NCBI GenBank assembly: GCA_009887095.1
Contig: QXYC01000031.1
Coordinates: 1-64,000 of the forward strand
Direction: 5' to 3'
From: Candidatus Poseidoniales archaeon
Lineage (GTDB): Archaea > Thermoplasmatota > Poseidoniia > Poseidoniales > Poseidoniaceae
DNA length: 64,000 bases
A program made the position numbers and the translations under genes. Under the pieces are notes generated by a model. The model worked only from the letters and a program-made list of their open reading frames with translations. It did no database searches and had not been told where the DNA came from. Position 1 is the first letter of the stretch. Each line of letters starts with the position of its first letter. Shown here piece after piece: positions 1 through 64,000 of the stretch.

Positions 1-2
1 CA

Positions 3-56
3 GCAGAAGAAGTTCCCTCCGACTGGTCCAATGGCGAAGACCCCTGGGCAGAGTGA
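3..56 (+). CDS. 3' end of an upstream gene (partial)
   Basis: An open frame enters from the left edge and ends at a TGA at 54-56. The visible 17 residues are acidic and tryptophan-containing, ending EDPWAE. It stops 9 bases before the phosphatidylserine decarboxylase ATG, so the two are probably co-transcribed. Too little is visible to name the product. Confidence 0.5.
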   Translation, partial: AEEVPSDWSNGEDPWAE

Positions 57-65
57 GGCGTTCGA

Positions 66-914
66 ATGGCTGGCTTGGCCCATGGGGGCCACGCACCCGT
101 CCTGATTACCTTCATGATGGGCGTCAGCTCAATCATTGTTGGAACGCTCATCGATCCGCTGAGTGGGCTTATTCCATTGTTCGGAATTCTCTGCATCATG
201 GCCTCAGCATTTCTGGTTAACTTTTGGCGGGATCCAGACCGTCCGATTCCAAAGCAACCCGGTGTGCTTGTCTCTCCTGCCGATGGCCATGTGATGTTCA
301 TCCGTCGTGAACGAGCAACCGGTCGCAGGCCCTCAAAGGAAGCCTATGCATCAGGCGATGTGGAACATGATGTTCTTACTGGTGACTGGGTGGCCAAAGC
401 ATGCGACAACCCCCTCGAATTTACAACAGAGCAGCGATTTGAAGCCGTCGAAAAAGGCGATGAATCTGATGAAGATGTGATTCGAATGGCTATTTTCATG
501 TCGCCGCTCGACGTCCATGTAAACCGTTCGCCGATGGCCTCAACCATTGAACGGATGGAACACCGAACTGGAAAAGGCATGAAGCGAGGGCCGTTCAAGG
601 CCGCCTACAAAAAAGAAAGCGAATTCAATGAACGCGTCCGAACGGTGTTCCTCAACGATGAAGGCCACCGCATCGAAGTCACTCAAATTTCAGGCGCACT
701 GGCCCGCACTATTGTGCCTTGGCAAGGCATTGGTGATCAATTGCGACGTGGGCAACGGTTCGGTATGATTCGCCTTGGGTCGAGGGTCGACATACGCGTT
801 CCAGCGGTTGATTTCACGACCACAGTGGTCTCTGCCGAGATGAAGGACGCAGCCCATCCGAAAGGCCAATTCGTCCAAGCTGGCACAACTGTTTTGTTCA
901 CGCCTGAGGCATGA
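66..914 (+). CDS. psd: phosphatidylserine decarboxylase (archaeal short form)
   Basis: Decarboxylates (archaetidyl/phosphatidyl)serine to the ethanolamine lipid at the membrane. The N-terminus has two hydrophobic segments (about residues 12-50), followed by the family start (FWRDPDR, SPADGHV near residues 54-76) and the DVHVNRSP block. The pyruvoyl-forming cleavage site is seen as LGSRVD with Ser239, where the proenzyme should self-cleave to alpha and beta chains. The length of 282 residues fits the short archaeal/Bacillus-like class. A CDP-alcohol phosphatidyltransferase at 39 kb could supply the serine lipid, but the two are not linked. The ATG at 66 lacks an obvious Shine-Dalgarno; no better start is visible. 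Confidence 0.9.
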   Translation: MAGLAHGGHAPVLITFMMGVSSIIVGTLIDPLSGLIPLFGILCIMASAFLVNFWRDPDRPIPKQPGVLVSPADGHVMFIRRERATGRRPSKEAYASGDVEHDVLTGDWVAKACDNPLEFTTEQRFEAVEKGDESDEDVIRMAIFMSPLDVHVNRSPMASTIERMEHRTGKGMKRGPFKAAYKKESEFNERVRTVFLNDEGHRIEVTQISGALARTIVPWQGIGDQLRRGQRFGMIRLGSRVDIRVPAVDFTTTVVSAEMKDAAHPKGQFVQAGTTVLFTPEA

Positions 915-972
915 GGCGCGTCGGTGGATTGAAACATATTCGGCCAGCCACAGAACCAAAGGGGGGGCTTTG

Positions 973-2139
973 ATGACAACCAAAAAATCACTCACACTTG
1001 TCGGCGATGGTAGCAAAGGCGCCCGTATTCACGACATTGTGAAGGCACCTGCAAACACCCCATGGGCCAAAGCAAGGCAGCAGTCTTGGGACGCCAGTGA
1101 ACCAGCAACGGTGTACTACACCCCAGAAACCTTGGCCGATGGAACGCCATGCAGCGCCGTCACGGTCATTTTGCGAACCAAAGGATGCCACTGGTGGTGG
1201 TCAAGTGGTTGCACATTCTGTGGGTATTTTAACGACACAAGAGACGACGTGACCAACGAGGATTTGCATGCTCAATGGGCCTATGCCAAAACCAAATTCG
1301 ATGATTTCAAAGGCCATGCAATGGTCAAGGTGTACACCAGCGGTTCACTGCTTGAAGATCGGGAAATCCCAGTTGCTTTCCAAGAAACGGTTCTTCGTGA
1401 CTGCCAAACCCTGGGCAAGGAACTGATTGTCGAGTCGCGCTGTGAACAATTGACAGAAGAAAAACTCGCATGGGCCACATCAATCAACACAAGTTTTGCA
1501 GTTGCGATTGGACTCGAGGCATACGATGATGAAGTCTTGAGGTTCCATGTTAACAAAGGATTTACCACGAAATCGTGGGACAGAGCTGTTGCTAACCTCA
1601 AGAAGTTCGACATTCGAGTGAAGACCTATTTGATGTTCAAACCTCCGTTCATGAACGAAGCGGATGCGCTTCTGCACGGTGTAAAATGGATTGAAGATGT
1701 GGCAGAACAAAGCGATGAAATATCGGTCAACCCGATGAACATTCAGCGTGGCACCATCATCGACCGGTTGCACAGGCACAATGAGTACCGTCCACCTTGG
1801 CTATGGTCACTTGTCGAGATGATCCGACGGGCACACCCGACCATTCATCCCAAAGACACAGGCAATGGCGGCGAAGGTCAAGTGAGTCGTCTGATTGTCC
1901 ATCCAACCGCTGGAGGGCGCGTTCGCGGGGCTCACAATTGCGGTGCATGTGACGCCCATGTGGTCGCAGCGATCGAACGCTATGCCGTGTCAGGCGAGTT
2001 ACAAGAATTCGAAGGTCTCGCTTGTGAATGCGAGAAAGCGTGGGCAGAAGAGGTTGCATTAGAGCACGCTCTACCAACACCACTCGGAATTTCAAAGCCT
2101 CGCCGGGGCAATGTTTTGGATGCCCTCCGGGCTCCATGA
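973..2139 (+). CDS. raSEA: archaeosine biosynthesis radical SAM protein RaSEA
   Basis: Radical SAM enzyme that, with ArcS, converts the lysine adduct of preQ0 at tRNA position 15 into archaeosine. The diagnostic stretch is TKGCHWWWSSGCTFCGYF, which places the cluster cysteines in the family-specific GCTFCGY context rather than plain CxxxCxxC. The frame can be opened at a TTG at 970, but the ATG at 973 directly after it is preferred, giving 388 residues. It lies 58 bases after psd on the same strand. ArcS and archaeal TGT are not in this window. The C-terminal third carries further cysteines (NCGACD, ACECEK). Confidence 0.85.
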   Translation: MTTKKSLTLVGDGSKGARIHDIVKAPANTPWAKARQQSWDASEPATVYYTPETLADGTPCSAVTVILRTKGCHWWWSSGCTFCGYFNDTRDDVTNEDLHAQWAYAKTKFDDFKGHAMVKVYTSGSLLEDREIPVAFQETVLRDCQTLGKELIVESRCEQLTEEKLAWATSINTSFAVAIGLEAYDDEVLRFHVNKGFTTKSWDRAVANLKKFDIRVKTYLMFKPPFMNEADALLHGVKWIEDVAEQSDEISVNPMNIQRGTIIDRLHRHNEYRPPWLWSLVEMIRRAHPTIHPKDTGNGGEGQVSRLIVHPTAGGRVRGAHNCGACDAHVVAAIERYAVSGELQEFEGLACECEKAWAEEVALEHALPTPLGISKPRRGNVLDALRAP

Positions 2140-2213
2140 ATGGCTTCCAGCAATCCGTCCAATTGCTGTTGTGAGGGTGTCAATCTTTATGACCGCTGTA
2201 CCAGTGGGCGGAA

Positions 2214-2230
2214 TGACCCCTATGGGGTCA
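2214..2230. terminator. perfect 7-bp inverted repeat with 3-nt loop
   Basis: TGACCCC-TAT-GGGGTCA lies in the 107-base gap between raSEA and the next gene, 17 bases before that gene's ATG. It can form a compact hairpin and could be a terminator, an operator or a 5'-leader stem. No T-run follows it, so a simple intrinsic terminator is not shown. A close relative of its core is found at 39761-39775. Confidence 0.45.
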
Positions 2231-2246
2231 CGTTCGGGTGAACCTC

Positions 2247-2519
2247 ATGACAAACACAACCAGTCTTCCTGATGTAACCGTTGGAACCGGTGAACCGGCC
2301 TCCAGTCGAATTCTCCTCACTCTCTTTGCAGTGGGTGTAATCGGCATGCTCGCATTGTTCTCGAATGTCTTCGGTTGGGACAACATCCCATTGCTTGGCG
2401 AACTCGTTCCGCTTATCGGAAACCTTGGTGGAAGTGGCATCTGGTACTACCTCATCGGCCTCTTGATTGGTTTGGGTGCAATCGTTGCCTCGCTCTTAAC
2501 AGAGGTCATCGTCGATTAG
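2247..2519 (+). CDS. small membrane protein upstream of the CcoN-like gene
   Basis: About 90 residues with two hydrophobic segments (roughly residues 24-46 and 62-88) and few charged residues; I do not recognise a family. The frame also opens at a GTG at 2238, but the ATG at 2247 is preferred. The stop codon overlaps the Shine-Dalgarno of the following CcoN-like gene (gap 12 bases), so the two are almost certainly translated from one message. By position it could be a small partner subunit of that protein. This is inference from context. Confidence 0.7.
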   Translation: MTNTTSLPDVTVGTGEPASSRILLTLFAVGVIGMLALFSNVFGWDNIPLLGELVPLIGNLGGSGIWYYLIGLLIGLGAIVASLLTEVIVD

Positions 2520-2525
2520 GAGGTG
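2519..2525 (+). promoter_or_regulatory. strong Shine-Dalgarno GGAGGTG for the CcoN-like gene
   Basis: GGAGGTG matches the anti-Shine-Dalgarno of archaeal 16S rRNA and ends 6 bases before the ATG at 2532. It overlaps the TAG of the preceding small gene and fixes the start of the 659-residue protein. Confidence 0.75.
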
Positions 2526-2531
2526 TGATGT

Positions 2532-4511
2532 ATGGAAACTGTTCTCATTATGTCTGGCCTTTTGGTCGCAATTCTTCTCACCACCGCAAATTACCTTGTG
2601 AAAGGCATTGGTGGCATGAGTGCTCCTCTGCAACAAGTTGGACTCTTTTTGCTTAACAAAGCCCCAGCAGGCATCATCGATCTGTTCAGCGACGAAGCAG
2701 GTAGCGGCAGCAAAACATGGATTCGCTTTGGAATGGTTTGGTTCCTCCTTGCATCAATCGGGGCCTTCCTCGGACTCTGGCACAGCTACGACGGGGGTGC
2801 CTTGGATTCCCTTGCAAGCATTGGCTGGTCATATGACGATGGCTCAATGCTTACGGATTACACAAATGTCTTCTTCAACACAGCGCTCAACTACATGCTT
2901 GTTGGTGGCGCCTTGGTGGCTGTATCTCGCACGGCACAAGGACGTCTTGCCAGTGAAAAGAGCGCATCAATGGTGGCACTTTTGCTCACCGCATCAACCG
3001 CTGCGTACTTGGTTCTCCCAGCAATTCTTTCCTTTGCTACCCTCGACAATGAGGCTGCATTGATTGAAAACATCACAAATGTGTCTTCCCTTGTTGTTGG
3101 TTCTCTGCTCCATGCAGCGATTCTCATCAACGTTCTCATCACTGTGGCCAACCGTGCATCGGACAACATCGCTCCAACCACCTGGTTCCTCGTGCTTGCC
3201 TTGGTTGCCAAAATCTTCGCAGGCTTGATGGCCTTCTTCGGTGAACTAGCAGATTCCACACAAACGGTTTGGATGGCTGAACACGTGCTCACCGGATGGG
3301 TCCCATTGGCTCTCATCTTCGGATTGGCTTACCATGTTATTCCATACACCACCGGATCACCAATTTGGTCTGAAAGCATGCTAAAGGTCAACATGGCTCT
3401 TCTGTTTGTGACGGTTCCACCGTTCTTCATGACCGCAGCAACGAGCGCTGAGTTGTTGCAAAACTTAGGCGCTATTCTCCTCACCCTTGGCATGCTGCCA
3501 CTCTTTGCAGGTTCAATCAACCTGCTCGTGACTGCCAAGTCCAATGCGGCTGCAGTGGTCAAGAGTCCCGGTGCTTTCGCTGCAACCGGCGCTATGCTCT
3601 TCATCCCAATCTACACCATTGGCGGTTACTTCACAAGCATGGATGTCTTTGTCGGCCTCGGCAACCTTGGCACCATGGCTTCCACCGTCGATCAAGGCTT
3701 CATGTACACCGTTGGTGGACTGATGATGCTCGCAAGCGTCTTCACGGCCTATCCGTTGGCAAGCGGGAAGCAACTTGCGAATGCCTCGAACGCACAACTC
3801 GCAGTTTGGCTCACAATGATTGGCGGCCTCACCTCGACCATCGTTCGCCTGATGGGTGATTTCACCTCACAAGCCGTGCTCGACTCAGGTGTTGAAGAAG
3901 CAGTGGCCTCGACAGGCGGCTTCCTTCTCGTCTCTTCTGCCTTGTACTACCTGTGCGCAATTGCAGCCATCATGGCGGCGTTGGTGATGATTCGCACCGG
4001 AACCCGCGGCAATGCAGACGCTGTTGCCACAGGCGCAACCAGTGACATCAGCACCTACTCCTTGGTTGAAGGCTCCACAACCATTCGCACCCTCATCAGT
4101 CGCGGCGTCGGAATCGATACCGAACTCAAGGTTGGTCACACGGAGGATGAATCTGGCGCCACCATCATTGCCGTGAGTGCTCACCTTCACAACGATGAGG
4201 TCACAGAGTTCCCAGATGATGCAAAGGAAACGCCTGAAGAACTGGTCATGCTCGCAGATTACCTCTCTCAATCAAACCAGTCCATCTTCCAGTTCTTCCA
4301 ATCCATTGACTTGGACAACTCCGGCACCGTTGACGGTTTCGAATTCCAAAGAGCCCTCAAGAACGCAGACATTGCGAACCTCCCCCCATGGGAAATGGGA
4401 GCCTTGCTCGAAGCAGTCGACCTTGACGGTGATGGGAAGATCAACCTGCCTGAACTCGACATCGCGTTGACGATGATTCGAAGCAAGCAATCCTCGAACG
4501 AGGAAGAGTGA
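2532..4511 (+). CDS. CcoN-like (heme-copper oxidase subunit I fold) membrane protein lacking metal ligands, with C-terminal EF-hand pair
   Basis: A 659-residue polytopic membrane protein with about 12 hydrophobic segments to residue ~490, then a soluble tail. Several stretches read like cbb3-oxidase CcoN: DYTNVFFNTALNYML...VSRTAQGRLA (residues 109-140) where CcoN has the low-spin heme His in HTN; AEHVLTGW...LAYHVIPYTTGSPIWS (249-280) matching the helix with the first CuB His; and TLGMLPLFAGSINLL (318-332). The heme His is Tyr110, the His-His pair region reads PPFF (296-299), and no HxH is seen in the later helix; only His251 is kept. Two canonical EF-hands follow: DLDNSGTVDGFE (593-604) and DLDGDGKINLPE (630-641). 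Homology is inferred from motif alignment by eye. Electron transfer looks impossible, so a calcium-responsive or structural membrane role is more likely. Confidence 0.7.
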   Translation: METVLIMSGLLVAILLTTANYLVKGIGGMSAPLQQVGLFLLNKAPAGIIDLFSDEAGSGSKTWIRFGMVWFLLASIGAFLGLWHSYDGGALDSLASIGWSYDDGSMLTDYTNVFFNTALNYMLVGGALVAVSRTAQGRLASEKSASMVALLLTASTAAYLVLPAILSFATLDNEAALIENITNVSSLVVGSLLHAAILINVLITVANRASDNIAPTTWFLVLALVAKIFAGLMAFFGELADSTQTVWMAEHVLTGWVPLALIFGLAYHVIPYTTGSPIWSESMLKVNMALLFVTVPPFFMTAATSAELLQNLGAILLTLGMLPLFAGSINLLVTAKSNAAAVVKSPGAFAATGAMLFIPIYTIGGYFTSMDVFVGLGNLGTMASTVDQGFMYTVGGLMMLASVFTAYPLASGKQLANASNAQLAVWLTMIGGLTSTIVRLMGDFTSQAVLDSGVEEAVASTGGFLLVSSALYYLCAIAAIMAALVMIRTGTRGNADAVATGATSDISTYSLVEGSTTIRTLISRGVGIDTELKVGHTEDESGATIIAVSAHLHNDEVTEFPDDAKETPEELVMLADYLSQSNQSIFQFFQSIDLDNSGTVDGFEFQRALKNADIANLPPWEMGALLEAVDLDGDGKINLPELDIALTMIRSKQSSNEEE

Positions 4512-4524
4512 ATCCACCGAGGGC

Positions 4525-5817
4525 GTGAACAAGGTGCGTATCGGCCTTGTCGGCAAACCAAACGTAGGCAAATCGACCTTTTTCAGTGCTGCAACCTTGG
4601 CCAAGGTTGACATTGCCAACTATCCATTTTGTACGATTGAACCAAACGTTGGTGTCGCCTTTGTCGCTGCTCGCTTGCCCTGTCCGTGTAAGGACATACG
4701 AGCGAAGCTCGAACAAGAAGGGCGCATCGAACCAGTCTCTCAGGACGACCCACGCAGAGGAAGTTTATGCGAGCCGAGAACTGGTTCGTGCATTGGCCAC
4801 ATGCGCCTCGTTCCTTGCTTCTTGGTGGACATTGCAGGTCTCGTTCCAGGTGCAAGCGAAGGGCGGGGCAGGGGAAATGCATTCCTTGCCGACCTCGCAA
4901 ACTGCAACGCTCTGATTCAGGTTGTTGATGCTGCAGGAAGCACTGATTTGGAAGGCAATCCACAAGGGCACAATCAAACCACAGAGGTGGCACGTGCTCG
5001 CGTCATTGAAGAGATTGAATTCCTAGGCTTGGAACTCGATGCTTGGATTACAGGCCTACTGATGGACGGATGGGTACGAGGTGTTCGGCGCGTCCAAGCG
5101 GAAGGCGACAAGGGACTCATCTCGTTCATTCATGAACGCCTTACGGGGCTCGGAGCAACCTTGCAATCCGTTGGACTTGCCTATGAAGCGTTCCGCTCAG
5201 AACACACAACGCTTGGGTCACCATGGGACTGGGATCTCTCAATCATAGCCTCACTTGCCGTGCACTTGCGCAAGGCGTTGTTCCCAATTCATATTGCAGC
5301 GAACAAATTTGATGTTGCACCGGCAGAAGTATTGGACGGCGTGGTTGCAAATGGCTGCATTATTCCTTGCATGGCTGATGTTGAACTCGGTCTGCGCCGG
5401 GCTGCAGGAGCCGATCTCATTGAGTACACCCCTGGCTCAACCTCCTTCTCATTCAGTGATTCAAATGCGCTCAATGAAGCCCAACTGAAGGCGCTTGCTC
5501 ACATGAAGGAGCGGCTTGAAGCAAATGCCGGCACTGGGGTGGCGACCATGCTTGACACAGTTCTGTTTGATGAATTAGAACACATTGTGGTCTATCCTGT
5601 GCAAGACGAGAACCGATGGACAGACGGGGATGGAAAAGTTCTGCCCGATGCGTTCGTTGTACCTGCTGCCATACAAGCCAAAGCATTGGCATACAAAGTT
5701 CACAGCGACCTCGGTGATGGATTCATTCGTGGTGTCGATGGTCGAAGCCGAAGGGTTGTCGGTGCAGACCACGAACTCCAGGATGGAGATGTGTTGAAGA
5801 TTCACGCTAAATCGTGA
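4525..5817 (+). CDS. OBG/YchF-type GTPase with C-terminal TGS domain
   Basis: TRAFAC-class GTPase of the archaeal YchF-related family, probably ribosome-associated. Visible motifs are G1 GKPNVGKST near the N-terminus, the switch I region ANYPFCTIEPN, G3 DIAGLVPGA, G4 NKFD, and a C-terminal TGS domain (VYPVQDEN ... HELQDGDVLKIH). The cysteine-rich RLPCPCKD after the G2 region is usual in archaeal members. A GTG at 4525 opens the frame, and a second in-frame GTG at 4534 would give a tighter N-terminus (VRIGLVGKPN). The GAGGG at 4519-4523 is better spaced for the second. It starts 13 bases after the CcoN-like gene and may share its transcript. Confidence 0.88.
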   Translation: MNKVRIGLVGKPNVGKSTFFSAATLAKVDIANYPFCTIEPNVGVAFVAARLPCPCKDIRAKLEQEGRIEPVSQDDPRRGSLCEPRTGSCIGHMRLVPCFLVDIAGLVPGASEGRGRGNAFLADLANCNALIQVVDAAGSTDLEGNPQGHNQTTEVARARVIEEIEFLGLELDAWITGLLMDGWVRGVRRVQAEGDKGLISFIHERLTGLGATLQSVGLAYEAFRSEHTTLGSPWDWDLSIIASLAVHLRKALFPIHIAANKFDVAPAEVLDGVVANGCIIPCMADVELGLRRAAGADLIEYTPGSTSFSFSDSNALNEAQLKALAHMKERLEANAGTGVATMLDTVLFDELEHIVVYPVQDENRWTDGDGKVLPDAFVVPAAIQAKALAYKVHSDLGDGFIRGVDGRSRRVVGADHELQDGDVLKIHAKS

Positions 5818-6204
5818 TCAGTGGCCCTTTGGTCGGTCGTAGGCTGGTGTTAAACGAGCCATGTCTCCAGAGTATTGGCCACCTCGATAGATGAACCAGA
5901 CGGGGGTTGCCAATGTGATTACCAACAGAAGGAGAAGGAAGTAGACGCCCCACGGTTGGATGTCCTTGAGCACCATAATCCACAGCGTCCAGAGCAATGG
6001 GATGTAGAGGAAAACACTGTAGCGACGAGCCATGATTTGAAGCCGGGCACTGCCCAATCCACCATCAAACATGTTCGCAGCATCGTCTTTTGAGACGAGG
6101 CCATTTTCAATTCCACATCGGACACAAACTTGTGTGTTTGGCCCATTTCCATGGATGAATTGTTCACGTGGGTACGTGCTTGAACAATGACGGCAGGTTG
6201 GCAT
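5818..6204 (-). CDS. zinc-ribbon membrane protein, unknown function
   Basis: A 128-residue protein with an N-terminal zinc ribbon (CRHC at residues 4-7, CVRC at about 27-30) and two hydrophobic segments (roughly 64-82 and 87-106), ending in a basic tail. It is the last gene of the minus-strand run that includes pabC and the pabBA fusion, 37 bases behind pabBA, and is convergent and adjacent to the GTPase gene. No family is recognised; context alone does not link it to folate synthesis. Confidence 0.65.
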   Translation of the reverse strand: MPTCRHCSSTYPREQFIHGNGPNTQVCVRCGIENGLVSKDDAANMFDGGLGSARLQIMARRYSVFLYIPLLWTLWIMVLKDIQPWGVYFLLLLLVITLATPVWFIYRGGQYSGDMARLTPAYDRPKGH

Positions 6205-6241
6205 GGTCTTCCCTCAATCCCTTCCACTCGCTCACGATTCT

Positions 6242-8437
6242 TCAAGCATCCGCTCTCATCCCGAGGAAATTGCTCAGCACATTGATTCCATTTTTCGAGC
6301 CGACGGATTCTGGATGAAACTGAACCCCAAAGATTTGCCTTTCCGGATGTTGGACACCCATGATGTCCCCTGTGGTTTCATTCCATGCTACTTGATTGAG
6401 TGAGGAATCGCCTTCATTGGTCAGCACAAGGGAGTTGTACAGTGTGAAGGAGTGAGGTGAAGTGAACCCTTCGAACAACCGCCCACCGCTATGGCGGATG
6501 CTTCTCGGTGAGCCATGTACCGGCCCTGTTGGCACTTTGATTAGCTCCATTCCGGCAGCCAGCCCGAGTGCTTGGTGGCCCAAGCAAATCCCAAGAACAG
6601 GTTGCTCGATGCGCCCTTCGATTGCAGATGTGGCGATTTGCATGGTGACCGGCGAATCCTTTGGTTGGCCTGGCCCGGGTCCAAGCACAATGTGGCTTGG
6701 ACGAATCCTCGAAAGAATGGATTGCGCCTCATGTTCTTGCAGTGATGCGGTGAATGATCTCGACTGGTGAACAACGACATCGTGGCCCAATCCTGCAATG
6801 GCGTGTGCTATGTTGTGCGTGAACGAATCGAGATTGTCGACCAAGAGAACGGCACCATTGGTTCTCATTGAACCGTCATCGATTTGGATTGAACCTTGCT
6901 TTGTTGCGACAGGTGCAGGTTCCACTTCGAGGGAATGGATTTCCAATTCACCAGTTGGAAGGCTTTCTCGTTGTTCAACATGCCAACCACACGCTTTTCG
7001 AAGGGCAGATGCCTTCCATTTCGCTTCCTCGACTTCGCTCTCGGGCGAGGATCCGATGGTGATGCCTCCGCCGGCCGCAATTGACCCAAACCACCTGGTC
7101 CTCTCCTTTTTTGCAATCAACGTTCGAATGAGGATGTTCCATGCGCATGCGCCTGAATGGAGGTCAATCCAACCAATGGAGCCTGTCCAGTAGGAACGAG
7201 GTCGCTGTTCCAGTTCATCGATTGTGGCACAAACGACAGTTCTAGGGCACCCTGTGATGCTCCCACCGGGGAACACCGCTTGGAGTGCATCGAGGGAAGT
7301 TTGTCCTTCAGACAGCGTTCCAACCACTTGCGAGACAAGGTGCTGAACATTGGCGTATGCCTCGACATCGAACCGTTCAATTCGAACACCACCGACATCA
7401 CTGACGGCTCCCAAGTCATTGCGCATGAGGTCGACGAGCATCCTGTGCTCTGCTCGTTCCTTCTCATCGTTGAGCATTTCATTTCTGAGCAGTACCTCTT
7501 CCTCTTGAGTGGAACCACGTGGGCGAGTTCCCTTGATTGGCGCAGTCCGTACGACGCTGCCATCCGATTGAAGCAGCGATTCTGGTGATGAACTGACAAG
7601 CGCAAGTTCGAGGTCTTCAGCACAAAGATATGCGGAGAATGGAGCGGGGTTGGTCGTGCATAATTCTTCAAAGATGGCTCTCGGGTGTCGATTCAATTGC
7701 CCTTCCCACCATCGCCCGAGGTTGACTTGGTAGAATTCACCTGCAGCAATCCCTTCTCGGATCGCTTCAATGCCTTCTTGGTGCTCCTGATCTGTTAAGT
7801 TGGAAGTCTCTGGGTGGGGGTTCTCATGCGAGTTGACAACTTCGTGGGCCGTAGCTTGTACATTGTTCGCAAGCGAGGCCCATTCATCACCATCGCATGC
7901 GAACGCTGTGATGCGCCCATCGCTCTTTCGTTCTGCAGCGAACCGTTCAATCAACCAAAGGACTGCAAGTATCTCTCCCTCTTTGGGCGGGTGCTGCAAG
8001 GCGATTGGCTGGGTCCATTGCACAAGGTCATAGGCAAGGGTGCCAGACCAAAATGGATGAGTTGGTAAGCCAATGCTTGGTGCTGGAAAGAACGGTTTTG
8101 GGGCTGACAATTCCTGTAATTTTCCGAGCAAGTCTGCCATTGTTTCACCGAAAATAGATGTTGCATGATACCAAGAGCCGTGTTTCCATTCCTCAACATG
8201 ACCGACCAGTGGCTGTGTTTGTTCAGTGAGGTGAATTTCACCTTTGCTCGGTTTGTGAGGGGGCGCTGGTGCAATTGTGGGTTGACGAACGATGAACCTT
8301 CGTTTCGATGGGCCACACAGGATGGAGTGTTTCGAGAGATGAGATGCAGGGCCGCCAGAAACCATGACCATTTGATCGGGGCCACCATAACGAATTGCCT
8401 TGTCGCCGAGCAATCCATCCTCTTCGAGTTGCCTCAT
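6242..8437 (-). CDS. pabBA: aminodeoxychorismate synthase, PabB-PabA fusion
   Basis: Makes 4-amino-4-deoxychorismate from chorismate and glutamine for p-aminobenzoate. Residues ~1-490 are the chorismate-binding component I, including PIKGTRPRG (the Lys typical of PabB; TrpE has Ala), EHRMLVDLMRNDLG and FPGGSITGCPR. Residues ~530-731 are a class I glutamine amidotransferase: DNLDSFTHNI, GPGPGQP, the nucleophile in GICLGHQ and the His-Glu in VQFHPES. The order (component I first, amidotransferase second) is that of TrpEG/PhzE fusions, opposite to common PabA-PabB fusions. The lysine and the adjacent pabC argue for the Pab reaction; anthranilate synthesis is the alternative. The first ~130 residues are weakly conserved-looking. 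Confidence 0.87.
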   Translation of the reverse strand: MRQLEEDGLLGDKAIRYGGPDQMVMVSGGPASHLSKHSILCGPSKRRFIVRQPTIAPAPPHKPSKGEIHLTEQTQPLVGHVEEWKHGSWYHATSIFGETMADLLGKLQELSAPKPFFPAPSIGLPTHPFWSGTLAYDLVQWTQPIALQHPPKEGEILAVLWLIERFAAERKSDGRITAFACDGDEWASLANNVQATAHEVVNSHENPHPETSNLTDQEHQEGIEAIREGIAAGEFYQVNLGRWWEGQLNRHPRAIFEELCTTNPAPFSAYLCAEDLELALVSSSPESLLQSDGSVVRTAPIKGTRPRGSTQEEEVLLRNEMLNDEKERAEHRMLVDLMRNDLGAVSDVGGVRIERFDVEAYANVQHLVSQVVGTLSEGQTSLDALQAVFPGGSITGCPRTVVCATIDELEQRPRSYWTGSIGWIDLHSGACAWNILIRTLIAKKERTRWFGSIAAGGGITIGSSPESEVEEAKWKASALRKACGWHVEQRESLPTGELEIHSLEVEPAPVATKQGSIQIDDGSMRTNGAVLLVDNLDSFTHNIAHAIAGLGHDVVVHQSRSFTASLQEHEAQSILSRIRPSHIVLGPGPGQPKDSPVTMQIATSAIEGRIEQPVLGICLGHQALGLAAGMELIKVPTGPVHGSPRSIRHSGGRLFEGFTSPHSFTLYNSLVLTNEGDSSLNQVAWNETTGDIMGVQHPERQIFGVQFHPESVGSKNGINVLSNFLGMRADA

Positions 8438-8463
8438 GAAGGGGAGAATTAGTTCTTCGATGC

Positions 8464-9243
8464 TTAGGCCCCCACATCACTCCATGCGTTCTTGTTTTCA
8501 TAGTGTTGGGTTAGCAAACTTTGACATTTTCTTGCAAAACCGTGATTTGTGCCCATCTGTTCGCCATCGATGGATTCGATTTGTGCAACTCCAAGCCCGC
8601 TTCCTACAGCAATCACTTCAATCGCTCGTGCAACCAATCGTTCGTTCAACCGCCCGCGTTGCACAGGAATGCCCTGTGCTTCGAGAAGAGGTACGAGAAT
8701 TTCTGCTGTAATGCCGGCGACGCCTCCATCCGAAGCGTTCGACAACCACGCCGTGCTGTCTTCATCAAACACGATTGGGGTGGCCCGGTCGCCGTCGACA
8801 ATGGCGAACTCATGGACAAGCAGGGCCAAGTCAGTTCCAGCATGATCTGCTTGTTTCATTGCGTCATGGTAAGGCTGCCAATCTCCATGTTTCGTTCCGT
8901 TTACTTTTGGTGACCAGCGAGGCGCTTGAACCGTGATTGCTTCGACGCTTTCATTCCGAATTGAGAAGGGGCGCGGCCGTACATCGATTGCACCATCACG
9001 GGCCAATTCCAATCGAAGAAGCCCCTTTGGTTGGCAAGTGGGATGTCGATCATTGAATTCGAGCGTAGCAACGGCTTCTGTGATCAATCGTTTTATGTCC
9101 GTTGGCCACTGAATCCGCAGTCGTTTGGCGTGAAGTTCCATGCGCTCAAGGTGTGCATCAAGGTCGGCAATGCACCCTGCTTGATCCCAAACCATCGTGG
9201 TGAAGACCAAATCACGAGGACTTGCGTCGACACCTTCAGACAT
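8464..9243 (-). CDS. pabC: aminodeoxychorismate lyase-like class IV aminotransferase
   Basis: PLP enzyme of fold type IV, likely releasing p-aminobenzoate and pyruvate from aminodeoxychorismate. Seen are the PLP-lysine region NGTKHGDW, the following YHDAMKQA helix, and the phosphate-binding stretch WLSNASDGGVAGITAEILVPLL. The frame can open at a TTG at 9249; the ATG at 9243 (MSEGVDASPR) is preferred and gives 259 residues. The gene lies 26 bases upstream of the pabBA fusion, which supports the Pab assignment over branched-chain or D-amino-acid transaminases of the same family. It starts 9 bases after the stop of the giant surface protein gene, so read-through from that gene is possible. Confidence 0.8.
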   Translation of the reverse strand: MSEGVDASPRDLVFTTMVWDQAGCIADLDAHLERMELHAKRLRIQWPTDIKRLITEAVATLEFNDRHPTCQPKGLLRLELARDGAIDVRPRPFSIRNESVEAITVQAPRWSPKVNGTKHGDWQPYHDAMKQADHAGTDLALLVHEFAIVDGDRATPIVFDEDSTAWLSNASDGGVAGITAEILVPLLEAQGIPVQRGRLNERLVARAIEVIAVGSGLGVAQIESIDGEQMGTNHGFARKCQSLLTQHYENKNAWSDVGA

Positions 9244-9252
9244 TGTCAACCC

Positions 9253-12200
9253 TCAGAGCAAGTCATCGAGGAACGAGGTGTCAATGGCTTTGGTTTGCTG
9301 TGGTGGAGCAGTTCCAACACCTAATTCGTTGAGCAACTCATTGCTCTGAACCGGTTGCATCACCGGCTGTGCAGGTTGGTAGGCTGGACGCCCATACATG
9401 TCCTGTTGCGTGGCTGGTTGAGCATACATGTTCGAGGCAGGTGGTGTTGGTGCCGCTGCTGTTGGTGGTGGTGAAGTTGGTGGGGCGGCTACAGCAGGTG
9501 CATCGTTCCAGCTTTGGTCATCTTGCAATCCCCATGTGGCTTCTTGGAGTTCCCACGACTTTGCCTTTCGTTGTTGGCTGCCTCTTGTTCGCACCACGGC
9601 GATGAAGAGGAAGATGGCCATGATGAAAAGTCCAGCAGCCAAGAGGTTGGGCGTGGTCAAGAGTGATGAGAAATCAGTTCCATCGTTTGCATTATCTTCG
9701 CCCGGTGTTGTACCATCATTCGCTTGGAAAGCCCCCAGTTGAATTGGGTTGACCGCTTCCTTGCTCACGAGTTCGTCAAACGGCGTGACTGCGATGTACC
9801 ACGATGTAGCGTTGGTCAGCGCTGCGAATTGATCCACCGTGATGATGAATGAGTTCGAGGCGATTTCATCGCCCACCATTGTTGCGCTCGAGATTGCATC
9901 AAAGTTCTCCTCAGCGATGTACACTTGGTAGCCTTGGACGCGCTGGTCGGTTGATGGCGACCATTCAACGAGGATTTTGCTTTCCTCGATCCACGTGGCA
10001 CTGATGCCAGAAACCTCAGGCAGGTACGAGCCTGAAGCATCGTAGCCATCATCGATGGATTGGGAGGACACAGCGGTCAAGTCGGTTGTGAATGCGTTTC
10101 CAGAGGTGTCACGAACCACCACAACGGCCCAGATCTCTTGACCGGGGATCACCGGAGTGTCGCCAGCCACGATGTCGATTGTGAGCGGGAGTTCAGGGGC
10201 TCGTTCGAGCGTTGCAATCGGTGTGCTTGGGCCGAGTGTTCCTTGTCCTACGCTTGTGAATGACCAGGTGGCAGCATAAACTTCGTACGAGCCAACGTCA
10301 CTTGCGGAACTTAACTCAAAGTCCAGCAAGAGCGCGCTTCCGTCATCGAGCGCTCGGTCGGTGAGGCTCAAGACTTCAAGACGGTCAGGGGCAGTGGTGT
10401 CGAGGGCGTTATCGATCGGTGTCACTGTGGCCTGTGTAAGGTCGGTAAGGAACACGTTTCCTGCCAAGTCATGAACGGTGACAACAACATACAGTTCTAC
10501 ATCCGGTTGAATCGGTTGAGGTGTACTTTGAGTGAGGTCCATAAGTCCACCAGAACCACTGTACAACGCCGTTGTTAATGTGACTTCAAGCGGACTGAAT
10601 GATTCGTCAACCCATTGCTTGTTGACTTTCAGGCAACCACATCGAGTTGGGTCATCGCCAAACAAAGCCCATGCCACTGAGAGGTCGGTGAGCGGTTGGT
10701 CGGCTGCCCAAATTGTGTAGTGTGAGAAATCATCAGCATCAGAAACAGACCACAAGACATCAATGGAGGTTCCGTCATCGTTTGGATGATCAAATGCTTG
10801 AACAAACTCGGTTCTGTCAGGAGGTGTTGGTTGGCCGTTTTGGTTGCGGAGGGGGGTCACTTGCACGAGGTCCACATCGTCCAGATTTGCGTTCAGCCAA
10901 TCATCGTACGCAACCACGCCAACGAGGTAGGTTTGTCCGTTTTGGAGCCCTTCGCCGTCGATGCTCGTGACCAAGGTCGAACGTTCATCGCAATCGTTGA
11001 TGATCTTCGCTTGAGTAAAGCCAGTATCTGGATTTACACTGGAGGAAGTTCCGTCAAAGTCCGGTTGGATATTTTCACCGTCTTCTACGGCCCTCATGAA
11101 GATGGCATAGAACGTGCAATCTTCTGCAGGGTTGACGTCCCATGAAACAGTGATGCGTCCACCGTCATCTTCGGGCGTGTCGATGGCGTTGACATTTTCC
11201 ATTTTTGGAGGGGCTGTGTTGTCATTCAAGCCGCCAGTTGGGACAAAGGGTCCAACGATGAGGGCGTTCATGATGTCTTCTTGTCCTGCTTCGTCAACAC
11301 AGGTGAGTCCAAGCCAGTACGGTTGACCGGGTGAAAGCGAAAGTACGGTTGAGTTTCCTTCCATCTTCATAACTTCCCCTTCAGGCGTGAGGCCGAGAAC
11401 GTCTGTCATTGGTTGGGTCGAGGCGTAAATGTTCGTTTGCAGAAGATCGAGGCTTGTGCAGCGAGCCCATTCCACGTCCAGATCACCATCTTCGCCTCCT
11501 TCGTGAGGGCCTGCCTCAGCCCAGATTGGTGCCAACGGCACTTCGTCAGACGGGGTTGCAGGTCCAAGCACAGGCGAAGGAGTGCCGAGGCGTCCATCGT
11601 CGTATTCAACGACCACTACAGCGTAGTAATCGTTTCCATCAACGAGCGGTTGACCGTTGGAAGTGGTAACTTCGCTCGACAGTCGGCTGTGCAGAGAGAT
11701 GGCTTTGTCGATGGTTCGAGTTTGTAGGAATGTGGTGGTGATTCCTCCGTCGAGCGACCAAACAGGCCCATCGTTGACGTAGACGAGGTAGCGAGCGAAG
11801 TCATCATCGTGAACAAGGCTCCATGCTGCGGTCAAAGCTCCGCCGCCATCATCGGGTCGGTCAACCAGTTCAGTCAATGCAATCGGGGTTTCAGTCTTGA
11901 CATAGTCGTAGATGAGGCGAACATGCATCGACCCATTGCTTGGTGAGCGGAGGTTCAATTGAACAAATTGCGTTCCATTGATGATGATTCCATTGTCGAC
12001 AGCGAGTTGCATGGTTGTTTCGAAGTCTGGATTGTTGTTGAGTTCAATCGTAGCGTTGTACTTCATGCTCACAGATTTCGCCCACGTCGCTGCGTTGCTC
12101 ACTGGTGAGGTGAATGCGAGAGGAACCGTTTGGAACATGATGCCATTTGTCCCGACAACACCGAGGGTTGGGTCGAGTGCTGCCGTGTTGGATAGGTTCG

Positions 12201-15200
12201 CAAGAACGATTGGCATGCCGGGGTGAGTCATGTCGCTGATGTCGGTAAATCCACCGTTGAAACCGACGTTGAGAGGGCTTGCTTTGCGCAATGAGAACCG
12301 ATCTAACGCAGCATACTGGGCGTTGTTTTCGAAGCCAAAGAGGCCAATGTCGCCGGTCGTCAGCCAAATTGCATCAGACGTGATGGTCCCGCCTGTCAAT
12401 CCGGTCTCTTGGAACATCTTCAGGGTAGCATGAGTTGGCGTGCGAGCGCTCAGGATTGAGGCTCCATTCTCACCAATGGTAAGGACATGATCGCCATCGC
12501 TGACCATCTTCTGGATTGGCCATCCCGCTACTTGGAAGGAAGGGACTCCATCTTCGAATTGATTCGATTGTCCGTTGTAATGCGTCATTGGACCGATGTC
12601 CGTTGCAATGTGCAAGCCCCACCAGTCAGCTGCCAAAGCATCAACAGTGTTCGATGATAATTGGTCGAACTTATGCCAAGAGACAGCGTTCGAGGATGTA
12701 TCGACGCTGGTGACGCCCGGGCGTTCAGAACCTGCGCCATCATGGCCGATGAAGAGGGAAGTGGATGTTGTAGATGTGCCGTTGACAACAGTGGTTGTGC
12801 TTGCGGTGGTCAAGGATTGTGCAGAGGTGGCCATGAGACCTGTGCCGCTTGAATAGAGCGTGGTCGCATTGGTTAACGTGTCCATCTTGACAACACCAGC
12901 GGTTGTAGCGATCCAAAGATCGGTTCCGATGAACTGTACATCTTCGACCACATTGGTCGGCAATCCATCGCTTGTTGTGAGCGGGTTTGCCCAGTCTGAT
13001 AGGGCGTAGTCCCAGCGTCCAATTCCACCATCGGTTGCGATGTAAAGCATGGTTGAGGATTCAGTGAATGCATTGATGCTGTTCGAGGGGAGGCCACCAA
13101 GCAATCGACCGCTTCCGAAGCCTGTGCTTGGGTCGTACACTTGGACGCCAGCAGCTGAGCCGGAACTTCCTTGCAAGCCGATGACCAAACTCGAGCCGTA
13201 AACGAAGAGCCCGTCCATGTTGTTGTGTAATGCACCGCTGATTCGACTCAAGACACCGGTGAGGGTATCCAGTTTGTAGAGCCCAGTCGGTGTTGTCGTG
13301 ATGTAAAGATCCGTGCCAACAAGCTCCATGTCCTTGGCCACGGTGTTGGCAACCATCGTCCATCCCTGCTGCCAATCGATTGTCCCATCAGATTGGCGTT
13401 CGCCCTGAAGCAATCCAGCGCCTGCTGAACCACCTTGTCCAAACCCTTGGGCTGCGCCTTGAGTTGAAATCCATAGATGCGTGCCATTGCCTGCCATGCT
13501 GGTGACCTGGCCGCTGACAAGTCCGGGGAAGTCAAGCAATGTGTTTTGTCCCAACGAACTGATTGTATCGACGTGGCTGTATCCGGATGAACCGCCCGCT
13601 TGCCCAATCAACCATTCATTGGTCAGCCATTGGAAGGAAGTGACCGAAGACCCTTGTCCGTTGAAGGAGACTTGCGCAGTGGAGCCTCCTGATGTTGCAA
13701 CTGCGCTGTAGCCTCCGCCGATGATGTTGTCACCGCTCGTACCGATGCCGTGGCCCAGCACAAGCATGCTGTTGGAATAGTCAATAGCGTCCCACCACAC
13801 ACGATCGCTTGGCAAGTTGTGGTTTGCTGTGGTGATTGGGTTAAGCCAGGTGTTGGAAGCATAACTGTACTTTTTGACATCTGCTTGGTCTTCATAGAAG
13901 GCCACATAGAGGGTGTCTGTGCCGTCACAAGCGACGCCGGATACCTCGGCATAATTTTCGTTCCAGTCTGCCCCTCGGAAGGTGCTCAAGAAGGAATCAT
14001 TGGCCATATCAAATCGGGCCACGCCTCCATTGTTGGCGTAAATACCGATGTGGACGATGCCGGCACACTCCGTCATTGTAATTGGGTAACCATTGGGCAC
14101 TCCGTTGGTCCCAGTTTCGTAATTGGTCCATGTCGTACCGTCCCAATGGGAGATTGCGCCATTTCTGAACTGACCAAACTGACTCACTTCGCCGCTACCA
14201 ACGATCAGGCTTGTTCCATCGGTCCATAATTCGTAGATTTGGTCGCCAGCATCACTGGGCAAGCCCGATCCAGGAGTCCACTCTGTCAACCATTGGCCCG
14301 CAGATTCGTTGTAACGTGCGACGCCGTCTTCGGTAGCAAACATCACTTCACCGTTGTATTCGACAATCTCACGGATTGGGAAATTGAAATCTCCATCGTC
14401 CCATTCTCCAAGTACAGTGCCGTTTGCAGCCATGTACTGAAGGGAGTTTTCGCCCCATGATACCCACATGTTTCCAGTAGAGGATTTGTACGCAGTCACT
14501 CGATCGACTTGGCCGATTGGGAGGATGTTATCGCCCCATGAATTGTTGCTGGTGTTCCATTGAGCGATGCCACCGGATCCATCAACTTGCCACCAATTTT
14601 GAGATGCCACGCTGATCATAATGATGTCACCAATGATGCTCATTCCATTCACATCGCCGTTGTTCTGACCCACTTGTGCGCCAACGTCAAGAGCAGGAAG
14701 GGAGGTGAAATTCTGGGCGTCAAACCGATACAGGTTATCGCTGCTGGCACCGTCATGATAGTACATGATGTTGCCTTTGAGAATCATGTCAAGTGGGTCG
14801 CCGTTTCCAGCAAACAGGCTGCTTGATTTTTCAATATCATACACTTCATTTCCGGTGGTGGCATTGAGCAACTGGAACCCATCAGAACCACCGACCCAAA
14901 TGTAATTTGGATTGATGTCGACTGAAAGCGCGGTTGCATCTTCATTCCCATCATCGAGCACATTGTCGTCGGTCCAAAGGCTGAGCCATTCATCGTTGGT
15001 GAGGTCATATCGGGCGATGCCAATGCCATCGAGTGCGATGAAAGCCACATCACCAACGACGGTTACAGGCGCGTTGTTTGTTTGCTCACCAGCCGTCCAT
15101 TCACCGACCACATCAAAGGGTGAAATCGTGATGATTCCAACCCCTGAATTTGTTCCTCCAAACAGGTATGTGTTTGAAATTCCAGCACCGATCGAATAGG

Positions 15201-17613
15201 TCGCCCAGTTCGGCATGCCGTCGTACACGTTGAGGCACTCATCGATGTCGACGGTTGAGGTTGGGAATTTGCACACACCAATGTTGGTCGCAGCATATAC
15301 ATTTGAACCTACGACGACGAAATCAAAGAATTGCTGTGGACGCTCATTCCATTGCCTTCCTATCTGGAAAGTGGTCGCCGTCGAGGAAGATACATCCCAT
15401 TCAATGGCGCCTTGGTTGGTTCCGATGTAGAGCACACTTGTGCCGGCTTCAAGGGCGTAAATGGTTGAGCTTGGGAGGACAGAAGTTGAGGAACCGGCTC
15501 CCGGGTTGTTGCTGACAGTGGTCAATGGGAGGAGAATTTCGTTTGTGGCGAGGTCCTTACGGGCCACACCGTAGCCTGGAATTCCAAAGTACAACACATC
15601 GCCTACTACAGCCACGGGGACATCGTTGGCACCGTTGACACCAGTGGAAATCCACGGGGTGAGCCAAGCATCAGTTGCTATGTCATAGCGGAGCAAACCG
15701 TCATTTTGGGTACCAACATATGCCACTTCGTTGTGAATTGCGGCATCGGTCACCGAACCCGTTGAGAGGATGAGTGACTCGAAGACGAGGGGTTGCGCTC
15801 CTGTGAGATTAACTGCTGCGAATTCACCGTAAAATTGGTTGAGGATCACGACGGTCGAGCCATCAGATTGGACGACGGTAACTTCGTTACTCGACATTGG
15901 GGTGTTGGATGTGTCCCAAGTTTGCAACACTGTGCCGTTGCTGTGCATTTGATGGGCGCCGTTTGCGGCTGCGATGTACACATGGTTGCCATCAGTGCTT
16001 AGACGTGCAATGTCTGCTCCAATAAACACCGGCTCAATCCAGCGCGAAGTTTGGGTATCAAATCTGTTGAGGTATTGGTCATCAGTAGCAACAAACAAAA
16101 CGCCGTTCAACTCCGTTGAGTCAATCATTTGACCAGACGTTGGTCCGCTCCCGAGCAGCAGCACGCCTGTGTTGAGGGGTGAAGAGCCGGGACTCAATTC
16201 AACAAGCGCTCCACCGCCATCGCTGACCAGGATTAATTCAGAAGGTGGTGCGCGTGCACCGTTGCTTGGCCACAGCAGGAGGCCTTGTCCATCGTTGGCT
16301 AAGCCGAAGGCGTCAAGGGTTTGAGAGCCTGAAAAAACATTGCTTGCTGCGTTGTAGGTGTGCAAAGAATCGCCGTTGAGGATGTACAGCGTGTTGCCAG
16401 ACCTTGCGAGGCCAGACACATCATCACTGGCCAACCAGTTTCCACTGTTCCATGTTGAAAGCCAGAAACCAGAACTCCAGTCATATCGAGCAAGACCGGC
16501 ATCCGGGGATGCCATGAGAAGTTGATTTCCAGAAATCATTAGCTGGTGGACTTCGTCAGAGTGAAGACTGTTGGCGGTGGACCATACAGAAAGCATCTGT
16601 CCCGAGGCAAGATCGTACCGTGCTACACCAGCGTCGTCCATTGAAATGTAAAGAATTCCGTTTACTTCTAACATGTCCAAGCATGCACCGCTTGTGCCAC
16701 CGACGTTGACCCATGCACCTCCGTTCCAAAGGACGAGTTCATCCGCATTTGCGGCATAAACATCTCCAGTGCTTGCTATGACGAATTGATGGAGTTCCTC
16801 AAACGCAGCATCCGACGCATCTGGGAGCACGGTCTGTGTGCTTGAGTCTGTGAGCGAAACGGCGAAGAAACCGTCCTCTTCAGTGAGGAAATGAATCAAG
16901 TTGTTTGCCACATCGATTTCCATATCCACGACATTGCTTTCGAATGGGATCATGTCGATGATTGGCGGATCGTTGTTGTAATCCAAAACGAGGACATCAT
17001 CGAGAATAGCGATGTACATTCGAGCGTCATCAGGGTGGAGTGCATGAGCGCTGATGTCGAGGTCAATCGGCTCAAAGGAGACCGCAGGATCGACGGGGGC
17101 AAGCGCTTCGATCACCAACTCGGTGATTTCAGCATCTGAGGGGAGGGTCCATGTGGCGCCAGAATCACTGTTTGGTGAAAGCCTTCCTTCGTGAGGGTTG
17201 GTTCCTTCAAACGAGTCGGCTGCACCAAGGGTTCCAAGTCCTCGCCAATCGAGCAAATTGATGCCGATGTCATTTGCAACAAGCATCGGCTCTTCGATCA
17301 TCAAGCCGTCGCTTCCGTCGACTCGAATCTGGAACGACACGTTTGAGATGTCGGCCCCCGGTGCGAATTCCAATGTCCAGTCGGCAGTTGCTTGACCCCC
17401 TGTCACTGGGTCTGCGCCCGTTGCGTCCAATTGCACCCAACCCGTGTCATTGCTCCCCGATTTTGGCCAAATCGTGTCGTTGAATGATTCATGCGCTGAA
17501 ACGCCGGGTACCATCATCATCGGGGCGATGGATGAACAGAGCATCAAAGCGACCAACAGAGCGGCTCTTTTGCCGGCGGAACCGGGAGAAAATAGAGCAT
17601 GGGCTGGCTTCAT
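9253..17613 (-). CDS. giant secreted, membrane-anchored beta-propeller/FnIII surface protein
   Basis: About 2786 residues, by far the largest gene here. The N-terminus is a signal peptide (KRAALLVALMLCSSIAPMMMVPGVSA). Residues ~60-1750 hold many propeller blades with a recurring pattern of G-V/I-A-R-Y-D ... W-L-x-x-W and LPS/TN-x-V ... LWIATTAGV, resembling two-component-regulator propeller repeats. About six FnIII-like modules follow (~1900-2600), each opening near a DDGG/DDGT loop. A single transmembrane helix lies near 2650 (LLAAGLFIMAIFLFIAVV), then a Pro/Ala/Gln-rich cytoplasmic tail ending in DTSFLDDLL. A TTG at 17667 extends the frame by 18 residues, but the ATG at 17613 gives a normal signal peptide. 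Probably an adhesin or substrate-capture protein; the ligand is unknown. Confidence 0.85.
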   Translation of the reverse strand: MKPAHALFSPGSAGKRAALLVALMLCSSIAPMMMVPGVSAHESFNDTIWPKSGSNDTGWVQLDATGADPVTGGQATADWTLEFAPGADISNVSFQIRVDGSDGLMIEEPMLVANDIGINLLDWRGLGTLGAADSFEGTNPHEGRLSPNSDSGATWTLPSDAEITELVIEALAPVDPAVSFEPIDLDISAHALHPDDARMYIAILDDVLVLDYNNDPPIIDMIPFESNVVDMEIDVANNLIHFLTEEDGFFAVSLTDSSTQTVLPDASDAAFEELHQFVIASTGDVYAANADELVLWNGGAWVNVGGTSGACLDMLEVNGILYISMDDAGVARYDLASGQMLSVWSTANSLHSDEVHQLMISGNQLLMASPDAGLARYDWSSGFWLSTWNSGNWLASDDVSGLARSGNTLYILNGDSLHTYNAASNVFSGSQTLDAFGLANDGQGLLLWPSNGARAPPSELILVSDGGGALVELSPGSSPLNTGVLLLGSGPTSGQMIDSTELNGVLFVATDDQYLNRFDTQTSRWIEPVFIGADIARLSTDGNHVYIAAANGAHQMHSNGTVLQTWDTSNTPMSSNEVTVVQSDGSTVVILNQFYGEFAAVNLTGAQPLVFESLILSTGSVTDAAIHNEVAYVGTQNDGLLRYDIATDAWLTPWISTGVNGANDVPVAVVGDVLYFGIPGYGVARKDLATNEILLPLTTVSNNPGAGSSTSVLPSSTIYALEAGTSVLYIGTNQGAIEWDVSSSTATTFQIGRQWNERPQQFFDFVVVGSNVYAATNIGVCKFPTSTVDIDECLNVYDGMPNWATYSIGAGISNTYLFGGTNSGVGIITISPFDVVGEWTAGEQTNNAPVTVVGDVAFIALDGIGIARYDLTNDEWLSLWTDDNVLDDGNEDATALSVDINPNYIWVGGSDGFQLLNATTGNEVYDIEKSSSLFAGNGDPLDMILKGNIMYYHDGASSDNLYRFDAQNFTSLPALDVGAQVGQNNGDVNGMSIIGDIIMISVASQNWWQVDGSGGIAQWNTSNNSWGDNILPIGQVDRVTAYKSSTGNMWVSWGENSLQYMAANGTVLGEWDDGDFNFPIREIVEYNGEVMFATEDGVARYNESAGQWLTEWTPGSGLPSDAGDQIYELWTDGTSLIVGSGEVSQFGQFRNGAISHWDGTTWTNYETGTNGVPNGYPITMTECAGIVHIGIYANNGGVARFDMANDSFLSTFRGADWNENYAEVSGVACDGTDTLYVAFYEDQADVKKYSYASNTWLNPITTANHNLPSDRVWWDAIDYSNSMLVLGHGIGTSGDNIIGGGYSAVATSGGSTAQVSFNGQGSSVTSFQWLTNEWLIGQAGGSSGYSHVDTISSLGQNTLLDFPGLVSGQVTSMAGNGTHLWISTQGAAQGFGQGGSAGAGLLQGERQSDGTIDWQQGWTMVANTVAKDMELVGTDLYITTTPTGLYKLDTLTGVLSRISGALHNNMDGLFVYGSSLVIGLQGSSGSAAGVQVYDPSTGFGSGRLLGGLPSNSINAFTESSTMLYIATDGGIGRWDYALSDWANPLTTSDGLPTNVVEDVQFIGTDLWIATTAGVVKMDTLTNATTLYSSGTGLMATSAQSLTTASTTTVVNGTSTTSTSLFIGHDGAGSERPGVTSVDTSSNAVSWHKFDQLSSNTVDALAADWWGLHIATDIGPMTHYNGQSNQFEDGVPSFQVAGWPIQKMVSDGDHVLTIGENGASILSARTPTHATLKMFQETGLTGGTITSDAIWLTTGDIGLFGFENNAQYAALDRFSLRKASPLNVGFNGGFTDISDMTHPGMPIVLANLSNTAALDPTLGVVGTNGIMFQTVPLAFTSPVSNAATWAKSVSMKYNATIELNNNPDFETTMQLAVDNGIIINGTQFVQLNLRSPSNGSMHVRLIYDYVKTETPIALTELVDRPDDGGGALTAAWSLVHDDDFARYLVYVNDGPVWSLDGGITTTFLQTRTIDKAISLHSRLSSEVTTSNGQPLVDGNDYYAVVVVEYDDGRLGTPSPVLGPATPSDEVPLAPIWAEAGPHEGGEDGDLDVEWARCTSLDLLQTNIYASTQPMTDVLGLTPEGEVMKMEGNSTVLSLSPGQPYWLGLTCVDEAGQEDIMNALIVGPFVPTGGLNDNTAPPKMENVNAIDTPEDDGGRITVSWDVNPAEDCTFYAIFMRAVEDGENIQPDFDGTSSSVNPDTGFTQAKIINDCDERSTLVTSIDGEGLQNGQTYLVGVVAYDDWLNANLDDVDLVQVTPLRNQNGQPTPPDRTEFVQAFDHPNDDGTSIDVLWSVSDADDFSHYTIWAADQPLTDLSVAWALFGDDPTRCGCLKVNKQWVDESFSPLEVTLTTALYSGSGGLMDLTQSTPQPIQPDVELYVVVTVHDLAGNVFLTDLTQATVTPIDNALDTTAPDRLEVLSLTDRALDDGSALLLDFELSSASDVGSYEVYAATWSFTSVGQGTLGPSTPIATLERAPELPLTIDIVAGDTPVIPGQEIWAVVVVRDTSGNAFTTDLTAVSSQSIDDGYDASGSYLPEVSGISATWIEESKILVEWSPSTDQRVQGYQVYIAEENFDAISSATMVGDEIASNSFIITVDQFAALTNATSWYIAVTPFDELVSKEAVNPIQLGAFQANDGTTPGEDNANDGTDFSSLLTTPNLLAAGLFIMAIFLFIAVVRTRGSQQRKAKSWELQEATWGLQDDQSWNDAPAVAAPPTSPPPTAAAPTPPASNMYAQPATQQDMYGRPAYQPAQPVMQPVQSNELLNELGVGTAPPQQTKAIDTSFLDDLL

Positions 17614-17826
17614 GTTGTAAAGGGGTCTTTTGGGGTATTTGAACGCGGCCCTTGCTCGTGCGCACAAGTATCGTAGTAAAACCGCTCAAAATCAACAAAA
17701 TGAGCAAGAAAAATACGGTTTCAAAGCATCGATGGTGATGCTACACAGCCCTTCTTTTCCTCACCGTTTGTCCCGTACACACACAACACTCAAACCCAGA
17801 ACCACATTCGTTGGATTCGATTGCCT

Positions 17827-20148
17827 ATGAACCGGGAGAAGAAAGAGCGCTTGCTCAAGAAGGAAGCCCTCGAGTATCACGAGGCCGAACCCCAAGGTAA
17901 AATCAAGGTGGTTCCAACCAAACCGCACAGCACGGCGCACGAATTGAGCCTTGCATATTCGCCAGGTGTGGCCTATCCATGCCTCGAAATCGCAGAGCGC
18001 CCAGAAGACGCGTACCGATACACATCGAAAGGCAACTTGGTTGCTGTTATCTCAAACGGAACAGCTGTGCTGGGGTTAGGGAACATCGGCGCTCTTGCCA
18101 GCAAACCAGTTATGGAGGGCAAGGGTTTACTCTTGAAGACATTCGCTGATATCGATGTTTTCGATATTGAAGTCGACACTGAAGATCCTGAAACATTCAT
18201 CGAGACCGTGGTCAACATCGCCAAAACCTTTGGTGGTATCAACCTTGAAGACATCAAGGCACCAGAATGCTTTGAGATTGAGCGACGCATTGCGGAAGCA
18301 ACTGATATCCCAGTGATGCACGATGATCAGCACGGGACCGCAATCATTTCTGCAGCCGCCTTGTTGAACGCAGTTGAGCTCCAAGAAAAGAAACTCTCAG
18401 AAATCAAGGTGGTGGTCATCGGGGCGGGTGCAAGCGCTATTGCTTGCGCCAACCACTACGTTGCCATCGGTGTCACTCGATCGAACATCGCCATGGTTGA
18501 CAGCAAAGGCATTGTCACCAAAGCTAGACTGGAAGCGGGAGAATTGAATGAATACAAGGCTCCGTTCGCTCACGAACGAGAAGCAGGTGACCTTGCCGAT
18601 GCGCTCAATGGGGCTGATGTAATGCTCGGCCTTTCACGAGGCGGACTGGTCAGCAAAGAGATGATTGCTTCCATGGCACCGAGGCCGATTGTGTTCGCAC
18701 TTGCCAACCCTACTCCGGAAATCCTCCCTGAAGAAATTCTCGAAGTTCGCCAAGACGCCATCATTGCAACCGGGCGGTCAGACTATGCGAACCAAGTCAA
18801 CAACGTGCTCGGGTTCCCATACATTTTCCGAGGAGCACTCGATGTACGGGCTACCGACATCACACAAGGTATGAAGATGGCAGCGACCCGTGCGTTAGCA
18901 GCGTTGGCTAAGGAACCAGTTCCAGATTACATTTCTGCGGCCTACGACGGCGCAGTCATGCAGTATGGCCCTGATTACATCATCCCCAAACCATTCGATC
19001 GCCGAGTGTTGCTTTGGGAGGCTTCGGCGGTTGCTCAGGCGGCTGTTGACGAAGGCGTAGCCCGTGTTCAACCGGAGGATTTCTCAATCAAGAAATACCG
19101 TGAGGAACTTGAGGCTCGGCTCGGTCAATCATATTCCATTATGCGCCACGTCATCAACCAAGTTCGTGGACGAGGAAAACGCATCGTCTTCCCTGAAGGT
19201 GACAACGAGATGGTGATTCGTGCAGCGGCCCAGTTGGTCGATCAGAAAATCTGTTACCCGATTCTATTGGGTCCAGAAAAACGCATCCGCCGTATGGTTG
19301 AGGATTTGAGTCTTCACTTCGAATACGAAGTTTATGACCCACGGAAAGACGAGCGAAGAAAAGGCATCTACTCCGAGTCGATGTTGGACCGACGCAACCG
19401 CAAGGGGATGACGGTTGCAGATGCTGCACGCCTGCTAAAATCACGCCCTTACTTTGCCAGCCAGATGGTGGCCAATGGGGATGCCGATGGCTTTGTTGGT
19501 GGTGTTTCTCGAAACTACGCTGATGTTCTGCGCCCAACGCTTGAGTTGATTGGTGCAGACGAGGATGCTCACTGCATTGTTGGTTGTTACATGATGAACG
19601 TCAAAGGTCGAACCATCTTCCTTGCTGATGCCACAGTCAACGTGTACCCAGACAGCCGAACCCTTGCGGAAATTGCTGTTCAGACAGCCAAAGTGGCACG
19701 TCGATTTGGTGTTGCTCCTGTGGTTGCAATGCTCTCGTTCTCGAACTTCGGAAGCAGCCGAGCCCAACGTTCTGAGCGAATTGAGGACGCCATTGAATTC
19801 GCCCGCGAACTTGACCCCTCACTCGTAATCGACGGTCCGATGCAAGCAGATACGGCCTTGAACGGTAATGTGCAAGGTGAGTACCCATTCATGGCCTTCA
19901 CTGGCGCAGCAAATGTTCTGGTGCTTCCTAATCTCGCAGCAGCGAACATCGCTTACAAATTACTCGAGGAATTGGGTGACGCAGAAATGACGGGGCCAAT
20001 CCTCGAAGGAATGGCCCAACCTGTACAACTGGTTGCTCGACAAGATGGAGTCCGTCACATTGTCAACATGGCAGCGATTTGTGCAGCGGATGCAATTCGT
20101 CAAGAACCGTACTGGGAAAGTTTGGTCGACCCTGTGGAAGAGAAGTGA
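17827..20148 (+). CDS. maeB: NADP-dependent malic enzyme with phosphotransacetylase-like domain (MaeB type)
   Basis: Oxidative decarboxylation of malate to pyruvate. Residues ~1-430 are the malic enzyme: SLAYSPGVAYPC, the metal/substrate stretch FADIDVFDIEVDT, HDDQHGTAI, the dinucleotide-binding VVIGAGASAIA, and ANPTPEI. Residues ~440-773 resemble phosphate acetyltransferase (RIVFPEGDNE, DGFVGGVSR, GPMQADTA, NLAAANIAYK), as in E. coli MaeB, where that domain mediates acetyl-CoA control. A TTG at 17821 precedes; the ATG at 17827 is preferred. The gene is divergent from the giant surface protein gene across a 213-base gap and convergent, 2 bases apart, with the FGE-like gene. Confidence 0.92.
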   Translation: MNREKKERLLKKEALEYHEAEPQGKIKVVPTKPHSTAHELSLAYSPGVAYPCLEIAERPEDAYRYTSKGNLVAVISNGTAVLGLGNIGALASKPVMEGKGLLLKTFADIDVFDIEVDTEDPETFIETVVNIAKTFGGINLEDIKAPECFEIERRIAEATDIPVMHDDQHGTAIISAAALLNAVELQEKKLSEIKVVVIGAGASAIACANHYVAIGVTRSNIAMVDSKGIVTKARLEAGELNEYKAPFAHEREAGDLADALNGADVMLGLSRGGLVSKEMIASMAPRPIVFALANPTPEILPEEILEVRQDAIIATGRSDYANQVNNVLGFPYIFRGALDVRATDITQGMKMAATRALAALAKEPVPDYISAAYDGAVMQYGPDYIIPKPFDRRVLLWEASAVAQAAVDEGVARVQPEDFSIKKYREELEARLGQSYSIMRHVINQVRGRGKRIVFPEGDNEMVIRAAAQLVDQKICYPILLGPEKRIRRMVEDLSLHFEYEVYDPRKDERRKGIYSESMLDRRNRKGMTVADAARLLKSRPYFASQMVANGDADGFVGGVSRNYADVLRPTLELIGADEDAHCIVGCYMMNVKGRTIFLADATVNVYPDSRTLAEIAVQTAKVARRFGVAPVVAMLSFSNFGSSRAQRSERIEDAIEFARELDPSLVIDGPMQADTALNGNVQGEYPFMAFTGAANVLVLPNLAAANIAYKLLEELGDAEMTGPILEGMAQPVQLVARQDGVRHIVNMAAICAADAIRQEPYWESLVDPVEEK

Positions 20149-20150
20149 AT

Positions 20151-20984
20151 TCACACTTCGTCATAGGATACAGTTGGTCGACGAGGGCGCCAAAACGCAC
20201 CCGTCACAAAACCAGCGCATAGGCCTCCGAAAAGCAAGTTTGGCCATCCAGAAACGGCGTAGTCTCCCATGCCTCTGAGGATCGGAATCACAAACGAAGG
20301 AATCACACCAAGCAGCACAGTGCACACAATCTCAGTGCGGATGTTCGATGCCATGTCTGCGGAATTGGGGACCCGTTTTGGAGCGCCTTGGCGAATCGGC
20401 GTGACGACGAGGCGAGCCACGATGCCTTTGACAGGACGATCAAGGGGGACGCTTGAGAGCGCCGTGATCCCTTCCTTCGTTGGATGAGTTTCAATGGCAG
20501 CTCGATGCAGTGCCATCGGACCGAGGCCTTCGAACCTTCGTGGGCGCCCATCCATCATAGCCCCACGGTAATTCGAGTTAATCGCATCTGCTAACACTTC
20601 GACTTGCTTTTTTGCAAGGCCGAGTCCGTGAGCATCTTGCGCGCATCGCCACTCCGCTTCCGAAGGGCAACGCACTTCCCAGTGGATCGCTTCGTCCAAT
20701 CCTTCAACCCCAGCATCAATGACGGCTTGTCCAGCGTTCATGAGGGACTTCAGTGATTCAGCAGTCACTCGAAATTGGTCGCCATCCGGCCCATCTTCCA
20801 TGCCTACAAGCGCGTTGTAGTCGGCGCCAGTCAGCGGGGCGGTCATGATGTAATACGCAGGTAATCGGACTTCGTGCCTTGGTCGTTGACCAGCATAAAT
20901 CCATCCGCCTTTGTCTGTTCCAAGATGCATTGACTGCGCCTCAATTCGTTGGAATTTGATGCCTGAAAGCGCGATGAATTCCAA
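20151..20984 (-). CDS. FGE-sulfatase-like domain with two C-terminal transmembrane helices
   Basis: A 277-residue protein whose first ~210 residues resemble the formylglycine-generating/C-type-lectin-like fold: MHLGTDKGGW, PRHEVRLPAYYI, PLTGADYNAL and RCPSEAEWRCA. The core is short; the GGSW region and active-site cysteine motif of true FGE are not seen, so catalysis is doubtful. Two hydrophobic helices follow (~218-262). The frame opens at a TTG at 20984 with GAGGG six bases before it, while the next ATG (18 codons on) would cut into the domain. It is 9 bases behind the GST-like gene and likely co-transcribed with it. Confidence 0.6.
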   Translation of the reverse strand: MEFIALSGIKFQRIEAQSMHLGTDKGGWIYAGQRPRHEVRLPAYYIMTAPLTGADYNALVGMEDGPDGDQFRVTAESLKSLMNAGQAVIDAGVEGLDEAIHWEVRCPSEAEWRCAQDAHGLGLAKKQVEVLADAINSNYRGAMMDGRPRRFEGLGPMALHRAAIETHPTKEGITALSSVPLDRPVKGIVARLVVTPIRQGAPKRVPNSADMASNIRTEIVCTVLLGVIPSFVIPILRGMGDYAVSGWPNLLFGGLCAGFVTGAFWRPRRPTVSYDEV

Positions 20985-20993
20985 GGGGATCCC

Positions 20994-21686
20994 TCACTTG
21001 AGCGTGCCTTCCATTCGACGGTACCATGCCATTCCTTTCTCGTGATCTTCCAAGAGAGCGAACTGTGGGAATGGGGATATTGAGCGTGTGTAGCCAAAGA
21101 CGGCGAAATCCACGAGGTCGGGAGAGGCTCCACCGAAGAAAGGCTCCGTCCCGTGTTCACCTGTGAATTCAGTTAGCAGGTCGTGCCACAATTTCTTTGG
21201 TGTACGTCCATCTTTCTTGACTCGTTTCTTTGCGATGATGCCCCACATGATTGGGAAGCCAGCCCACGCATAAAGGCGCTTGGAAACGAATCCGAATTTC
21301 TCTATCTTTGAAATCCTCGTGGTGGTCTTCAGGGCGGAGCCGAGGGTGCCATAGAGAATTGGAACGGTTGCTTTGGAGACTTTAGCGTCGGCCCACTCGA
21401 GCCATTTTTGTTGCCGCTCTGCATCACCGGTGGCTGCCAATTTTCCGCCATTGTATGCTGCATCGATGTGCTTCATGACGGGGGTAGAATCGACGAAGTG
21501 TTCTCCGGTTTCGTCGGTGAACACTGGGACCTTTCCCCAGTCGCCAGCAAAGGCGACAGATTTTTTGATTTTCATTCCGTTCACAGGTATGTAATCAACA
21601 TCCATGCCGATGTGTTCAATGACACCTCGAACCTTCCAACAGAATGGACAGGTGTAGAGGATGTGGAGGGTTGGAGTTTGACCCAT
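20994..21686 (-). CDS. glutathione S-transferase/glutaredoxin-like protein
   Basis: A 230-residue protein with an N-terminal thioredoxin fold: LYTCPFCWKVRGVIEHIG carries a CxxC like glutaredoxin and prostaglandin E synthase 2, followed by the cis-Pro stretch GKVPVFTD and DSTPVMKHID. The C-terminal helical half ends with DLVDFAVFGYTRSI, typical of GST-C. Archaea generally lack glutathione, so the thiol cofactor is unclear; a glutathione-independent oxidoreductase is possible. It is preceded by a small hypothetical gene (25-base gap) and followed 9 bases later by the FGE-like gene. Confidence 0.75.
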   Translation of the reverse strand: MGQTPTLHILYTCPFCWKVRGVIEHIGMDVDYIPVNGMKIKKSVAFAGDWGKVPVFTDETGEHFVDSTPVMKHIDAAYNGGKLAATGDAERQQKWLEWADAKVSKATVPILYGTLGSALKTTTRISKIEKFGFVSKRLYAWAGFPIMWGIIAKKRVKKDGRTPKKLWHDLLTEFTGEHGTEPFFGGASPDLVDFAVFGYTRSISPFPQFALLEDHEKGMAWYRRMEGTLK

Positions 21687-21711
21687 GAGGAGGCCTGTCG
21701 CCTCCCCTTCT

Positions 21712-22053
21712 TCAAGCCTCGTTATCGTTCAAAGGAGCGGGTTTCCAGCCAGATTTCCAAAAATCAAGGTCGTCTAACCACTGCATCCATTCTTCATCTG
21801 AACAACTCAACAATCGGAAGGCACGTGCCTCCAGACCTTCTCTGTTGGCGGCGGTTAAGACTCCCTGCTCGAGTGCGTCATGCCATTCAACCTGCATGTG
21901 GCGAATCCTTCGTCGCGCTTCCTCAGGTTGCTCAAAATTCATCTCGCAAAGGTCCCTGAGTTCTGAGATCCAGGTTCGTGCGTCTTTGAGAAGCGGGTCT
22001 TCAACCCGCATCCGCTTGGATTTGGATTTTTTCGCAAACGGCCACCAACCCAT
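21712..22053 (-). CDS. hypothetical protein, basic N-terminus and helical
   Basis: A 113-residue protein with a Trp-Trp start followed by a Lys-rich stretch, then charged helices containing several Trp residues near the C-terminus. No motif or family is recognised. It opens the minus-strand run with the GST-like and FGE-like genes and is divergent from the FUN14-like gene. Confidence 0.55.
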   Translation of the reverse strand: MGWWPFAKKSKSKRMRVEDPLLKDARTWISELRDLCEMNFEQPEEARRRIRHMQVEWHDALEQGVLTAANREGLEARAFRLLSCSDEEWMQWLDDLDFWKSGWKPAPLNDNEA

Positions 22054-22126
22054 GAAACGCTGAAGAACAGGTCTTCCTTAACGCCATCTGTTGAAAGTGA
22101 TATAGTCTGTAACGCATGGAGCGGCC

Positions 22127-22447
22127 ATGGACACCGACTTATGGTTCGATATTCTCGGCTCAGCAGCCATCGAAGGCATCATCTTTGGCGCCGTGCTTGG
22201 CCTGCTTTGGTCCATGGCCTCAAAAGCCGTGCAGTGGTTCCTTATCGGTGAGTTTATTCTGCTCAAGTGGCTTGAATCCCGGGACATTCTGGTCGTCGAC
22301 TGGGAGCGCCTCACCCTAGGCGTTGTTGAGAACAGCAACCGCGCCCTCGACGAAGTTCTCACCCTCGCACAATCCGTTGTCGAACTCGGTGCCTTCGGCG
22401 CAAGCACTGCCATCGGCTTTTTCATTGTCCAAAAGATTCGTTCGTGA
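22127..22447 (+). CDS. FUN14-like small membrane protein
   Basis: A 106-residue protein that matches the FUN14 layout: a Gly-rich first helix (GIIFGAVLGLLW), a second hydrophobic segment (WFLIGEFILLKWLES), the short DILVVDWERL stretch where family members have an I-x-V-x-W motif, and a final helix GAFGASTAIGFFIVQK. The function of FUN14 proteins in archaea is unknown. An ATG at 22116 lies in another frame and is not used. The RlmH gene follows 36 bases later. Confidence 0.6.
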   Translation: MDTDLWFDILGSAAIEGIIFGAVLGLLWSMASKAVQWFLIGEFILLKWLESRDILVVDWERLTLGVVENSNRALDEVLTLAQSVVELGAFGASTAIGFFIVQKIRS

Positions 22448-22483
22448 TGCATCTTCATCAACCACCCATTCAACCCGAGGGGC

Positions 22484-22915
22484 ATGGGCCGGGTGATCGT
22501 TCATCTTCATGGTTCAACCAAACAGAAGGATCTGAACCGTCTTGTCGAGATGTACGCAGCACGTCTGAACAACCGTGGTGTTCGTATTGAAACCCATTCA
22601 AACAAACTTTCTCCGGCAGCCTATCTTGATCTGTTGTGTGATTTGGCAGGTGATGTGTACTTGTTGGACGAAGGAGGCCAAATGGAAGATTCCGTTGCGT
22701 TCGCACAGCGTTTCAAAGCTTGGACAGTACAGACCCACTCAACGCATTTGGCCATTGGTCCGGCGGAGGGTTGGACAACGAAACCGAATTGTGCCTGCAA
22801 GCGCCTTTCTCTGTCACCGATGACCATGCCTCACGAGTTGGCCAGCGTCGTGTTGGTTGAACAAGTCTACCGCGCCACAGAAATTCTGCGTGGAAGTGAA
22901 TACCACAAGGCTTGA
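22484..22915 (+). CDS. rlmH: RlmH-type 23S rRNA pseudouridine N3-methyltransferase
   Basis: A SPOUT methyltransferase of 143 residues. Family blocks are [26 protein letters not shown] (the SAM-binding knot, where bacteria have IGGAxG), [20 protein letters not shown] and the C-terminal [14 protein letters not shown], which positions catalytic residues in the dimer. Bacterial RlmH methylates pseudouridine 1915 of 23S rRNA; the archaeal target is assumed, not shown. It precedes a membrane/TPR-like gene by 47 bases. Confidence 0.88.
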
Positions 22916-22950
22916 CCAAAGGGTCAAGAAGCACCGGTTCTTGGCAAAAG

Positions 22951-22957
22951 CGGAGGG
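22951..22957 (+). promoter_or_regulatory. Shine-Dalgarno (CGGAGGG) deciding the start at 22963
   Basis: CGGAGGG ends 5 bases before the ATG at 22963. The same frame can be opened at a TTG overlapping the rlmH stop (22912), but that has no such signal, so the shorter protein is preferred. Confidence 0.6.
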
Positions 22958-22962
22958 AATGT

Positions 22963-23730
22963 ATGCTGCTCTTGGAACAGGAAAGCCTGCGTTGGATTCT
23001 CTTAGGATTCGAAGCACTGATTGGTCTCGTGCTTATCCTTGCATCGAAAAGCCAACCGTTCCCGCTTCCCTCCCGTCGATTTGGCTGGGTCGTCCTTTCA
23101 ATCGCTCTTTTATTGACACTGGGGCAACTTGCACCAAATCCTGTTTCAGTGCTTGGCCACTTGATTATTCTCACTGGACTTGGCTCGTTTGGGTTGCTGG
23201 TCGGCATTCATCACCTGGTCCGTACTCGCAGGGAAGTGCTCATCGCTCCTTTCTCAGGTTTCCTTTTTTGTGTTGGAATCGGCGGACTCATGGTCACAAC
23301 ATGGCCGGAGTTGAATACATTTGAGCAATGGTCCGGCTTTGCAGCACTTGTGATGCTGGGGGGCGGTCAGACATGGTTGGTGTTTCGTGGACTCCTCATC
23401 GGACGACTTCCTCTTGCATGGAGCCAAGCAGGCATGGTCGCTCTTCAACGTGGCTTTATCGATGGTCCAGATGGAGCAATTGCTTGCTTCGAAAAAGGTT
23501 GGGATGCTGAAGAAGAACACCTCAATCCCATGGCTTACGTGGCACTCCATCGACTGAATCTGTTTGTCGGCGATCACGAAAAGGCGACAGAATGGTTGCA
23601 CGCACTCGAAGATGTTGGAGGCGAGAAAGGTGTAGCTCCGGAGTGGATTCAAGCCATCCACGAGGCACTCCTTCGCCTTGACCCAGAGGCCGCAACCCGT
23701 CTTCCAACACTGGCTAGCAGTGAAGAGTGA
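22963..23730 (+). CDS. membrane protein with TPR-like soluble C-terminus
   Basis: A 255-residue protein from the ATG at 22963. Five hydrophobic segments occupy residues ~1-150. The C-terminal ~100 residues are helical and TPR-like (ALQRGFIDGPDGAIACFEKGWDA..., then a second helix pair with EKATEWLHALED). No specific family is recognised. It follows rlmH closely and is followed by a T-rich tract that probably ends the transcript. Confidence 0.65.
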   Translation: MLLLEQESLRWILLGFEALIGLVLILASKSQPFPLPSRRFGWVVLSIALLLTLGQLAPNPVSVLGHLIILTGLGSFGLLVGIHHLVRTRREVLIAPFSGFLFCVGIGGLMVTTWPELNTFEQWSGFAALVMLGGGQTWLVFRGLLIGRLPLAWSQAGMVALQRGFIDGPDGAIACFEKGWDAEEEHLNPMAYVALHRLNLFVGDHEKATEWLHALEDVGGEKGVAPEWIQAIHEALLRLDPEAATRLPTLASSEE

Positions 23731-23747
23731 TTCCGGATTCCAGTCAC

Positions 23748-23762
23748 TTTTTTTATTTTTTT
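23748..23762 (+). terminator. T-rich tract, likely transcription terminator
   Basis: T7-A-T7 begins 17 bases after the stop of the preceding gene. Runs of T in the non-template strand are sufficient for archaeal RNA polymerase termination. The surrounding 120-base gap is AT-rich compared with the rest of the window. Confidence 0.65.
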
Positions 23763-23822
23763 CACAATATCAGTTCTTCTGAAGGCTGAATGAGCAATTA
23801 TTGACTCAATAAAACAAAGTCC

Positions 23823-23829
23823 TTAATAC
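23823..23829 (+). promoter_or_regulatory. TATA-like box for the small membrane protein gene
   Basis: TTAATAC is centred about 25 bases before the ATG at 23851. This is the spacing expected if transcription starts at or next to the start codon (leaderless mRNA), and no Shine-Dalgarno is seen. Confidence 0.45.
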
Positions 23830-23850
23830 GATGAAAGTCGATTTATTATT

Positions 23851-24132
23851 ATGGGAACAATTGAAGCAAAGGCGAAAACGCTGACGATGAGCACGGTGAT
23901 GTGGTACGCAATTTTCGTGTGGTTTGCCTCAAGTCTGTTCTCACAATCCCTCTACATGGCATTCAATGGGGTTCCCTACGACGCCGTTGCGTTGCTCCAA
24001 AACCTTGGACCCGTCTACTACATCGTCCTTGCAATCGAGTTGATTGTTTGGATCAGTCTTGGAAGTCTACTCGTCAAGAAAGTGGTCACTAAGACACGAT
24101 CTCGGGTCCAGACAGGTGCTGTTGCAGCATAA
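23851..24132 (+). CDS. small two-helix membrane protein
   Basis: A 93-residue protein with hydrophobic segments at about residues 14-36 and 53-75, and a basic C-terminal end (KKVVTKTRSRVQTG). No family is recognised. It stands alone behind its own AT-rich promoter region and after a T-tract, which suggests a monocistronic gene. Confidence 0.65.
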   Translation: MGTIEAKAKTLTMSTVMWYAIFVWFASSLFSQSLYMAFNGVPYDAVALLQNLGPVYYIVLAIELIVWISLGSLLVKKVVTKTRSRVQTGAVAA

Positions 24133-24154
24133 TGTTCATTTTTATCGACTAAAT

Positions 24155-24271
24155 ATGAACAGCGCCCTCTTCCATGGGGCCACGAAGAAACCCTTCACCC
24201 TCCAAATTCACGAAAAATCAAGCGTTTTGTCCGATGACTTGAAGGTCCGCCAAGACAAGGAACCCATGTGA
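24155..24271 (+). CDS. possible 38-residue small protein overlapping the DUF2203 gene
   Basis: A short frame from the ATG at 24155 to a TGA at 24269-24271 encodes 38 residues with a basic N-terminal half and a charged end (DDLKVRQDKEPM). Its stop overlaps the GTG of the next gene as GTGA, a typical coupling arrangement. Nothing else supports it; it may be a leader ORF or chance. Confidence 0.3.
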   Translation: MNSALFHGATKKPFTLQIHEKSSVLSDDLKVRQDKEPM

Positions 24272-24753
24272 GAGAAACAAGGGATGTTCCATTCTTTTCT
24301 GGTCGACCAATGGATACATGTTCATTGAAGGACCAAGAAACAGCGATGCGAGTTCTCCCTCGTGGTGCCCGAATTGTGACCATTGAGGAAGCGAGAGAAA
24401 ACTTGCCAAAAGTCACACGGTGGCTTGCAGAGCTTCAAGCGATGAGCGATGAGGCTCACGATTTGACGGAGGAACTGGAAGTGCTTCTCGAATCCCTTCA
24501 GGCAGAGCATGAACATGTTGTAGAGGTTGCAGAACATCTTGCCCAGCTTGTAGCGCACTGGCAACACACCACCGCCAAAATTGAAACCACAGGTACCCGC
24601 ATTGCGTGCTTGGAACCAGGGCGCCTCGAATGGTATGGTGTCGTTGATGAGCATCTTGCGTTGTATTCTTGGAGCCTCGGTGAGGAGGACATCGAATGGT
24701 ATCATCCGATCGATGCCAGCTTTATGGCCCGAAAACCACTCATAGAAGCGTGA
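24268..24753 (+). CDS. DUF2203 family protein
   Basis: A 161-residue protein with the DUF2203 pattern: an N-terminal RIVTIEEARENLPKVTRWL block, a long coiled-coil-like middle (residues ~45-100), then LEPGRLEWYGVVDEHLALYSWSLGEEDIEWYH and the closing DASFMARKPL. The family is of unknown function and is found in bacteria and archaea. The GTG at 24268 is used here; in-frame ATGs at 24310 and 24346 also lie before the domain, so the start is uncertain. It is 23 bases ahead of the cobalamin adenosyltransferase gene. Confidence 0.72.
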   Translation: MRETRDVPFFSGRPMDTCSLKDQETAMRVLPRGARIVTIEEARENLPKVTRWLAELQAMSDEAHDLTEELEVLLESLQAEHEHVVEVAEHLAQLVAHWQHTTAKIETTGTRIACLEPGRLEWYGVVDEHLALYSWSLGEEDIEWYHPIDASFMARKPLIEA

Positions 24754-24776
24754 CCTCGCAGGGTTGAGGAACGAGC

Positions 24777-25472
24777 ATGGTTCGAATCAATCGAGTGTAC
24801 ACTGGCGGTGGCGATGAAGGCGAAACTTCTCTCGTGGACGGCTCGCGCCGGTCAAAAGCAGATCTTCGTTTTGAAGTGGTTGGAACATGCGATGAGCTGA
24901 ACGCTGTGTTTGGGCTCGTTGCGATGGAAGCAAACCGGCTACCACCTCACGAAGATGGCGGCAGCAGGGCGACTGTGGAACGCGTGCAAACCATCCTTTC
25001 AATGGTCCTCACACGTGTGCAAAACGAATTGTTCGACCTTGGAGCAGAATTAGCTTGTGTCCCCTCGGAACTTCCTGAATACATGGTCCTGATTAACGAA
25101 GCTCAATGCGCTGTTTTGGTCGAGGAAATGGATGCTTGGCTCGAACATATTGAACCTCTTACCAGTTTTATCCTCCCAGCGGGCCATGGTCCCGAAGCAA
25201 TGCTTCACCTCGCTCGAACGGTTGCTCGGCGGCTCGAACGCGCGGTGGTTCGTCTCAAAGAACACGAAGGCGATGCCTCTGTTCGACCGATTGTCCAAGT
25301 CTACCTCAACAGATTGTCAGATTGGTTATTCGTTCTCGGCCGATGGGTTACATCTGGGCTTGGCCACGACGAGATGCTTTGGCAACCGTTGGGAAAAAGA
25401 GGTCCTGAATCTGGTGTAGCCAATCGAATCCGACGCCTCTATGCTTCGGATGAAGATTTTGAAATGCTGTGA
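24777..25472 (+). CDS. PduO-type cob(I)alamin adenosyltransferase
   Basis: Transfers the adenosyl group of ATP to cob(I)alamin to make coenzyme B12. The ATP-binding N-terminus is clear: YTGGGDEGETSLVDGSRRSK, then VVGTCDELNAVFG. Other family blocks are FILPAGH, ARTVARRLERAVV and the cobalamin-side YLNRLSDWLFVLGRW. The protein is 231 residues with an extended C-terminus. It implies adenosylcobalamin-dependent enzymes in this organism; none is in the window. It is convergent with the Nudix gene, with no gap. Confidence 0.92.
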   Translation: MVRINRVYTGGGDEGETSLVDGSRRSKADLRFEVVGTCDELNAVFGLVAMEANRLPPHEDGGSRATVERVQTILSMVLTRVQNELFDLGAELACVPSELPEYMVLINEAQCAVLVEEMDAWLEHIEPLTSFILPAGHGPEAMLHLARTVARRLERAVVRLKEHEGDASVRPIVQVYLNRLSDWLFVLGRWVTSGLGHDEMLWQPLGKRGPESGVANRIRRLYASDEDFEML

Positions 25473-25910
25473 TTATTCAAGACCTAAAGCGGCCATGTGC
25501 TGACGTGCGCCCCTCAAGACGCTTCTCGTTTCTTCATGGGACAGTTGTTGTTCAGCCATGTCCCAATCCAACCACATGTAGCCTCTGTGTTCGTGCGAGA
25601 GTTTCACCGTGATTTGATCTGTTTGTGCAATGTACCAGTACACTTGCTTCACTTTCCGCTTCCCTCGATGGCGATAGGCGTATTCACTTCGCTCAACAAA
25701 ATGGTCAACAAATTGGATTTGGTCGATGCCAGTTTCTTCGGCTAACTCCCGTTGTGCTGTGTTGTGGTGATCCACGTCATCTGCCTCGACGTGACCCTTT
25801 GGGAAATCCCAATGGCCTTGGGGATACTGGAGCAGGAGCACCGTCCCATAATTCACCAAGACAACGCCGCATGAAGTCTCCATGTCGTTCAATGGAGGGC
25901 GCACGGTCAT
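25473..25910 (-). CDS. Nudix hydrolase, Ap4A-hydrolase-like
   Basis: A 145-residue Nudix protein, probably cleaving diadenosine polyphosphates or another capped nucleotide. The Nudix box runs from GHVEADD to QRELAEETGI and has one extra residue between the Gly and the RE pair compared with the usual G-x5-E-x7-REUxEExGU. The preceding WDFPKGH is typical of Ap4A hydrolases. It is divergent from the DHH gene, 62 bases apart. Confidence 0.82.
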   Translation of the reverse strand: MTVRPPLNDMETSCGVVLVNYGTVLLLQYPQGHWDFPKGHVEADDVDHHNTAQRELAEETGIDQIQFVDHFVERSEYAYRHRGKRKVKQVYWYIAQTDQITVKLSHEHRGYMWLDWDMAEQQLSHEETRSVLRGARQHMAALGLE

Positions 25911-25972
25911 GTTACTTGCGGCTGATATGGCCTCAGCAAATCTTCTTCAAGCCGTTCCCTCACGAGCCGCTT

Positions 25973-26971
25973 ATGGGGAAATTATCGAGTGTTCTTGCCG
26001 AAGCCGGTCTCCCTGATTTCAGGAGCATCGTTGCAGATTCAGACTTGGATGGGCTTTGTGCAGCTGCGGTCTTGAAGGCTGCCAACCCTGAAGCCGTCGT
26101 TCACTTTGCCCATGCTGCATTGATTCGGTCTGGCTCAGTTGATCACTTGATTGACCAACACACGGCAATGGTGGACCTCCCCTTCCATCCAGATTGTGGG
26201 TGGTACCTCGACCATCACCAAACCAACCGTCCAAACGAAGCCGAAGAGGCTGCGTTCATTGCACGCGGTGGAACGTGCCACTGGGAGGCCACCCCCTCTG
26301 CAGCGAGGCTTGCATATGACGTGCTAAAACCTTACATTGATCTAAGTCATCTTGAGGAGATCATGCCTGTTGTTGATGCCTTAGACTCGGGACAGATTAC
26401 GAGAGAGGAGTTTCTCGAAGATGGCCCAATCCTCCAACTTGCTCGTTCGCTTTCCATGCGGGAAACAGAACACATGCAGCTGTTGCTCAGCATGCTCTCC
26501 AAAGGCGTCCGTCTTGCGGACATTTTAGCCGATGAGCGAATACAACCTCATGTCAATCGCGCCAAAGAAGAGCGCACGGCAGCGCAACACGTCGTCGAGT
26601 CCTCTACAACCATCATCGATCGACTTGCCGTGTGTCGAATGGATGAAAAAGGTGTTCGCTCAAACGGCTATCTCGTCACAGCATGGGCAGGCGACCGAGC
26701 TGATGCATGCTGCATCATTCACGGGTATGCAGATGGTTCAATCGACACGCCAGATCGACCCGCTCTATCTGCCAGCTTCTATGCTAATTCGTTCTTACCA
26801 GAAGGGCAAGGGCGTTTTGATTTGTCTCGAATGGCCACAGCTCTCGATCCGACGGGGGGCGGTCACGCCAATGCCTGTGGGTGCCGTGTCCAAGAACCAG
26901 GCCTCGATTCGAACCTCGAACATTGGCTTGACATGTGGGCAAAACGCAGTGAAACGTTGGCCATTCGTTGA
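25973..26971 (+). CDS. DHH-family phosphoesterase
   Basis: A 332-residue protein with DHH motifs (VADSDLDGLCAAAVL, DHHQTN) and a C-terminal DHHA1 domain ending DPTGGGHANACGC. Such enzymes hydrolyse phosphodiesters of short oligonucleotides, cyclic dinucleotides or related substrates with Mn2+; the substrate cannot be read from sequence. The open frame extends back to 25625 through the Nudix gene on the other strand, but the ATG at 25973 is the first start that makes sense. Confidence 0.85.
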   Translation: MGKLSSVLAEAGLPDFRSIVADSDLDGLCAAAVLKAANPEAVVHFAHAALIRSGSVDHLIDQHTAMVDLPFHPDCGWYLDHHQTNRPNEAEEAAFIARGGTCHWEATPSAARLAYDVLKPYIDLSHLEEIMPVVDALDSGQITREEFLEDGPILQLARSLSMRETEHMQLLLSMLSKGVRLADILADERIQPHVNRAKEERTAAQHVVESSTTIIDRLAVCRMDEKGVRSNGYLVTAWAGDRADACCIIHGYADGSIDTPDRPALSASFYANSFLPEGQGRFDLSRMATALDPTGGGHANACGCRVQEPGLDSNLEHWLDMWAKRSETLAIR

Positions 26972-27442
26972 TTACGCTAAGACGATGAAAAGGTAAAGGA
27001 ATCCAAGGAAGGCATGAAGGAACACAAGGACCACAATGAGGTCTGCAGCCCTTCCGTGTTTGAGTGAATGGTGGCTGAATTTCTCCCCATTCATTCTCGC
27101 ATCCCTTGCTTTTCGACCCATTCTTGCCAGTGCGTACAACAATCCAAATCCAACCGGCCCCATAAATCCATGAAGGCTCTGCGGCATAAGGTTCGACAGC
27201 GCATCACCATCGGTGCGCCACCCAACAATGGCCCGTGCAATGAACGCCACGGCAATCACGCCGAATGTGGAACGAAGCAATTGTTCGCCCATTTTTTCGT
27301 GTCGATCTCTCGCTACAACACGTTGTTCGCCTTTGAGCTCATGACTTTTCTTTCGCCATGAGTACTGCCACCAAATCCACACAAGCAAGCCCGTTGCCAA
27401 GAGTGGATGCAATAGGAGAATGAAGGCGTTGATTAGGTCCAT
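26972..27442 (-). CDS. four-helix membrane protein, DUF4079/cytochrome b561-like
   Basis: A 156-residue protein with four hydrophobic segments and conserved-looking histidines: LLHPLLATGLLVW near the start, QSLHGFMGPVGFGLLYALAR in the middle, and HHSLKHGRAADLIVVLVFLHAFLGF at the end. The layout resembles DUF4079 or b561-type heme-binding membrane proteins, but this is tentative. It is convergent with the DHH gene, with no gap. Confidence 0.6.
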   Translation of the reverse strand: MDLINAFILLLHPLLATGLLVWIWWQYSWRKKSHELKGEQRVVARDRHEKMGEQLLRSTFGVIAVAFIARAIVGWRTDGDALSNLMPQSLHGFMGPVGFGLLYALARMGRKARDARMNGEKFSHHSLKHGRAADLIVVLVFLHAFLGFLYLFIVLA

Positions 27443-27638
27443 TCTGTCGCCCCCTTGCTACCTCGGAGGCCCCCTTTCCTCATGGATGTTATTGGAAACA
27501 TTCGATTCAAGCCGCTCAACGCAGGAGTGACCCGTGCCGGTGGGTTGAAGGAGGGTAGGTTGAGGCACTGGTTGAGGGGCGAGTATTCTGCAGGAGACCT
27601 ATCTGGCAAATTGCCTTCAAGTTGCGTTCAAATCAAAC

Positions 27639-30600
27639 GTGACAAAAGCACGCCGTCAGTCCCTCGTTGTTCGAACTCCAGATTGGCAACTTTTGGAAAA
27701 GGCATGGCGCCCGATTCTGCTCTTGGCGGTTGCAGAAACGGAACTTCCCGCAGCCGACGAAGAGGATCAATCCTCGCCAATGCGAAAACCCACGAACATG
27801 CGACGCACAAGAACCCGTCGTGGTGGCCGGGGCTCATCTGGGCCGCTGGATAACCTTCCATCACCCGCAGAAATGCTCATCCCAAGTGATTTCTCAGACG
27901 CCTATCGGCTCGCTGTGCTTCTCACGCATAAATTACTCAACAAAGACGAATGGGACGCAACTTGGGAAACCACCGAAACCAGCCTCCGCGATTCATGCCT
28001 CGAAAAGGGAGCGCATCCAGTGTGGGGGGACCTGGCTCAGCACACCCCGATTTTCGGGCAATTTGCAGCCTTCCCAGTCGCAAAGCCGAAGAAAACCTCC
28101 TCAAAGAAAAAGGTCAAGATGGAGCCAAGTTACATCGATCCAACATCTTCCAAGGATTTGGCAATGGCCCTCGAGGCGCTTGCGCCTACCGTTGAAACCG
28201 CAGAGGCTCAAGTTGCACTCAGGACCGTGAGTTCTCAACTCTCCGCCGGTCGAAACCTCAATCCTGGTGCGCTGCTGTTCGAACTCGACGGTCAAGCCGC
28301 AGCCCTTTCTGCTCTGCTTCTCATCGCAACTGGTAACGATGCCAGCGATGCGCTGGAGCGCCTCAAGAAGGCCGACAAAACCCTTGCATCGGAATTGAGC
28401 GACTTGGTCGCCTTGCGAAACGGCGAGGTCAACGATTGGGCTGCGAGCACCAACGCAACAGGCGACCACTCCCTTGCAAAATCACGCCGCTTCCTCGCAT
28501 GGCAACACCCACCAGAATCCTCTGCAGACCTCGATGCAGAAACGCTCAGTGAGGGCCTTGACCTTCTGCAGGATGGAAAAGCACCGACTCAATCCATTGA
28601 ACGTGTGACATGGTGGCGATTGGCGGCTCTTCACCGGGAAGGAAAATCTGAGGAAACAATTCAAACACTCACGGCCCTCAAACTCGACGCTCACGCAGAA
28701 CTGTCCAATCTTCTCCCACTCATCTCTGACCTTGGAAGCGAGGAAGTCCAATCTTGGCTCGAAGGACAAATTCCTCACCTCGACGACGGTGCCCTCGTCG
28801 ACATCATTTGTTCAGAGGGCGTTGATACAGCTGCCCAGGCGCTTGCAGCAAAGCACCTCAGCCATGACAACAGCGAGGCTTGGGAACATGTTCTTCCAAT
28901 CGTCATCGATATCTACACCCGCTCGATGAACCTCCGACGCCTGTCGGAAATCATCGTCAAGAACGATCTTACACCGATGTCTCACCCGTACGAGACCTTG
29001 CTTGCCGCTCATCTTTTGGCTGCCGGTAAAGACAATGATTTGTGGCACATGGTTCGAACTGCACGGCAAAAAGCCCTCGATTCAGTCCACAGCACAGAAG
29101 CCCCTCCTGCCTTTTCATCAACCAGCGAAGCCCTTCTCATGCTGTTTGAAGGGGAGAACGTGGATGATGAACGCCTCGGCACCCTCCTCGACAAGAACGG
29201 GCTTCTCGCCTTCGGCGTCATCCGTCGAGCCCTCCGTGAAGGTGGGTCGGGTATTGTCGAAGATAAGGAACTCAAAGCGCTGGAAACAAGCGTGGCTGAA
29301 GCAGATCTTAGCCTTATGGAGCAACACTTGTTCGCTGCCGTAATTGACACGCTTCGCTTGAACCGTGTCGCATTGATGTTGCAACACGGAACATCCGTTG
29401 ACTCAACAGTCGAAAGCGTCAACACCTTGCTCGGGAATGAAAATGTACCTACAGCAATGATTCATTCAGTGCGCCACTTGGTGCTTGAGCACGATTTGGG
29501 TCTTCCATCGTTGGTCCGCTGGTACCAAACAAACGACCCACTTTCTCCATGGCACACCTTAGCCCGCGCTTCCGTGTCAGCGTCGATGCACGATGAACTC
29601 AACGCTGCAAGGGACTACCGAAGAGCTGGCGACCACGAAGGCTTCGATTATGAGCACAAGATTGTCCTCTACCGAAAGTCCCTCATTCACCTTGCTTTCG
29701 CGGGCCAATGGAAGGAAGCGGTGGAACTTCTTGATTCCCAACCTGCCCTCAAGAGCGCCATTACAAAGCGGTTCCAACTCTACCTGCGTGTGTCGTTCAC
29801 CTCGACTCAAAACACCAATGAAGCAACTCGATTGTTGAAGGATTTCGTACGCTCTACGAAAACGATCACACAGGAAAACGAGAAAGGTGAAATCGAAGAA
29901 ATCGATGTCACCTACTTTGCCGAAGATGACCTTGACATGCTCAAAACCTACCCCCTTGAACACCACCGAGTTCTCCCAACAGACCCCTTCTGCGGTCGAG
30001 TCACCGCCGCCGTGAACTCTCTGCAGAAGAATCGTCGCCGGCAACGAAACGCGTTCGATACCCGATTCACTCAACTCATGCAAGGTTCCTCTCCTTCGCT
30101 TGACGAACTGTATGAATTGGCAAAGGAAGCAGCACAGGAAAAGCCAGTCGAGGGACTCATGTTCCTTGAGCGAGCTCAAAACAGGGGACAATTCAGTGTT
30201 CGAGAAATTAAGCGGATTGCAGATGCCGAACAAGGCTTGTTTTCCGCTTACAAGGACCAGATTCCAAACGGCTCTCGCCGCTACTTGAGAAACCTCTCTC
30301 TCTCACCGTTGGTTCTGATTGACACCAACGTGCTGGTTGATGCGCTGATGGATGCCATCAAGCAACGGTTGGAGGTCTTCACAGAAGCGAGCCTCGACAT
30401 CGGTGGCCACGGTCACTTCCACCATGTCTTGTTGAAGCGAGCACAAGAAGGCAAAATCCAACTTTGGCTTCCAAAGATCGTCAAGCAAGAACTCAAAGGA
30501 ATTGCAAGCGACTTAGAATTCCTACGTGGTCGCTTCAGCGGCCTCTTGGTTCCACCAACCATGCTTGATACCGTCTTCAGAAAAGATGTCATCAGCGAAA

Positions 30601-30992
30601 TTGTGGACCAAGTGCTCTCTGACTACAGCACATGGCGCCCAATGGACTTGCAACTTGAAGTAGAGTCTGAAGACGCTGAGAACAAATCTCGAGTGGTCGA
30701 GTTCTTCAAAGATTACACCGAGATTTACGAAGAAATCACGGCCATGAAGCGAACCAGAGGCGAACCGGCTCGAACTGTTGTCGATGGCTTGGATGTTTAT
30801 CCTGAATCTCCGGATTGCACCATCATGCACCTTGCTCTTCACTTGGCTAAGCAATCTCTTGGCAACCTCGGAACAGTCCTTGTTGCAACCCGGGACAGCG
30901 ATTTCACCCTTGTTTCACGGGCGCTTGAAGAGCGCTTTGGATTCGGCGTTGCAAAGAACAGCCGAGCCCTCAACGGATTTTTGCATGGATGA
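27639..30992 (+). CDS. very large PIN-domain protein with N-terminal helical solenoid
   Basis: Up to 1117 residues. After an Arg-rich, RGG-like stretch (RRTRTRRGGRGSSGP at ~53-67) comes a long alpha-helical region (~80-880) that reads like a TPR/HEAT-type solenoid. The C-terminal ~230 residues form a PIN nuclease: LIDTNVLVDAL with Asp895, LPKIVKQELKGI, and VATRDSDFTLVSRAL near 1090. The acidic residues for metal binding appear present, so RNase activity is plausible. The start is uncertain: the GTG at 27639 or the ATG at 27780. The 196 bases upstream (27443-27638) show no other gene. No named family of this architecture is recognised. Confidence 0.75.
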   Translation: MTKARRQSLVVRTPDWQLLEKAWRPILLLAVAETELPAADEEDQSSPMRKPTNMRRTRTRRGGRGSSGPLDNLPSPAEMLIPSDFSDAYRLAVLLTHKLLNKDEWDATWETTETSLRDSCLEKGAHPVWGDLAQHTPIFGQFAAFPVAKPKKTSSKKKVKMEPSYIDPTSSKDLAMALEALAPTVETAEAQVALRTVSSQLSAGRNLNPGALLFELDGQAAALSALLLIATGNDASDALERLKKADKTLASELSDLVALRNGEVNDWAASTNATGDHSLAKSRRFLAWQHPPESSADLDAETLSEGLDLLQDGKAPTQSIERVTWWRLAALHREGKSEETIQTLTALKLDAHAELSNLLPLISDLGSEEVQSWLEGQIPHLDDGALVDIICSEGVDTAAQALAAKHLSHDNSEAWEHVLPIVIDIYTRSMNLRRLSEIIVKNDLTPMSHPYETLLAAHLLAAGKDNDLWHMVRTARQKALDSVHSTEAPPAFSSTSEALLMLFEGENVDDERLGTLLDKNGLLAFGVIRRALREGGSGIVEDKELKALETSVAEADLSLMEQHLFAAVIDTLRLNRVALMLQHGTSVDSTVESVNTLLGNENVPTAMIHSVRHLVLEHDLGLPSLVRWYQTNDPLSPWHTLARASVSASMHDELNAARDYRRAGDHEGFDYEHKIVLYRKSLIHLAFAGQWKEAVELLDSQPALKSAITKRFQLYLRVSFTSTQNTNEATRLLKDFVRSTKTITQENEKGEIEEIDVTYFAEDDLDMLKTYPLEHHRVLPTDPFCGRVTAAVNSLQKNRRRQRNAFDTRFTQLMQGSSPSLDELYELAKEAAQEKPVEGLMFLERAQNRGQFSVREIKRIADAEQGLFSAYKDQIPNGSRRYLRNLSLSPLVLIDTNVLVDALMDAIKQRLEVFTEASLDIGGHGHFHHVLLKRAQEGKIQLWLPKIVKQELKGIASDLEFLRGRFSGLLVPPTMLDTVFRKDVISEIVDQVLSDYSTWRPMDLQLEVESEDAENKSRVVEFFKDYTEIYEEITAMKRTRGEPARTVVDGLDVYPESPDCTIMHLALHLAKQSLGNLGTVLVATRDSDFTLVSRALEERFGFGVAKNSRALNGFLHG

Positions 30993-30999
30993 TACGAAC

Positions 31000-32226
31000 T
31001 CACATGTGTGAGATCATTGCATCGCCGAAGTCGCTGCAAGAAAGCAATGTTGCGTCGTCCATCAATCGTTCGAAATCGTAGGTCACAGTTTGGGCCAAAA
31101 TGGCTCCTTCCATGCCCTTGACAATCAGATCTGCTGCTTCGGTCCATCCCATGTGGCGGAGCATCATTTCAGCGGAGAGGATGAGGGAGCCTGGGTTCAC
31201 TTTGTTTTGTCCAGCATACTTTGGAGCGGTGCCGTGGGTTGCCTCAAAGATTGAGATACCTGTGTCGTAGTTGATGTTTGCACCAGGTGCAATACCAATG
31301 CCGCCGACCTGAGCAGCAAGTGCATCGGAGATATAATCGCCGTTGAGGTTCATTGTTGCGAGCACCGAGTACTCTGCAGGACGGGTGATGATTTGCTGAA
31401 GCATAGCGTCGGCAATCACATCTTTGATCAGGATGCTTCGACCAGTGGTTGGGTTTTCGAGGGTGCACCATGGGCCGCCATCAAGTTCGACTGCTCCGTA
31501 TTCTTGCTTTGCAATCTCGTATCCCCAGTCACGGAATCCACCTTCAGTGAACTTCATGATGTTCCCCTTGTGAACAAGGGTGAGGCTTTCCTTATCGTTG
31601 GCCAACGCATATTCAATTGCAGCACGCACAATTCGTGCTGTGCCTTCCTGAGAGATTGGCTTGATCCCAATTCCTGAAGTGTTCGGGAATCGAATTTTGT
31701 CAACACCCATCTCGTTTTGGAGGAAATCGATGACTTTCTTGACGCCTTCAGAACCGGCTTCCCACTCAATTCCAGCGTAGACATCTTCGCTGTTTTCACG
31801 GAAGATAATCATGTCCACATCGCCAGGTGCTTTCACAGGAGATGGCGTACCGTCGTACCAGCGAACGGGTCGAACGCAAGCGAACAAATCGAGCTTTTGG
31901 CGCAACGCCACGTTGAGTGAGCGAATGCCACCGCCGACGGGGGTTGTCAATGGACCTTTGATGGAGACAAGGCCACTTCGCATGGCGTCAAGCGTGGCCT
32001 CTGGCAACCATTCGCCAGTTGCGTTGAATGCTTTCTCGCCAGCCAACACTTCGGACCAAACGATGCCTCGTTGTCCGCCATATGCCTTCTCGACTGAAGC
32101 GTCAACGACCTTGATCATCACGGGTGTGATATCGACGCCAATTCCATCGCCTTCGATGTAGTGAATTACCGGGTCGTTTGGGATGTTGAGTTTGCCATTT
32201 TCCATGGTAACGGGTGTTCCTGCCAT
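31000..32226 (-). CDS. icd: isocitrate dehydrogenase, NADP-type
   Basis: Converts isocitrate to 2-oxoglutarate in the TCA cycle. It is 408 residues and close to the E. coli-type enzyme: [15 protein letters not shown], the substrate-binding [23 protein letters not shown], the regulatory/substrate serine in [14 protein letters not shown], the catalytic Lys region of [14 protein letters not shown], and [17 protein letters not shown] with [12 protein letters not shown] for cofactor and metal. It is convergent with the PIN gene (7 bases apart) and divergent from the OsmC gene. Confidence 0.95.
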
Positions 32227-32284
32227 TGCAATCGTTACGAGGCAGAAGCGTCCCCTTCAAGAATGAACCGCCCGTGGGCGTTCT

Positions 32285-32665
32285 ATGTACGGGCGCGTGG
32301 ATTGGACAGGAGGCGACACAGTCGCATGCACAAATGAGCGCGGCGATCGCCTCGATTTGAACTGGGAAGATGGGCCAACTCCAATGCAGGTTGTCATGCA
32401 AATGATCGGCGCATGTTCAACCGCCGACCTCGTTTTGGGCCTAAAAGAGCGGTCCTTCAGTGAGGTCTGGGTTGAAATGGACGGGACTCGGGCAGAGACT
32501 GCTCCAAAGGTCTTCACAGATATCCACATGGTTTACCATGTACGCGGAGATGTACCTCTCAAACTTGTTGAACGCATCGTGGCCAAAAGCCATGAGAAGC
32601 ACTGCACGGTTTCTCAGATGTTTGTGAATGTCAACATGACTCATTCATGCCAAGTGCACAACTGA
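32285..32665 (+). CDS. OsmC-family protein
   Basis: A 126-residue OsmC/Ohr-like protein. The two redox cysteines appear as GACSTADL (buried peptidatic Cys) and KHCTVSQMF (second Cys). Members reduce organic hydroperoxides or bind thiols; the exact substrate is unknown. Its end is 3 bases from the end of the convergent acidic hypothetical gene. Confidence 0.85.
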   Translation: MYGRVDWTGGDTVACTNERGDRLDLNWEDGPTPMQVVMQMIGACSTADLVLGLKERSFSEVWVEMDGTRAETAPKVFTDIHMVYHVRGDVPLKLVERIVAKSHEKHCTVSQMFVNVNMTHSCQVHN

Positions 32666-32668
32666 TGC

Positions 32669-33319
32669 TCAGTTTGTGACAACCTTGAGTGCGGTCAACG
32701 AATTCATAGCGCTGAGAAGAAGTTCTCGAAGGGCATTGTAGAGTGGATGCCAACTCTGTGGGATTTGAGGCGGCGGGGCCACAGGAAGTGTACCCTGTTC
32801 GGTCGAAAGCACGGTAGCAAACGGCCGAACTTGACCGGTTCCAACCATGTCGATAATGAGGGATAGGTGGTAGGCTTCTTGATCCTTGATGACCTTGGCT
32901 GATTCGATCTTGGCCACGGCATCTGCAGGGAGGTCGCTCAACCAGTCTTCGCCACGTTCGTGACGAGAGTGCAATTCTTTCTTGACAAGGATTTCCAGAA
33001 GTTCTGAAATAACTTCATTGGATACTGGAGAAGTGAAGTTTGGTTTTCCGGACTCGTCCTGATGCGAGATTGCCGTTGTGCTGATGGCTTCCATTTGAGG
33101 TTCGAGGGGTTGTGCGGATTGACCAGCGAGCAACGGTTCATCCTCGTCATCGTCCATGAACATTGCAAGGGGGTCAGCGCTTTGGTTCTGTGATACCATT
33201 TGCTGGTTCAGTTGTGGTTGTGGTGCGGTTGCTCCGGGGCGGAGTGCGCCCAATTCTGCGAAGATATCAATCTCTTCTTCCACTACTTCTTCTGGTGCTG
33301 TTTCCCATGGTCCCATCAT
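32669..33319 (-). CDS. hypothetical protein with acidic, Gln-rich N-terminus
   Basis: About 216 residues from the ATG at 33319. Residues ~1-90 are low-complexity: glutamate-rich, then Pro/Gln/Ala-rich with a DDDEDEP patch, probably disordered. Residues ~95-216 look folded and helical (SNEVISELLEILVKKELHSR ... SLIIDMVGTGQVRPFATVL ... LYNALRELLLSAMNSL). No family is recognised. Upstream in-frame starts (TTG at 33376, ATG at 33346) would add ~10-19 residues with no clear merit. Confidence 0.6.
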   Translation of the reverse strand: MMGPWETAPEEVVEEEIDIFAELGALRPGATAPQPQLNQQMVSQNQSADPLAMFMDDDEDEPLLAGQSAQPLEPQMEAISTTAISHQDESGKPNFTSPVSNEVISELLEILVKKELHSRHERGEDWLSDLPADAVAKIESAKVIKDQEAYHLSLIIDMVGTGQVRPFATVLSTEQGTLPVAPPPQIPQSWHPLYNALRELLLSAMNSLTALKVVTN

Positions 33320-33419
33320 GTTATCAGTCGCATATGTGATTATCATAGTACATGAAAGGATGTTTTTCGAGACCAAATCCTGATGATGCTTCCATCAAAC
33401 GAGCGACCGATAGATTATC

Positions 33420-34112
33420 ATGGAACAAGTTCCTCTCAACGGCCAAGTATCAAAGGTGCTGGCGTTTTCCATCCGTGTGAAGCAGATGCGAGTTAATCGA
33501 GTTTCAACATCGATGCTTTGGGCAAGCATGCTGCTCGTTCTCTTGTTCGCCCCATCAATTTCCAGCATACCATCAGGTGTGGGCGACATGGCGAATGAAG
33601 GATGCCTTTGTCACGGCGGAATTTCTGATGCGACCACTGTTGTTATCAGCGGCCTCCCCGAGAAATTTGAATCAAACACCACCTACAACCTAAGTCTCGA
33701 AATTGAAAGTTCAATTAACGCAAGTAAAGATAGCCACCAAGGAGGATTTCGTTTCTTCACCAAAGGGGGTGGTGTGGTTCAGTTTGAGAACGCATCTGAG
33801 GTTCAACAACTCAATGATGGGTGGACGCATGAACTCGCAGGTACGTATCAGCGGCAGTGGAACTTGACATGGACCAGTCCTGAAAATTCAACAGAGCCTG
33901 TCAAATTCTCATTGGTGGGTAATGCAGTGAATGGCAATGAGCAGTCAAATGGTGATGGCTGGTCGTCGTATGTTATCTCTATCCCACATGTCGATGGACC
34001 ACCCGTAGAAGATACCGTTTCCGAACAAACCGACATCAGCGCCCTTGACTGGACAGTGTTTGCGGCAGCCCTTGCCGCCCTTGCCTTTTTCTTGATCCGA
34101 GTGCTCAGATAA
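33420..34112 (+). CDS. secreted, C-terminally anchored protein with choice-of-anchor V (reeler-like) domain
   Basis: A 230-residue surface protein with a signal peptide (hydrophobic core LWASMLLVLLFAP; an alternative ATG at 33486 gives a more usual length), one extracellular domain and a C-terminal helix (WTVFAAALAALAFFLIRVLR). The domain matches the choice-of-anchor V pattern: an N-terminal cysteine/His motif, TTYNLSLEIESS, HQGGFRFF, NLTWTSPE and SLVGNAVNG...GDGWSSYVISI. The usual CxxCH is here GCLCHGG, with only one residue between the cysteines, so covalent heme attachment is questionable. Function unknown. Confidence 0.7.
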   Translation: MEQVPLNGQVSKVLAFSIRVKQMRVNRVSTSMLWASMLLVLLFAPSISSIPSGVGDMANEGCLCHGGISDATTVVISGLPEKFESNTTYNLSLEIESSINASKDSHQGGFRFFTKGGGVVQFENASEVQQLNDGWTHELAGTYQRQWNLTWTSPENSTEPVKFSLVGNAVNGNEQSNGDGWSSYVISIPHVDGPPVEDTVSEQTDISALDWTVFAAALAALAFFLIRVLR

Positions 34113-35336
34113 TCAATTGACGAATTCTATGTGGCGATTCTGCAAGGCGCGCAGTTGTCGGTTCTCACTTGCGCCATGGATTTGTTCGCTTTTCACACCA
34201 GTCAACACAAGCATGACTCTAATTTCATCACCCAGTTCTTCACGAACAGCAGCCCCCCAGATGACTTGGGCATGAGGTGAAATTTGGTCCGAGATAATCT
34301 TTGCACATTTCTCAGCTTCGCCGAGTGTAAGGCTTGGTCCGCCAACCACGTTGATGAGGGCGCCACGGGCATCCGAAGAATCAATGTCCAGCAGTGGAGA
34401 ATGCATGGCTTCCTCAGTCGCCGCTTCAACACGGCCGGGTCCGCTGGCTTCACCAAGCCCAATCATGGCCACGCCGCTTCCAAATTGAATCACTGAGCGA
34501 AGGTCCTCAAAGTCGAGGTTGACCATGCCATCGGTGGTGAGCATTTCTGCAACTCCTGTAATTGAGCGAACAAGCAGTTCATCGCCGACACGGAACGCAT
34601 CCCCGATTGGGAGATCTTTGACGCCTTCAATTTCCAGCAATCGTTCGTTTGGTATCACGAGGATGGTATCGCAGTGCTCTCGCAAGCGCTCCAATCCCCA
34701 TTCAGCGTTCTGCTTCCGTAGAGCCCCCTCTGAATTGAATGGATAGGTCACGACAGCGATGGTCATTGCCCCTTGCTGTTTAGCCAGCCGTGCGATGTGT
34801 CCTGCAGCACCGGTTCCAGAACCGCCGCCCATTCCTGCAGTGATGATGGCAAGTTGAGTGTCATTGGTGATCCTTCGAAGGGATGGCTCAGATTCCAAAG
34901 CGGCTGCTTCGCCCTTTGTTGGATCGCCTCCAGCGCCACGTCCTCGAGCTGTTCTTCCAATCAAGATTTTTTCCTCGATTGGCGACATGAGCAATGCCTG
35001 CGCATCAGTGTTGATTGCATAGCCTGTGACGTAGGAATTCTTGAACAACCGCTCATCAAACAATCGATTTACAGCGTTGCATCCAGCGCCACCGACACCG
35101 TAGACCCTGATCCTTGGTTGAAGGGATTCGAGAAGGGCTTGCAACTCCACTTCTGAGTTTTCATCCATTGGTGGAGCGGCGGTGTTCGCTGCTGCTTGTT
35201 CTGCTTCTGACAGTTCCAAGACTCGTTCCACAAGGTGTCGCATGCTGCTTTCCTTGTCGATGTGACCTTGAATGTGCCGCACCTTGAATGGCCCAAACAG
35301 GCCTTTTCGAAGGGGCTCCTCAATCACGGAGGCCAT
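34113..35336 (-). CDS. ftsZ: cell division protein FtsZ
   Basis: Tubulin-like GTPase that forms the division ring. It has 407 residues with an N-terminal extension of ~75 residues before the GTPase core. Motifs are [23 protein letters not shown], the tubulin signature [11 protein letters not shown], the T5/T6 region NEWGL-like [25 protein letters not shown], and the T7-like [11 protein letters not shown]. The frame runs open further upstream, but the ATG at 35336 is chosen because it overlaps the end of radA by only 17 bases. The last residues lack a clear bacterial-type FtsA/ZipA-binding tail. Confidence 0.93.
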
Positions 35337-36357
35337 CTTGCGTGACCTGATAGACGCACTCGCCATCTGGCAAGTTTGGTGAATCGACAAGTCGAGCAAT
35401 TCGGCGTCCTGCCTTGGCTTTTCGCAAGTAGAGCCTGAAGGTTGAGGCGTGAGCGAGCACGTGTCCACCGATTGGCTTTGTTGGGTCGCCCCACATTGCA
35501 TCTGGCTTCGAGTGCACTTGGTTGGTGACCAACACGAGGGCGTTGTTTACATCAGCAAGCTGCTTGAGATCTTTCAAGTGGCGATTGAGTTTTTGCTGGC
35601 GGTTTGCTAACATACCACGGCCGATGTATTCTGCACGGAAGTGGCTTGTCAGGGAATCAACAATGATCATCTTCACGTTGAGGCCTTTGCTCATGCGCTT
35701 GATTTCGTCAACCAGGAGCATTTGGTGTGCTGAATTGTAGGCTCGAGCGACATGGATTCGTTGCAACACAGCGTCTGGATCAAGACCGTGGCCTCGGGCC
35801 ATCTGCGTGATTCGCTCAGGGCGGAATGTGTCTTCTGTATCGATGTAAAATACATCGCCATCAAAGCCACCTTCGCTCATTGGAAGGGTGCAGTTGACTG
35901 CCAATTGGTGACCAATCTGGGTCTTTCCGCTTCCAAACGCACCGTAGACTTCCACGAGTGCTTGGGTTTCGAAACCACCGCCGAGCAAGTCGTCAATCGA
36001 TTGAACTTTTGAGGAGAGCTTGAGCACTTCACGTCGTCGCTCAAGGAGTGCGCCACCGGAAACGAAGCCGCCGATGTTGGCCATTTTCTTTGCTGCTCCA
36101 ATGATTTTAGTCGCCACTGCTTCGCCGAGTTCGGCTTGGTCTGCAAGATCGCCAGGTGACATCACTGCAAGTGCGAGGAGGTCGTCAAACCCGGCTTCGC
36201 GGAGCTTTTCTGCGGTCGCTGGGCCGACACCCGGAAGGTCTTCGATTTTCACCTCAGGGGCTTCTTCTTCCGGTGGCATCACTGCCAATGGCTTGTCTTG
36301 AGGGTCTTCATTGTTTTCAATCTCTATCTTTGCTTTTTTCTTCGATTTGGTCGCCAT
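35320..36357 (-). CDS. radA: DNA repair and recombination protein RadA
   Basis: Archaeal RecA/Rad51 recombinase that forms filaments on single-stranded DNA. An acidic/basic N-terminal tail is followed by a helix-hairpin-helix domain ([17 protein letters not shown], ~40-100), then the ATPase core: Walker [24 protein letters not shown], Walker [16 protein letters not shown], and the L2-region TNQVHSKPD...PIGGHVLAH. At 345 residues it is normal in length. Its 3' end overlaps ftsZ by 17 bases, so recombination and division genes are translated from one message. Confidence 0.95.
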
Positions 36358-36393
36358 TTCTGTTCACTTCCAACCCCTTCTGGTTCGGCCACG

Positions 36394-36400
36394 GTATATC
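36394..36400 (-). promoter_or_regulatory. TATA-like box for radA-ftsZ
   Basis: On the minus strand the sequence reads GATATAC about 38 bases before the radA ATG, which would place the transcript start roughly 12 bases upstream of the gene. It is the most TATA-like sequence in the 188-base gap. Confidence 0.4.
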
Positions 36401-36502
36401 AAGGAACGAAGGGCGGCGCGGAAATTTGAAGCGCTCGAATTCCGAAATGCCGTCGGTCGCTGGGCTTTCAGTGGCCCGTTTTAATCACTTTTAGTTTAGA
36501 TT

Positions 36503-36523
36503 CACCTTCAATGAAAGTGAAAA
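36503..36523. repeat. imperfect 21-base inverted repeat
   Basis: TTCAC-C-TTC-AAT-GAA-A-GTGAA is a hairpin with one mismatch in the AT-rich gap between the lipoprotein gene end and radA. It could end the lipoprotein transcript or act near the radA promoter; neither is shown. Confidence 0.35.
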
Positions 36524-36545
36524 TCACTCAGGAATCTACGCCGAC

Positions 36546-37358
36546 TTATGGGGCGCTTTCATCTGAAGGGAATGGATTGGTTGTGCTTTCTTCAGCGGCG
36601 TAGGCAATCCTAACCACGTGCGAGATGTCCACTTGTTCTTGATCTTGGTTCAAGCCAACTTCAAGCGTCCAAACGCCTGTGATTGGGGCGAATTCACTGT
36701 GGTTCCAATTAGCGTTTTGCCCGTCTGCAATCTGTTCAGGCGGTGATTCAGCGGCAGATCCTTCGGTGTTGTTTAGGTACCATGTTACGGTCACTGGGGA
36801 CCCGCCAATTCCTCCAAAATTATCGCGGTTGGTCACCGTGGAATCAATTTGGATTTGTTGCGGTAATGGGCATTCGCAGTCAGGCGTTGCTTCGATGTCC
36901 ATCGTTCTTGGGTCCGTGGTTTGAGTTTCGCCCCAGGTAATTTGCTTGTCAATTCGAATTGTGACGTTCTCGAACACCTCGTTTCCTTGGTCGTCAATCG
37001 CTCCGATGCTCGCAGAGAACATGCCGTGTGTGAGGTAGGTGTAGGTAATTTCCCCCGTATCAGCACTGTTGACGGAGATTGTGGTCGAGCCGTCGCCAGG
37101 GTTGAATAAGAAATTTGAGATGTCACCTGCGGTGGATTTCGTGTACGAGTAATCAAAGACAACATCGACGCCGTCTTCTGAGACTTGTTGGTTGTTTTGA
37201 ATGGTCTCTTCGATGACACCCGACGTCACATCGTAGTAAACGACGAGGTTGATGGGGCTGTCGTTTTCATCGTCCTCGCCACTGCCGAGGCACCCTGCAA
37301 GCATGGCCGTCAGCAGCACTGCACAGAGCAGCACGGGTCTGAAGGTATGGGAGCGCAT
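36546..37358 (-). CDS. secreted lipoprotein with PKD-like domain
   Basis: A 270-residue lipoprotein: the signal peptide ends in a lipobox LAGC at about residues 20-23, followed by an acidic Gly/Ser linker. Residues ~35-135 resemble a PKD-type fold (FNPGDGSTTISV ... YTYLTHGMFSASIGAIDDQGNE). The second half, after a CEC motif, has a beta-rich domain with VTWYLNN and GVWTLEVGLNQ. It is likely exposed on the outer face of the membrane; the ligand is unknown. Confidence 0.75.
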   Translation of the reverse strand: MRSHTFRPVLLCAVLLTAMLAGCLGSGEDDENDSPINLVVYYDVTSGVIEETIQNNQQVSEDGVDVVFDYSYTKSTAGDISNFLFNPGDGSTTISVNSADTGEITYTYLTHGMFSASIGAIDDQGNEVFENVTIRIDKQITWGETQTTDPRTMDIEATPDCECPLPQQIQIDSTVTNRDNFGGIGGSPVTVTWYLNNTEGSAAESPPEQIADGQNANWNHSEFAPITGVWTLEVGLNQDQEQVDISHVVRIAYAAEESTTNPFPSDESAP

Positions 37359-37492
37359 GTTCTTGAGAGGATGTTCTCCTTCATCAAATCAGCACCTCCT
37401 TTTTTCACTCATTCTTCTGCCGGTGTGCTGAAGGGTTCCAACGACAGGCGAGCATCGGTGGTTTGAAAGGAGGGAAGGTCGGCCCTTTGGTT

Positions 37493-37570
37493 AACGAGGT
37501 GGGGTAGTCTGGATATCCCGTCGGGCTCATAACCCGGAGATCGGTGGTTCAAATCCATCCCTCGTTACCA
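37493..37570 (+). tRNA. initiator tRNA-Met (CAU), CCA encoded
   Basis: A 78-base cloverleaf: acceptor AACGAGG (37493-37499) pairs with CCTCGTT (37560-37566), then A73 and CCA in the genome. The anticodon loop is CTCATAA, anticodon CAT. The anticodon stem carries three G-C pairs (GGG/CCC) and the acceptor begins with an A1:T72 pair, both marks of archaeal initiator tRNA. The T-loop reads GGTTCAAATCC. Confidence 0.93.
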
Positions 37571-37579
37571 AAAACCAGC

Positions 37580-38332
37580 CTAGCTGTACTCGTAATAGTC
37601 GTGTTTTGGCGTCAGCGAATCAAGTGCGCTTTGCAGCCGTGCATTCGCGGCCGCTTCACCCTGAAGGATGGCCGTCTTTTCATTTTCAATGCGTTGTGCT
37701 TGTGCTGTGCACAGTGATGAATTTCCAATGCCGTGAGGGACAGCACCCAACAATGCTTCAGCAACCTGTGTTGCATCAACTGGTTTGTTTCCAACCGGTT
37801 CCAGCATGAACACACCGCCTGTGTAAATGACGGGACCTGCGGCTTCACAAGTGGTTGCAAGGCGGTCGATGAGCTTGGCTTCGTATCCAATGTACCTGCA
37901 TGCATCGAGGGCTGCAGCCAGGTTTCCTGGGGCTAATTTTTCCGCTTTGGCATAGGCTTTCCTTGCCGCCCGCTGTTTGCCGCCGGAAGCAAGAACATTG
38001 CCCGCCCGATGCTGATCTTCGGCCTCGGGTGTCATTTGTTCAAGCAACTGAGGTGCGCCATTGCGGAGTGTCTTGACGAGTTTTGCACGTTCTTTCAGAA
38101 GTATGTTGACGCTTGCCACAGCGCGTGCTCCCTTTCCTCTGGTCACAAGCACGTCGCACAAAATGCGGAGGCCTTTGACCAGCATAATTTGGTCTTCTGT
38201 GGAGCGTTTCTTTCTTGCAAGAAACATCTCTGTGAACTGCATCGCCATGACCTCGGACATCTCCATCCGTCCATCGAGGATGTATCGCTCAAGTTGAAGG
38301 AGCGTTTGGGCGGGGTCATTCATTCCAAACAT
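37580..38332 (-). CDS. hypothetical helical protein (TPR-like)
   Basis: About 250 residues, mostly helical and charged; the segment around residues 120-160 (AGNVLASGGKQRAARKAYAKAEKLAPGNLAAALDAC) reads as TPR-like. The C-terminal part has a conserved-looking IYTGGVFMLEPVG stretch. No family is recognised. The frame is open far upstream, but it must begin before the divergent AK6 gene. The ATG at 38332 is taken here; a TTG at 38380 is also possible. It is convergent with tRNA-iMet. Confidence 0.6.
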   Translation of the reverse strand: MFGMNDPAQTLLQLERYILDGRMEMSEVMAMQFTEMFLARKKRSTEDQIMLVKGLRILCDVLVTRGKGARAVASVNILLKERAKLVKTLRNGAPQLLEQMTPEAEDQHRAGNVLASGGKQRAARKAYAKAEKLAPGNLAAALDACRYIGYEAKLIDRLATTCEAAGPVIYTGGVFMLEPVGNKPVDATQVAEALLGAVPHGIGNSSLCTAQAQRIENEKTAILQGEAAANARLQSALDSLTPKHDYYEYS

Positions 38333-38458
38333 GTGAGCAAGAAGACGGTGAACCTCCCACCTATTGATGCCTTTGTCCAACGGATTCAATGAAGAATCAT
38401 CACAGCATGCTGTTGAATCTGGAGGTGGATGTAATAACGAGCGTGTGTTGGCATTGAC

Positions 38459-38998
38459 ATGGTTCCACCTCGTGTCTTTGCAGTCACTGGCACTCCCGGT
38501 AGCGGAAAGACCACTCTTTGTGCACATTTTGAGGCGCAAGGACATGCCGTCGAGTCAGTCATCGAATTAGCCAAACGCTTCGACTGTCTTGGCGAAGAAG
38601 ATGCTTCAGATGGGGCTGCACCGGTGGATGTTCACAAGTTGGCAGATGCGTGGATTGACGAATCGGAGGGTACGGTTTTTGTTGATGGGCACTTGTCGCA
38701 TCTTTTGGAAATCGATGCCATCGTTTTGATCCGTTGCCATCCAGATGTGCTCAAACAACGCCTTGAAGAACGTGGCTACAATGAGGCGAAGGTACGCGCC
38801 AATGTTGAGTGGGAGATGATTGCCGGCACGTGGTCTGAAATTATCGAATTCGAACTCGATGTTCCAGTGTTGGAGGTCGATGCTGGCCTCGCCACAAGTG
38901 AGGAATTGGCCTTGGAAATCCTGCAGTGGATTGACGATGGTTGTCCCAGCGACGGCGTCGAGGCAACTGCTTCAGAAGCCATCGATTGGTTGGCCTGA
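38459..38998 (+). CDS. AK6/Fap7-type adenylate kinase (NTPase)
   Basis: P-loop nucleotide kinase of the AK6/Fap7 family, involved in small-subunit ribosome maturation in eukaryotes and archaea. Walker A is TGTPGSGKTT; the family blocks VFVDGHLSHLL, IVLIRCHPDVLKQRLEERGYNEAKVRANVEWEM are clear. It has 179 residues, normal in length. The CDP-alcohol phosphatidyltransferase gene follows 48 bases later. Confidence 0.88.
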   Translation: MVPPRVFAVTGTPGSGKTTLCAHFEAQGHAVESVIELAKRFDCLGEEDASDGAAPVDVHKLADAWIDESEGTVFVDGHLSHLLEIDAIVLIRCHPDVLKQRLEERGYNEAKVRANVEWEMIAGTWSEIIEFELDVPVLEVDAGLATSEELALEILQWIDDGCPSDGVEATASEAIDWLA

Positions 38999-39046
38999 CC
39001 ACCCAAAGAACAAACACCCCCCAACGAAGGAGCCCTATCGATTGGT

Positions 39047-39754
39047 ATGGCATTAGAGAAACTTCGCAGTTCATGGGAGCGCATGGTCGACCCCGTTATC
39101 GATTCAATTTCTACTTGGAAACCCTCAACCCTGACATGGATTGCATTGCCGATTGGTGTGCTCGGTGGTTTGTCCGTTTTGATGGCCCCAAACAATACCT
39201 ACGGCGCAAGCATGCTGTTCGGTGGAGCGTTGCTGATTGGATTCGCAATGGTTCTCGATGCCCTCGATGGGCCTTTGGCTCGTCGGACCGGCCAAGTCAC
39301 CCGTTGGGGTGATTACCTCGATCACACCTTCGATCGACTTCTCGACATTATCTGGACAGTTTGCCTGGCTGGCTCTGTGTTTGTCGGTGATTTTACCTTT
39401 GGACTCCTTGCCGCATTGTTTACGTTGCTCGGTTCGTACATGGGTACGCAAGCTCAAGCAGTGGCAGGCACCCGCAATTACCGAGGTTTTTCCCGTGCAG
39501 ACCGGACCATTCTTGCCCTGGTCGCTCTGGTGATGATGGGTGTTTTCATCCATCTTGAAATCGGAGATTTTGGTACCTTCCCGGGTGCGCTTGATCACAT
39601 TGGGATCAACCCGGTCAGCATTGCCGTTGTCATCTCTGCGTTCGGTGGACTTTGGACCTTTTTGATTCGGTTTGTACAAGCCAAGCATGAAATCTCCCAA
39701 ATCGATCGAGATGACCCACTTCCACAGCCAAATCAAGGAAACGAATCAGAGTGA
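39047..39754 (+). CDS. CDP-alcohol phosphatidyltransferase
   Basis: Integral membrane enzyme that transfers a CDP-activated lipid to an alcohol acceptor such as inositol phosphate, serine or glycerol phosphate. The catalytic motif D-G-x2-A-R-x8-G-x3-D-x3-D is complete in DALDGPLARRTGQVTRWGDYLDHTFDR. About six hydrophobic segments are visible in 235 residues. The acceptor alcohol cannot be told from sequence; the psd gene at the window start suggests serine lipids exist in the cell. Confidence 0.88.
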   Translation: MALEKLRSSWERMVDPVIDSISTWKPSTLTWIALPIGVLGGLSVLMAPNNTYGASMLFGGALLIGFAMVLDALDGPLARRTGQVTRWGDYLDHTFDRLLDIIWTVCLAGSVFVGDFTFGLLAALFTLLGSYMGTQAQAVAGTRNYRGFSRADRTILALVALVMMGVFIHLEIGDFGTFPGALDHIGINPVSIAVVISAFGGLWTFLIRFVQAKHEISQIDRDDPLPQPNQGNESE

Positions 39755-39760
39755 TTCCGC

Positions 39761-39775
39761 CACCCCTACGGGGTG
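39761..39775. terminator. perfect 6-bp inverted repeat with 3-nt loop
   Basis: CACCCC-TAC-GGGGTG begins 6 bases after the phosphatidyltransferase stop. Its core ACCCCTAYGGGGT is shared with the hairpin at 2214-2230. Both lie between co-directional genes and ahead of a membrane-protein gene, so a common terminator or regulatory role is possible. Confidence 0.45.
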
Positions 39776-39822
39776 CACTGAACCGCTCAATTGGCTGGTT
39801 TAGAGGCGGCATACTCATAACG

Positions 39823-39834
39823 GTAGCATGCTAC
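39823..39834. promoter_or_regulatory. 12-base perfect palindrome upstream of surface protein gene
   Basis: GTAGCATGCTAC ends 10 bases before the ATG at 39845, where a repressor bound there would cover the transcription start. Chance occurrence is possible; no second copy was noticed. Confidence 0.3.
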
Positions 39835-39844
39835 AAGAGCATTG

Positions 39845-42800
39845 ATGACAGACCAAACGTTCGGTAAAGGCACTGAAAGGAAGGCACTTTTCCTCGTCCT
39901 GTGCATGATGCTTGCCATCATGCCCCTCTCCAATGTCGCGGCAGAAGATCTTGGAAATCCTTCTCACTTGCAAGCACAAGACATCGCTGCAACGTTCGAC
40001 CCGTTAAGTGAAACCACCACCATCACGTGGCGCAACATCGACTTTGATGGTTCAGTCCTTCAAGGCCTCTTTTCAGCAACATACAGCGTCTACCGCTCCG
40101 CAGCCCCAATCAACGAATCTTCCATTGGACAATTGACGCCATTTGTTGAGGACATCGTCGCATGTTCTTCAGTTGCGGTGGGCAATGATGCGTTCAAGTG
40201 CCGTGGTCTTAACGGAACCGTCGACTACCACAGCGCCTCATTCCTTGTTCCCCCTGGTGTCAATGGTACATTCTACTACGCCGTAACCACAACGCTTGGC
40301 GATGGCACTGAATGGCTTGATTTAGACGACAACGCTTCGGTTCTGTTCACGCCAGTGCAGGAAATCACAACACCGATTCGCACGCCCTACAACCTCGTAG
40401 CGGATTTCGACCCAGAACAAAGCATCACCACCTTGGCTTGGGTCAATTACAATGACATCTTCCCAATTCTCCCAGAAACAGGGGATGACGCTTACCAGAT
40501 CAATATCTGGCGAGCTGATTACCCAATCACTCGAGCAAACGGTGCGGACCTGCTTAGCACAAGCCAGCCAGTTGCGACCTACCCTGCTGGAACCTCCTCG
40601 GTTGACTTGGTGATTCCAACGAGCACCGACCGCAGCGCCTACTACGCAGTCACCTACCTTTTGCCAAACTGGACGGCCCCGGGTGAAGACTACGAGGATG
40701 TCCGCTTCCTCTCAAACAACGCCCTTGATGATGCGTTGCTTGAAGACAACATGCCTCCCTCCCAAGTGAGTGCTATGTACGCCGAGTTCATTCCAAACGC
40801 AAACTCAGGTGGTGGAACGACCACCGTTTCATGGACCGATGTGCCTGATGAGTCCGGAGAATCCTACCGCATTTACATGTCAGGAAATCCATTTAACAGC
40901 ATTTTGAGCCCCAGTGTTCAATTGATTGCGACCGTGGCAGAAGGTGTCGGTTCCTTCGATTATGAAGTTCCGATTGGCCGACTTGGCTATGCAAACTATT
41001 GCATCGTGACGATCGATCTGTTTGGTGTATTCAGTCCGAACACCACCGTAAACTCATGTGCAGGTCCTCTCTTCGAAGATGCATTCACTCCATGGGTTGC
41101 TGAACCAACTCAAGTTCATGCCGAGTTCGTCGGCGAGCGAATCACCCGAGTCACCTGGCAAGACCAGCTTGGCGTCGAAGGTGAGCGATACCACATCTGG
41201 CGCTCGAACTTCCGTGTTACTGGCGCCGAATTCGTCGCCAACCAATCGATGGAATGGCTTGGCTCTGTCAGCGACGGCGTTGGTACATTCGATGTTCTTC
41301 TTGATGTCAACCTCCTTCGTGACAACGCCCACTACTATGTCACAACTGAGGCATTGTACGGCCACATCAACGGGACGTACATGGACACACGATTGAATCA
41401 GAACCATTTCGGCCCGATTTCAGAAGACACCCGCGCACCAAACCCAGCGAGGATTAAGGAAGCCTCATCGCTTGGCTCCCTCGAACAAATCACCCTCGAA
41501 TGGTTCAATGAACCTGATTATAATGAAGGGTACGAAATTTGGCGACACTACGGAGCGCCGTTCGGTGAAAACGAAGACCAAATCGGCAACATCGCCGACC
41601 AAGGTTGGGAGTTTGTCCTTGGTGATATTTCACCCGGTGAAAGCACCGCAAGCACCCTTGTTCGTCAACTTCCAATCCCTTCCGGCGTCGATCGAGACGT
41701 ATGGTATGCTGTCATCATCGAGGACCAATGGGGCAACCAAAATCCTGAGATGTTCAATGGAATTGGTGGAAACGCTGTGAAAATAAATGAGGACACAAAG
41801 TTCCCTGTGGCCACGATGTTGCTCCTTGATGACGCAGGTTCCGCGTTCGAGAGCCCGTCGTTGGTTTCCGGCACCTACGTGCTTCAGATGGAGATTGATG
41901 AATACCTGCAAGGCAACCCTTCAGTCAACATCACCACATTGGCTGGGGGCGATATCTCGGGCGGCGATATCGAAATGAACATGATTGCGGATAACAACAA
42001 TGATCCAGATCGTGGCCCAGTCTATGCCTTCGAATTCTTTGTGAGCCAGAACACCATTGCCGGGGACATGTTGATTGAACTGATTATGGAAGACGAATCT
42101 GGCAACCTCATCAGCCAGACATGGACCGACCGTGCTGTGGATGCAATGCGACCATCTGTGGAAATATATGCACCATCTTCCGGGAATGATGGTTCGAAAT
42201 ACCTCTATGGAAACTCCATCCAACTTTTGGCAGGCGCAACCGATGACGTCATGATCACATCATTCCAATACAAATTCACGTACAATTACGGAACAGGAAA
42301 CTCACAATCCACTCCATGGTCTGAATCCACCTATGTGACTGACCTTGAAGGCGACAACCGCTCGATGGTGCTTGACATGGAGTTCTCTGCTGGAAACTTT
42401 GAGCCAGGTCAACACGCAGTGTATGTTCGTGCAGTTGACTCCGCAGGCAACGAAGTCTCGAAGAACGTCGTGTTTGTCGTTGACCAATGTCGAAACCGTC
42501 TCGACGGCACAACATCATGCAACTATGTTGAATCCCTTCAGCCAGAACCTGAACCAATCACCATCAAGCCATCAATGTCCGACCCACCGTATGTGTTGGT
42601 TTGGGTTCTCACTGGTGTCTTTGTCATGTCGTTGATCGTTATGGCACTCATCATCCAAACAAGCATGTCGGGTCCAAAGAAAAAGAAGTCGAAGGGCGAT
42701 GATGATGAAGAAGAAGGCGATGACTGGATGTCTGAATTTATCGGCACTTCACAAGAACTCGACATGGGCGCAGTCACTGACACAAGCGGCGGTGAAAAGA

Positions 42801-43081
42801 AGGAAGAGGAGAAGAAGGAATCTGCTCCTGCTGAGCAAGAGGATGAAGACGATCCGTTTGCCGTCAACGTGGTTCAGCGAAAGACTCGCAGTAAGAAGGC
42901 CGTTGTCGACCTTCCAGAAGACGACGACGACGACGATGACATGTTCAATTGGAACGACGATGAAGACGAGGAGGAGGAAGAACCTGCTCCAGTCGCAAAG
43001 AAGCGAACAGTCGGTCGACGTGCAGCCCCTCGAAAGGCTCCTACCCGCCGAAAGGTTGGTCGTGCGAAAAAGGATGATTGA
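39845..43081 (+). CDS. large membrane-anchored FnIII-like surface protein with charged cytoplasmic tail
   Basis: 1078 residues. A signal peptide (LFLVLCMMLAIMPLSNVAAE) is followed by at least four FnIII-like modules with repeated W-x-D/E and Y-x-I/V-x-R motifs (ITTLAWVNYND, TTVSWTDVPDE, RVTWQDQLGVEGERYHIWR, ITLEWFNEPDYNEGYEIWR) and a later Ig-like part (DDVMITSFQYKF ... YVRAVDSAGNEVS). A transmembrane helix lies at ~915-940. The ~140-residue tail alternates acidic runs with a lysine/arginine/alanine/proline-rich end (KKRTVGRRAAPRKAPTRR). The ATG at 39845 follows an in-frame TTG at 39842. Probably an adhesin or envelope protein; the tail may bind nucleic acid or an acidic partner. Confidence 0.85.
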   Translation: MTDQTFGKGTERKALFLVLCMMLAIMPLSNVAAEDLGNPSHLQAQDIAATFDPLSETTTITWRNIDFDGSVLQGLFSATYSVYRSAAPINESSIGQLTPFVEDIVACSSVAVGNDAFKCRGLNGTVDYHSASFLVPPGVNGTFYYAVTTTLGDGTEWLDLDDNASVLFTPVQEITTPIRTPYNLVADFDPEQSITTLAWVNYNDIFPILPETGDDAYQINIWRADYPITRANGADLLSTSQPVATYPAGTSSVDLVIPTSTDRSAYYAVTYLLPNWTAPGEDYEDVRFLSNNALDDALLEDNMPPSQVSAMYAEFIPNANSGGGTTTVSWTDVPDESGESYRIYMSGNPFNSILSPSVQLIATVAEGVGSFDYEVPIGRLGYANYCIVTIDLFGVFSPNTTVNSCAGPLFEDAFTPWVAEPTQVHAEFVGERITRVTWQDQLGVEGERYHIWRSNFRVTGAEFVANQSMEWLGSVSDGVGTFDVLLDVNLLRDNAHYYVTTEALYGHINGTYMDTRLNQNHFGPISEDTRAPNPARIKEASSLGSLEQITLEWFNEPDYNEGYEIWRHYGAPFGENEDQIGNIADQGWEFVLGDISPGESTASTLVRQLPIPSGVDRDVWYAVIIEDQWGNQNPEMFNGIGGNAVKINEDTKFPVATMLLLDDAGSAFESPSLVSGTYVLQMEIDEYLQGNPSVNITTLAGGDISGGDIEMNMIADNNNDPDRGPVYAFEFFVSQNTIAGDMLIELIMEDESGNLISQTWTDRAVDAMRPSVEIYAPSSGNDGSKYLYGNSIQLLAGATDDVMITSFQYKFTYNYGTGNSQSTPWSESTYVTDLEGDNRSMVLDMEFSAGNFEPGQHAVYVRAVDSAGNEVSKNVVFVVDQCRNRLDGTTSCNYVESLQPEPEPITIKPSMSDPPYVLVWVLTGVFVMSLIVMALIIQTSMSGPKKKKSKGDDDEEEGDDWMSEFIGTSQELDMGAVTDTSGGEKKEEEKKESAPAEQEDEDDPFAVNVVQRKTRSKKAVVDLPEDDDDDDDMFNWNDDEDEEEEEPAPVAKKRTVGRRAAPRKAPTRRKVGRAKKDD

Positions 43082-43132
43082 TGCAACCTTGCGAGCGGTG
43101 CACTCAAGGCCTCTTGCCGGCTGCAACCGTGT

Positions 43133-44305
43133 ATGGGCGAGAATTCTGTTCCTGCTAAGGACAGCACGGAAGAACTTTCTGAACACATCGAGGAAGCCTT
43201 TGAGCACCTTCTTGATTCAGTGAATCCAATGAAGAACAAACTCAACTGGCTGTTGCTAGCCTTCCCTGTGGCTCTGTTCATGAATCAACAACACAACACA
43301 GGTCTCGCCTTTGTCTTCTCAATGGTGGCCATTATGCCACTTGCGTTCCTCATGGGGAAAGCCACGGAAGAGATCGCCCTTCGAACCGGGGAGACAGTCG
43401 GCGGTTTGCTCAATGCCACCTTCGGAAATGCGGTTGAGATGATCATCGCAGGGCTTGCGCTTTACGCTGCGTCGAAATCAGTCGACCCTGGTACAATCGC
43501 AACCATGATCACCGTCACTCAAGCCTCCCTCATCGGCTCGATTCTTGGCAATCTATTGCTGGTGCTTGGCTTGGCAATGGTTTGGGGGGGTGTGAATCAC
43601 AAAGTTCAGCACTTCAACCAAGACTCAGGACAAATGAATGGCTCGCTGTTGCTGCTTGCTATTGTTGCGTTCATCATTCCAAGCGCCGTTGATTTGGCGG
43701 GTGGTGATTCAAGCGCCATCAAAGATCTCTCTCATTACGCAGCTCTCATCATGCTGGCTATCTATGGATTGGCTCTTCTGTTTCAATTGAAAACGCACGT
43801 GGATGTTTTTGCTGCCGAAGCAGGCCATGGGACGCACGAACACCCGACGATGAGCATCAGAGACGCGTGGACCTTGCTCATTCTTTCCACCGCCTTTGTC
43901 GGTTGGATGGCGCACATTTTGGTTCACAACCTCGAGGATGCAGTCCACGAATTGGGCATTCCAGAACTCTTTGTCGGCGTGATCCTCCTCCCGTTCTTTG
44001 GCAATGCAGCAGAGCATTTTGCTGCGGTCATTGTCGCTGGAAAAGACAAGATGGACTTGGCCATTGCCATCGCAATCGGTTCAAGCGTCCAAATTGCTTT
44101 GTTCGTTGCACCGGTGATGGTCCTTCTCGGATGGGTTCTCGGGGTCCCTCTCACGCTTGAATTTGGGATTCTCGAGACATCGGCCACGTTTATTTCCGTC
44201 CTCGTGGCCAACTCCATTCTCACAGACGGGAAAACAAATTGGCTTGAAGGTGTCATGCTTCTTGGGAGTTACATTATTCTTGGAGCGGCATTCTTCTTAA
44301 TTTGA
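43133..44305 (+). CDS. cax: Ca2+/H+ antiporter, CAX family
   Basis: Membrane exchanger that exports Ca2+ (or other divalent cations) against H+. It has 390 residues and about 11 hydrophobic segments with the two CAX alpha-repeats: GNAVEMIIAGLAL with GSILGNLLLVLG in the first half, and GNAAEHFAAVIVAG with GSSVQIALFVAPVMVLLGW in the second. The acidic-histidine loop between halves is seen around AAEAGHGTHEHP. It starts 51 bases after the surface protein gene and is followed 14 bases later by a small secreted protein. Confidence 0.92.
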   Translation: MGENSVPAKDSTEELSEHIEEAFEHLLDSVNPMKNKLNWLLLAFPVALFMNQQHNTGLAFVFSMVAIMPLAFLMGKATEEIALRTGETVGGLLNATFGNAVEMIIAGLALYAASKSVDPGTIATMITVTQASLIGSILGNLLLVLGLAMVWGGVNHKVQHFNQDSGQMNGSLLLLAIVAFIIPSAVDLAGGDSSAIKDLSHYAALIMLAIYGLALLFQLKTHVDVFAAEAGHGTHEHPTMSIRDAWTLLILSTAFVGWMAHILVHNLEDAVHELGIPELFVGVILLPFFGNAAEHFAAVIVAGKDKMDLAIAIAIGSSVQIALFVAPVMVLLGWVLGVPLTLEFGILETSATFISVLVANSILTDGKTNWLEGVMLLGSYIILGAAFFLI

Positions 44306-44319
44306 GAAAGGGTGAGATA

Positions 44320-44859
44320 ATGAAGAAGACCGGCTTTGTATTGATCGCTCTCTCAACCTTGCTCCTCCTTGGTGGCACAGTTGGTTACACAATGGAAGGA
44401 GCCGTTGACGATGTGCCTACACCGAATGTCCAAGGCATGGTGTTCTTCTCAGACGACCCTCTACCTGGCAATCCAGCCTCGCTCATCATCAATGCCGACA
44501 CAACCATCACATGGGATCGAGATGATATTTTCTTGGTCATCGCTGATGGTGACAAGAAAAAGCAGTGTGATGACATCGCAAAGAACGGTGGGGCACTTGG
44601 TGGATTCGACACCACAAGCAAGACCTGTACATACGGCGATGCAGGCTATGTTGCTGCAGGCGACAAGGGTGACGCCGGTGTTGACTGGCGCGTTGAATCA
44701 GGCGACTTCTACGCAGGCATTGGAACAAAAGAGGGGTTGCTTCCCGAAGGAACGGAATTGAATTTGAATTATTCAGTCGATCTCAAACTGAGCGCAACCG
44801 GGTACATGTTCCTCATCATCGCTGAAGGTGCAGGTGTTCTGCTGTTCCGCCAGAAGTAA
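44320..44859 (+). CDS. small secreted protein with N- and C-terminal hydrophobic segments
   Basis: About 179 residues from the ATG at 44320, which has GGTGAG four bases upstream; a TTG at 44302 opens the same frame but lacks this. An N-terminal signal or anchor (TGFVLIALSTLLLLGGTVGYTM) and a C-terminal helix (GYMFLIIAEGAGVLLF) flank an extracellular beta-rich domain with two Cys (KKQCDDI and KTCTYGDAGY). No family is recognised. It lies next to the CAX gene and may be co-transcribed with it. Confidence 0.68.
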   Translation: MKKTGFVLIALSTLLLLGGTVGYTMEGAVDDVPTPNVQGMVFFSDDPLPGNPASLIINADTTITWDRDDIFLVIADGDKKKQCDDIAKNGGALGGFDTTSKTCTYGDAGYVAAGDKGDAGVDWRVESGDFYAGIGTKEGLLPEGTELNLNYSVDLKLSATGYMFLIIAEGAGVLLFRQK

Positions 44860-44862
44860 GGC

Positions 44863-46122
44863 TCACTCAACGCCTTCATAGTATGTCTGAACGGCCTCAT
44901 CGAGCGCCATCCATGATTGCTGTTCATCGAGCGAACGCGTAGTTCCGTCGAACCGCAATGCTTCGCCACCAACCCAAAGGTCGAGGCATGTGGCTCCATT
45001 GAACAAGAGGTTCGTGATGTGGCGATTGTTCGAACGGCCAACAGGGCGCATGCGAATGTCATCGATGTCCCAAACTGCCCAGTCTTTGCTTCCTTTGGTG
45101 GCCATTTGGAAGGCATCATTTGCAGTCATCAGCGTCGGGTCCCAGTGGTCGTGGCGTTGAACCAAGGCGGCCAGTCGTGCTTCTGCTAGCATGTCAAGTC
45201 CACTTCCAGAAGAGGCAGCACCGTCGGTTCCGATGCGAACATCGACGCCTGCTTCATTGAACGCAGGAAGCGAGAGGGTTCCTCCACAGGCGAGTTTCAT
45301 GTTCGACGAAGGGCAATGTACTGCCGTTGCTTTGTGCTTTGCCAACATTCGAATTTCGTTTTTCTTCACCCACGAAGCGTGAGCACAGATGGTTCCTGGT
45401 TGGAAGAAATCGATGCTGTCCAAGTATTCGACAGGGTACATTCCAGTTTTGTCGTGGCAATCTGCTACCTCTTTTCGAGTTTCACTGACGTGAATGTGGA
45501 GGCGAGCGCTTCGCTTTTCAGCAAGTTCCGAGGCCTTTCGCAACGTGTCTTCACTGCACAAGTACACTGAATGGGTCGCAATGGCGTATTGAATTCTGTC
45601 GAGAGGCGACTGGTTCTTGAGCATGGTATCAAGTTCCTCAAGCGCCGAGGCCGCATCGTCATGCGATGGAAGTGCAGCGTCACTGACAGGTCCTCCAATC
45701 AACCCACGAAGGCCAGCGTCATCGAGGACTTGGCCCGTAACTGCTGGATAAAAGTACATGTCTGCGGCAAACGAGGTGCCTGTTTTGATCATTTCAGCTG
45801 CAGCGGCCTGCGCTCCAACACGGACAAATTCCGGTGTGATTTTTGCCTCGGTAGGAAAGATGGCTTCATTGAGCCATCGATGAAGTGGAAACCCATCGCT
45901 GAAATCCCTCGCGTTCAGTTGCATGGCCAAATGGGTGTGCCAATTTTGCAGGCTACGAGTGATCAGGCGATTTGATCCGTCAACATCCTGTTTAACGTCT
46001 TCATCTCCGTTCGAGTTGGCCCATGAGCCGTCTTTGAGTAACAACACATCGCCGATGTGCTTCTTGCCAAGTTCATCGATAAGGACGGTGTTGCGATACC
46101 TCACCGAACCATCGTCGCCCAT
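44863..46122 (-). CDS. amidohydrolase, MTA/SAH deaminase-like
   Basis: A 419-residue metal-dependent hydrolase of the TrzN/SsnA/MtaD group, probably deaminating 5'-methylthioadenosine, S-adenosylhomocysteine or another adenosine derivative. Metal and catalytic motifs are NWHTHLAM (HxH), LHIHVSETRKE, ICAHASWVKKNE (His), HCPSSNMKLACG and GTDGAASSGSGLDM (Asp). The substrate within the family is not decided by sequence alone. It is convergent with the small secreted protein and divergent from tRNA-Thr. Confidence 0.85.
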   Translation of the reverse strand: MGDDGSVRYRNTVLIDELGKKHIGDVLLLKDGSWANSNGDEDVKQDVDGSNRLITRSLQNWHTHLAMQLNARDFSDGFPLHRWLNEAIFPTEAKITPEFVRVGAQAAAAEMIKTGTSFAADMYFYPAVTGQVLDDAGLRGLIGGPVSDAALPSHDDAASALEELDTMLKNQSPLDRIQYAIATHSVYLCSEDTLRKASELAEKRSARLHIHVSETRKEVADCHDKTGMYPVEYLDSIDFFQPGTICAHASWVKKNEIRMLAKHKATAVHCPSSNMKLACGGTLSLPAFNEAGVDVRIGTDGAASSGSGLDMLAEARLAALVQRHDHWDPTLMTANDAFQMATKGSKDWAVWDIDDIRMRPVGRSNNRHITNLLFNGATCLDLWVGGEALRFDGTTRSLDEQQSWMALDEAVQTYYEGVE

Positions 46123-46205
46123 GGAGAGTGGTGGTATCCCCCCCTCATCAACACTGGGTTCTCAACCGTGTGGCTTATGTTCACGAGCCACCGCCCGTGA
46201 CATGC

Positions 46206-46278
46206 GCCACTGTGGCTTAGCTGGTATAGCACCTGATTCGTAATCAGGAGGTCGGGAGTTCGAACCTCCCCAGTGGCT
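46206..46278 (+). tRNA. tRNA-Thr (CGU)
   Basis: A 73-base cloverleaf: acceptor GCCACTG (46206-46212) pairs with CAGTGGC (46271-46277), discriminator T73, no CCA encoded. The anticodon stem CTGAT/ATCAG encloses a loop with CGT, which reads ACG codons. The T-arm is GGGAG-TTCGAAC-CTCCC. No intron. Confidence 0.93.
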
Positions 46279-46283
46279 CCTTC

Positions 46284-47543
46284 TCAACGCGTGTTGATCG
46301 TTGATTCCGATTGCATTGAGAACGCCTTAGCACTTGCTTCGAGGCTTGCAACCGCTGGCAGGCTTCGGCCCGAAATGTAGTCGAGGCAAGCCCCCCCTCC
46401 CGTGGAAACGTGCCCCATCCTTGAGGCGAGATTGCGCTTCATAATCAGGGTCGCAGTGTGGCCTCCGCCAACAACAACGTATGCATTCGATTCTGCACAT
46501 GCGTTGAGCATCTCAATTGTTCCAAGAGCGAAATCAGGCAATTCGAAGACGCCGGCAGGACCGTTGAGGTGAACGGTTCCAGCCTGTTTAATGGCCATGG
46601 AGAGGTTTCGAACGGATTGAATGCCCAAGTCAAAGATAGGTGCAGAGATCGGAAGCTGTTCGACGGTAAGGTCAACTCGGTTATCTTCGACGTTGGCAGC
46701 CACATCCACGGGCAGGCGGATTTTTTCTGGGAAATCGAGCAACAGAGACTTGGCTTTCTCAACGGTCGGGTTCCATTGCTTCCCCATTTCTCCAACAAGG
46801 AAGTCATGATTCACAAGGCCAATATCATGGCCCGCTAACTCAAGCATCAGGTTTGCAACCCCGCCAGTGACCCATACTTCGTCGCAGATGTTGTTTCGAA
46901 GCATGTTGTCGGCAACAGCGATTGAATCGTCCACTTTGACGCCGCCAAGCACGGCAATGCACGGTCGTGCAGGGTTCTCGAGGGCTTGGTCCAATTTTCG
47001 AATTTCATTGGCCATGAGTTCACCGGCCACGCACGGAATGAGGTTGGTGAATCCAACACCGGAAGGGGTTGCTCGGTGTGCGCAAGCAAATGCGTCATAG
47101 ACGTAAAGATCTGCAACGCTGGCCAGTTTTTGCACCATTTGCGTCTCCGCCATGGTGTCAAAGGTCCCTTTTGTATTGATTTCTTCATCATACATCCGAA
47201 CGTTGTTGAGCATCAAAATATCTCCAATCTCAAGGTTTTCGATGGCAGCCATTGCCTTGTCTCCAGCGAGGTCTTCCACCCACTTCACAGGCCGTCCGAT
47301 GATTCGTCCAAGTTCACGGGAATGGCCGAGGGTGCTTGTGAAGTCCTTTTTTCCCGGTCTTGATTGGTGGGCAAGAAGCACCACCTTGGCTTTTGAAAGT
47401 CGATTGAGGGTTGGTACAATGGCCTTTATTCGTGTGTCGTCCAAGAAGGATTGGTCCGGTCCCATTGGGGAGTTGACATCGACTCGAACGATGACCGTAC
47501 GCCCTTCTACGTTGACATGCCCGAGGGTGAGAACACTCGCCAT
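46284..47543 (-). CDS. pgk: phosphoglycerate kinase
   Basis: Glycolysis/gluconeogenesis: 1,3-bisphosphoglycerate + ADP to 3-phosphoglycerate + ATP. From the ATG at 47543 it has 419 residues. Blocks seen are VIVRVDVNSPM, LLAHQSRPGKKDF, MLNNVRMYDEE, the VLGGVKVDDSI hinge region, HLNGPAGVFELPDF and the nucleotide-binding VVGGGHTATLI...STGGGACLDYISG. In-frame starts at 47573 (ATG) and 47579 (GTG) would add a basic 10-12 residue extension; the shorter form matches the family. It ends 5 bases from tRNA-Thr, convergently. Confidence 0.95.
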   Translation of the reverse strand: MASVLTLGHVNVEGRTVIVRVDVNSPMGPDQSFLDDTRIKAIVPTLNRLSKAKVVLLAHQSRPGKKDFTSTLGHSRELGRIIGRPVKWVEDLAGDKAMAAIENLEIGDILMLNNVRMYDEEINTKGTFDTMAETQMVQKLASVADLYVYDAFACAHRATPSGVGFTNLIPCVAGELMANEIRKLDQALENPARPCIAVLGGVKVDDSIAVADNMLRNNICDEVWVTGGVANLMLELAGHDIGLVNHDFLVGEMGKQWNPTVEKAKSLLLDFPEKIRLPVDVAANVEDNRVDLTVEQLPISAPIFDLGIQSVRNLSMAIKQAGTVHLNGPAGVFELPDFALGTIEMLNACAESNAYVVVGGGHTATLIMKRNLASRMGHVSTGGGACLDYISGRSLPAVASLEASAKAFSMQSESTINTR

Positions 47544-47875
47544 CAGTCTGTCCAAGGGCCGTCGGTTTTTCATCCCCACGCATCAAGTTGGCGTTTGTTG
47601 GGCATCGCTTTGCCCTCGCAAATCGCGCGTCTTCGGGTGGTTGCCGGGCCGAAAGGTGATAAAGCCGCGAACACCGCTTCTGAAGGATGGCGCGCGAAGC
47701 ACCCGAAAGGGACACATCATTGGAGGGGGCACGGCGCCGAGCCAGCACCAGCACCTCTTCGTTCGGGGTCTCTCGGCGTGAAGGCCACGACGCTTCGACC
47801 TACTATGGCAGTCGGGTCAACGAGGGCCTTGTTTCAAGCCGTGAGGTTGGCGATGAACAACCCCTTCCACCAACC
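47544..47875. other. 332-base divergent intergenic region between pgk and the DNA methyltransferase
   Basis: No convincing gene is seen. An in-frame ATG at 47687 would extend the methyltransferase by 63 residues of low-complexity, Ser/Arg-rich sequence, which I do not accept. The stretch is GC-rich with short inverted pieces (for example GCCGGGCC near 47644) and must hold both promoters, but no clear TATA box was found. A structured RNA cannot be excluded. Confidence 0.4.
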
Positions 47876-48643
47876 ATGGCCAACAGCATCATTTCAGGTG
47901 ATTCAAGAAACCTTGACTTGCCAGACAATTGCGTTCACCTTGTGGTGACTTCTCCGCCCTACAACGCCAGCAAGGAATACGATGAAGATCTCTCGCTCGG
48001 CGAATACCTCAACCTCTTGCACGGTGTGTTTGCCGAATGTTACAGGGTGCTTGCACCCGGGGGACGCATGGTTGTCAATGTCGCCAATCTCGGAAGAAAG
48101 CCGTACATTCCTCTCTCGAGCCACATCAACGTAATGATGGCTGAAATTGGTTTCTTGATGCGAGGCGAAATCATTTGGGACAAATCAGCAAGCGCAGGCT
48201 CTTCTTGCGCATGGGGTTCATTCCAGAGCGCAAGCAACCCTTGCCTGCGCGACGTCCACGAATACCTGCTGGTGTTCTCAAAGGGTGACTACAAACTCAA
48301 GCGGGACAAGAAAGAACGCGCTGAGGGTCGCATCGACACCATCCCTCGTGACGATTTCATCAAACACACGAAATCAATCTGGTCCTTTGCGACAGAGCGT
48401 GCATCGCGAGTCAACCACCCAGCTCCGTTCCCTGTTGAACTTCCAAAGCGATGCATCGAAATGTACAGTTTCGTTGGTGATGTCGTTCTCGATCCATTCA
48501 ATGGTTCGGGCACAACATGCGTTGCAGCAAAAGCCACTGGGCGAACCTATGTCGGCGTTGATCTTTCAGATTCATACTGCGAAATTGCACAGCAACGGCT
48601 CGATACCACCGAGGCATGGGTTGCACCCGAAGTACAGGTTTGA
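47876..48643 (+). CDS. beta-class DNA methyltransferase (likely N4-cytosine), orphan
   Basis: A 255-residue SAM-dependent DNA amino-methyltransferase. The catalytic motif TSPPYNASKEYDED lies near the N-terminus and the SAM-binding DPFNGSGTTCVAAKATGRTYVGVDLS near the C-terminus, which is the beta-class order. S-P-P-Y rather than D-P-P-Y favours N4-cytosine, as in archaeal CTAG methylases, but adenine is not excluded. The ATG at 47876 places the motif at the usual distance from the start. No restriction endonuclease gene is adjacent (pgk on one side, a membrane protein on the other), so it appears solitary, perhaps for epigenetic control or protection. Confidence 0.85.
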   Translation: MANSIISGDSRNLDLPDNCVHLVVTSPPYNASKEYDEDLSLGEYLNLLHGVFAECYRVLAPGGRMVVNVANLGRKPYIPLSSHINVMMAEIGFLMRGEIIWDKSASAGSSCAWGSFQSASNPCLRDVHEYLLVFSKGDYKLKRDKKERAEGRIDTIPRDDFIKHTKSIWSFATERASRVNHPAPFPVELPKRCIEMYSFVGDVVLDPFNGSGTTCVAAKATGRTYVGVDLSDSYCEIAQQRLDTTEAWVAPEVQV

Positions 48644-48650
48644 ACCGGTT

Positions 48651-49457
48651 TCAAAGGTTGTCCCAAGGGTTCTGAGCAGGCTGCTCAGAGATTGGGGGTG
48701 TGATTTGTGATTGCTGTGCCTGTTGGGGCTGCTGTTGGGTCAGCGGAGGCGTGATTTGTGGTTGTTGTGCCTGCTGGGTCAGTGGAGGCGTGATCTGTGG
48801 TTGTTGTCCACCCATTTGTTGCATCGGTTGCCCATATCCTTGCTGGATGTTTTGGCCGACCGGCGCTTGGTAGACCGCTTGACCTGGTAGCATTTGCCCC
48901 GTCGGCATGACGATGTTTTGCTTGGGGTCGTCAAGAACCAGGGCAAGAATGATGCCAAGAACAAGGAGTGGAACAGAACAGCAGAATCCAAAGAATCCAC
49001 CGGCCCCCGCAAGGATACCTCCACCAATTGCTTCTTCGCATGCTTGGTCACAATAACTGCCACGTATGCTGACTTCTACATTGCTCTCGAGCGTGTACTG
49101 CATGCCTTCGGTGTTATGGTCCATGGTGCCATAGAATTCCTCACTGCCATCTGGATAGAACTCTTCATTGCCTTGACCTCCATCGAGCCTGCAGGAAGCA
49201 GATTTGACCTGGTCGCCATCGCTGTCTACGATGCTGAGATCGAGTGTATCACAGTCCACAGGGTGAATCACATAGATGGAAACATCCCATGATTTGTTTT
49301 CTTGAATGGTGAATGTCTGGCTCATCGAGCGATCAACGTACACTTCCTCTTGGTAGCCGGCATCAGTCAACGACACTCCGGCAATCACAACGCCGGCAAT
49401 GCTCCCAACGAAGATCAGCGCGCCAAGAATAAGGGTGATTTTACTCGCAATGTGCAT
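48651..49457 (-). CDS. membrane protein with Pro/Gln-rich repeat tail
   Basis: A 268-residue protein from the ATG at 49457, which has GAGGT five bases before it. An N-terminal helix (ITLILGALIFVGSIAGVVIAGV), a ~110-residue extracellular beta-rich domain with several Cys, a second helix (GFCCSVPLLVLGIILALVL) and a cytoplasmic tail of ~90 residues rich in Gln, Pro and Met. The tail holds three near-identical QITPP units and ends NPWDNL. The frame is open to 49550 but the upstream part lacks merit. Function unknown; similar tails occur in other membrane proteins of this window. Confidence 0.7.
   Translation of the reverse strand: MHIASKITLILGALIFVGSIAGVVIAGVSLTDAGYQEEVYVDRSMSQTFTIQENKSWDVSIYVIHPVDCDTLDLSIVDSDGDQVKSASCRLDGGQGNEEFYPDGSEEFYGTMDHNTEGMQYTLESNVEVSIRGSYCDQACEEAIGGGILAGAGGFFGFCCSVPLLVLGIILALVLDDPKQNIVMPTGQMLPGQAVYQAPVGQNIQQGYGQPMQQMGGQQPQITPPLTQQAQQPQITPPLTQQQPQQAQQSQITPPISEQPAQNPWDNL
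48691..48806. repeat. tandem coding repeat (QITPP units)
   Basis: Three units encoding QITPPLTQQ-like peptides lie in the 3' end of the membrane protein gene, spaced 16 and 14 codons apart. The DNA units are similar (GGAGGCGTGAT-TGTGGTTGTTG on the plus strand), pointing to recent expansion by slippage or unequal recombination. Confidence 0.6.
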
Positions 49458-49563
49458 GGTTACCTCATAAGAAGGGTGGTTATCAACATTTAGGGGCACA
49501 GTGCAGGAAAACCGTTCGGATGAATCGGAGCCATTTTGAACGGCTGACATTCACATCTGCTTG

Positions 49564-50838
49564 ATGACCGGATGGGATGTGGCGGATTTGACCGGCCCCG
49601 ATGGTGAGGATTGGCGAGTGCCAGTCTCGGAGTTAGCGGCACGGCAAGTTGAACTCGGACGGTTGCTTTCAGCAGCCGGCGTGGCTGGGGCACTGCTCCA
49701 ACACCCCGTCGACTTGTATTACTTTGCAGGCGGTCGTCAGAACGCTTCAATGTTCATTCCAGCACAAGGTGCGGGTGGGAGCACTGAGGCTGGAGGAAAC
49801 GGGCCAGTCTTGTTCGTTCGCAGGTCCCTCCAACGAGCTTTGTTCGAGGGTGGCGGCTCAGATTGCCCGCACGAAGTTGTGGTTTTTCCACGGATGAAGG
49901 AATTCTCAGAAGTTTTGAAGCAGCGAGGGGTTACTGCAGCCCCTGGACTTCAGTTCGGAGAAGTTCCGAAGACCTACTCAGATCGATTCGTCAGTGCGCT
50001 TTCACCCCTTGGTGCCTGCCCTGATGTCACAGGCATCGTACACGCTCAACGTGAAGTGAAATCTTCGTGGGAACAAGATCAGATGAACGCCGCCGCAGAT
50101 GTCCAACTGCGTATGTTCGAAGCGGTCCAAGCCGTCGGTGGAGAAGGAATCACCGAACTCGAATTGGTTGCAGCAGCAGAGGCGGTGAGTCGCTCAGAAG
50201 GCTTCGGCGGCCACATTCATATGCGCCGCTTCCCGCTCCAATGTGACCGTGGCGTCATCGTTGCAGGTCGGGCGGGTGGGATTCCATCATTTTTCGATTC
50301 GGCAGTTGGTGGTACAGGCGCCCACCCCCTCAACGGAATGGGTTCAGGATTCACACGAATTAAAGCGAACGAACCAGTTCTCGTTGATCTTGTTCACGCC
50401 CATCGAGGTTACATCGTCGACATGACGAGAATGTTCGTAGCAGGCTCATTAGATGCAGCGTGGGTCTCGCGGCTCGAAGACATGGTTGCTGTCAAGGATA
50501 CAGTGGTCGATGTGCTTGACCGTGGTGGTTTATGCAGCGAAGCTTGGGATGAGGGCTTTGCACTGGCAAATGAGTTTGGTCATGCTTCACACTTGATGGG
50601 CATGGCGCCCGATCAGAGCCGTTTCCTTGGCCACTCAGTCGGCCTTCAACTCGACGAGTCACCCGTCGTTGCCAAAGGATTTGAGCGCCCGCTGCCGATT
50701 GGAGCAACCATGGCAATCGAGCCAAAGGTGGTTCATGCCGAAGGCAGCATCGGAACAGAAGATACATGGATTCGAGATGAGGACGGCATGCGTCCCATCA
50801 CAGCAGATGGGCTTTGGCCCGCCATTACGGAGTGGTGA
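49564..50838 (+). CDS. M24-family metallopeptidase (Xaa-Pro aminopeptidase-like)
   Basis: A 424-residue pita-bread-fold peptidase. An N-terminal creatinase-like domain (~1-165) precedes the catalytic domain. Metal ligands are seen as the two Asp in VDLVHAHRGYIVDMTRMF, the His in FLGHSVGLQLDESP, and the two Glu in MAIEPKVVHAEGSIGTEDTW. It probably removes residues before proline in cytosolic peptides, but other M24 substrates are possible. A TTG at 49561 precedes the ATG. The next gene begins 2 bases after its stop. Confidence 0.87.
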   Translation: MTGWDVADLTGPDGEDWRVPVSELAARQVELGRLLSAAGVAGALLQHPVDLYYFAGGRQNASMFIPAQGAGGSTEAGGNGPVLFVRRSLQRALFEGGGSDCPHEVVVFPRMKEFSEVLKQRGVTAAPGLQFGEVPKTYSDRFVSALSPLGACPDVTGIVHAQREVKSSWEQDQMNAAADVQLRMFEAVQAVGGEGITELELVAAAEAVSRSEGFGGHIHMRRFPLQCDRGVIVAGRAGGIPSFFDSAVGGTGAHPLNGMGSGFTRIKANEPVLVDLVHAHRGYIVDMTRMFVAGSLDAAWVSRLEDMVAVKDTVVDVLDRGGLCSEAWDEGFALANEFGHASHLMGMAPDQSRFLGHSVGLQLDESPVVAKGFERPLPIGATMAIEPKVVHAEGSIGTEDTWIRDEDGMRPITADGLWPAITEW

Positions 50839-50840
50839 AG

Positions 50841-51107
50841 ATGACTGAACAAGAACACGTAGACAGCGATGTATGTGAGAAACTCGAAGGATGGACTCAC
50901 GAAGATGTAGGCAAGCGAATTCCAAAGCGCAGCACGCCGAATGGTACGTATTACAATGAGCCAATTGTTGCGGTCTTCTGTCAATTCTGTGGTTCAGAAT
51001 TCGTCGGCCCCAGTCGTGAAGCGGGCGGTTTTTTGGGCGGTCATGAATGCCTCCACGCTTGGGAAATCTCCCAAGCAATGAGCCGTGAAGATGGACTGAC
51101 GGAATGA
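50841..51107 (+). CDS. small putative zinc-binding protein
   Basis: An 88-residue acidic protein with CQFCGSEF near residue 48 and GGHECLHAW near 70, which could bind one zinc through Cys2-His/Cys. The ATG lies 2 bases behind the M24 peptidase stop, with GGAGTGGTG upstream acting as ribosome-binding site, so the two genes are coupled. No family is recognised. Confidence 0.6.
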   Translation: MTEQEHVDSDVCEKLEGWTHEDVGKRIPKRSTPNGTYYNEPIVAVFCQFCGSEFVGPSREAGGFLGGHECLHAWEISQAMSREDGLTE

Positions 51108-51133
51108 AGTCGCCATCTTGAACGACCATAGTG

Positions 51134-51143
51134 TTCAATATGC
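51134..51143 (+). promoter_or_regulatory. TATA-like box for the histone-fold gene
   Basis: TTCAATATGC is centred about 26 bases before the ATG at 51164, consistent with a leaderless transcript. No Shine-Dalgarno-like sequence stands before this start. Confidence 0.4.
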
Positions 51144-51163
51144 TTCCTCGCTGAGTCGGGGGT

Positions 51164-51952
51164 ATGGCCAAGCCCTATTCCTCGGGACACATCGGTGCAG
51201 TCGCATCAAACTACACGGAAATGCGCCTTGCAGGAGCCGTGAAAGAACGGCTTGTTGAGTTGGTATGTGAAGAAATCGAACGCCTTGTTCCAGAGATGGA
51301 GCAGGCAACATTGGCACAAGACCCAGACCGGAAAACGCTTGACGATGCGAACCGAACCCGTCTGAATTACAACCGAACTCGGGAACTCATGATCGACCAG
51401 CTGGGTTCCGTTGAATCCGTTGGTTCAGCCGCCGTCCAAGCTGGCATTGAACACATTGAACGTCACCTGGCGGCGATGATTAAGCACGCAGAAGCGGCCG
51501 CAGAAAAAGACCGCGTTGCAACCATCAAACCTCGTCATCTTGAAATTGCCATCCAAGGCATGGGCCTCGATGACGATGGCGATGTTGAACAAGCAGTCGA
51601 AGCGATCCCAACCGAAGATTTCGTTATCAGCCAGGGTGGAGGTGTGTTGACCGAGTCATCCCTGCTTTCCCTCGCCAAAACTCATGCGAAGATGCCAGTG
51701 ACTCGTGATGCTGTGGTAGAGCTTCTTGAAACGTATTATATGGTGGTAGAACAACTTGAATCAGACATTCGTAAGCACGCCCAGTTAGGTGGAAATCCAG
51801 TTCAATTCATCGAATCAATTGGTCGAATGAAGACCTTGATGTCCCTCGGTTGGATGCGGGCAATGTTGAGCAAAGCGGCTGAAGCAGCCCGAGAACGAGG
51901 CTACAAGCGCATCGATGTCGAACAAATTGTCCACCTCGATCCGTTCGAATGA
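51164..51952 (+). CDS. candidate multi-histone-fold protein
   Basis: A 262-residue, almost entirely helical protein. Residues ~74-131 fit an archaeal histone fold: a first helix around ELMIDQLG, a loop, a 28-residue middle helix (AAVQAGIEHIERHLAAMIKH...), then the DRVATIKPRHLEIAI end, which parallels RKTIKAEDIELA of HMf histones. Residues ~11-69 look similar (long helix VKERLVELVCEEIERL, then DRKTLDDANRTRL). Residues ~160-258 show another histone-like end (MLSKAAEAARERGYKRIDVEQIV) with an inserted helix. This suggests two or three fused folds. It carries fewer basic residues than DNA-wrapping histones. The call rests on motif reading only; another helical regulator is possible. Confidence 0.55.
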   Translation: MAKPYSSGHIGAVASNYTEMRLAGAVKERLVELVCEEIERLVPEMEQATLAQDPDRKTLDDANRTRLNYNRTRELMIDQLGSVESVGSAAVQAGIEHIERHLAAMIKHAEAAAEKDRVATIKPRHLEIAIQGMGLDDDGDVEQAVEAIPTEDFVISQGGGVLTESSLLSLAKTHAKMPVTRDAVVELLETYYMVVEQLESDIRKHAQLGGNPVQFIESIGRMKTLMSLGWMRAMLSKAAEAARERGYKRIDVEQIVHLDPFE

Positions 51953-51981
51953 AATTGCAATCGGTCTTCGCCACCGTGTTC

Positions 51982-51986
51982 TTATA
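51982..51986 (+). promoter_or_regulatory. TATA box (TTATA) of the peroxiredoxin gene
   Basis: TTATA lies 33-37 bases before the ATG at 52019, just after the end of the preceding gene. A Shine-Dalgarno GAGG (52008-52011) stands 7 bases before the ATG, so this transcript likely has a short leader. Confidence 0.55.
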
Positions 51987-52018
51987 CCTCCGCTCTTTGG
52001 AAAGGCTGAGGAAATAAC

Positions 52019-52546
52019 ATGGAGAACATGATTGGAAAACCCGCACCGGCCTGGAACGCCCGCACCTACATCAGCGGAGAAAGCGTCAACATTAGCAGCG
52101 ACGACATGAAGGGTAAGTGGTACCTCATGTACTGGTACCCCTTCGATTTCACATTCATCTGCCCTACTGAGATTGTCGGCTTTGAACAACTCAAGGAAGA
52201 CTTCCAAGACGACGGCATCACCGTGATCGGATGCTCAACCGACTCATGGCACTCCCACAACGCTTGGTTCAAGGATGAAACCATCTTCCCAGGCGGCGTC
52301 AACCACAACGTCATTGCAGACTGCACTCAAGACATCACCCGTGACTTCGGCATGCGAAACGACGCTCTCGGATGCTCATTCCGCGGAACCGTCCTCGTCG
52401 ACGATGAAGGCAAGGTCCAGATGTGGTCCATCAACAACATGGACGCAGGACGTTCCCCAGCAGAAGTTCTCCGAACCGCTCAAGCAACCATGGCAGGCGG
52501 CCTTTGTGGCGCCAACTGGAAGAAGGGCGACGACTACGCTGCTTGA
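52019..52546 (+). CDS. peroxiredoxin (AhpC/Prx1 type, 2-Cys)
   Basis: Thiol peroxidase reducing H2O2 and organic hydroperoxides in the cytosol. The peroxidatic Cys lies in WYPFDFTFICPTEIVGFE and the resolving Cys in MAGGLCGANWKKGDD at the C-terminus, the typical 2-Cys arrangement. It has 175 residues. A thioredoxin-fold gene with a CxxC motif follows 33 bases downstream and could be its reductant. Strong codon regularity (many GAC, AAC, CTC) suggests high expression. Confidence 0.95.
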   Translation: MENMIGKPAPAWNARTYISGESVNISSDDMKGKWYLMYWYPFDFTFICPTEIVGFEQLKEDFQDDGITVIGCSTDSWHSHNAWFKDETIFPGGVNHNVIADCTQDITRDFGMRNDALGCSFRGTVLVDDEGKVQMWSINNMDAGRSPAEVLRTAQATMAGGLCGANWKKGDDYAA

Positions 52547-52565
52547 TCACCTCGCAACGCAACGC

Positions 52566-52573
52566 AAGGAGGT
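52566..52573 (+). promoter_or_regulatory. Shine-Dalgarno AAGGAGGT of the thioredoxin-like gene
   Basis: AAGGAGGT lies 6 bases before the ATG at 52580. It is among the strongest ribosome-binding sites of the window, in line with translation of an internal operon gene. Confidence 0.65.
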
Positions 52574-52579
52574 TACAAC

Positions 52580-52918
52580 ATGCCAGAACTTGAGATGCTC
52601 GACCGCGCTACTTGGGAGGATTTCCTCTCTGCTCCAGTTGCCGTGTTGATGCTCGGAAAGAATGGATGCGCAGCATGCGAGACATGGACAGAGGATTTGT
52701 CTGCTTACCTCGGTAGCGGCGAAGCCCCAGAGCAAGTCCGTTTTGGAAAACTTCTCCTCGATACACCCGGCCTTGGGCGATTCAAAATCGCTCAACCGTG
52801 GGTGGCTGAAGTCGATGTCCTCCCTTACAACGCCATCTTCGTGAACGGGGAGCGAGTCAAAGAATGGGCTGGTGGCAACATCGATCGCTTGGTCAACCGA
52901 TTAAATCGGTACCTGTGA
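52580..52918 (+). CDS. thioredoxin-fold protein with CAAC motif
   Basis: A 112-residue thioredoxin-like protein: LMLGKNGCAACETWTEDL holds the redox CxxC on the first helix, and VDVLPYNAIFVNGERV matches the cis-Pro loop and last strand. The active site is CAAC instead of CGPC. Placed 33 bases behind the 2-Cys peroxiredoxin and 3 bases ahead of a membrane protein, it likely serves the peroxiredoxin or carries electrons to or from the membrane partner. Confidence 0.82.
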   Translation: MPELEMLDRATWEDFLSAPVAVLMLGKNGCAACETWTEDLSAYLGSGEAPEQVRFGKLLLDTPGLGRFKIAQPWVAEVDVLPYNAIFVNGERVKEWAGGNIDRLVNRLNRYL

Positions 52919-52921
52919 TCC

Positions 52922-53788
52922 ATGCTTGCTTCCTCAGTTCTCATCTCAGCACTTTTTGCAGGACTTGTCGCAACATGCGTCACGCTTGCCATCGAACGGT
53001 GGGGGGGACTTGTTGGAGGCGTGCTCGGCACCGTTCCATCGACGATTGTTCCAGCCGCAGCTGGAATGCACCTTTCAGGGAATGAAGAACAACTGATGGA
53101 AAGCATGGCCATTGTTCCTCTTGGTATGCTCCTCAATGCGCTCTTTCTCGCCGTGTGGGTCGTGCTCCCGCCGAAGATGTCAACCCAACGTCCGTTGATT
53201 GCCACCACCGTAGCATCTCTTGCCGTTTGGGCGTGTGCCGGCGTTCTGTTGCTTCTTGTGATCGACCAGATGCTCGATGCTGGGATGTCAAATTGGTTTG
53301 TGGGCAGTCTTGGACTCGGGCTCTTGATTGCGCTTGCAATCCGCTTCAATTGGGAACCCAAGGCAGCGCCAAAAGGCAGTCAACATGTTCGCTGGCCCAT
53401 CCTTGTGGGAAGGGGTTCTGCCGCAGCCATTGCGATTGGCTGCGCCGTTTGGCTTGCCGGTCAAGGCCAACCTTTGTTGGCAGGTCTTGCGGCCGTGTTC
53501 CCTGCTATTTTCTTGACCAGTATGGTGGCTCTCTGGCTTGCACAAGGGGAAACAGTCCCCCAAGGTGCGGCAGGGCCGATGATGCTTGGTGGCGTGAGTG
53601 TGGCCGTGTACGCTCTGATTGTTATGTGGTCGATACCATCGTATGGAATCTTCATCGGTTCCATCATTGCATGGGCTGGGTCCGTCGGTGGGTGGTCGAT
53701 TCCGATGTTCTTTCTGTTGCGTCGAAGAAGCCTCAACCGTTCACTTCTCGAGTCCAACGCTCAGAAGCAGGCACACCCGTCACCGTGA
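52922..53788 (+). CDS. polytopic membrane protein in the peroxiredoxin cluster
   Basis: A 288-residue protein with about eight or nine hydrophobic segments. Gly/Pro-rich stretches recur in both halves (GGVLGTVPSTIVPAAAGM and GLAAVFPAIFLTSMVALW), hinting at an internal duplication as in transporters. No family is recognised. It starts 3 bases after the thioredoxin-like gene. Its last 19 codons overlap the convergent MIP18-like gene. Confidence 0.7.
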   Translation: MLASSVLISALFAGLVATCVTLAIERWGGLVGGVLGTVPSTIVPAAAGMHLSGNEEQLMESMAIVPLGMLLNALFLAVWVVLPPKMSTQRPLIATTVASLAVWACAGVLLLLVIDQMLDAGMSNWFVGSLGLGLLIALAIRFNWEPKAAPKGSQHVRWPILVGRGSAAAIAIGCAVWLAGQGQPLLAGLAAVFPAIFLTSMVALWLAQGETVPQGAAGPMMLGGVSVAVYALIVMWSIPSYGIFIGSIIAWAGSVGGWSIPMFFLLRRRSLNRSLLESNAQKQAHPSP

Positions 53789-54032
53789 TTGTAACGTTGG
53801 TGACGCCTTTGATCGATGCTGTCTTTTGATGCAGCGAACGCAGGTCCAGTAAGCAGCATGGGCAATGCGGGCGAGCGGGTTGAATGGTCATCTCGATGTG
53901 ACCATCTTGGCCAATCTCGATTGCACTCATCGCTTTCGTAGCCGTGTAAGCCACCTCATTGTGCGGGTCTTTCCAGCCATTGAGCATCCGCACCACCCTT
54001 CTGGAAAGGGCTTGATAGTGGCGTGGCTTCAT
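53733..54032 (-). CDS. MIP18/DUF59-like Fe-S assembly protein
   Basis: About 99 residues from the ATG at 54032, chosen because GAGG stands 8 bases upstream; the in-frame GTG at 54041 falls inside that site. The layout fits DUF59/MIP18: a helical N-terminus (RRVVRMLNGWKDPHNEV), a beta segment (IEIGQDGHIEMTIQPARPHCPCC), then KGVTNVTITVTG. The Cys of HCPCC matches the conserved family cysteine. These proteins help assemble or deliver Fe-S clusters. Overlaps the 3' end of the convergent membrane protein gene by 56 bases. Confidence 0.68.
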   Translation of the reverse strand: MKPRHYQALSRRVVRMLNGWKDPHNEVAYTATKAMSAIEIGQDGHIEMTIQPARPHCPCCLLDLRSLHQKTASIKGVTNVTITVTGVPASERWTREVNG

Positions 54033-54058
54033 CTTGGGCACCTCGTGTTGCGTGATGA

Positions 54059-54283
54059 TTAGGGCGCTTCCGTTTGAAGTTCTTGCTCCAAGTCATCGAG
54101 TCGCAATTCATTCAATCGTCCTTCAGCAGCGATCAGTTCTGCCTGACATGTTTTGAGCAAGGCTGCACCCTCTTCATACATTTTCAGAGTTTCATCCAAA
54201 CCCATTCCGCCCCTTTCTAAGGTGGCGACGATGGCTTCCAACCGTTGTGCTGCTTCGTTGTATGTCTGTTTGCTTTCTGTCAT
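54059..54283 (-). CDS. xseB: exodeoxyribonuclease VII small subunit
   Basis: Non-catalytic partner of XseA. The 74-residue helical hairpin has the family pattern YNEAAQRLEAIVATLERGGMGLDETLKMYEEG. It overlaps the end of xseA by four bases (ATGA), so translation is coupled. ExoVII is mainly bacterial; its presence suggests an old acquisition. Confidence 0.92.
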   Translation of the reverse strand: MTESKQTYNEAAQRLEAIVATLERGGMGLDETLKMYEEGAALLKTCQAELIAAEGRLNELRLDDLEQELQTEAP

Positions 54284-55542
54284 TGTTCTTCCTCCATGGT
54301 GTGAATTTTGGTGACCATAGCCTCGGCACTTCCATCGACAAAATGCAGGCTAAACTCTTGTCCGGGTTCAAGCATTTTGGTATTGCTCACCACGGCGCCA
54401 TCTTTGGTTTGTGTCATTGCATAGCCACGCTCGAGGACGCGCTTTGGGTGAATTGTGTGGAGGCTTGCTTCGATGCTCGCTAAGCGTGTTCGCTCGTTTG
54501 CAAGTTTGCTCTCAGTCGTTCTGTTGAGCCTTGACTGCAGCGAGAGGATGGAACGACGTTCCACGTTAATACCGGCTAACGGTGCGACTTTCAACCGTGC
54601 ATGAAGCCCAATCAGGCGTTGCCTTGCATCTCCAAAAGTTCGGCGTGTGGCATGGGCGAGGCGTTCGTCGAGTTCGTCCAACCATTGCTCAAGTTCGGCC
54701 CGAACGGGGACCGTTCGTTCAATCGCATTCGATGGCGTTGAGGCCCGTACATCAGCCACGAGATCGGCGACCAGAAGGTCTGATTCATGGCCAACGGCGG
54801 AGACGACAGGTATCGGGCTTGCTATGATGGAACGAATCACAGGTTCGAGGTTGAACGCCCACAAATCTTCAGGCGAGCCTCCACCGCGACCCACGATGAC
54901 AAGATCGACGGGTGGCTCACCTCGTTGTGCCGCAACAACTGGGTCTGCCAATCGGCGGGTAAGGGCCAGTGCTCGAACAATCTCTTCACTTGCTCGCTGA
55001 CCTTGAACCAGCACACCAATGACCGTTCGGCGCAATCCTGGCCACCGGTTCTCAATCAGTTGTTGCATGTCAGAAAGGGCTGCTGAACCTGCGCCAGTAA
55101 CGATTGCAATGTGCTTTGGAATCACAGGAGGGCGGATTCTTGGGCGGTCAAGTTCGCCTTCATTGCGAAGTCGTTCAACCAACAAGCGCTTTGCCTCTTC
55201 CATTGCACCTAAGGCATTCACCGGTTCAATTCGTTCGACGATGAGCTGGATGTTGCCTCGTTTGACATAGACATCGACGTTGGCAGTGACCACAACTTCT
55301 GTGCCTTCCTTAATTGAAGGATGAATTGCACAGCGCCCCTTCCAAATGACGGCACTCATCTGCCCATCGTTGTCTCTGAGCGTGAAGTAGGTGTGGCCTG
55401 ATGCATAGGATTTCCACTGCGAAACTTCACCTTTAATGGCTTGTCGTTGGAACAACGGTTCGCTGGTGAGGGCGCGCTTCACCAAGGTCACAAATTGACC
55501 AACTGGGAGCGGGCCAGTCGTCACCTCGCCCCGCCCCGTCAT
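54280..55542 (-). CDS. xseA: exodeoxyribonuclease VII large subunit
   Basis: Catalytic subunit of an exonuclease that degrades single-stranded DNA from both ends without divalent metal. An N-terminal OB-fold (IKGEVSQWKSYASGHTYFTLRD) precedes the nuclease domain: IAIVTGAGSAALSDM, LVIVGRGGGSPEDLWAFN, SAVGHESDLLVADLVADVRASTPSNAIE. A coiled coil and C-terminal beta domain (PKRVLERGYAMTQ) follow. 420 residues, complete. Confidence 0.95.
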   Translation of the reverse strand: MTGRGEVTTGPLPVGQFVTLVKRALTSEPLFQRQAIKGEVSQWKSYASGHTYFTLRDNDGQMSAVIWKGRCAIHPSIKEGTEVVVTANVDVYVKRGNIQLIVERIEPVNALGAMEEAKRLLVERLRNEGELDRPRIRPPVIPKHIAIVTGAGSAALSDMQQLIENRWPGLRRTVIGVLVQGQRASEEIVRALALTRRLADPVVAAQRGEPPVDLVIVGRGGGSPEDLWAFNLEPVIRSIIASPIPVVSAVGHESDLLVADLVADVRASTPSNAIERTVPVRAELEQWLDELDERLAHATRRTFGDARQRLIGLHARLKVAPLAGINVERRSILSLQSRLNRTTESKLANERTRLASIEASLHTIHPKRVLERGYAMTQTKDGAVVSNTKMLEPGQEFSLHFVDGSAEAMVTKIHTMEEEQ

Positions 55543-55636
55543 AGCCGTTGATGGGCGTCTACGGTTCTTGAACCATCTGCGTTTATTGCGTGAAGGTTTT
55601 CAACAAACCACACTCCACTTTCATCACAAGATGGTT

Positions 55637-55828
55637 TCAGTCCTCTTCGGACTGTGAAGGTGACTTTTCCCTCGAAGCTTTTCGTTGATGAAGAGCGTAT
55701 CGTTGTCGGAGTTCGACTTCCTCTAACTTCCGCTTGACCTTTCGTCGAAGAAATTCAAACACAATGTAAACGGCAACAACATCCACGGCAAGGATGAGCC
55801 ATTCGACATAGGTCCATTCCTCGAACAT
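55637..55828 (-). CDS. small single-helix membrane protein
   Basis: A 63-residue protein with one hydrophobic helix near the N-terminus (EWLILAVDVVAVYIVFEFL) followed by a charged amphipathic stretch (RRKVKRKLEEVELRQRYALHQRK). No family is recognised. It sits 12 bases behind the ferredoxin gene on the same strand and could anchor a partner at the membrane. Confidence 0.6.
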   Translation of the reverse strand: MFEEWTYVEWLILAVDVVAVYIVFEFLRRKVKRKLEEVELRQRYALHQRKASREKSPSQSEED

Positions 55829-55840
55829 AACGCTCCCTCG

Positions 55841-56185
55841 TCATAGCGGTGGTCGGATGTCAACATCAACGTCGCCGTTTGGCAGGCCAATACAGCCGAG
55901 GCGTGCGCCTTCTTCCGCCATGAAATCATCAAGGCCTGGTGGCAATGGGTCGGGCAGGGGAATGTCGCCCAAAAGCAACGTCACCATGCATGCTCCACAT
56001 GTGCCAGAGGTACAGTTCGTTGGAATCTCAACACCTGCTTCAATCGCATGTTCGACAAGAGTTTTTCCTGCCACAAAGGGTGTTTGTCCGAGTAGATGGG
56101 GTCCTTGTAAGAAACGAATCACAGGTTTTGTTTCATCGCTGCTTGGATCGAGATCTAAGGTTGCTGCAACCGCATTTGCGGACAT
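55841..56185 (-). CDS. 2Fe-2S ferredoxin
   Basis: Plant-type ferredoxin of about 114 residues. Cluster ligands are in IPTNCTSGTCGACMV (C-x4-C-x2-C) with the fourth Cys in RLGCIGLP. The stretch before (LVEHAIEAGVEIP) matches the family. The ATG at 56185 is preferred to a GTG at 56194. It is a soluble one-electron carrier with unknown partners; the next gene upstream (10 bases) is a zinc-finger protein. Confidence 0.88.
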   Translation of the reverse strand: MSANAVAATLDLDPSSDETKPVIRFLQGPHLLGQTPFVAGKTLVEHAIEAGVEIPTNCTSGTCGACMVTLLLGDIPLPDPLPPGLDDFMAEEGARLGCIGLPNGDVDVDIRPPL

Positions 56186-56195
56186 CACAAACACC

Positions 56196-57287
56196 TCATC
56201 GCATGTCCTTGTGGCGCGTCCAACGACCGGTTTGCTTGTTGAAGAACAAACCTGCCTTCTTCATCCACTTGTTGAACTTCGTTGCTCCAGCACCAGTTCG
56301 GAGGATGAAGTCTTCTCGGTCTTCTTGTGCCTGAATGTATTCCTTTGCAGCCAGCGTTTGGTCAATCCAATCGTTGATGTCCATGAGGCCACCAGTCAAA
56401 CCACCTTCTTCGACAACCTTGGTCATCTCGTCAGCGGTTGCACCGGTTTGTTCCAAATCCTTCCGAATCAGTTCGTTCACGCTGCTGAAGTCCATTGATG
56501 CAGGCTTAGGAGGGACTGGGTTCCGTGGCGGTTTGTCTTCATCGATGACGATGCGCGTTCCGTTTGCCATTCGTTCTTCGACGAGATCAGCAAGTCCAGA
56601 GGTGAAACTTGTCTCACATTCCCAGCACATGAAAGCCCAATCATCAGGGCGGTCTTGGTCCCTTGATTGACGAGGGTCCATCTCGTCACCACAGTGAGGG
56701 CAGGCGTGGAAGATGAGCGCTGGCACGTGGTTGCGACGGAAGTCCACGATGTCTTGCGGGGTACCCTCCAATTCGAGCATCTCGTGATCACGAGCGGCTT
56801 CAAGTCCACGTGTTTCGAGCTGGTCACGAATCTTGACCTTCTGGTCGTCCTTGCCTTCATCGTGAAGGTTGTTTTCGAGTTTCACAATCAGTTCCACTGT
56901 CTTGCCCAAGCGGTTCATCACCAACTTTTGAGCACGGAAGGCTTCGACCTTTGCAATCTTGAGCCGTTCTTTTTGCTCAGCGAGTTCGGTGAGAACGTCC
57001 TTTTGCTTGCGTTGGAATTTAATCTCTTCAATCTTGGATTCTTGCTTTTTCTCGGGTGCGAGAACCTTCGACAAATAGCGTTCTTTTCCGTGACTTTGAG
57101 GTCCGGCGGCGATGATTGAAATCACACCATCAGCAATATCTGCTTTGAGTCCGTAATTCTCGATCAGCATGTCCTTGTCGATTTTCTTCAAATCGCCAAT
57201 CTTCAGGCCAGAATCGGCCAACTGCTGGGCGGTAGTATCGTCAATTCCTCGACGTAGTAAAGCGAGATAAGTGTCCTTCTTTGCCAT
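56196..57287 (-). CDS. hypothetical protein with HhH-like N-terminus, coiled coil and zinc finger
   Basis: A 363-residue protein. Residues ~10-60 read as a helix-hairpin-helix-like pair (GIDDTTAQQLADSGLKIGDLKKI). A basic coiled coil (~85-170) follows, then a treble-clef-like zinc site HACPHCGDEM ... FMCWECETSF (~195-230). The C-terminal third is helical and ends with a basic WTRHKDMR. This suggests a nucleic-acid-binding role. No family is recognised. It lies between ksgA and the ferredoxin gene. Confidence 0.65.
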   Translation of the reverse strand: MAKKDTYLALLRRGIDDTTAQQLADSGLKIGDLKKIDKDMLIENYGLKADIADGVISIIAAGPQSHGKERYLSKVLAPEKKQESKIEEIKFQRKQKDVLTELAEQKERLKIAKVEAFRAQKLVMNRLGKTVELIVKLENNLHDEGKDDQKVKIRDQLETRGLEAARDHEMLELEGTPQDIVDFRRNHVPALIFHACPHCGDEMDPRQSRDQDRPDDWAFMCWECETSFTSGLADLVEERMANGTRIVIDEDKPPRNPVPPKPASMDFSSVNELIRKDLEQTGATADEMTKVVEEGGLTGGLMDINDWIDQTLAAKEYIQAQEDREDFILRTGAGATKFNKWMKKAGLFFNKQTGRWTRHKDMR

Positions 57288-57384
57288 AGCATCCCCTCCG
57301 ACAAGTCCATGCGAGGAGGCACCACTAAGAAAAGGCTCTCCCGCATCAGCGTCTTAGAAATACAGATTTCGACGGTATTTGAAC

Positions 57385-58260
57385 TCAAGATTCCATCGAG
57401 GATTCTGTGAAGGAAACAGCCAAAGAAATCCAATCGTCCAGTTCAAGTTCCTCGGGTCGAGATTCCATGCGTTCATCTTCTGAATGAGCGGCATAGGCTC
57501 CTTTCCAGCGGGCGCTGTGCCAGCCCGACACGCGGTTGATGCGTCGAGGGGAGCGTTTGAGGGTGGTACGCAGCTTCTTCCGGCGTTCTCCGAAGCATTG
57601 GTGGATCATTTGTCGGACAAGACGAACATCGCACGGCCAGTCTTCATGATGGGCTTCGAGGGTCACATAGCGAGAGTTGACTTTTGGATTTGGACTGAAA
57701 TTATGAGGGCCTACTTTGTCTTCAATTTCACAGTCCCAGTCAAGGGCGGCGGTCATTCCGAGGGACCCAACATCGCTTTCGTACTCCATGACCAGCCGCT
57801 CAGCAAATTCTTCTTGGACCAACAAAACAACTGATTCAAGTGCACTCGTGCGGGGGTTTCGCAAGTATCGAGTGAGGTGCTCAATCAATGGTGAAGAGAT
57901 TTGGTAAGGAATGTTGGCGACCATTTTGTCGACATCATTGGGCCATTGTACCACCAGTGCATCGCCTTCGATGAGCACGAGTTGTTCGGTTTTGATTTCA
58001 GGGGCGAAAGCTCCACGAAGGTGTTCGGCTGCCACAGGATCGATTTCGATGGCCGTCACTCGACACCCCACTTCGAGGAGCGCTTCGGTCAGCACGCCGG
58101 GGCCGGGTCCAACTTCGAGCACGTGGTCGCTTTCCGTGACTTCACCAAGGTCAACAGCGCGTTGAATCAAATCATCGTTGACGAGAAAATGCTGCCCGAG
58201 GGATTTGTCAAAAGGCAATTTTGCTCTGAGGCTATCGACCAACCAACGGGCGCCTCTCAT
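57385..58260 (-). CDS. ksgA: 16S rRNA dimethyladenosine transferase KsgA/Dim1
   Basis: Dimethylates the two adjacent adenosines in the 3' loop of 16S rRNA. SAM-binding motifs are LGQHFLVNDDLI, VLEVGPGPGVLTEALL and AIEIDPVAAEHL; the catalytic motif is NIPYQISSPLIEHL. The C-terminal domain carries GERRKKLRTTLK. It has 291 residues. The start overlaps the DUF655 stop (ATGA), the usual order at the end of the archaeal pus10-rpl21e-rpoF-DUF655-ksgA run. Confidence 0.94.
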   Translation of the reverse strand: MRGARWLVDSLRAKLPFDKSLGQHFLVNDDLIQRAVDLGEVTESDHVLEVGPGPGVLTEALLEVGCRVTAIEIDPVAAEHLRGAFAPEIKTEQLVLIEGDALVVQWPNDVDKMVANIPYQISSPLIEHLTRYLRNPRTSALESVVLLVQEEFAERLVMEYESDVGSLGMTAALDWDCEIEDKVGPHNFSPNPKVNSRYVTLEAHHEDWPCDVRLVRQMIHQCFGERRKKLRTTLKRSPRRINRVSGWHSARWKGAYAAHSEDERMESRPEELELDDWISLAVSFTESSMES

Positions 58261-59072
58261 GCCTTCACCGGAAGGAGCAGGTCAATCAAACGTGGTTGGA
58301 TATTTCGGTCTTCTAGTTCAGTGTGGAAGCGTTTTGCGAGCAGATCCGCTGCGTCAATGTTGCACGCTTCATTGAGGGCAGCAAGTGATTCAAAGCCACT
58401 CGAGCCTCGAGCCTCGACCATTTGCATGGCCTTCTTGTTGCCAACACCCGGAAGAAGTTCAAACGAATGTTGCTTGAGGGACATGTTGCCTGCTCGGTTG
58501 AAGAACATGTCAATGAAATGCTTCTGGTTTTCTTCGATGAAAATCTGAACGACGAGCGGTAGGTCAGCCTTGATGTGGTTGGCAACCCGGCCGAGGTTGG
58601 TCATGCCGAGCACTCGTTCCACGTTGACCCGCTTTGCAGCATCCGTGCCAATGTAAACACGGGATGTGGTCAACAGGGGGTCGATGCCTGCTTTTGGCTC
58701 CAAGCGGCATAGCAACATCTTGCCTTCACTAACGGCGACGATGACGTTGTCGATGACATCGTGGTCGATGACACGCGCCCATGTCTCTTCCGTGAGCGGA
58801 GATTTTTGTTGCGGACGGTTGCTGCGTTGTCCGCCTTGTCGGTTTCCACCTTGTCGATTGCTTTGCCTTCGTTGCCCACCTTGTCGATTTCCACCTTGTC
58901 GGTTGCTGTTTTGGCGTTGTCGAGGTGCTTCAGCCTTCTTTGGCTGAGGCCGAGGAACGGTTGGGCGACCTTCAGCAGGCCTGGAGGGTCGATGACTCGA
59001 ACCAGCGTTGCTGTCGCTTTTGCTGCCGCGTGTTGGCACCTTGATGTTACGGTCACGACGGGATCCAGACAT
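58257..59072 (-). CDS. DUF655 family protein with RQGG-repeat N-terminus
   Basis: A 271-residue protein. Residues ~90-271 are the archaeal DUF655 domain: an OB-like part (ARVIDHDVIDNVIVAV), then helix-hairpin-helix elements (FELLPGVGNKKAMQMVEARG). Residues 1-88 are a basic, Arg/Gln/Gly-rich tail with repeated RQGG units, probably disordered and RNA-binding. DUF655 is of unknown function but is nearly always next to rpoF and ksgA, suggesting a role in RNA or translation. Confidence 0.9.
   Translation of the reverse strand: MSGSRRDRNIKVPTRGSKSDSNAGSSHRPSRPAEGRPTVPRPQPKKAEAPRQRQNSNRQGGNRQGGQRRQSNRQGGNRQGGQRSNRPQQKSPLTEETWARVIDHDVIDNVIVAVSEGKMLLCRLEPKAGIDPLLTTSRVYIGTDAAKRVNVERVLGMTNLGRVANHIKADLPLVVQIFIEENQKHFIDMFFNRAGNMSLKQHSFELLPGVGNKKAMQMVEARGSSGFESLAALNEACNIDAADLLAKRFHTELEDRNIQPRLIDLLLPVKA
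58831..58910. repeat. tandem coding repeat (RQGGN/RQGGQ units)
   Basis: Two ~44-base units encoding QSNRQGGNRQGGQR-like peptides lie in tandem in the 5' part of the DUF655 gene. Each contains two copies of the CACCTTGTCG-type core on the plus strand. Confidence 0.6.
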
Positions 59073-59098
59073 AACGAGTCACCACAAAGGGGAAGGTT

Positions 59099-59461
59099 TC
59101 ACTCGACGCCAACGTGCTGTCGAACGATGTCAAGAATTTCTTGAATTTCGCTGTCTTCAATTCCAAGACGGCGGGAGGCGAGAACAGCCTTCACATCATC
59201 AGGGTACATTGGCATCAACTCAGCGAGCTTTGCTGCGAGTTGGGGGTGCGGTGCGAGTTTGTCGGTTGCGGTCAAAGCATCACGGAGTGATTCAAAGACT
59301 TCTGGGAGTGTTTTGTAGCCGTTGCGGTGGTCGCTTGCGGCCCATTCTGCGTGCTGGAGTGCTGCCTTCTGCTCGTAAGTCAAGTTGTTGCGACGCTCTT
59401 GGGCGTTCAACAGCATCTCTCGAACAGTAGCAAAGTCAACGAATCGCTCTTCATCAGTCAT
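59099..59461 (-). CDS. rpoF: DNA-directed RNA polymerase subunit F (Rpb4)
   Basis: Forms the stalk of archaeal RNA polymerase with RpoE. The 120-residue protein has the Rpb4 helical pattern: FATVREMLLNAQERRNNLTYEQKAALQHAE, then LAAKLAELMPMYPDDVKAVLASRRLGIEDSEIQEILDIV (HRDC-like). It lies 9 bases behind rpl21e, in the standard archaeal order. Confidence 0.93.
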   Translation of the reverse strand: MTDEERFVDFATVREMLLNAQERRNNLTYEQKAALQHAEWAASDHRNGYKTLPEVFESLRDALTATDKLAPHPQLAAKLAELMPMYPDDVKAVLASRRLGIEDSEIQEILDIVRQHVGVE

Positions 59462-59470
59462 GTGAATTCC

Positions 59471-59761
59471 TCACTGGAGTGGTCGCAAGTGCTCTGGGCG
59501 AGCAATCACTGTCTTTGGCATGTTTCCGTCCTTGACCGAAACAACCCATGCAACACCTTGGCGCTTCTGGATGAATCCAGTTCGGCCTTGGAATCGGCGG
59601 TGGGGCATACCCATTTGTTGTCCTCCATCGAGAACGATAGCGACTCGGTCGCCTTCTTGATATTCATGCATTACGCGGCTGATGTTCACTCGGCTGCGTT
59701 CGTTCTTGCGGCGTCGTAGAACGCTTCGTGTTCCGACTCGCAGGCCCTTGGATCGCTTCAT
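59471..59761 (-). CDS. rpl21e: 50S ribosomal protein L21e
   Basis: A 96-residue basic protein of the archaeal/eukaryotic large subunit. The family pattern is clear: SKGLRVGTRSVLRRRKNERSR at the start, YQEGDRVAIVLDGGQQMGMPHRRFQGRTGFI in the middle and the final IARPEHLRPL. The 153-base gap to pus10 upstream has no clear gene. Confidence 0.95.
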   Translation of the reverse strand: MKRSKGLRVGTRSVLRRRKNERSRVNISRVMHEYQEGDRVAIVLDGGQQMGMPHRRFQGRTGFIQKRQGVAWVVSVKDGNMPKTVIARPEHLRPLQ

Positions 59762-59914
59762 GTTTTTCGCCTCCTATTCGCTCAGATGTGATGATGGGCA
59801 ACTTCCGAGCAATTTTGCGACCTGCCTTCCCCATATAAGCACCGCGACGGATGCATGAGGTGAGTTGGTCGCGAAAATCACCTAAATTCCACCTTTTTTT
59901 CTTATCAGATTGAC

Positions 59915-61672
59915 TCAATCAGCGTGAATATCGCCCACATCGAGCCACAACACATCGCACTTGGCCTTGATGAGCGAGGACAGACTTGGTTGCGTCCGGC
60001 CGCCATCGCCGTGAACAGTTTCTTTGACGTAGGTTCCCGATTCACATCGCAAGGTGAATTCGACTTCCATGACACCGTCTTCCATCGTCTCGATGAGTGG
60101 TTTCGAGGTTTCGAAGACGGTACGCTTGCGGATAAGATCGGCTCGTCGGTGCGCAACGCGTTCTGGTGTGCGCTGGAACAGTTTGACACCAGCGAGTTTC
60201 TCGATGGTTTCTTTGATGAATTCACCCTTCGGCAAATCGAACAAGACAGGGACGGGTGGTCCTGCGTTCATGATTCGCTCGATGAGGTCGCTCTTTGTAC
60301 CCGATTTTGCCAAACCAAGTGCTTCAGCCTTCTCAACTAATTCGGCCTTTTTGAGCGCCTTCAACTCGTCTTCCGACGGTCCTTCAACGACTTCAATCAC
60401 TGCAGGCAACGGCTTCTTGTGGTCGTTTTTGCGGTCGCCCCTTCGATTGCGTCGCTTTGGATTCTTCTTGCCCTTACCACCTCGTTCTTGAACGTCAACA
60501 TGGGTCAAATCGACCGGTGCGGTGAGCACTGCGTGTTCAGCCTCGCTGAGCGGCATGACTCTGAAACGGATGGTGTATGATTTCTCGGCAGGTGTGTCCT
60601 TGACACGCACAACTTCGCTTCTGTTCGATGCACGAAGTCCTGTGATGTTGATGCTGCCTTCTGCAGCCTCGTTGATCATTTGCATAGCTGCCTCGACATC
60701 GACCGTGCGCACCTTTGGCTCCTTCATTTCAATGACAAAAGGCCGGCCTTGGCCCATGCAACGAACGTCGATGTCCTCTCGGCCCATGCCGTGGAAGGCG
60801 TGTTCTTTTGCCTCAAACAAGCCGAGCAATGGATTGCCAATAAGGTCCTGAACGCTTTTCTTGTACTGTAAACCAGTGCCTTCACACTTCTCGCAACCCC
60901 GTCCTTTGCAGGCACGGCAAGGCCAGCGAGTTTGTGGGATTCCACGCTCCAGTTTCTGGTACCTCCCATAGAGGTAGTGAGCGCGAATGTCGAGCTCCAC
61001 CGTCAGGGTAAGGACATCGATCAGGGCCAAAATTTGCGGTTTGTCGTTGACAAGTTTCTTTCCTTCCATTCGACCATTGAGGTTCCGTGCGATTTCGGTC
61101 ACAAGACCTGATTTCAACGCATCTGAACCGCCGGCTCCAAGTCGCTTGCGCAACTCTTCTTCAGCAGTAATTTGGTCCTTGGGAATGCGCGCTCCGAGTT
61201 GAAGGCGGGTGGCTTCGTAAGGTTGGATTGCATCATGGATAATGTCGGCAAGGAGGTTTGCTTCCTCATACAAATTTTCACAGAAAGGGCACAGGGGGAT
61301 TTCAGTTCGAGCGTTCTCGAGGTGGGAGTCTCTTTGAACCACGCTTGCTCGGATTTCTGCACCGGATTCGGCGATGGTTTGTTCATACCGTTTCTTTCCG
61401 CCAAGGCGGCCCAAACAAGGGTCGCACGTTCCAGTTCGAACAAGGTGCTTGTGGCCTGCTGGAGAAGGGGCTCGTGGAATTTCTTCCATGTGAGTTCCCA
61501 ATTGGTTTGGTGACGAGTTGAGATCAAAGTCTGGTTCCTCATCCACCTTTTCGACGGTGTCAGCAGGCTGGTCGTCCCAGAGCGAATAGTCGGTTTCTCC
61601 AAAGCCAGCATTGGCATAGTTCATCCAATCTTCTTCGTCTTCGTCTTTTTTCTCTGGCGTGTTGTCCGTCAT
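59915..61672 (-). CDS. pus10: tRNA pseudouridine(54/55) synthase Pus10 with SAP-like insertion
   Basis: Makes pseudouridine 54 and/or 55 in archaeal tRNA. An acidic ~75-residue extension precedes a THUMP/zinc region (TGTCDPCLGRLGG, LCPFCENL, and the pair CRACKGRGCEKC). The catalytic Asp is in HGMGREDIDVRCMGQGRPFVIE. The C-terminal core has LFQRTPERVAHRRADLIRKR and GGRTQPSLSSL. Between these, residues ~398-420 are a Lys/Arg-rich linker and ~435-470 a SAP-like helix pair (DELKALKKAELVEKAEALGL, then GTKSDLIERI), which typical Pus10 lacks. The ATG at 61672 is preferred to the GTG at 61681; 585 residues. First gene of the rpl21e-rpoF-ksgA run. Confidence 0.93.
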   Translation of the reverse strand: MTDNTPEKKDEDEEDWMNYANAGFGETDYSLWDDQPADTVEKVDEEPDFDLNSSPNQLGTHMEEIPRAPSPAGHKHLVRTGTCDPCLGRLGGKKRYEQTIAESGAEIRASVVQRDSHLENARTEIPLCPFCENLYEEANLLADIIHDAIQPYEATRLQLGARIPKDQITAEEELRKRLGAGGSDALKSGLVTEIARNLNGRMEGKKLVNDKPQILALIDVLTLTVELDIRAHYLYGRYQKLERGIPQTRWPCRACKGRGCEKCEGTGLQYKKSVQDLIGNPLLGLFEAKEHAFHGMGREDIDVRCMGQGRPFVIEMKEPKVRTVDVEAAMQMINEAAEGSINITGLRASNRSEVVRVKDTPAEKSYTIRFRVMPLSEAEHAVLTAPVDLTHVDVQERGGKGKKNPKRRNRRGDRKNDHKKPLPAVIEVVEGPSEDELKALKKAELVEKAEALGLAKSGTKSDLIERIMNAGPPVPVLFDLPKGEFIKETIEKLAGVKLFQRTPERVAHRRADLIRKRTVFETSKPLIETMEDGVMEVEFTLRCESGTYVKETVHGDGGRTQPSLSSLIKAKCDVLWLDVGDIHAD

Positions 61673-61783
61673 CAAAATCACCGCGTTCTCGGGGCCAACC
61701 CCTAAGACAGCGTTTCTTGCGGACGCCCAACCATTGATGAACGCACCGGTCGCAACGCGCTCATCGACGACATTGGCTCGGCT

Positions 61784-62263
61784 TCAAAATCCACTGTTAA
61801 TCGCTGAGAAGAACAACCATACCAAGATGGCAGCCAACACGAATGCGCCAACGCCGGCAATGTAGGAGAGAATCGAACTCCCGCTTTTTCCAGAACGTTG
61901 CTCCCACCGACCGTATTGGAACGAATACAAACCAAGCACGGTCAGTGATATGGCATTGCCGTTGCAAAGAACACAGCACGCTGCATCGAAATCACCGCTC
62001 CCGCCATCTAAAAAAGGTAGAACAAATGGGGAAATCAATGAAAACATCATACCGAGGCCGGCCAAAATAGGGATTGCAGCTGGTGGTTTTCCATCTAAGG
62101 GGAGCATCATTGGTTGGCCGGCTTGCGCAGGGGATTGGGCTGTCATGGGAGCGAATTGTTGTGCGCTCTGCACTTGGCCACTGAACATGTTCACTGGTTG
62201 CTGCTGTTCAGGTTGAATGGCTCCTTGGAGTTGAATTCCCTCAGGCGGTTGCCATTCTTCCAT
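61784..62263 (-). CDS. membrane protein with Gln/Pro-rich N-terminus
   Basis: A 159-residue protein. Residues 1-60 are Gln/Pro/Met-rich and probably disordered. Three hydrophobic segments follow (AIPILAGLGMMFSLISPFVLPFL, a Cys-containing ACCVLCNGNAISLTVLGLYSF, and YIAGVGAFVLAAILVWLFFSAI). No family is recognised. The N-terminal composition resembles the cytoplasmic tails of the proteins at 9.3 and 48.7 kb. Confidence 0.65.
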   Translation of the reverse strand: MEEWQPPEGIQLQGAIQPEQQQPVNMFSGQVQSAQQFAPMTAQSPAQAGQPMMLPLDGKPPAAIPILAGLGMMFSLISPFVLPFLDGGSGDFDAACCVLCNGNAISLTVLGLYSFQYGRWEQRSGKSGSSILSYIAGVGAFVLAAILVWLFFSAINSGF

Positions 62264-62319
62264 GCTTCGGCGTCGGGTTTCATCGGTTTCAATTCTTCCC
62301 CGGTGGCAATTGTAAGGCT

Positions 62320-62802
62320 TTACTTCTCTTTACGAATGTACATTGTTACAGCCTTTTGCCCGGTCTCAAAAACACCAATCTCGTCAAATCCATGCCGAGC
62401 GTGGAAGCGTACTGAACCAGGGTTTGGTGGTCGAAGGCTCACCTCAGCGGTCACTGGGCAATCAAGACGATGTGCGTGGGCAATGACGCTTTGGTAAAGC
62501 AACGAACCGATGCCCCCATTTCTTGCCTCATCGGCCACAGCAACCCGGTCGACATAGAGGAATTGTTCGAGGCGTTGATTGAACCACGCATAATTGAGGC
62601 TCCCGTAACGAGTGCCGGGCAAAAGACAGAGGACAAAACCGGCAAGGCCACGTTCGTTGTCAAGGCCGAGGGCCAATTCGCTTAATCCTAGAAGATCAGC
62701 CATTTCTTGGTGTGAGACCTTCCCCGTTCCCGGAAGTCCTTGCTCATTGATCTCGACCATTCGAGGAATGTCATCGAGTGTTAAAGCGCGGCATGCGTCC
62801 AT
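62320..62802 (-). CDS. GNAT-family N-acetyltransferase
   Basis: A 160-residue acetyl-CoA-dependent transferase. The first strand-helix is CRALTLDDIPRMVEINEQGLP; the acetyl-CoA-binding motif A is VDRVAVADEARNGGIGSLLYQSVIAHAH; motif B includes RFHARHGFDEIG. The substrate is unknown. The ATG at 62802 overlaps the TGA of the MMPL gene by one base, so the two are coupled. Confidence 0.87.
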   Translation of the reverse strand: MDACRALTLDDIPRMVEINEQGLPGTGKVSHQEMADLLGLSELALGLDNERGLAGFVLCLLPGTRYGSLNYAWFNQRLEQFLYVDRVAVADEARNGGIGSLLYQSVIAHAHRLDCPVTAEVSLRPPNPGSVRFHARHGFDEIGVFETGQKAVTMYIRKEK

Positions 62803-64000
62803 CAAGCCTCCCCCAATGGAGGGGCGGGGTCAGGGTCAAGCGAGGCAATCAAGCCGAGGGCAGCAGTGGTCAGCACAAGGCTTGCGATGAGGGACAAAGC
62901 AATCATTGCTGCGGAGAAAAGTCCGAAGTTACTGAACAATCCCATAGGGGAGAGTGCAATCATGGAGAAACCGGCAATGTCCGAAGCGGCACTGCCGACG
63001 AGTGCAAGGCCACATGCGCCGCCAACACCGATCAATGCTTGACGGTGGGTTTCTCCGTTTTCACGACCTTCTCTATACCGTTCGGTAACGTGAATACAAT
63101 AGTCGATGCCAACACCAAGTGAGATGGTAGCGATGGTCACTGTGACAATGTTGAGCGATGATCCAGCGACATACATGAGGCCGTACAACCACACAACAAC
63201 AAGCAAAATTGGCACCAATGTGACGCTTGCTTGCTTGAACGAGCGGAATCCAACCGAAAGGGTACCAAAGACAAACAGTGAGCCGAGAATCAACGATGAT
63301 TGCATTTCTTCTTGCATGGTCGTTGATGCAACAAATCGGGTGACAGGGCGTCCAGTCGGCATCACCCATGTGAGCGGTTTATCCTCGCTTTCAGGGCCAG
63401 CTTCCAGTTGGGTGCCCGTTGACAAATTGGTGAAGGAGGAGAGGTCTCTCCAGACTTCTTCCAACCCGCCAGCCATTCCAGGGAAATCTTCGGGTGATGT
63501 CATGCCAAAGCGAATCAGCATGTGGTCGTACGTTGCTTCTTCGCCGTTGACATCAAGCCATGGTTTGGTCGGGTCAAGCGCCGTGTCTGGAGCAATGTAG
63601 AGGCTGACAATGCTTGGCGGAATATCAGGAATTGGACCGACGCCAGGGACCCCGTTGAGGGATAGGAATCCGTAAAAGAAGGCGAGGCAATTTCGGTTTG
63701 TTAAATCCATGAGGAGGCCACCGCTGTCTTCTGTGCAATTCATGCCGTGACCCGTTTCGTTGACAACCCAACCTGCCTCGACGAATGGGTCCGGATTGAG
63801 CAACAATGAACCCTGAGCGGCGAAGACCATTTCGTCGAGTGCCAGAATATCAATCGTACCATCGGGCTGGCGCGTGATCTTGTCGGGTACGCCCTCGGGA
63901 AGTACATCCATGTCTTGCCTGAAGATATCGATCGCAGCGAAGACGTCGGGGTCGAGCACATCGCCTACGATGAGTAAATTCGCAGGTTCACCTTCATCAG
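62802..64000 (-). CDS. MMPL/RND-family membrane transporter (partial, runs off the right edge)
   Basis: C-terminal part (about 400 residues) of a large transporter; the frame stays open to base 64000. An extracytoplasmic segment is followed by five or six hydrophobic helices with typical RND/MMPL motifs: SLILGSLFVFGTLSVGFRSF, a GVGIDYCIHVTERYREGRENG loop (the conserved G-x-x-x-D-Y/F), and GGACGLALVGSAASDIAGF. It exports lipids, sterol-like or other hydrophobic compounds in relatives; the substrate here is unknown. GNAT is coupled downstream. Confidence 0.85.
   Translation of the reverse strand, partial: DEGEPANLLIVGDVLDPDVFAAIDIFRQDMDVLPEGVPDKITRQPDGTIDILALDEMVFAAQGSLLLNPDPFVEAGWVVNETGHGMNCTEDSGGLLMDLTNRNCLAFFYGFLSLNGVPGVGPIPDIPPSIVSLYIAPDTALDPTKPWLDVNGEEATYDHMLIRFGMTSPEDFPGMAGGLEEVWRDLSSFTNLSTGTQLEAGPESEDKPLTWVMPTGRPVTRFVASTTMQEEMQSSLILGSLFVFGTLSVGFRSFKQASVTLVPILLVVVWLYGLMYVAGSSLNIVTVTIATISLGVGIDYCIHVTERYREGRENGETHRQALIGVGGACGLALVGSAASDIAGFSMIALSPMGLFSNFGLFSAAMIALSLIASLVLTTAALGLIASLDPDPAPPLGEA

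Follow-up and report, generated by a model that had tools for sequence, protein, structure and literature searches.

Subunit I of the heme-copper oxidases is defined by its histidine ligands. The C-type (cbb3) subunit, CcoN, requires six of them for heme b, heme b3, and CuB, which we take to be His60, His207, His257, His258, His345, and His347, and NorB likewise requires His ligands. Halobacterial fam02696 is an uncharacterized, distant homologue of subunit I that emerged from profile comparison, and PMC9258230 describes it as colocalizing with oxidase or NorB genes. Judged by that description only, it resembles the family reported here in being an unannotated archaeal subunit I homologue and differs in having oxidase or NorB genes reported beside it. 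Opsin-like proteins without the retinal lysine, a large branch of a cofactor-binding membrane family that lacks the cofactor site (PMC4915679), offer a precedent for cofactor-site loss, but in an unrelated protein family. A search of the open-access literature, with most subscription journals outside its scope, found no published account of a ligand-less CcoN-like protein; nor did that literature yield a described heme-copper branch that lacks all His ligands yet is under strong selection.

The stretch of DNA analyzed here (the window) comprises 64,000 nucleotides of a Poseidoniaceae (Marine Group II) genome; coordinates refer to its + strand unless stated otherwise. At positions 2532–4511, as a preliminary description had reported, it encodes a 659-amino acid protein. 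From the reading frame, homology, and structural models, we describe it as a CcoN-like, ligand-less heme-copper oxidase homologue with a C-terminal EF-hand pair. An additional N-terminal transmembrane (TM) helix (residues 2–24; 2535–2603), seen in the AlphaFold model and in hydropathy, precedes a 12-TM oxidase core (residues 58–491; 2703–4004), which was delimited by the AlphaFold model, a Foldseek match to CcoN 8smr_E, and an hhalign alignment of residues 60–490. Between the core and the EF-hand module lies a small segment on the cytoplasmic side, with two strands predicted at low model confidence (residues 505–535; 4044–4136). Elsewhere in the family, a C-terminal SAP domain occurs in 13 of the 37 CcoN-like members of alignment A1 (e.g., L076, L079, and L098), with or without EF-hands, and L098 also contains helix-hairpin-helix motifs. 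Both are domains of the nucleic-acid-binding type, here carried by a membrane protein.

Searched as a single sequence against Pfam, NCBIfam, and PDB, the 659-residue protein retrieved EF-hand families only, with no COX1 match; a match to XopAW was an EF-hand match far below its cutoff and was set aside. Because calmodulins swamped the full-length family profile, the TM core was cut out for profile searches. COX1 (PF00115) was matched by 5 of 37 aligned members, the best being L076 (7.8e-11, above the curated cutoff). A profile of 30 TM cores retrieved exactly three sequences from PDB, all of them cbb3 CcoN (3mk7; E 2e-9 to 6e-8), and a profile built from divergent members alone (alignment A3) found no oxidase there. 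Aligned by hhalign to a profile of eight C-type subunits, the family profile scored 99% probability (E 6.6e-18) over 408 columns. The reversed control reached 0.1%, the column-shuffled control ~0, and shuffled 30-column blocks 8–71%, with E never better than 4e-5. Single C-type sequences gave E-values from 1e-5 to 2e-10, with the exception of L153, a frame with a long unrelated prefix, and the corresponding values were 0.067 for the cell's own A-type COX1 and 0.3 for ATP synthase subunit I. No NorB profile match was obtained, the C-type match being the stronger, and the resemblance, as judged from profiles, is C-type specific. Sixteen structural columns are common to CcoN and this family: W70, R133, T204, R208, W218, G255, P271, P277, S280, P323, N330, T334, G375, P408, W426, and G431. 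This significant profile similarity places the family by descent within subunit I of the heme-copper oxidase superfamily and bears out the earlier proposal that the protein aligns with cbb3 oxidase subunit I.

Structure prediction gave the same assignment. An AlphaFold2 model of the window protein, computed with 37 aligned sequences, had a pLDDT of 79.5 and a pTM of 0.71, and Foldseek ranked cbb3 CcoN first (8smr_E, TM-score 0.77 by target), followed by NorB and then other oxidases. A second model, computed from another alignment for an EF-hand-free member from Thalassarchaeaceae, returned the same ranking with better E-values (4.7e-12). Across both models, the TM-score to cbb3 CcoN was 0.71–0.77, and the top PDB matches were all oxidase subunit I or NorB, so that each predicted structure has the 12-helix oxidase core with CcoN as its best match. 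The family thus shares with cbb3 CcoN (PDB 3mk7, 8smr, and 6xkw) the core, the profile match, and the conserved structural residues, and it shares its fold with NorB (PDB 3o0r and 4xyd), which is among the next-best structural matches. In contrast to cbb3 CcoN, the family lacks the conserved six His ligands and the catalytic Tyr, and the window protein adds the N-terminal helix and the C-terminal EF-hands.

Ligand positions were mapped by hhalign and counted over 95 distinct members. The low-spin heme b ligand His60 corresponds to Tyr110 (2859–2861), where no member has His (0/95). The CuB pair His257–His258 falls on Phe298–Phe299 of a PPFF motif (3423–3428), again with His in 0/95, and the CuB ligand His207 on His251 (3282–3284). 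The HxH ligands of heme b3 and heme b (His345 and His347) map to about Val386–Gln388 (3687–3695), with His in 0/95 members at position 386 and in 8/95 at position 388; the alignment is gapped near Val386, which makes this register less certain than the other ligand positions. The His-cross-linked catalytic Tyr (CcoN Tyr251) is replaced by Phe292 (3405–3407), with Phe in 79 members. The assignments to Tyr110, Phe298–Phe299, and His251 are exactly those first proposed. The statement that His251 alone remains holds for the window protein and not for the family, in which this position is His in 21 of 95 members and most commonly Arg (41/95). None of the six ligand positions is conserved as His across the 95 members, and several carry bulky hydrophobic residues instead. 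The family therefore lacks what characterizes a functional CcoN: the His ligands, the cross-linked catalytic Tyr, and an operon with ccoO and ccoP. At the level of sequence, the designation of a redox-dead oxidase paralogue is well supported, and the pattern, as read from these alignments, is that the scaffold has been retained and the cofactor site has gone. Taking sequence and predicted structure together, we consider it very probable that the protein is a CcoN derivative that has lost its ligands. We take S240, Y251, and Y317 to be K-pathway positions of CcoN; they correspond to Leu284, Phe292, and Thr368. A retained proton path is mostly unsupported, since most of the K-pathway polar positions are replaced.

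The whole protein was matched in 145 of 146 genomes of the order Poseidoniales, a few of which (e.g., G020) may match by the EF-hand module alone. An independent search with the TM-core profile hit 166 of the 193 class genomes, none of the MGIII genomes listed being among them, and in a wider sample of the phylum scores outside Poseidoniales were trivial throughout (E 8e-4 at best, over 75 residues). Restriction to one order, together with C-type specificity, leads us to infer from the sequences a loss of ligands once present, not a primary absence. Values of dN/dS were ~0.05–0.1 in both core and tail (that of L004, which is out of frame, was left out), indicating a gene in use; these codon comparisons show strong purifying selection.

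Gene order around this locus is fixed across testable loci. Immediately upstream, in 82 of 82 distinct loci, lies m93 (2247–2519), encoding a predicted 2-TM orphan protein of ~90 amino acids with aligned EPxSSR and GGSGIWYYLxG motifs and no relative in Pfam or PDB; the ORF listing begins at GTG 2238, and relatives begin at ATG 2247. A Shine-Dalgarno-like sequence, AGGAGGTG (2518–2525), overlaps the m93 stop codon and ends 6 bases before the ATG of the CcoN-like gene, an arrangement that suggests translational coupling of the two. Farther upstream is the archaeosine radical SAM gene RaSEA (970–2139; TIGR01210, 4.3e-86), on the same strand in 62/62 testable loci, and downstream a YGR210/Obg-like GTPase gene (4525–5817; PF08438, 5.6e-23), likewise on the same strand in 70/70. 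The 2-TM orphan thus stands where cbb3 CcoN would have ccoO/ccoP, and no ccoO/ccoP, cytochrome c, or CuA partner gene adjoins the CcoN-like gene at testable loci. Genes of the working A-type oxidase (COX1 with COX2 and COX3) sit elsewhere in the genome; with A-type COX1 present in 92 of 97 Poseidoniales genomes, the host does not need the CcoN-like protein as its oxidase. Some genomes (e.g., G013, G046, G049, G063, G065, G067, and G085) encode a second, shorter COX1 (~720–760 amino acids) beside the usual form. Also in the window, on the − strand (9253–17667), is a gene for a 2,804-amino acid protein that appears to be secreted or anchored in the membrane; its many repeats resemble, by eye only, beta-propeller and fibronectin-type segments.

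The EF-hand pair module (residues 569–657; 4236–4502) contains two canonical 12-residue loops, DLDNSGTVDGFE (residues 593–604; 4308–4343) and DLDGDGKINLPE (residues 630–641; 4419–4454), at the positions originally assigned to them and with Pfam support (EF-hand_1, 7.8e-9; EF-hand_1, _5, _6, and _7 all above cutoff). The helix-loop-helix pair belongs to the EF-hand family and is comparable with calmodulin-like pairs (PF13499), from which it differs in being fused to a 13-TM membrane protein and in having relatives built into other Poseidoniales proteins (AtpI, NuoL, and a NuoJ-like protein). Loops bearing Lys/Arg lie on the C-terminal side of the core, and by this positive-inside count, the module is predicted to be cytoplasmic. 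Of 71 long members, 65 have both canonical loops; of 21 shorter ones, none does. A survey of homologues accordingly finds EF-hands in the long members from Poseidoniaceae and not in the shorter ones from Thalassarchaeaceae, which retain the core. The core is equally universal in the family without EF-hands, so Ca2+ binding would be a lineage-specific addition rather than the founding function, and Ca2+ is not essential to what the core does. The suggestion that the protein had been turned into a Ca2+ sensor was therefore half right: the EF-hands are there, and a founding role for Ca2+ is contradicted by the sequence survey.

Related EF-hand modules appear on ATP synthase and on complex I. In the genus of the window, one is inserted in subunit I (AtpI) of the A-type ATP synthase, which we verified in one closed genome, where AtpI with its EF-hand pair (L167:8980–11385) belongs to a complete ATP synthase operon (8980–17523). 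The insertion sits in the N-terminal half of AtpI. The window's own assembly holds two different AtpI-EF copies on 2.7-kb contigs (L095:412–2760 and L096:372–2717), either paralogues or strain variants. In a second Poseidoniaceae genus, NuoL of complex I bears the same kind of insert (L184:985–3561, L185:1321–3894, L186:1107–3677, and L188:893–3478). In two further genera, the module ends a protein of 191–222 amino acids encoded between nuoI and nuoL (L189:2251–2847, L190:6718–7386, and L191:6005–6580) and weakly similar to the C-terminal half of NuoJ; in one of these genera, NuoL has an EF pair of its own. In L189 and L190, the NuoL adjoining the NuoJ-like protein has an EF-hand-like insertion. 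At E 1e-8, the module was detected in some host protein in 76 of 142 Poseidoniales genomes. A tree of EF-hands, in which four rows labelled ATPI are really NuoL, mostly groups the modules by host protein; it has few columns and weak deep support, for which reason we drew no origin of the module from it. The genome of the window also encodes unrelated proteins with EF-hands, which renders the shared module only suggestive. On contig C16 of this genome (L138:85–1977), a 630-amino acid protein combines two EF-hand pairs with Cys motifs of zinc-ribbon-like type, hydrophobic segments, and linkers that are very acidic. Calcium-binding domains were noted among Poseidoniales-specific families in PMC9258230, the available excerpts of which do not mention the CcoN-like, AtpI, or NuoL/NuoJ cases.

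The best explanation as a whole, to which we assign a probability of roughly 0.5, is a catalytically dead derivative of cbb3 subunit I that serves as a non-redox membrane subunit, with Ca2+ control added later. In this view, the cofactor-free 12-helix core and the m93 protein would together constitute a membrane subunit, structural or regulatory, that is connected with the respiratory chain or with ATP synthase. The EF-hand pair of Poseidoniaceae, facing the cytoplasm, would confer Ca2+ responsiveness on this role; it would be one instance of a module that these archaea also carry on ATP synthase subunit I and on NuoL/NuoJ of complex I. We hold these parts with different confidence. That the role is a bioenergetic one, structural or regulatory, is tentative and has slightly less than an even chance; descent, universality, and the shared module provide the link to energetics, and the neighboring RaSEA and GTPase genes, which are housekeeping rather than respiratory, count against it. 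For Ca2+ regulation of that role in Poseidoniaceae, we would put the odds at even. A bolder version, which we think improbable, is that the oxidase scaffold was converted at the root of Poseidoniales into a cofactor-free ion conductor or supercomplex hub and forms, with ATP synthase and complex I, a Ca2+-controlled energetics system in which one EF-hand module extends over all three. If true, this version would amount to an archaeal respiratory apparatus under calcium regulation.

Other readings draw on the same observations. Pseudoenzyme homologues often adopt assembly roles, and a chaperone-like pseudo-subunit assisting assembly of the A-type oxidase, NADH dehydrogenase, or ATP synthase would fit both the order-wide co-occurrence with those three complexes and the EF-hand module common to AtpI and NuoL/NuoJ. 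The CcoN-like gene, however, lies outside all operons of these complexes and resembles a C-type subunit I, whereas the cell uses an A-type, leaving an assembly factor unlikely. Retention of heme or another cofactor through non-canonical ligands, with a role in electron transfer, might be read from His residues that are common though not universal (H84 in 69/95 members and H268 in 62/95). We judge it very unlikely. The 95 members share no conserved His, Cys, or internal Met; substitutions, several of them bulky hydrophobic residues, occupy the six ligand columns and the catalytic Tyr position; and the adjacent genes include no cytochrome c or CuA partner.

Also doubtful is a transport function, as an ion channel or exchanger or as a small-molecule transporter, that would use a retained polar route (e.g., for H+ or Na+) and be Ca2+-gated in Poseidoniaceae; it could even link H+-pumping respiration to the inferred Na+-driven ATP synthase. 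Such a function would suit a 12-TM protein that is universal and has invariant polar positions within or close to its helices (N200, T204, S280, T294, N330, and T334), and it would suit an order whose ATP synthase was inferred to be Na+-type, a result called surprising given the incomplete Rnf complex (Tully 2019, PMC6336850), and from which the Mrp antiporter is reported absent (PMC9258230). Against it stand the loss of most K-pathway positions, a deep core with no invariant acidic or basic residue, and no match to any transporter family. An artifact, whether a decaying pseudogene or hydrophobic helices that look alike by chance, would account for the failure of the single sequence alone to match COX1. 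Its probability is negligible: it is refuted by family-level statistics with reversed and shuffled controls, by two models, by strong purifying selection, and by intact frames in nearly all genomes.

Nearly all sampled genomes of an order of archaea abundant in the surface ocean thus carry a ligand-less branch of CcoN, and because it is also under selection, some second use of the oxidase scaffold, outside redox chemistry, must exist. Calcium control of energy metabolism is known mainly from mitochondria; the related modules with EF-hands that close relatives carry on ATP synthase and complex I provide a testable case for such control in archaea.
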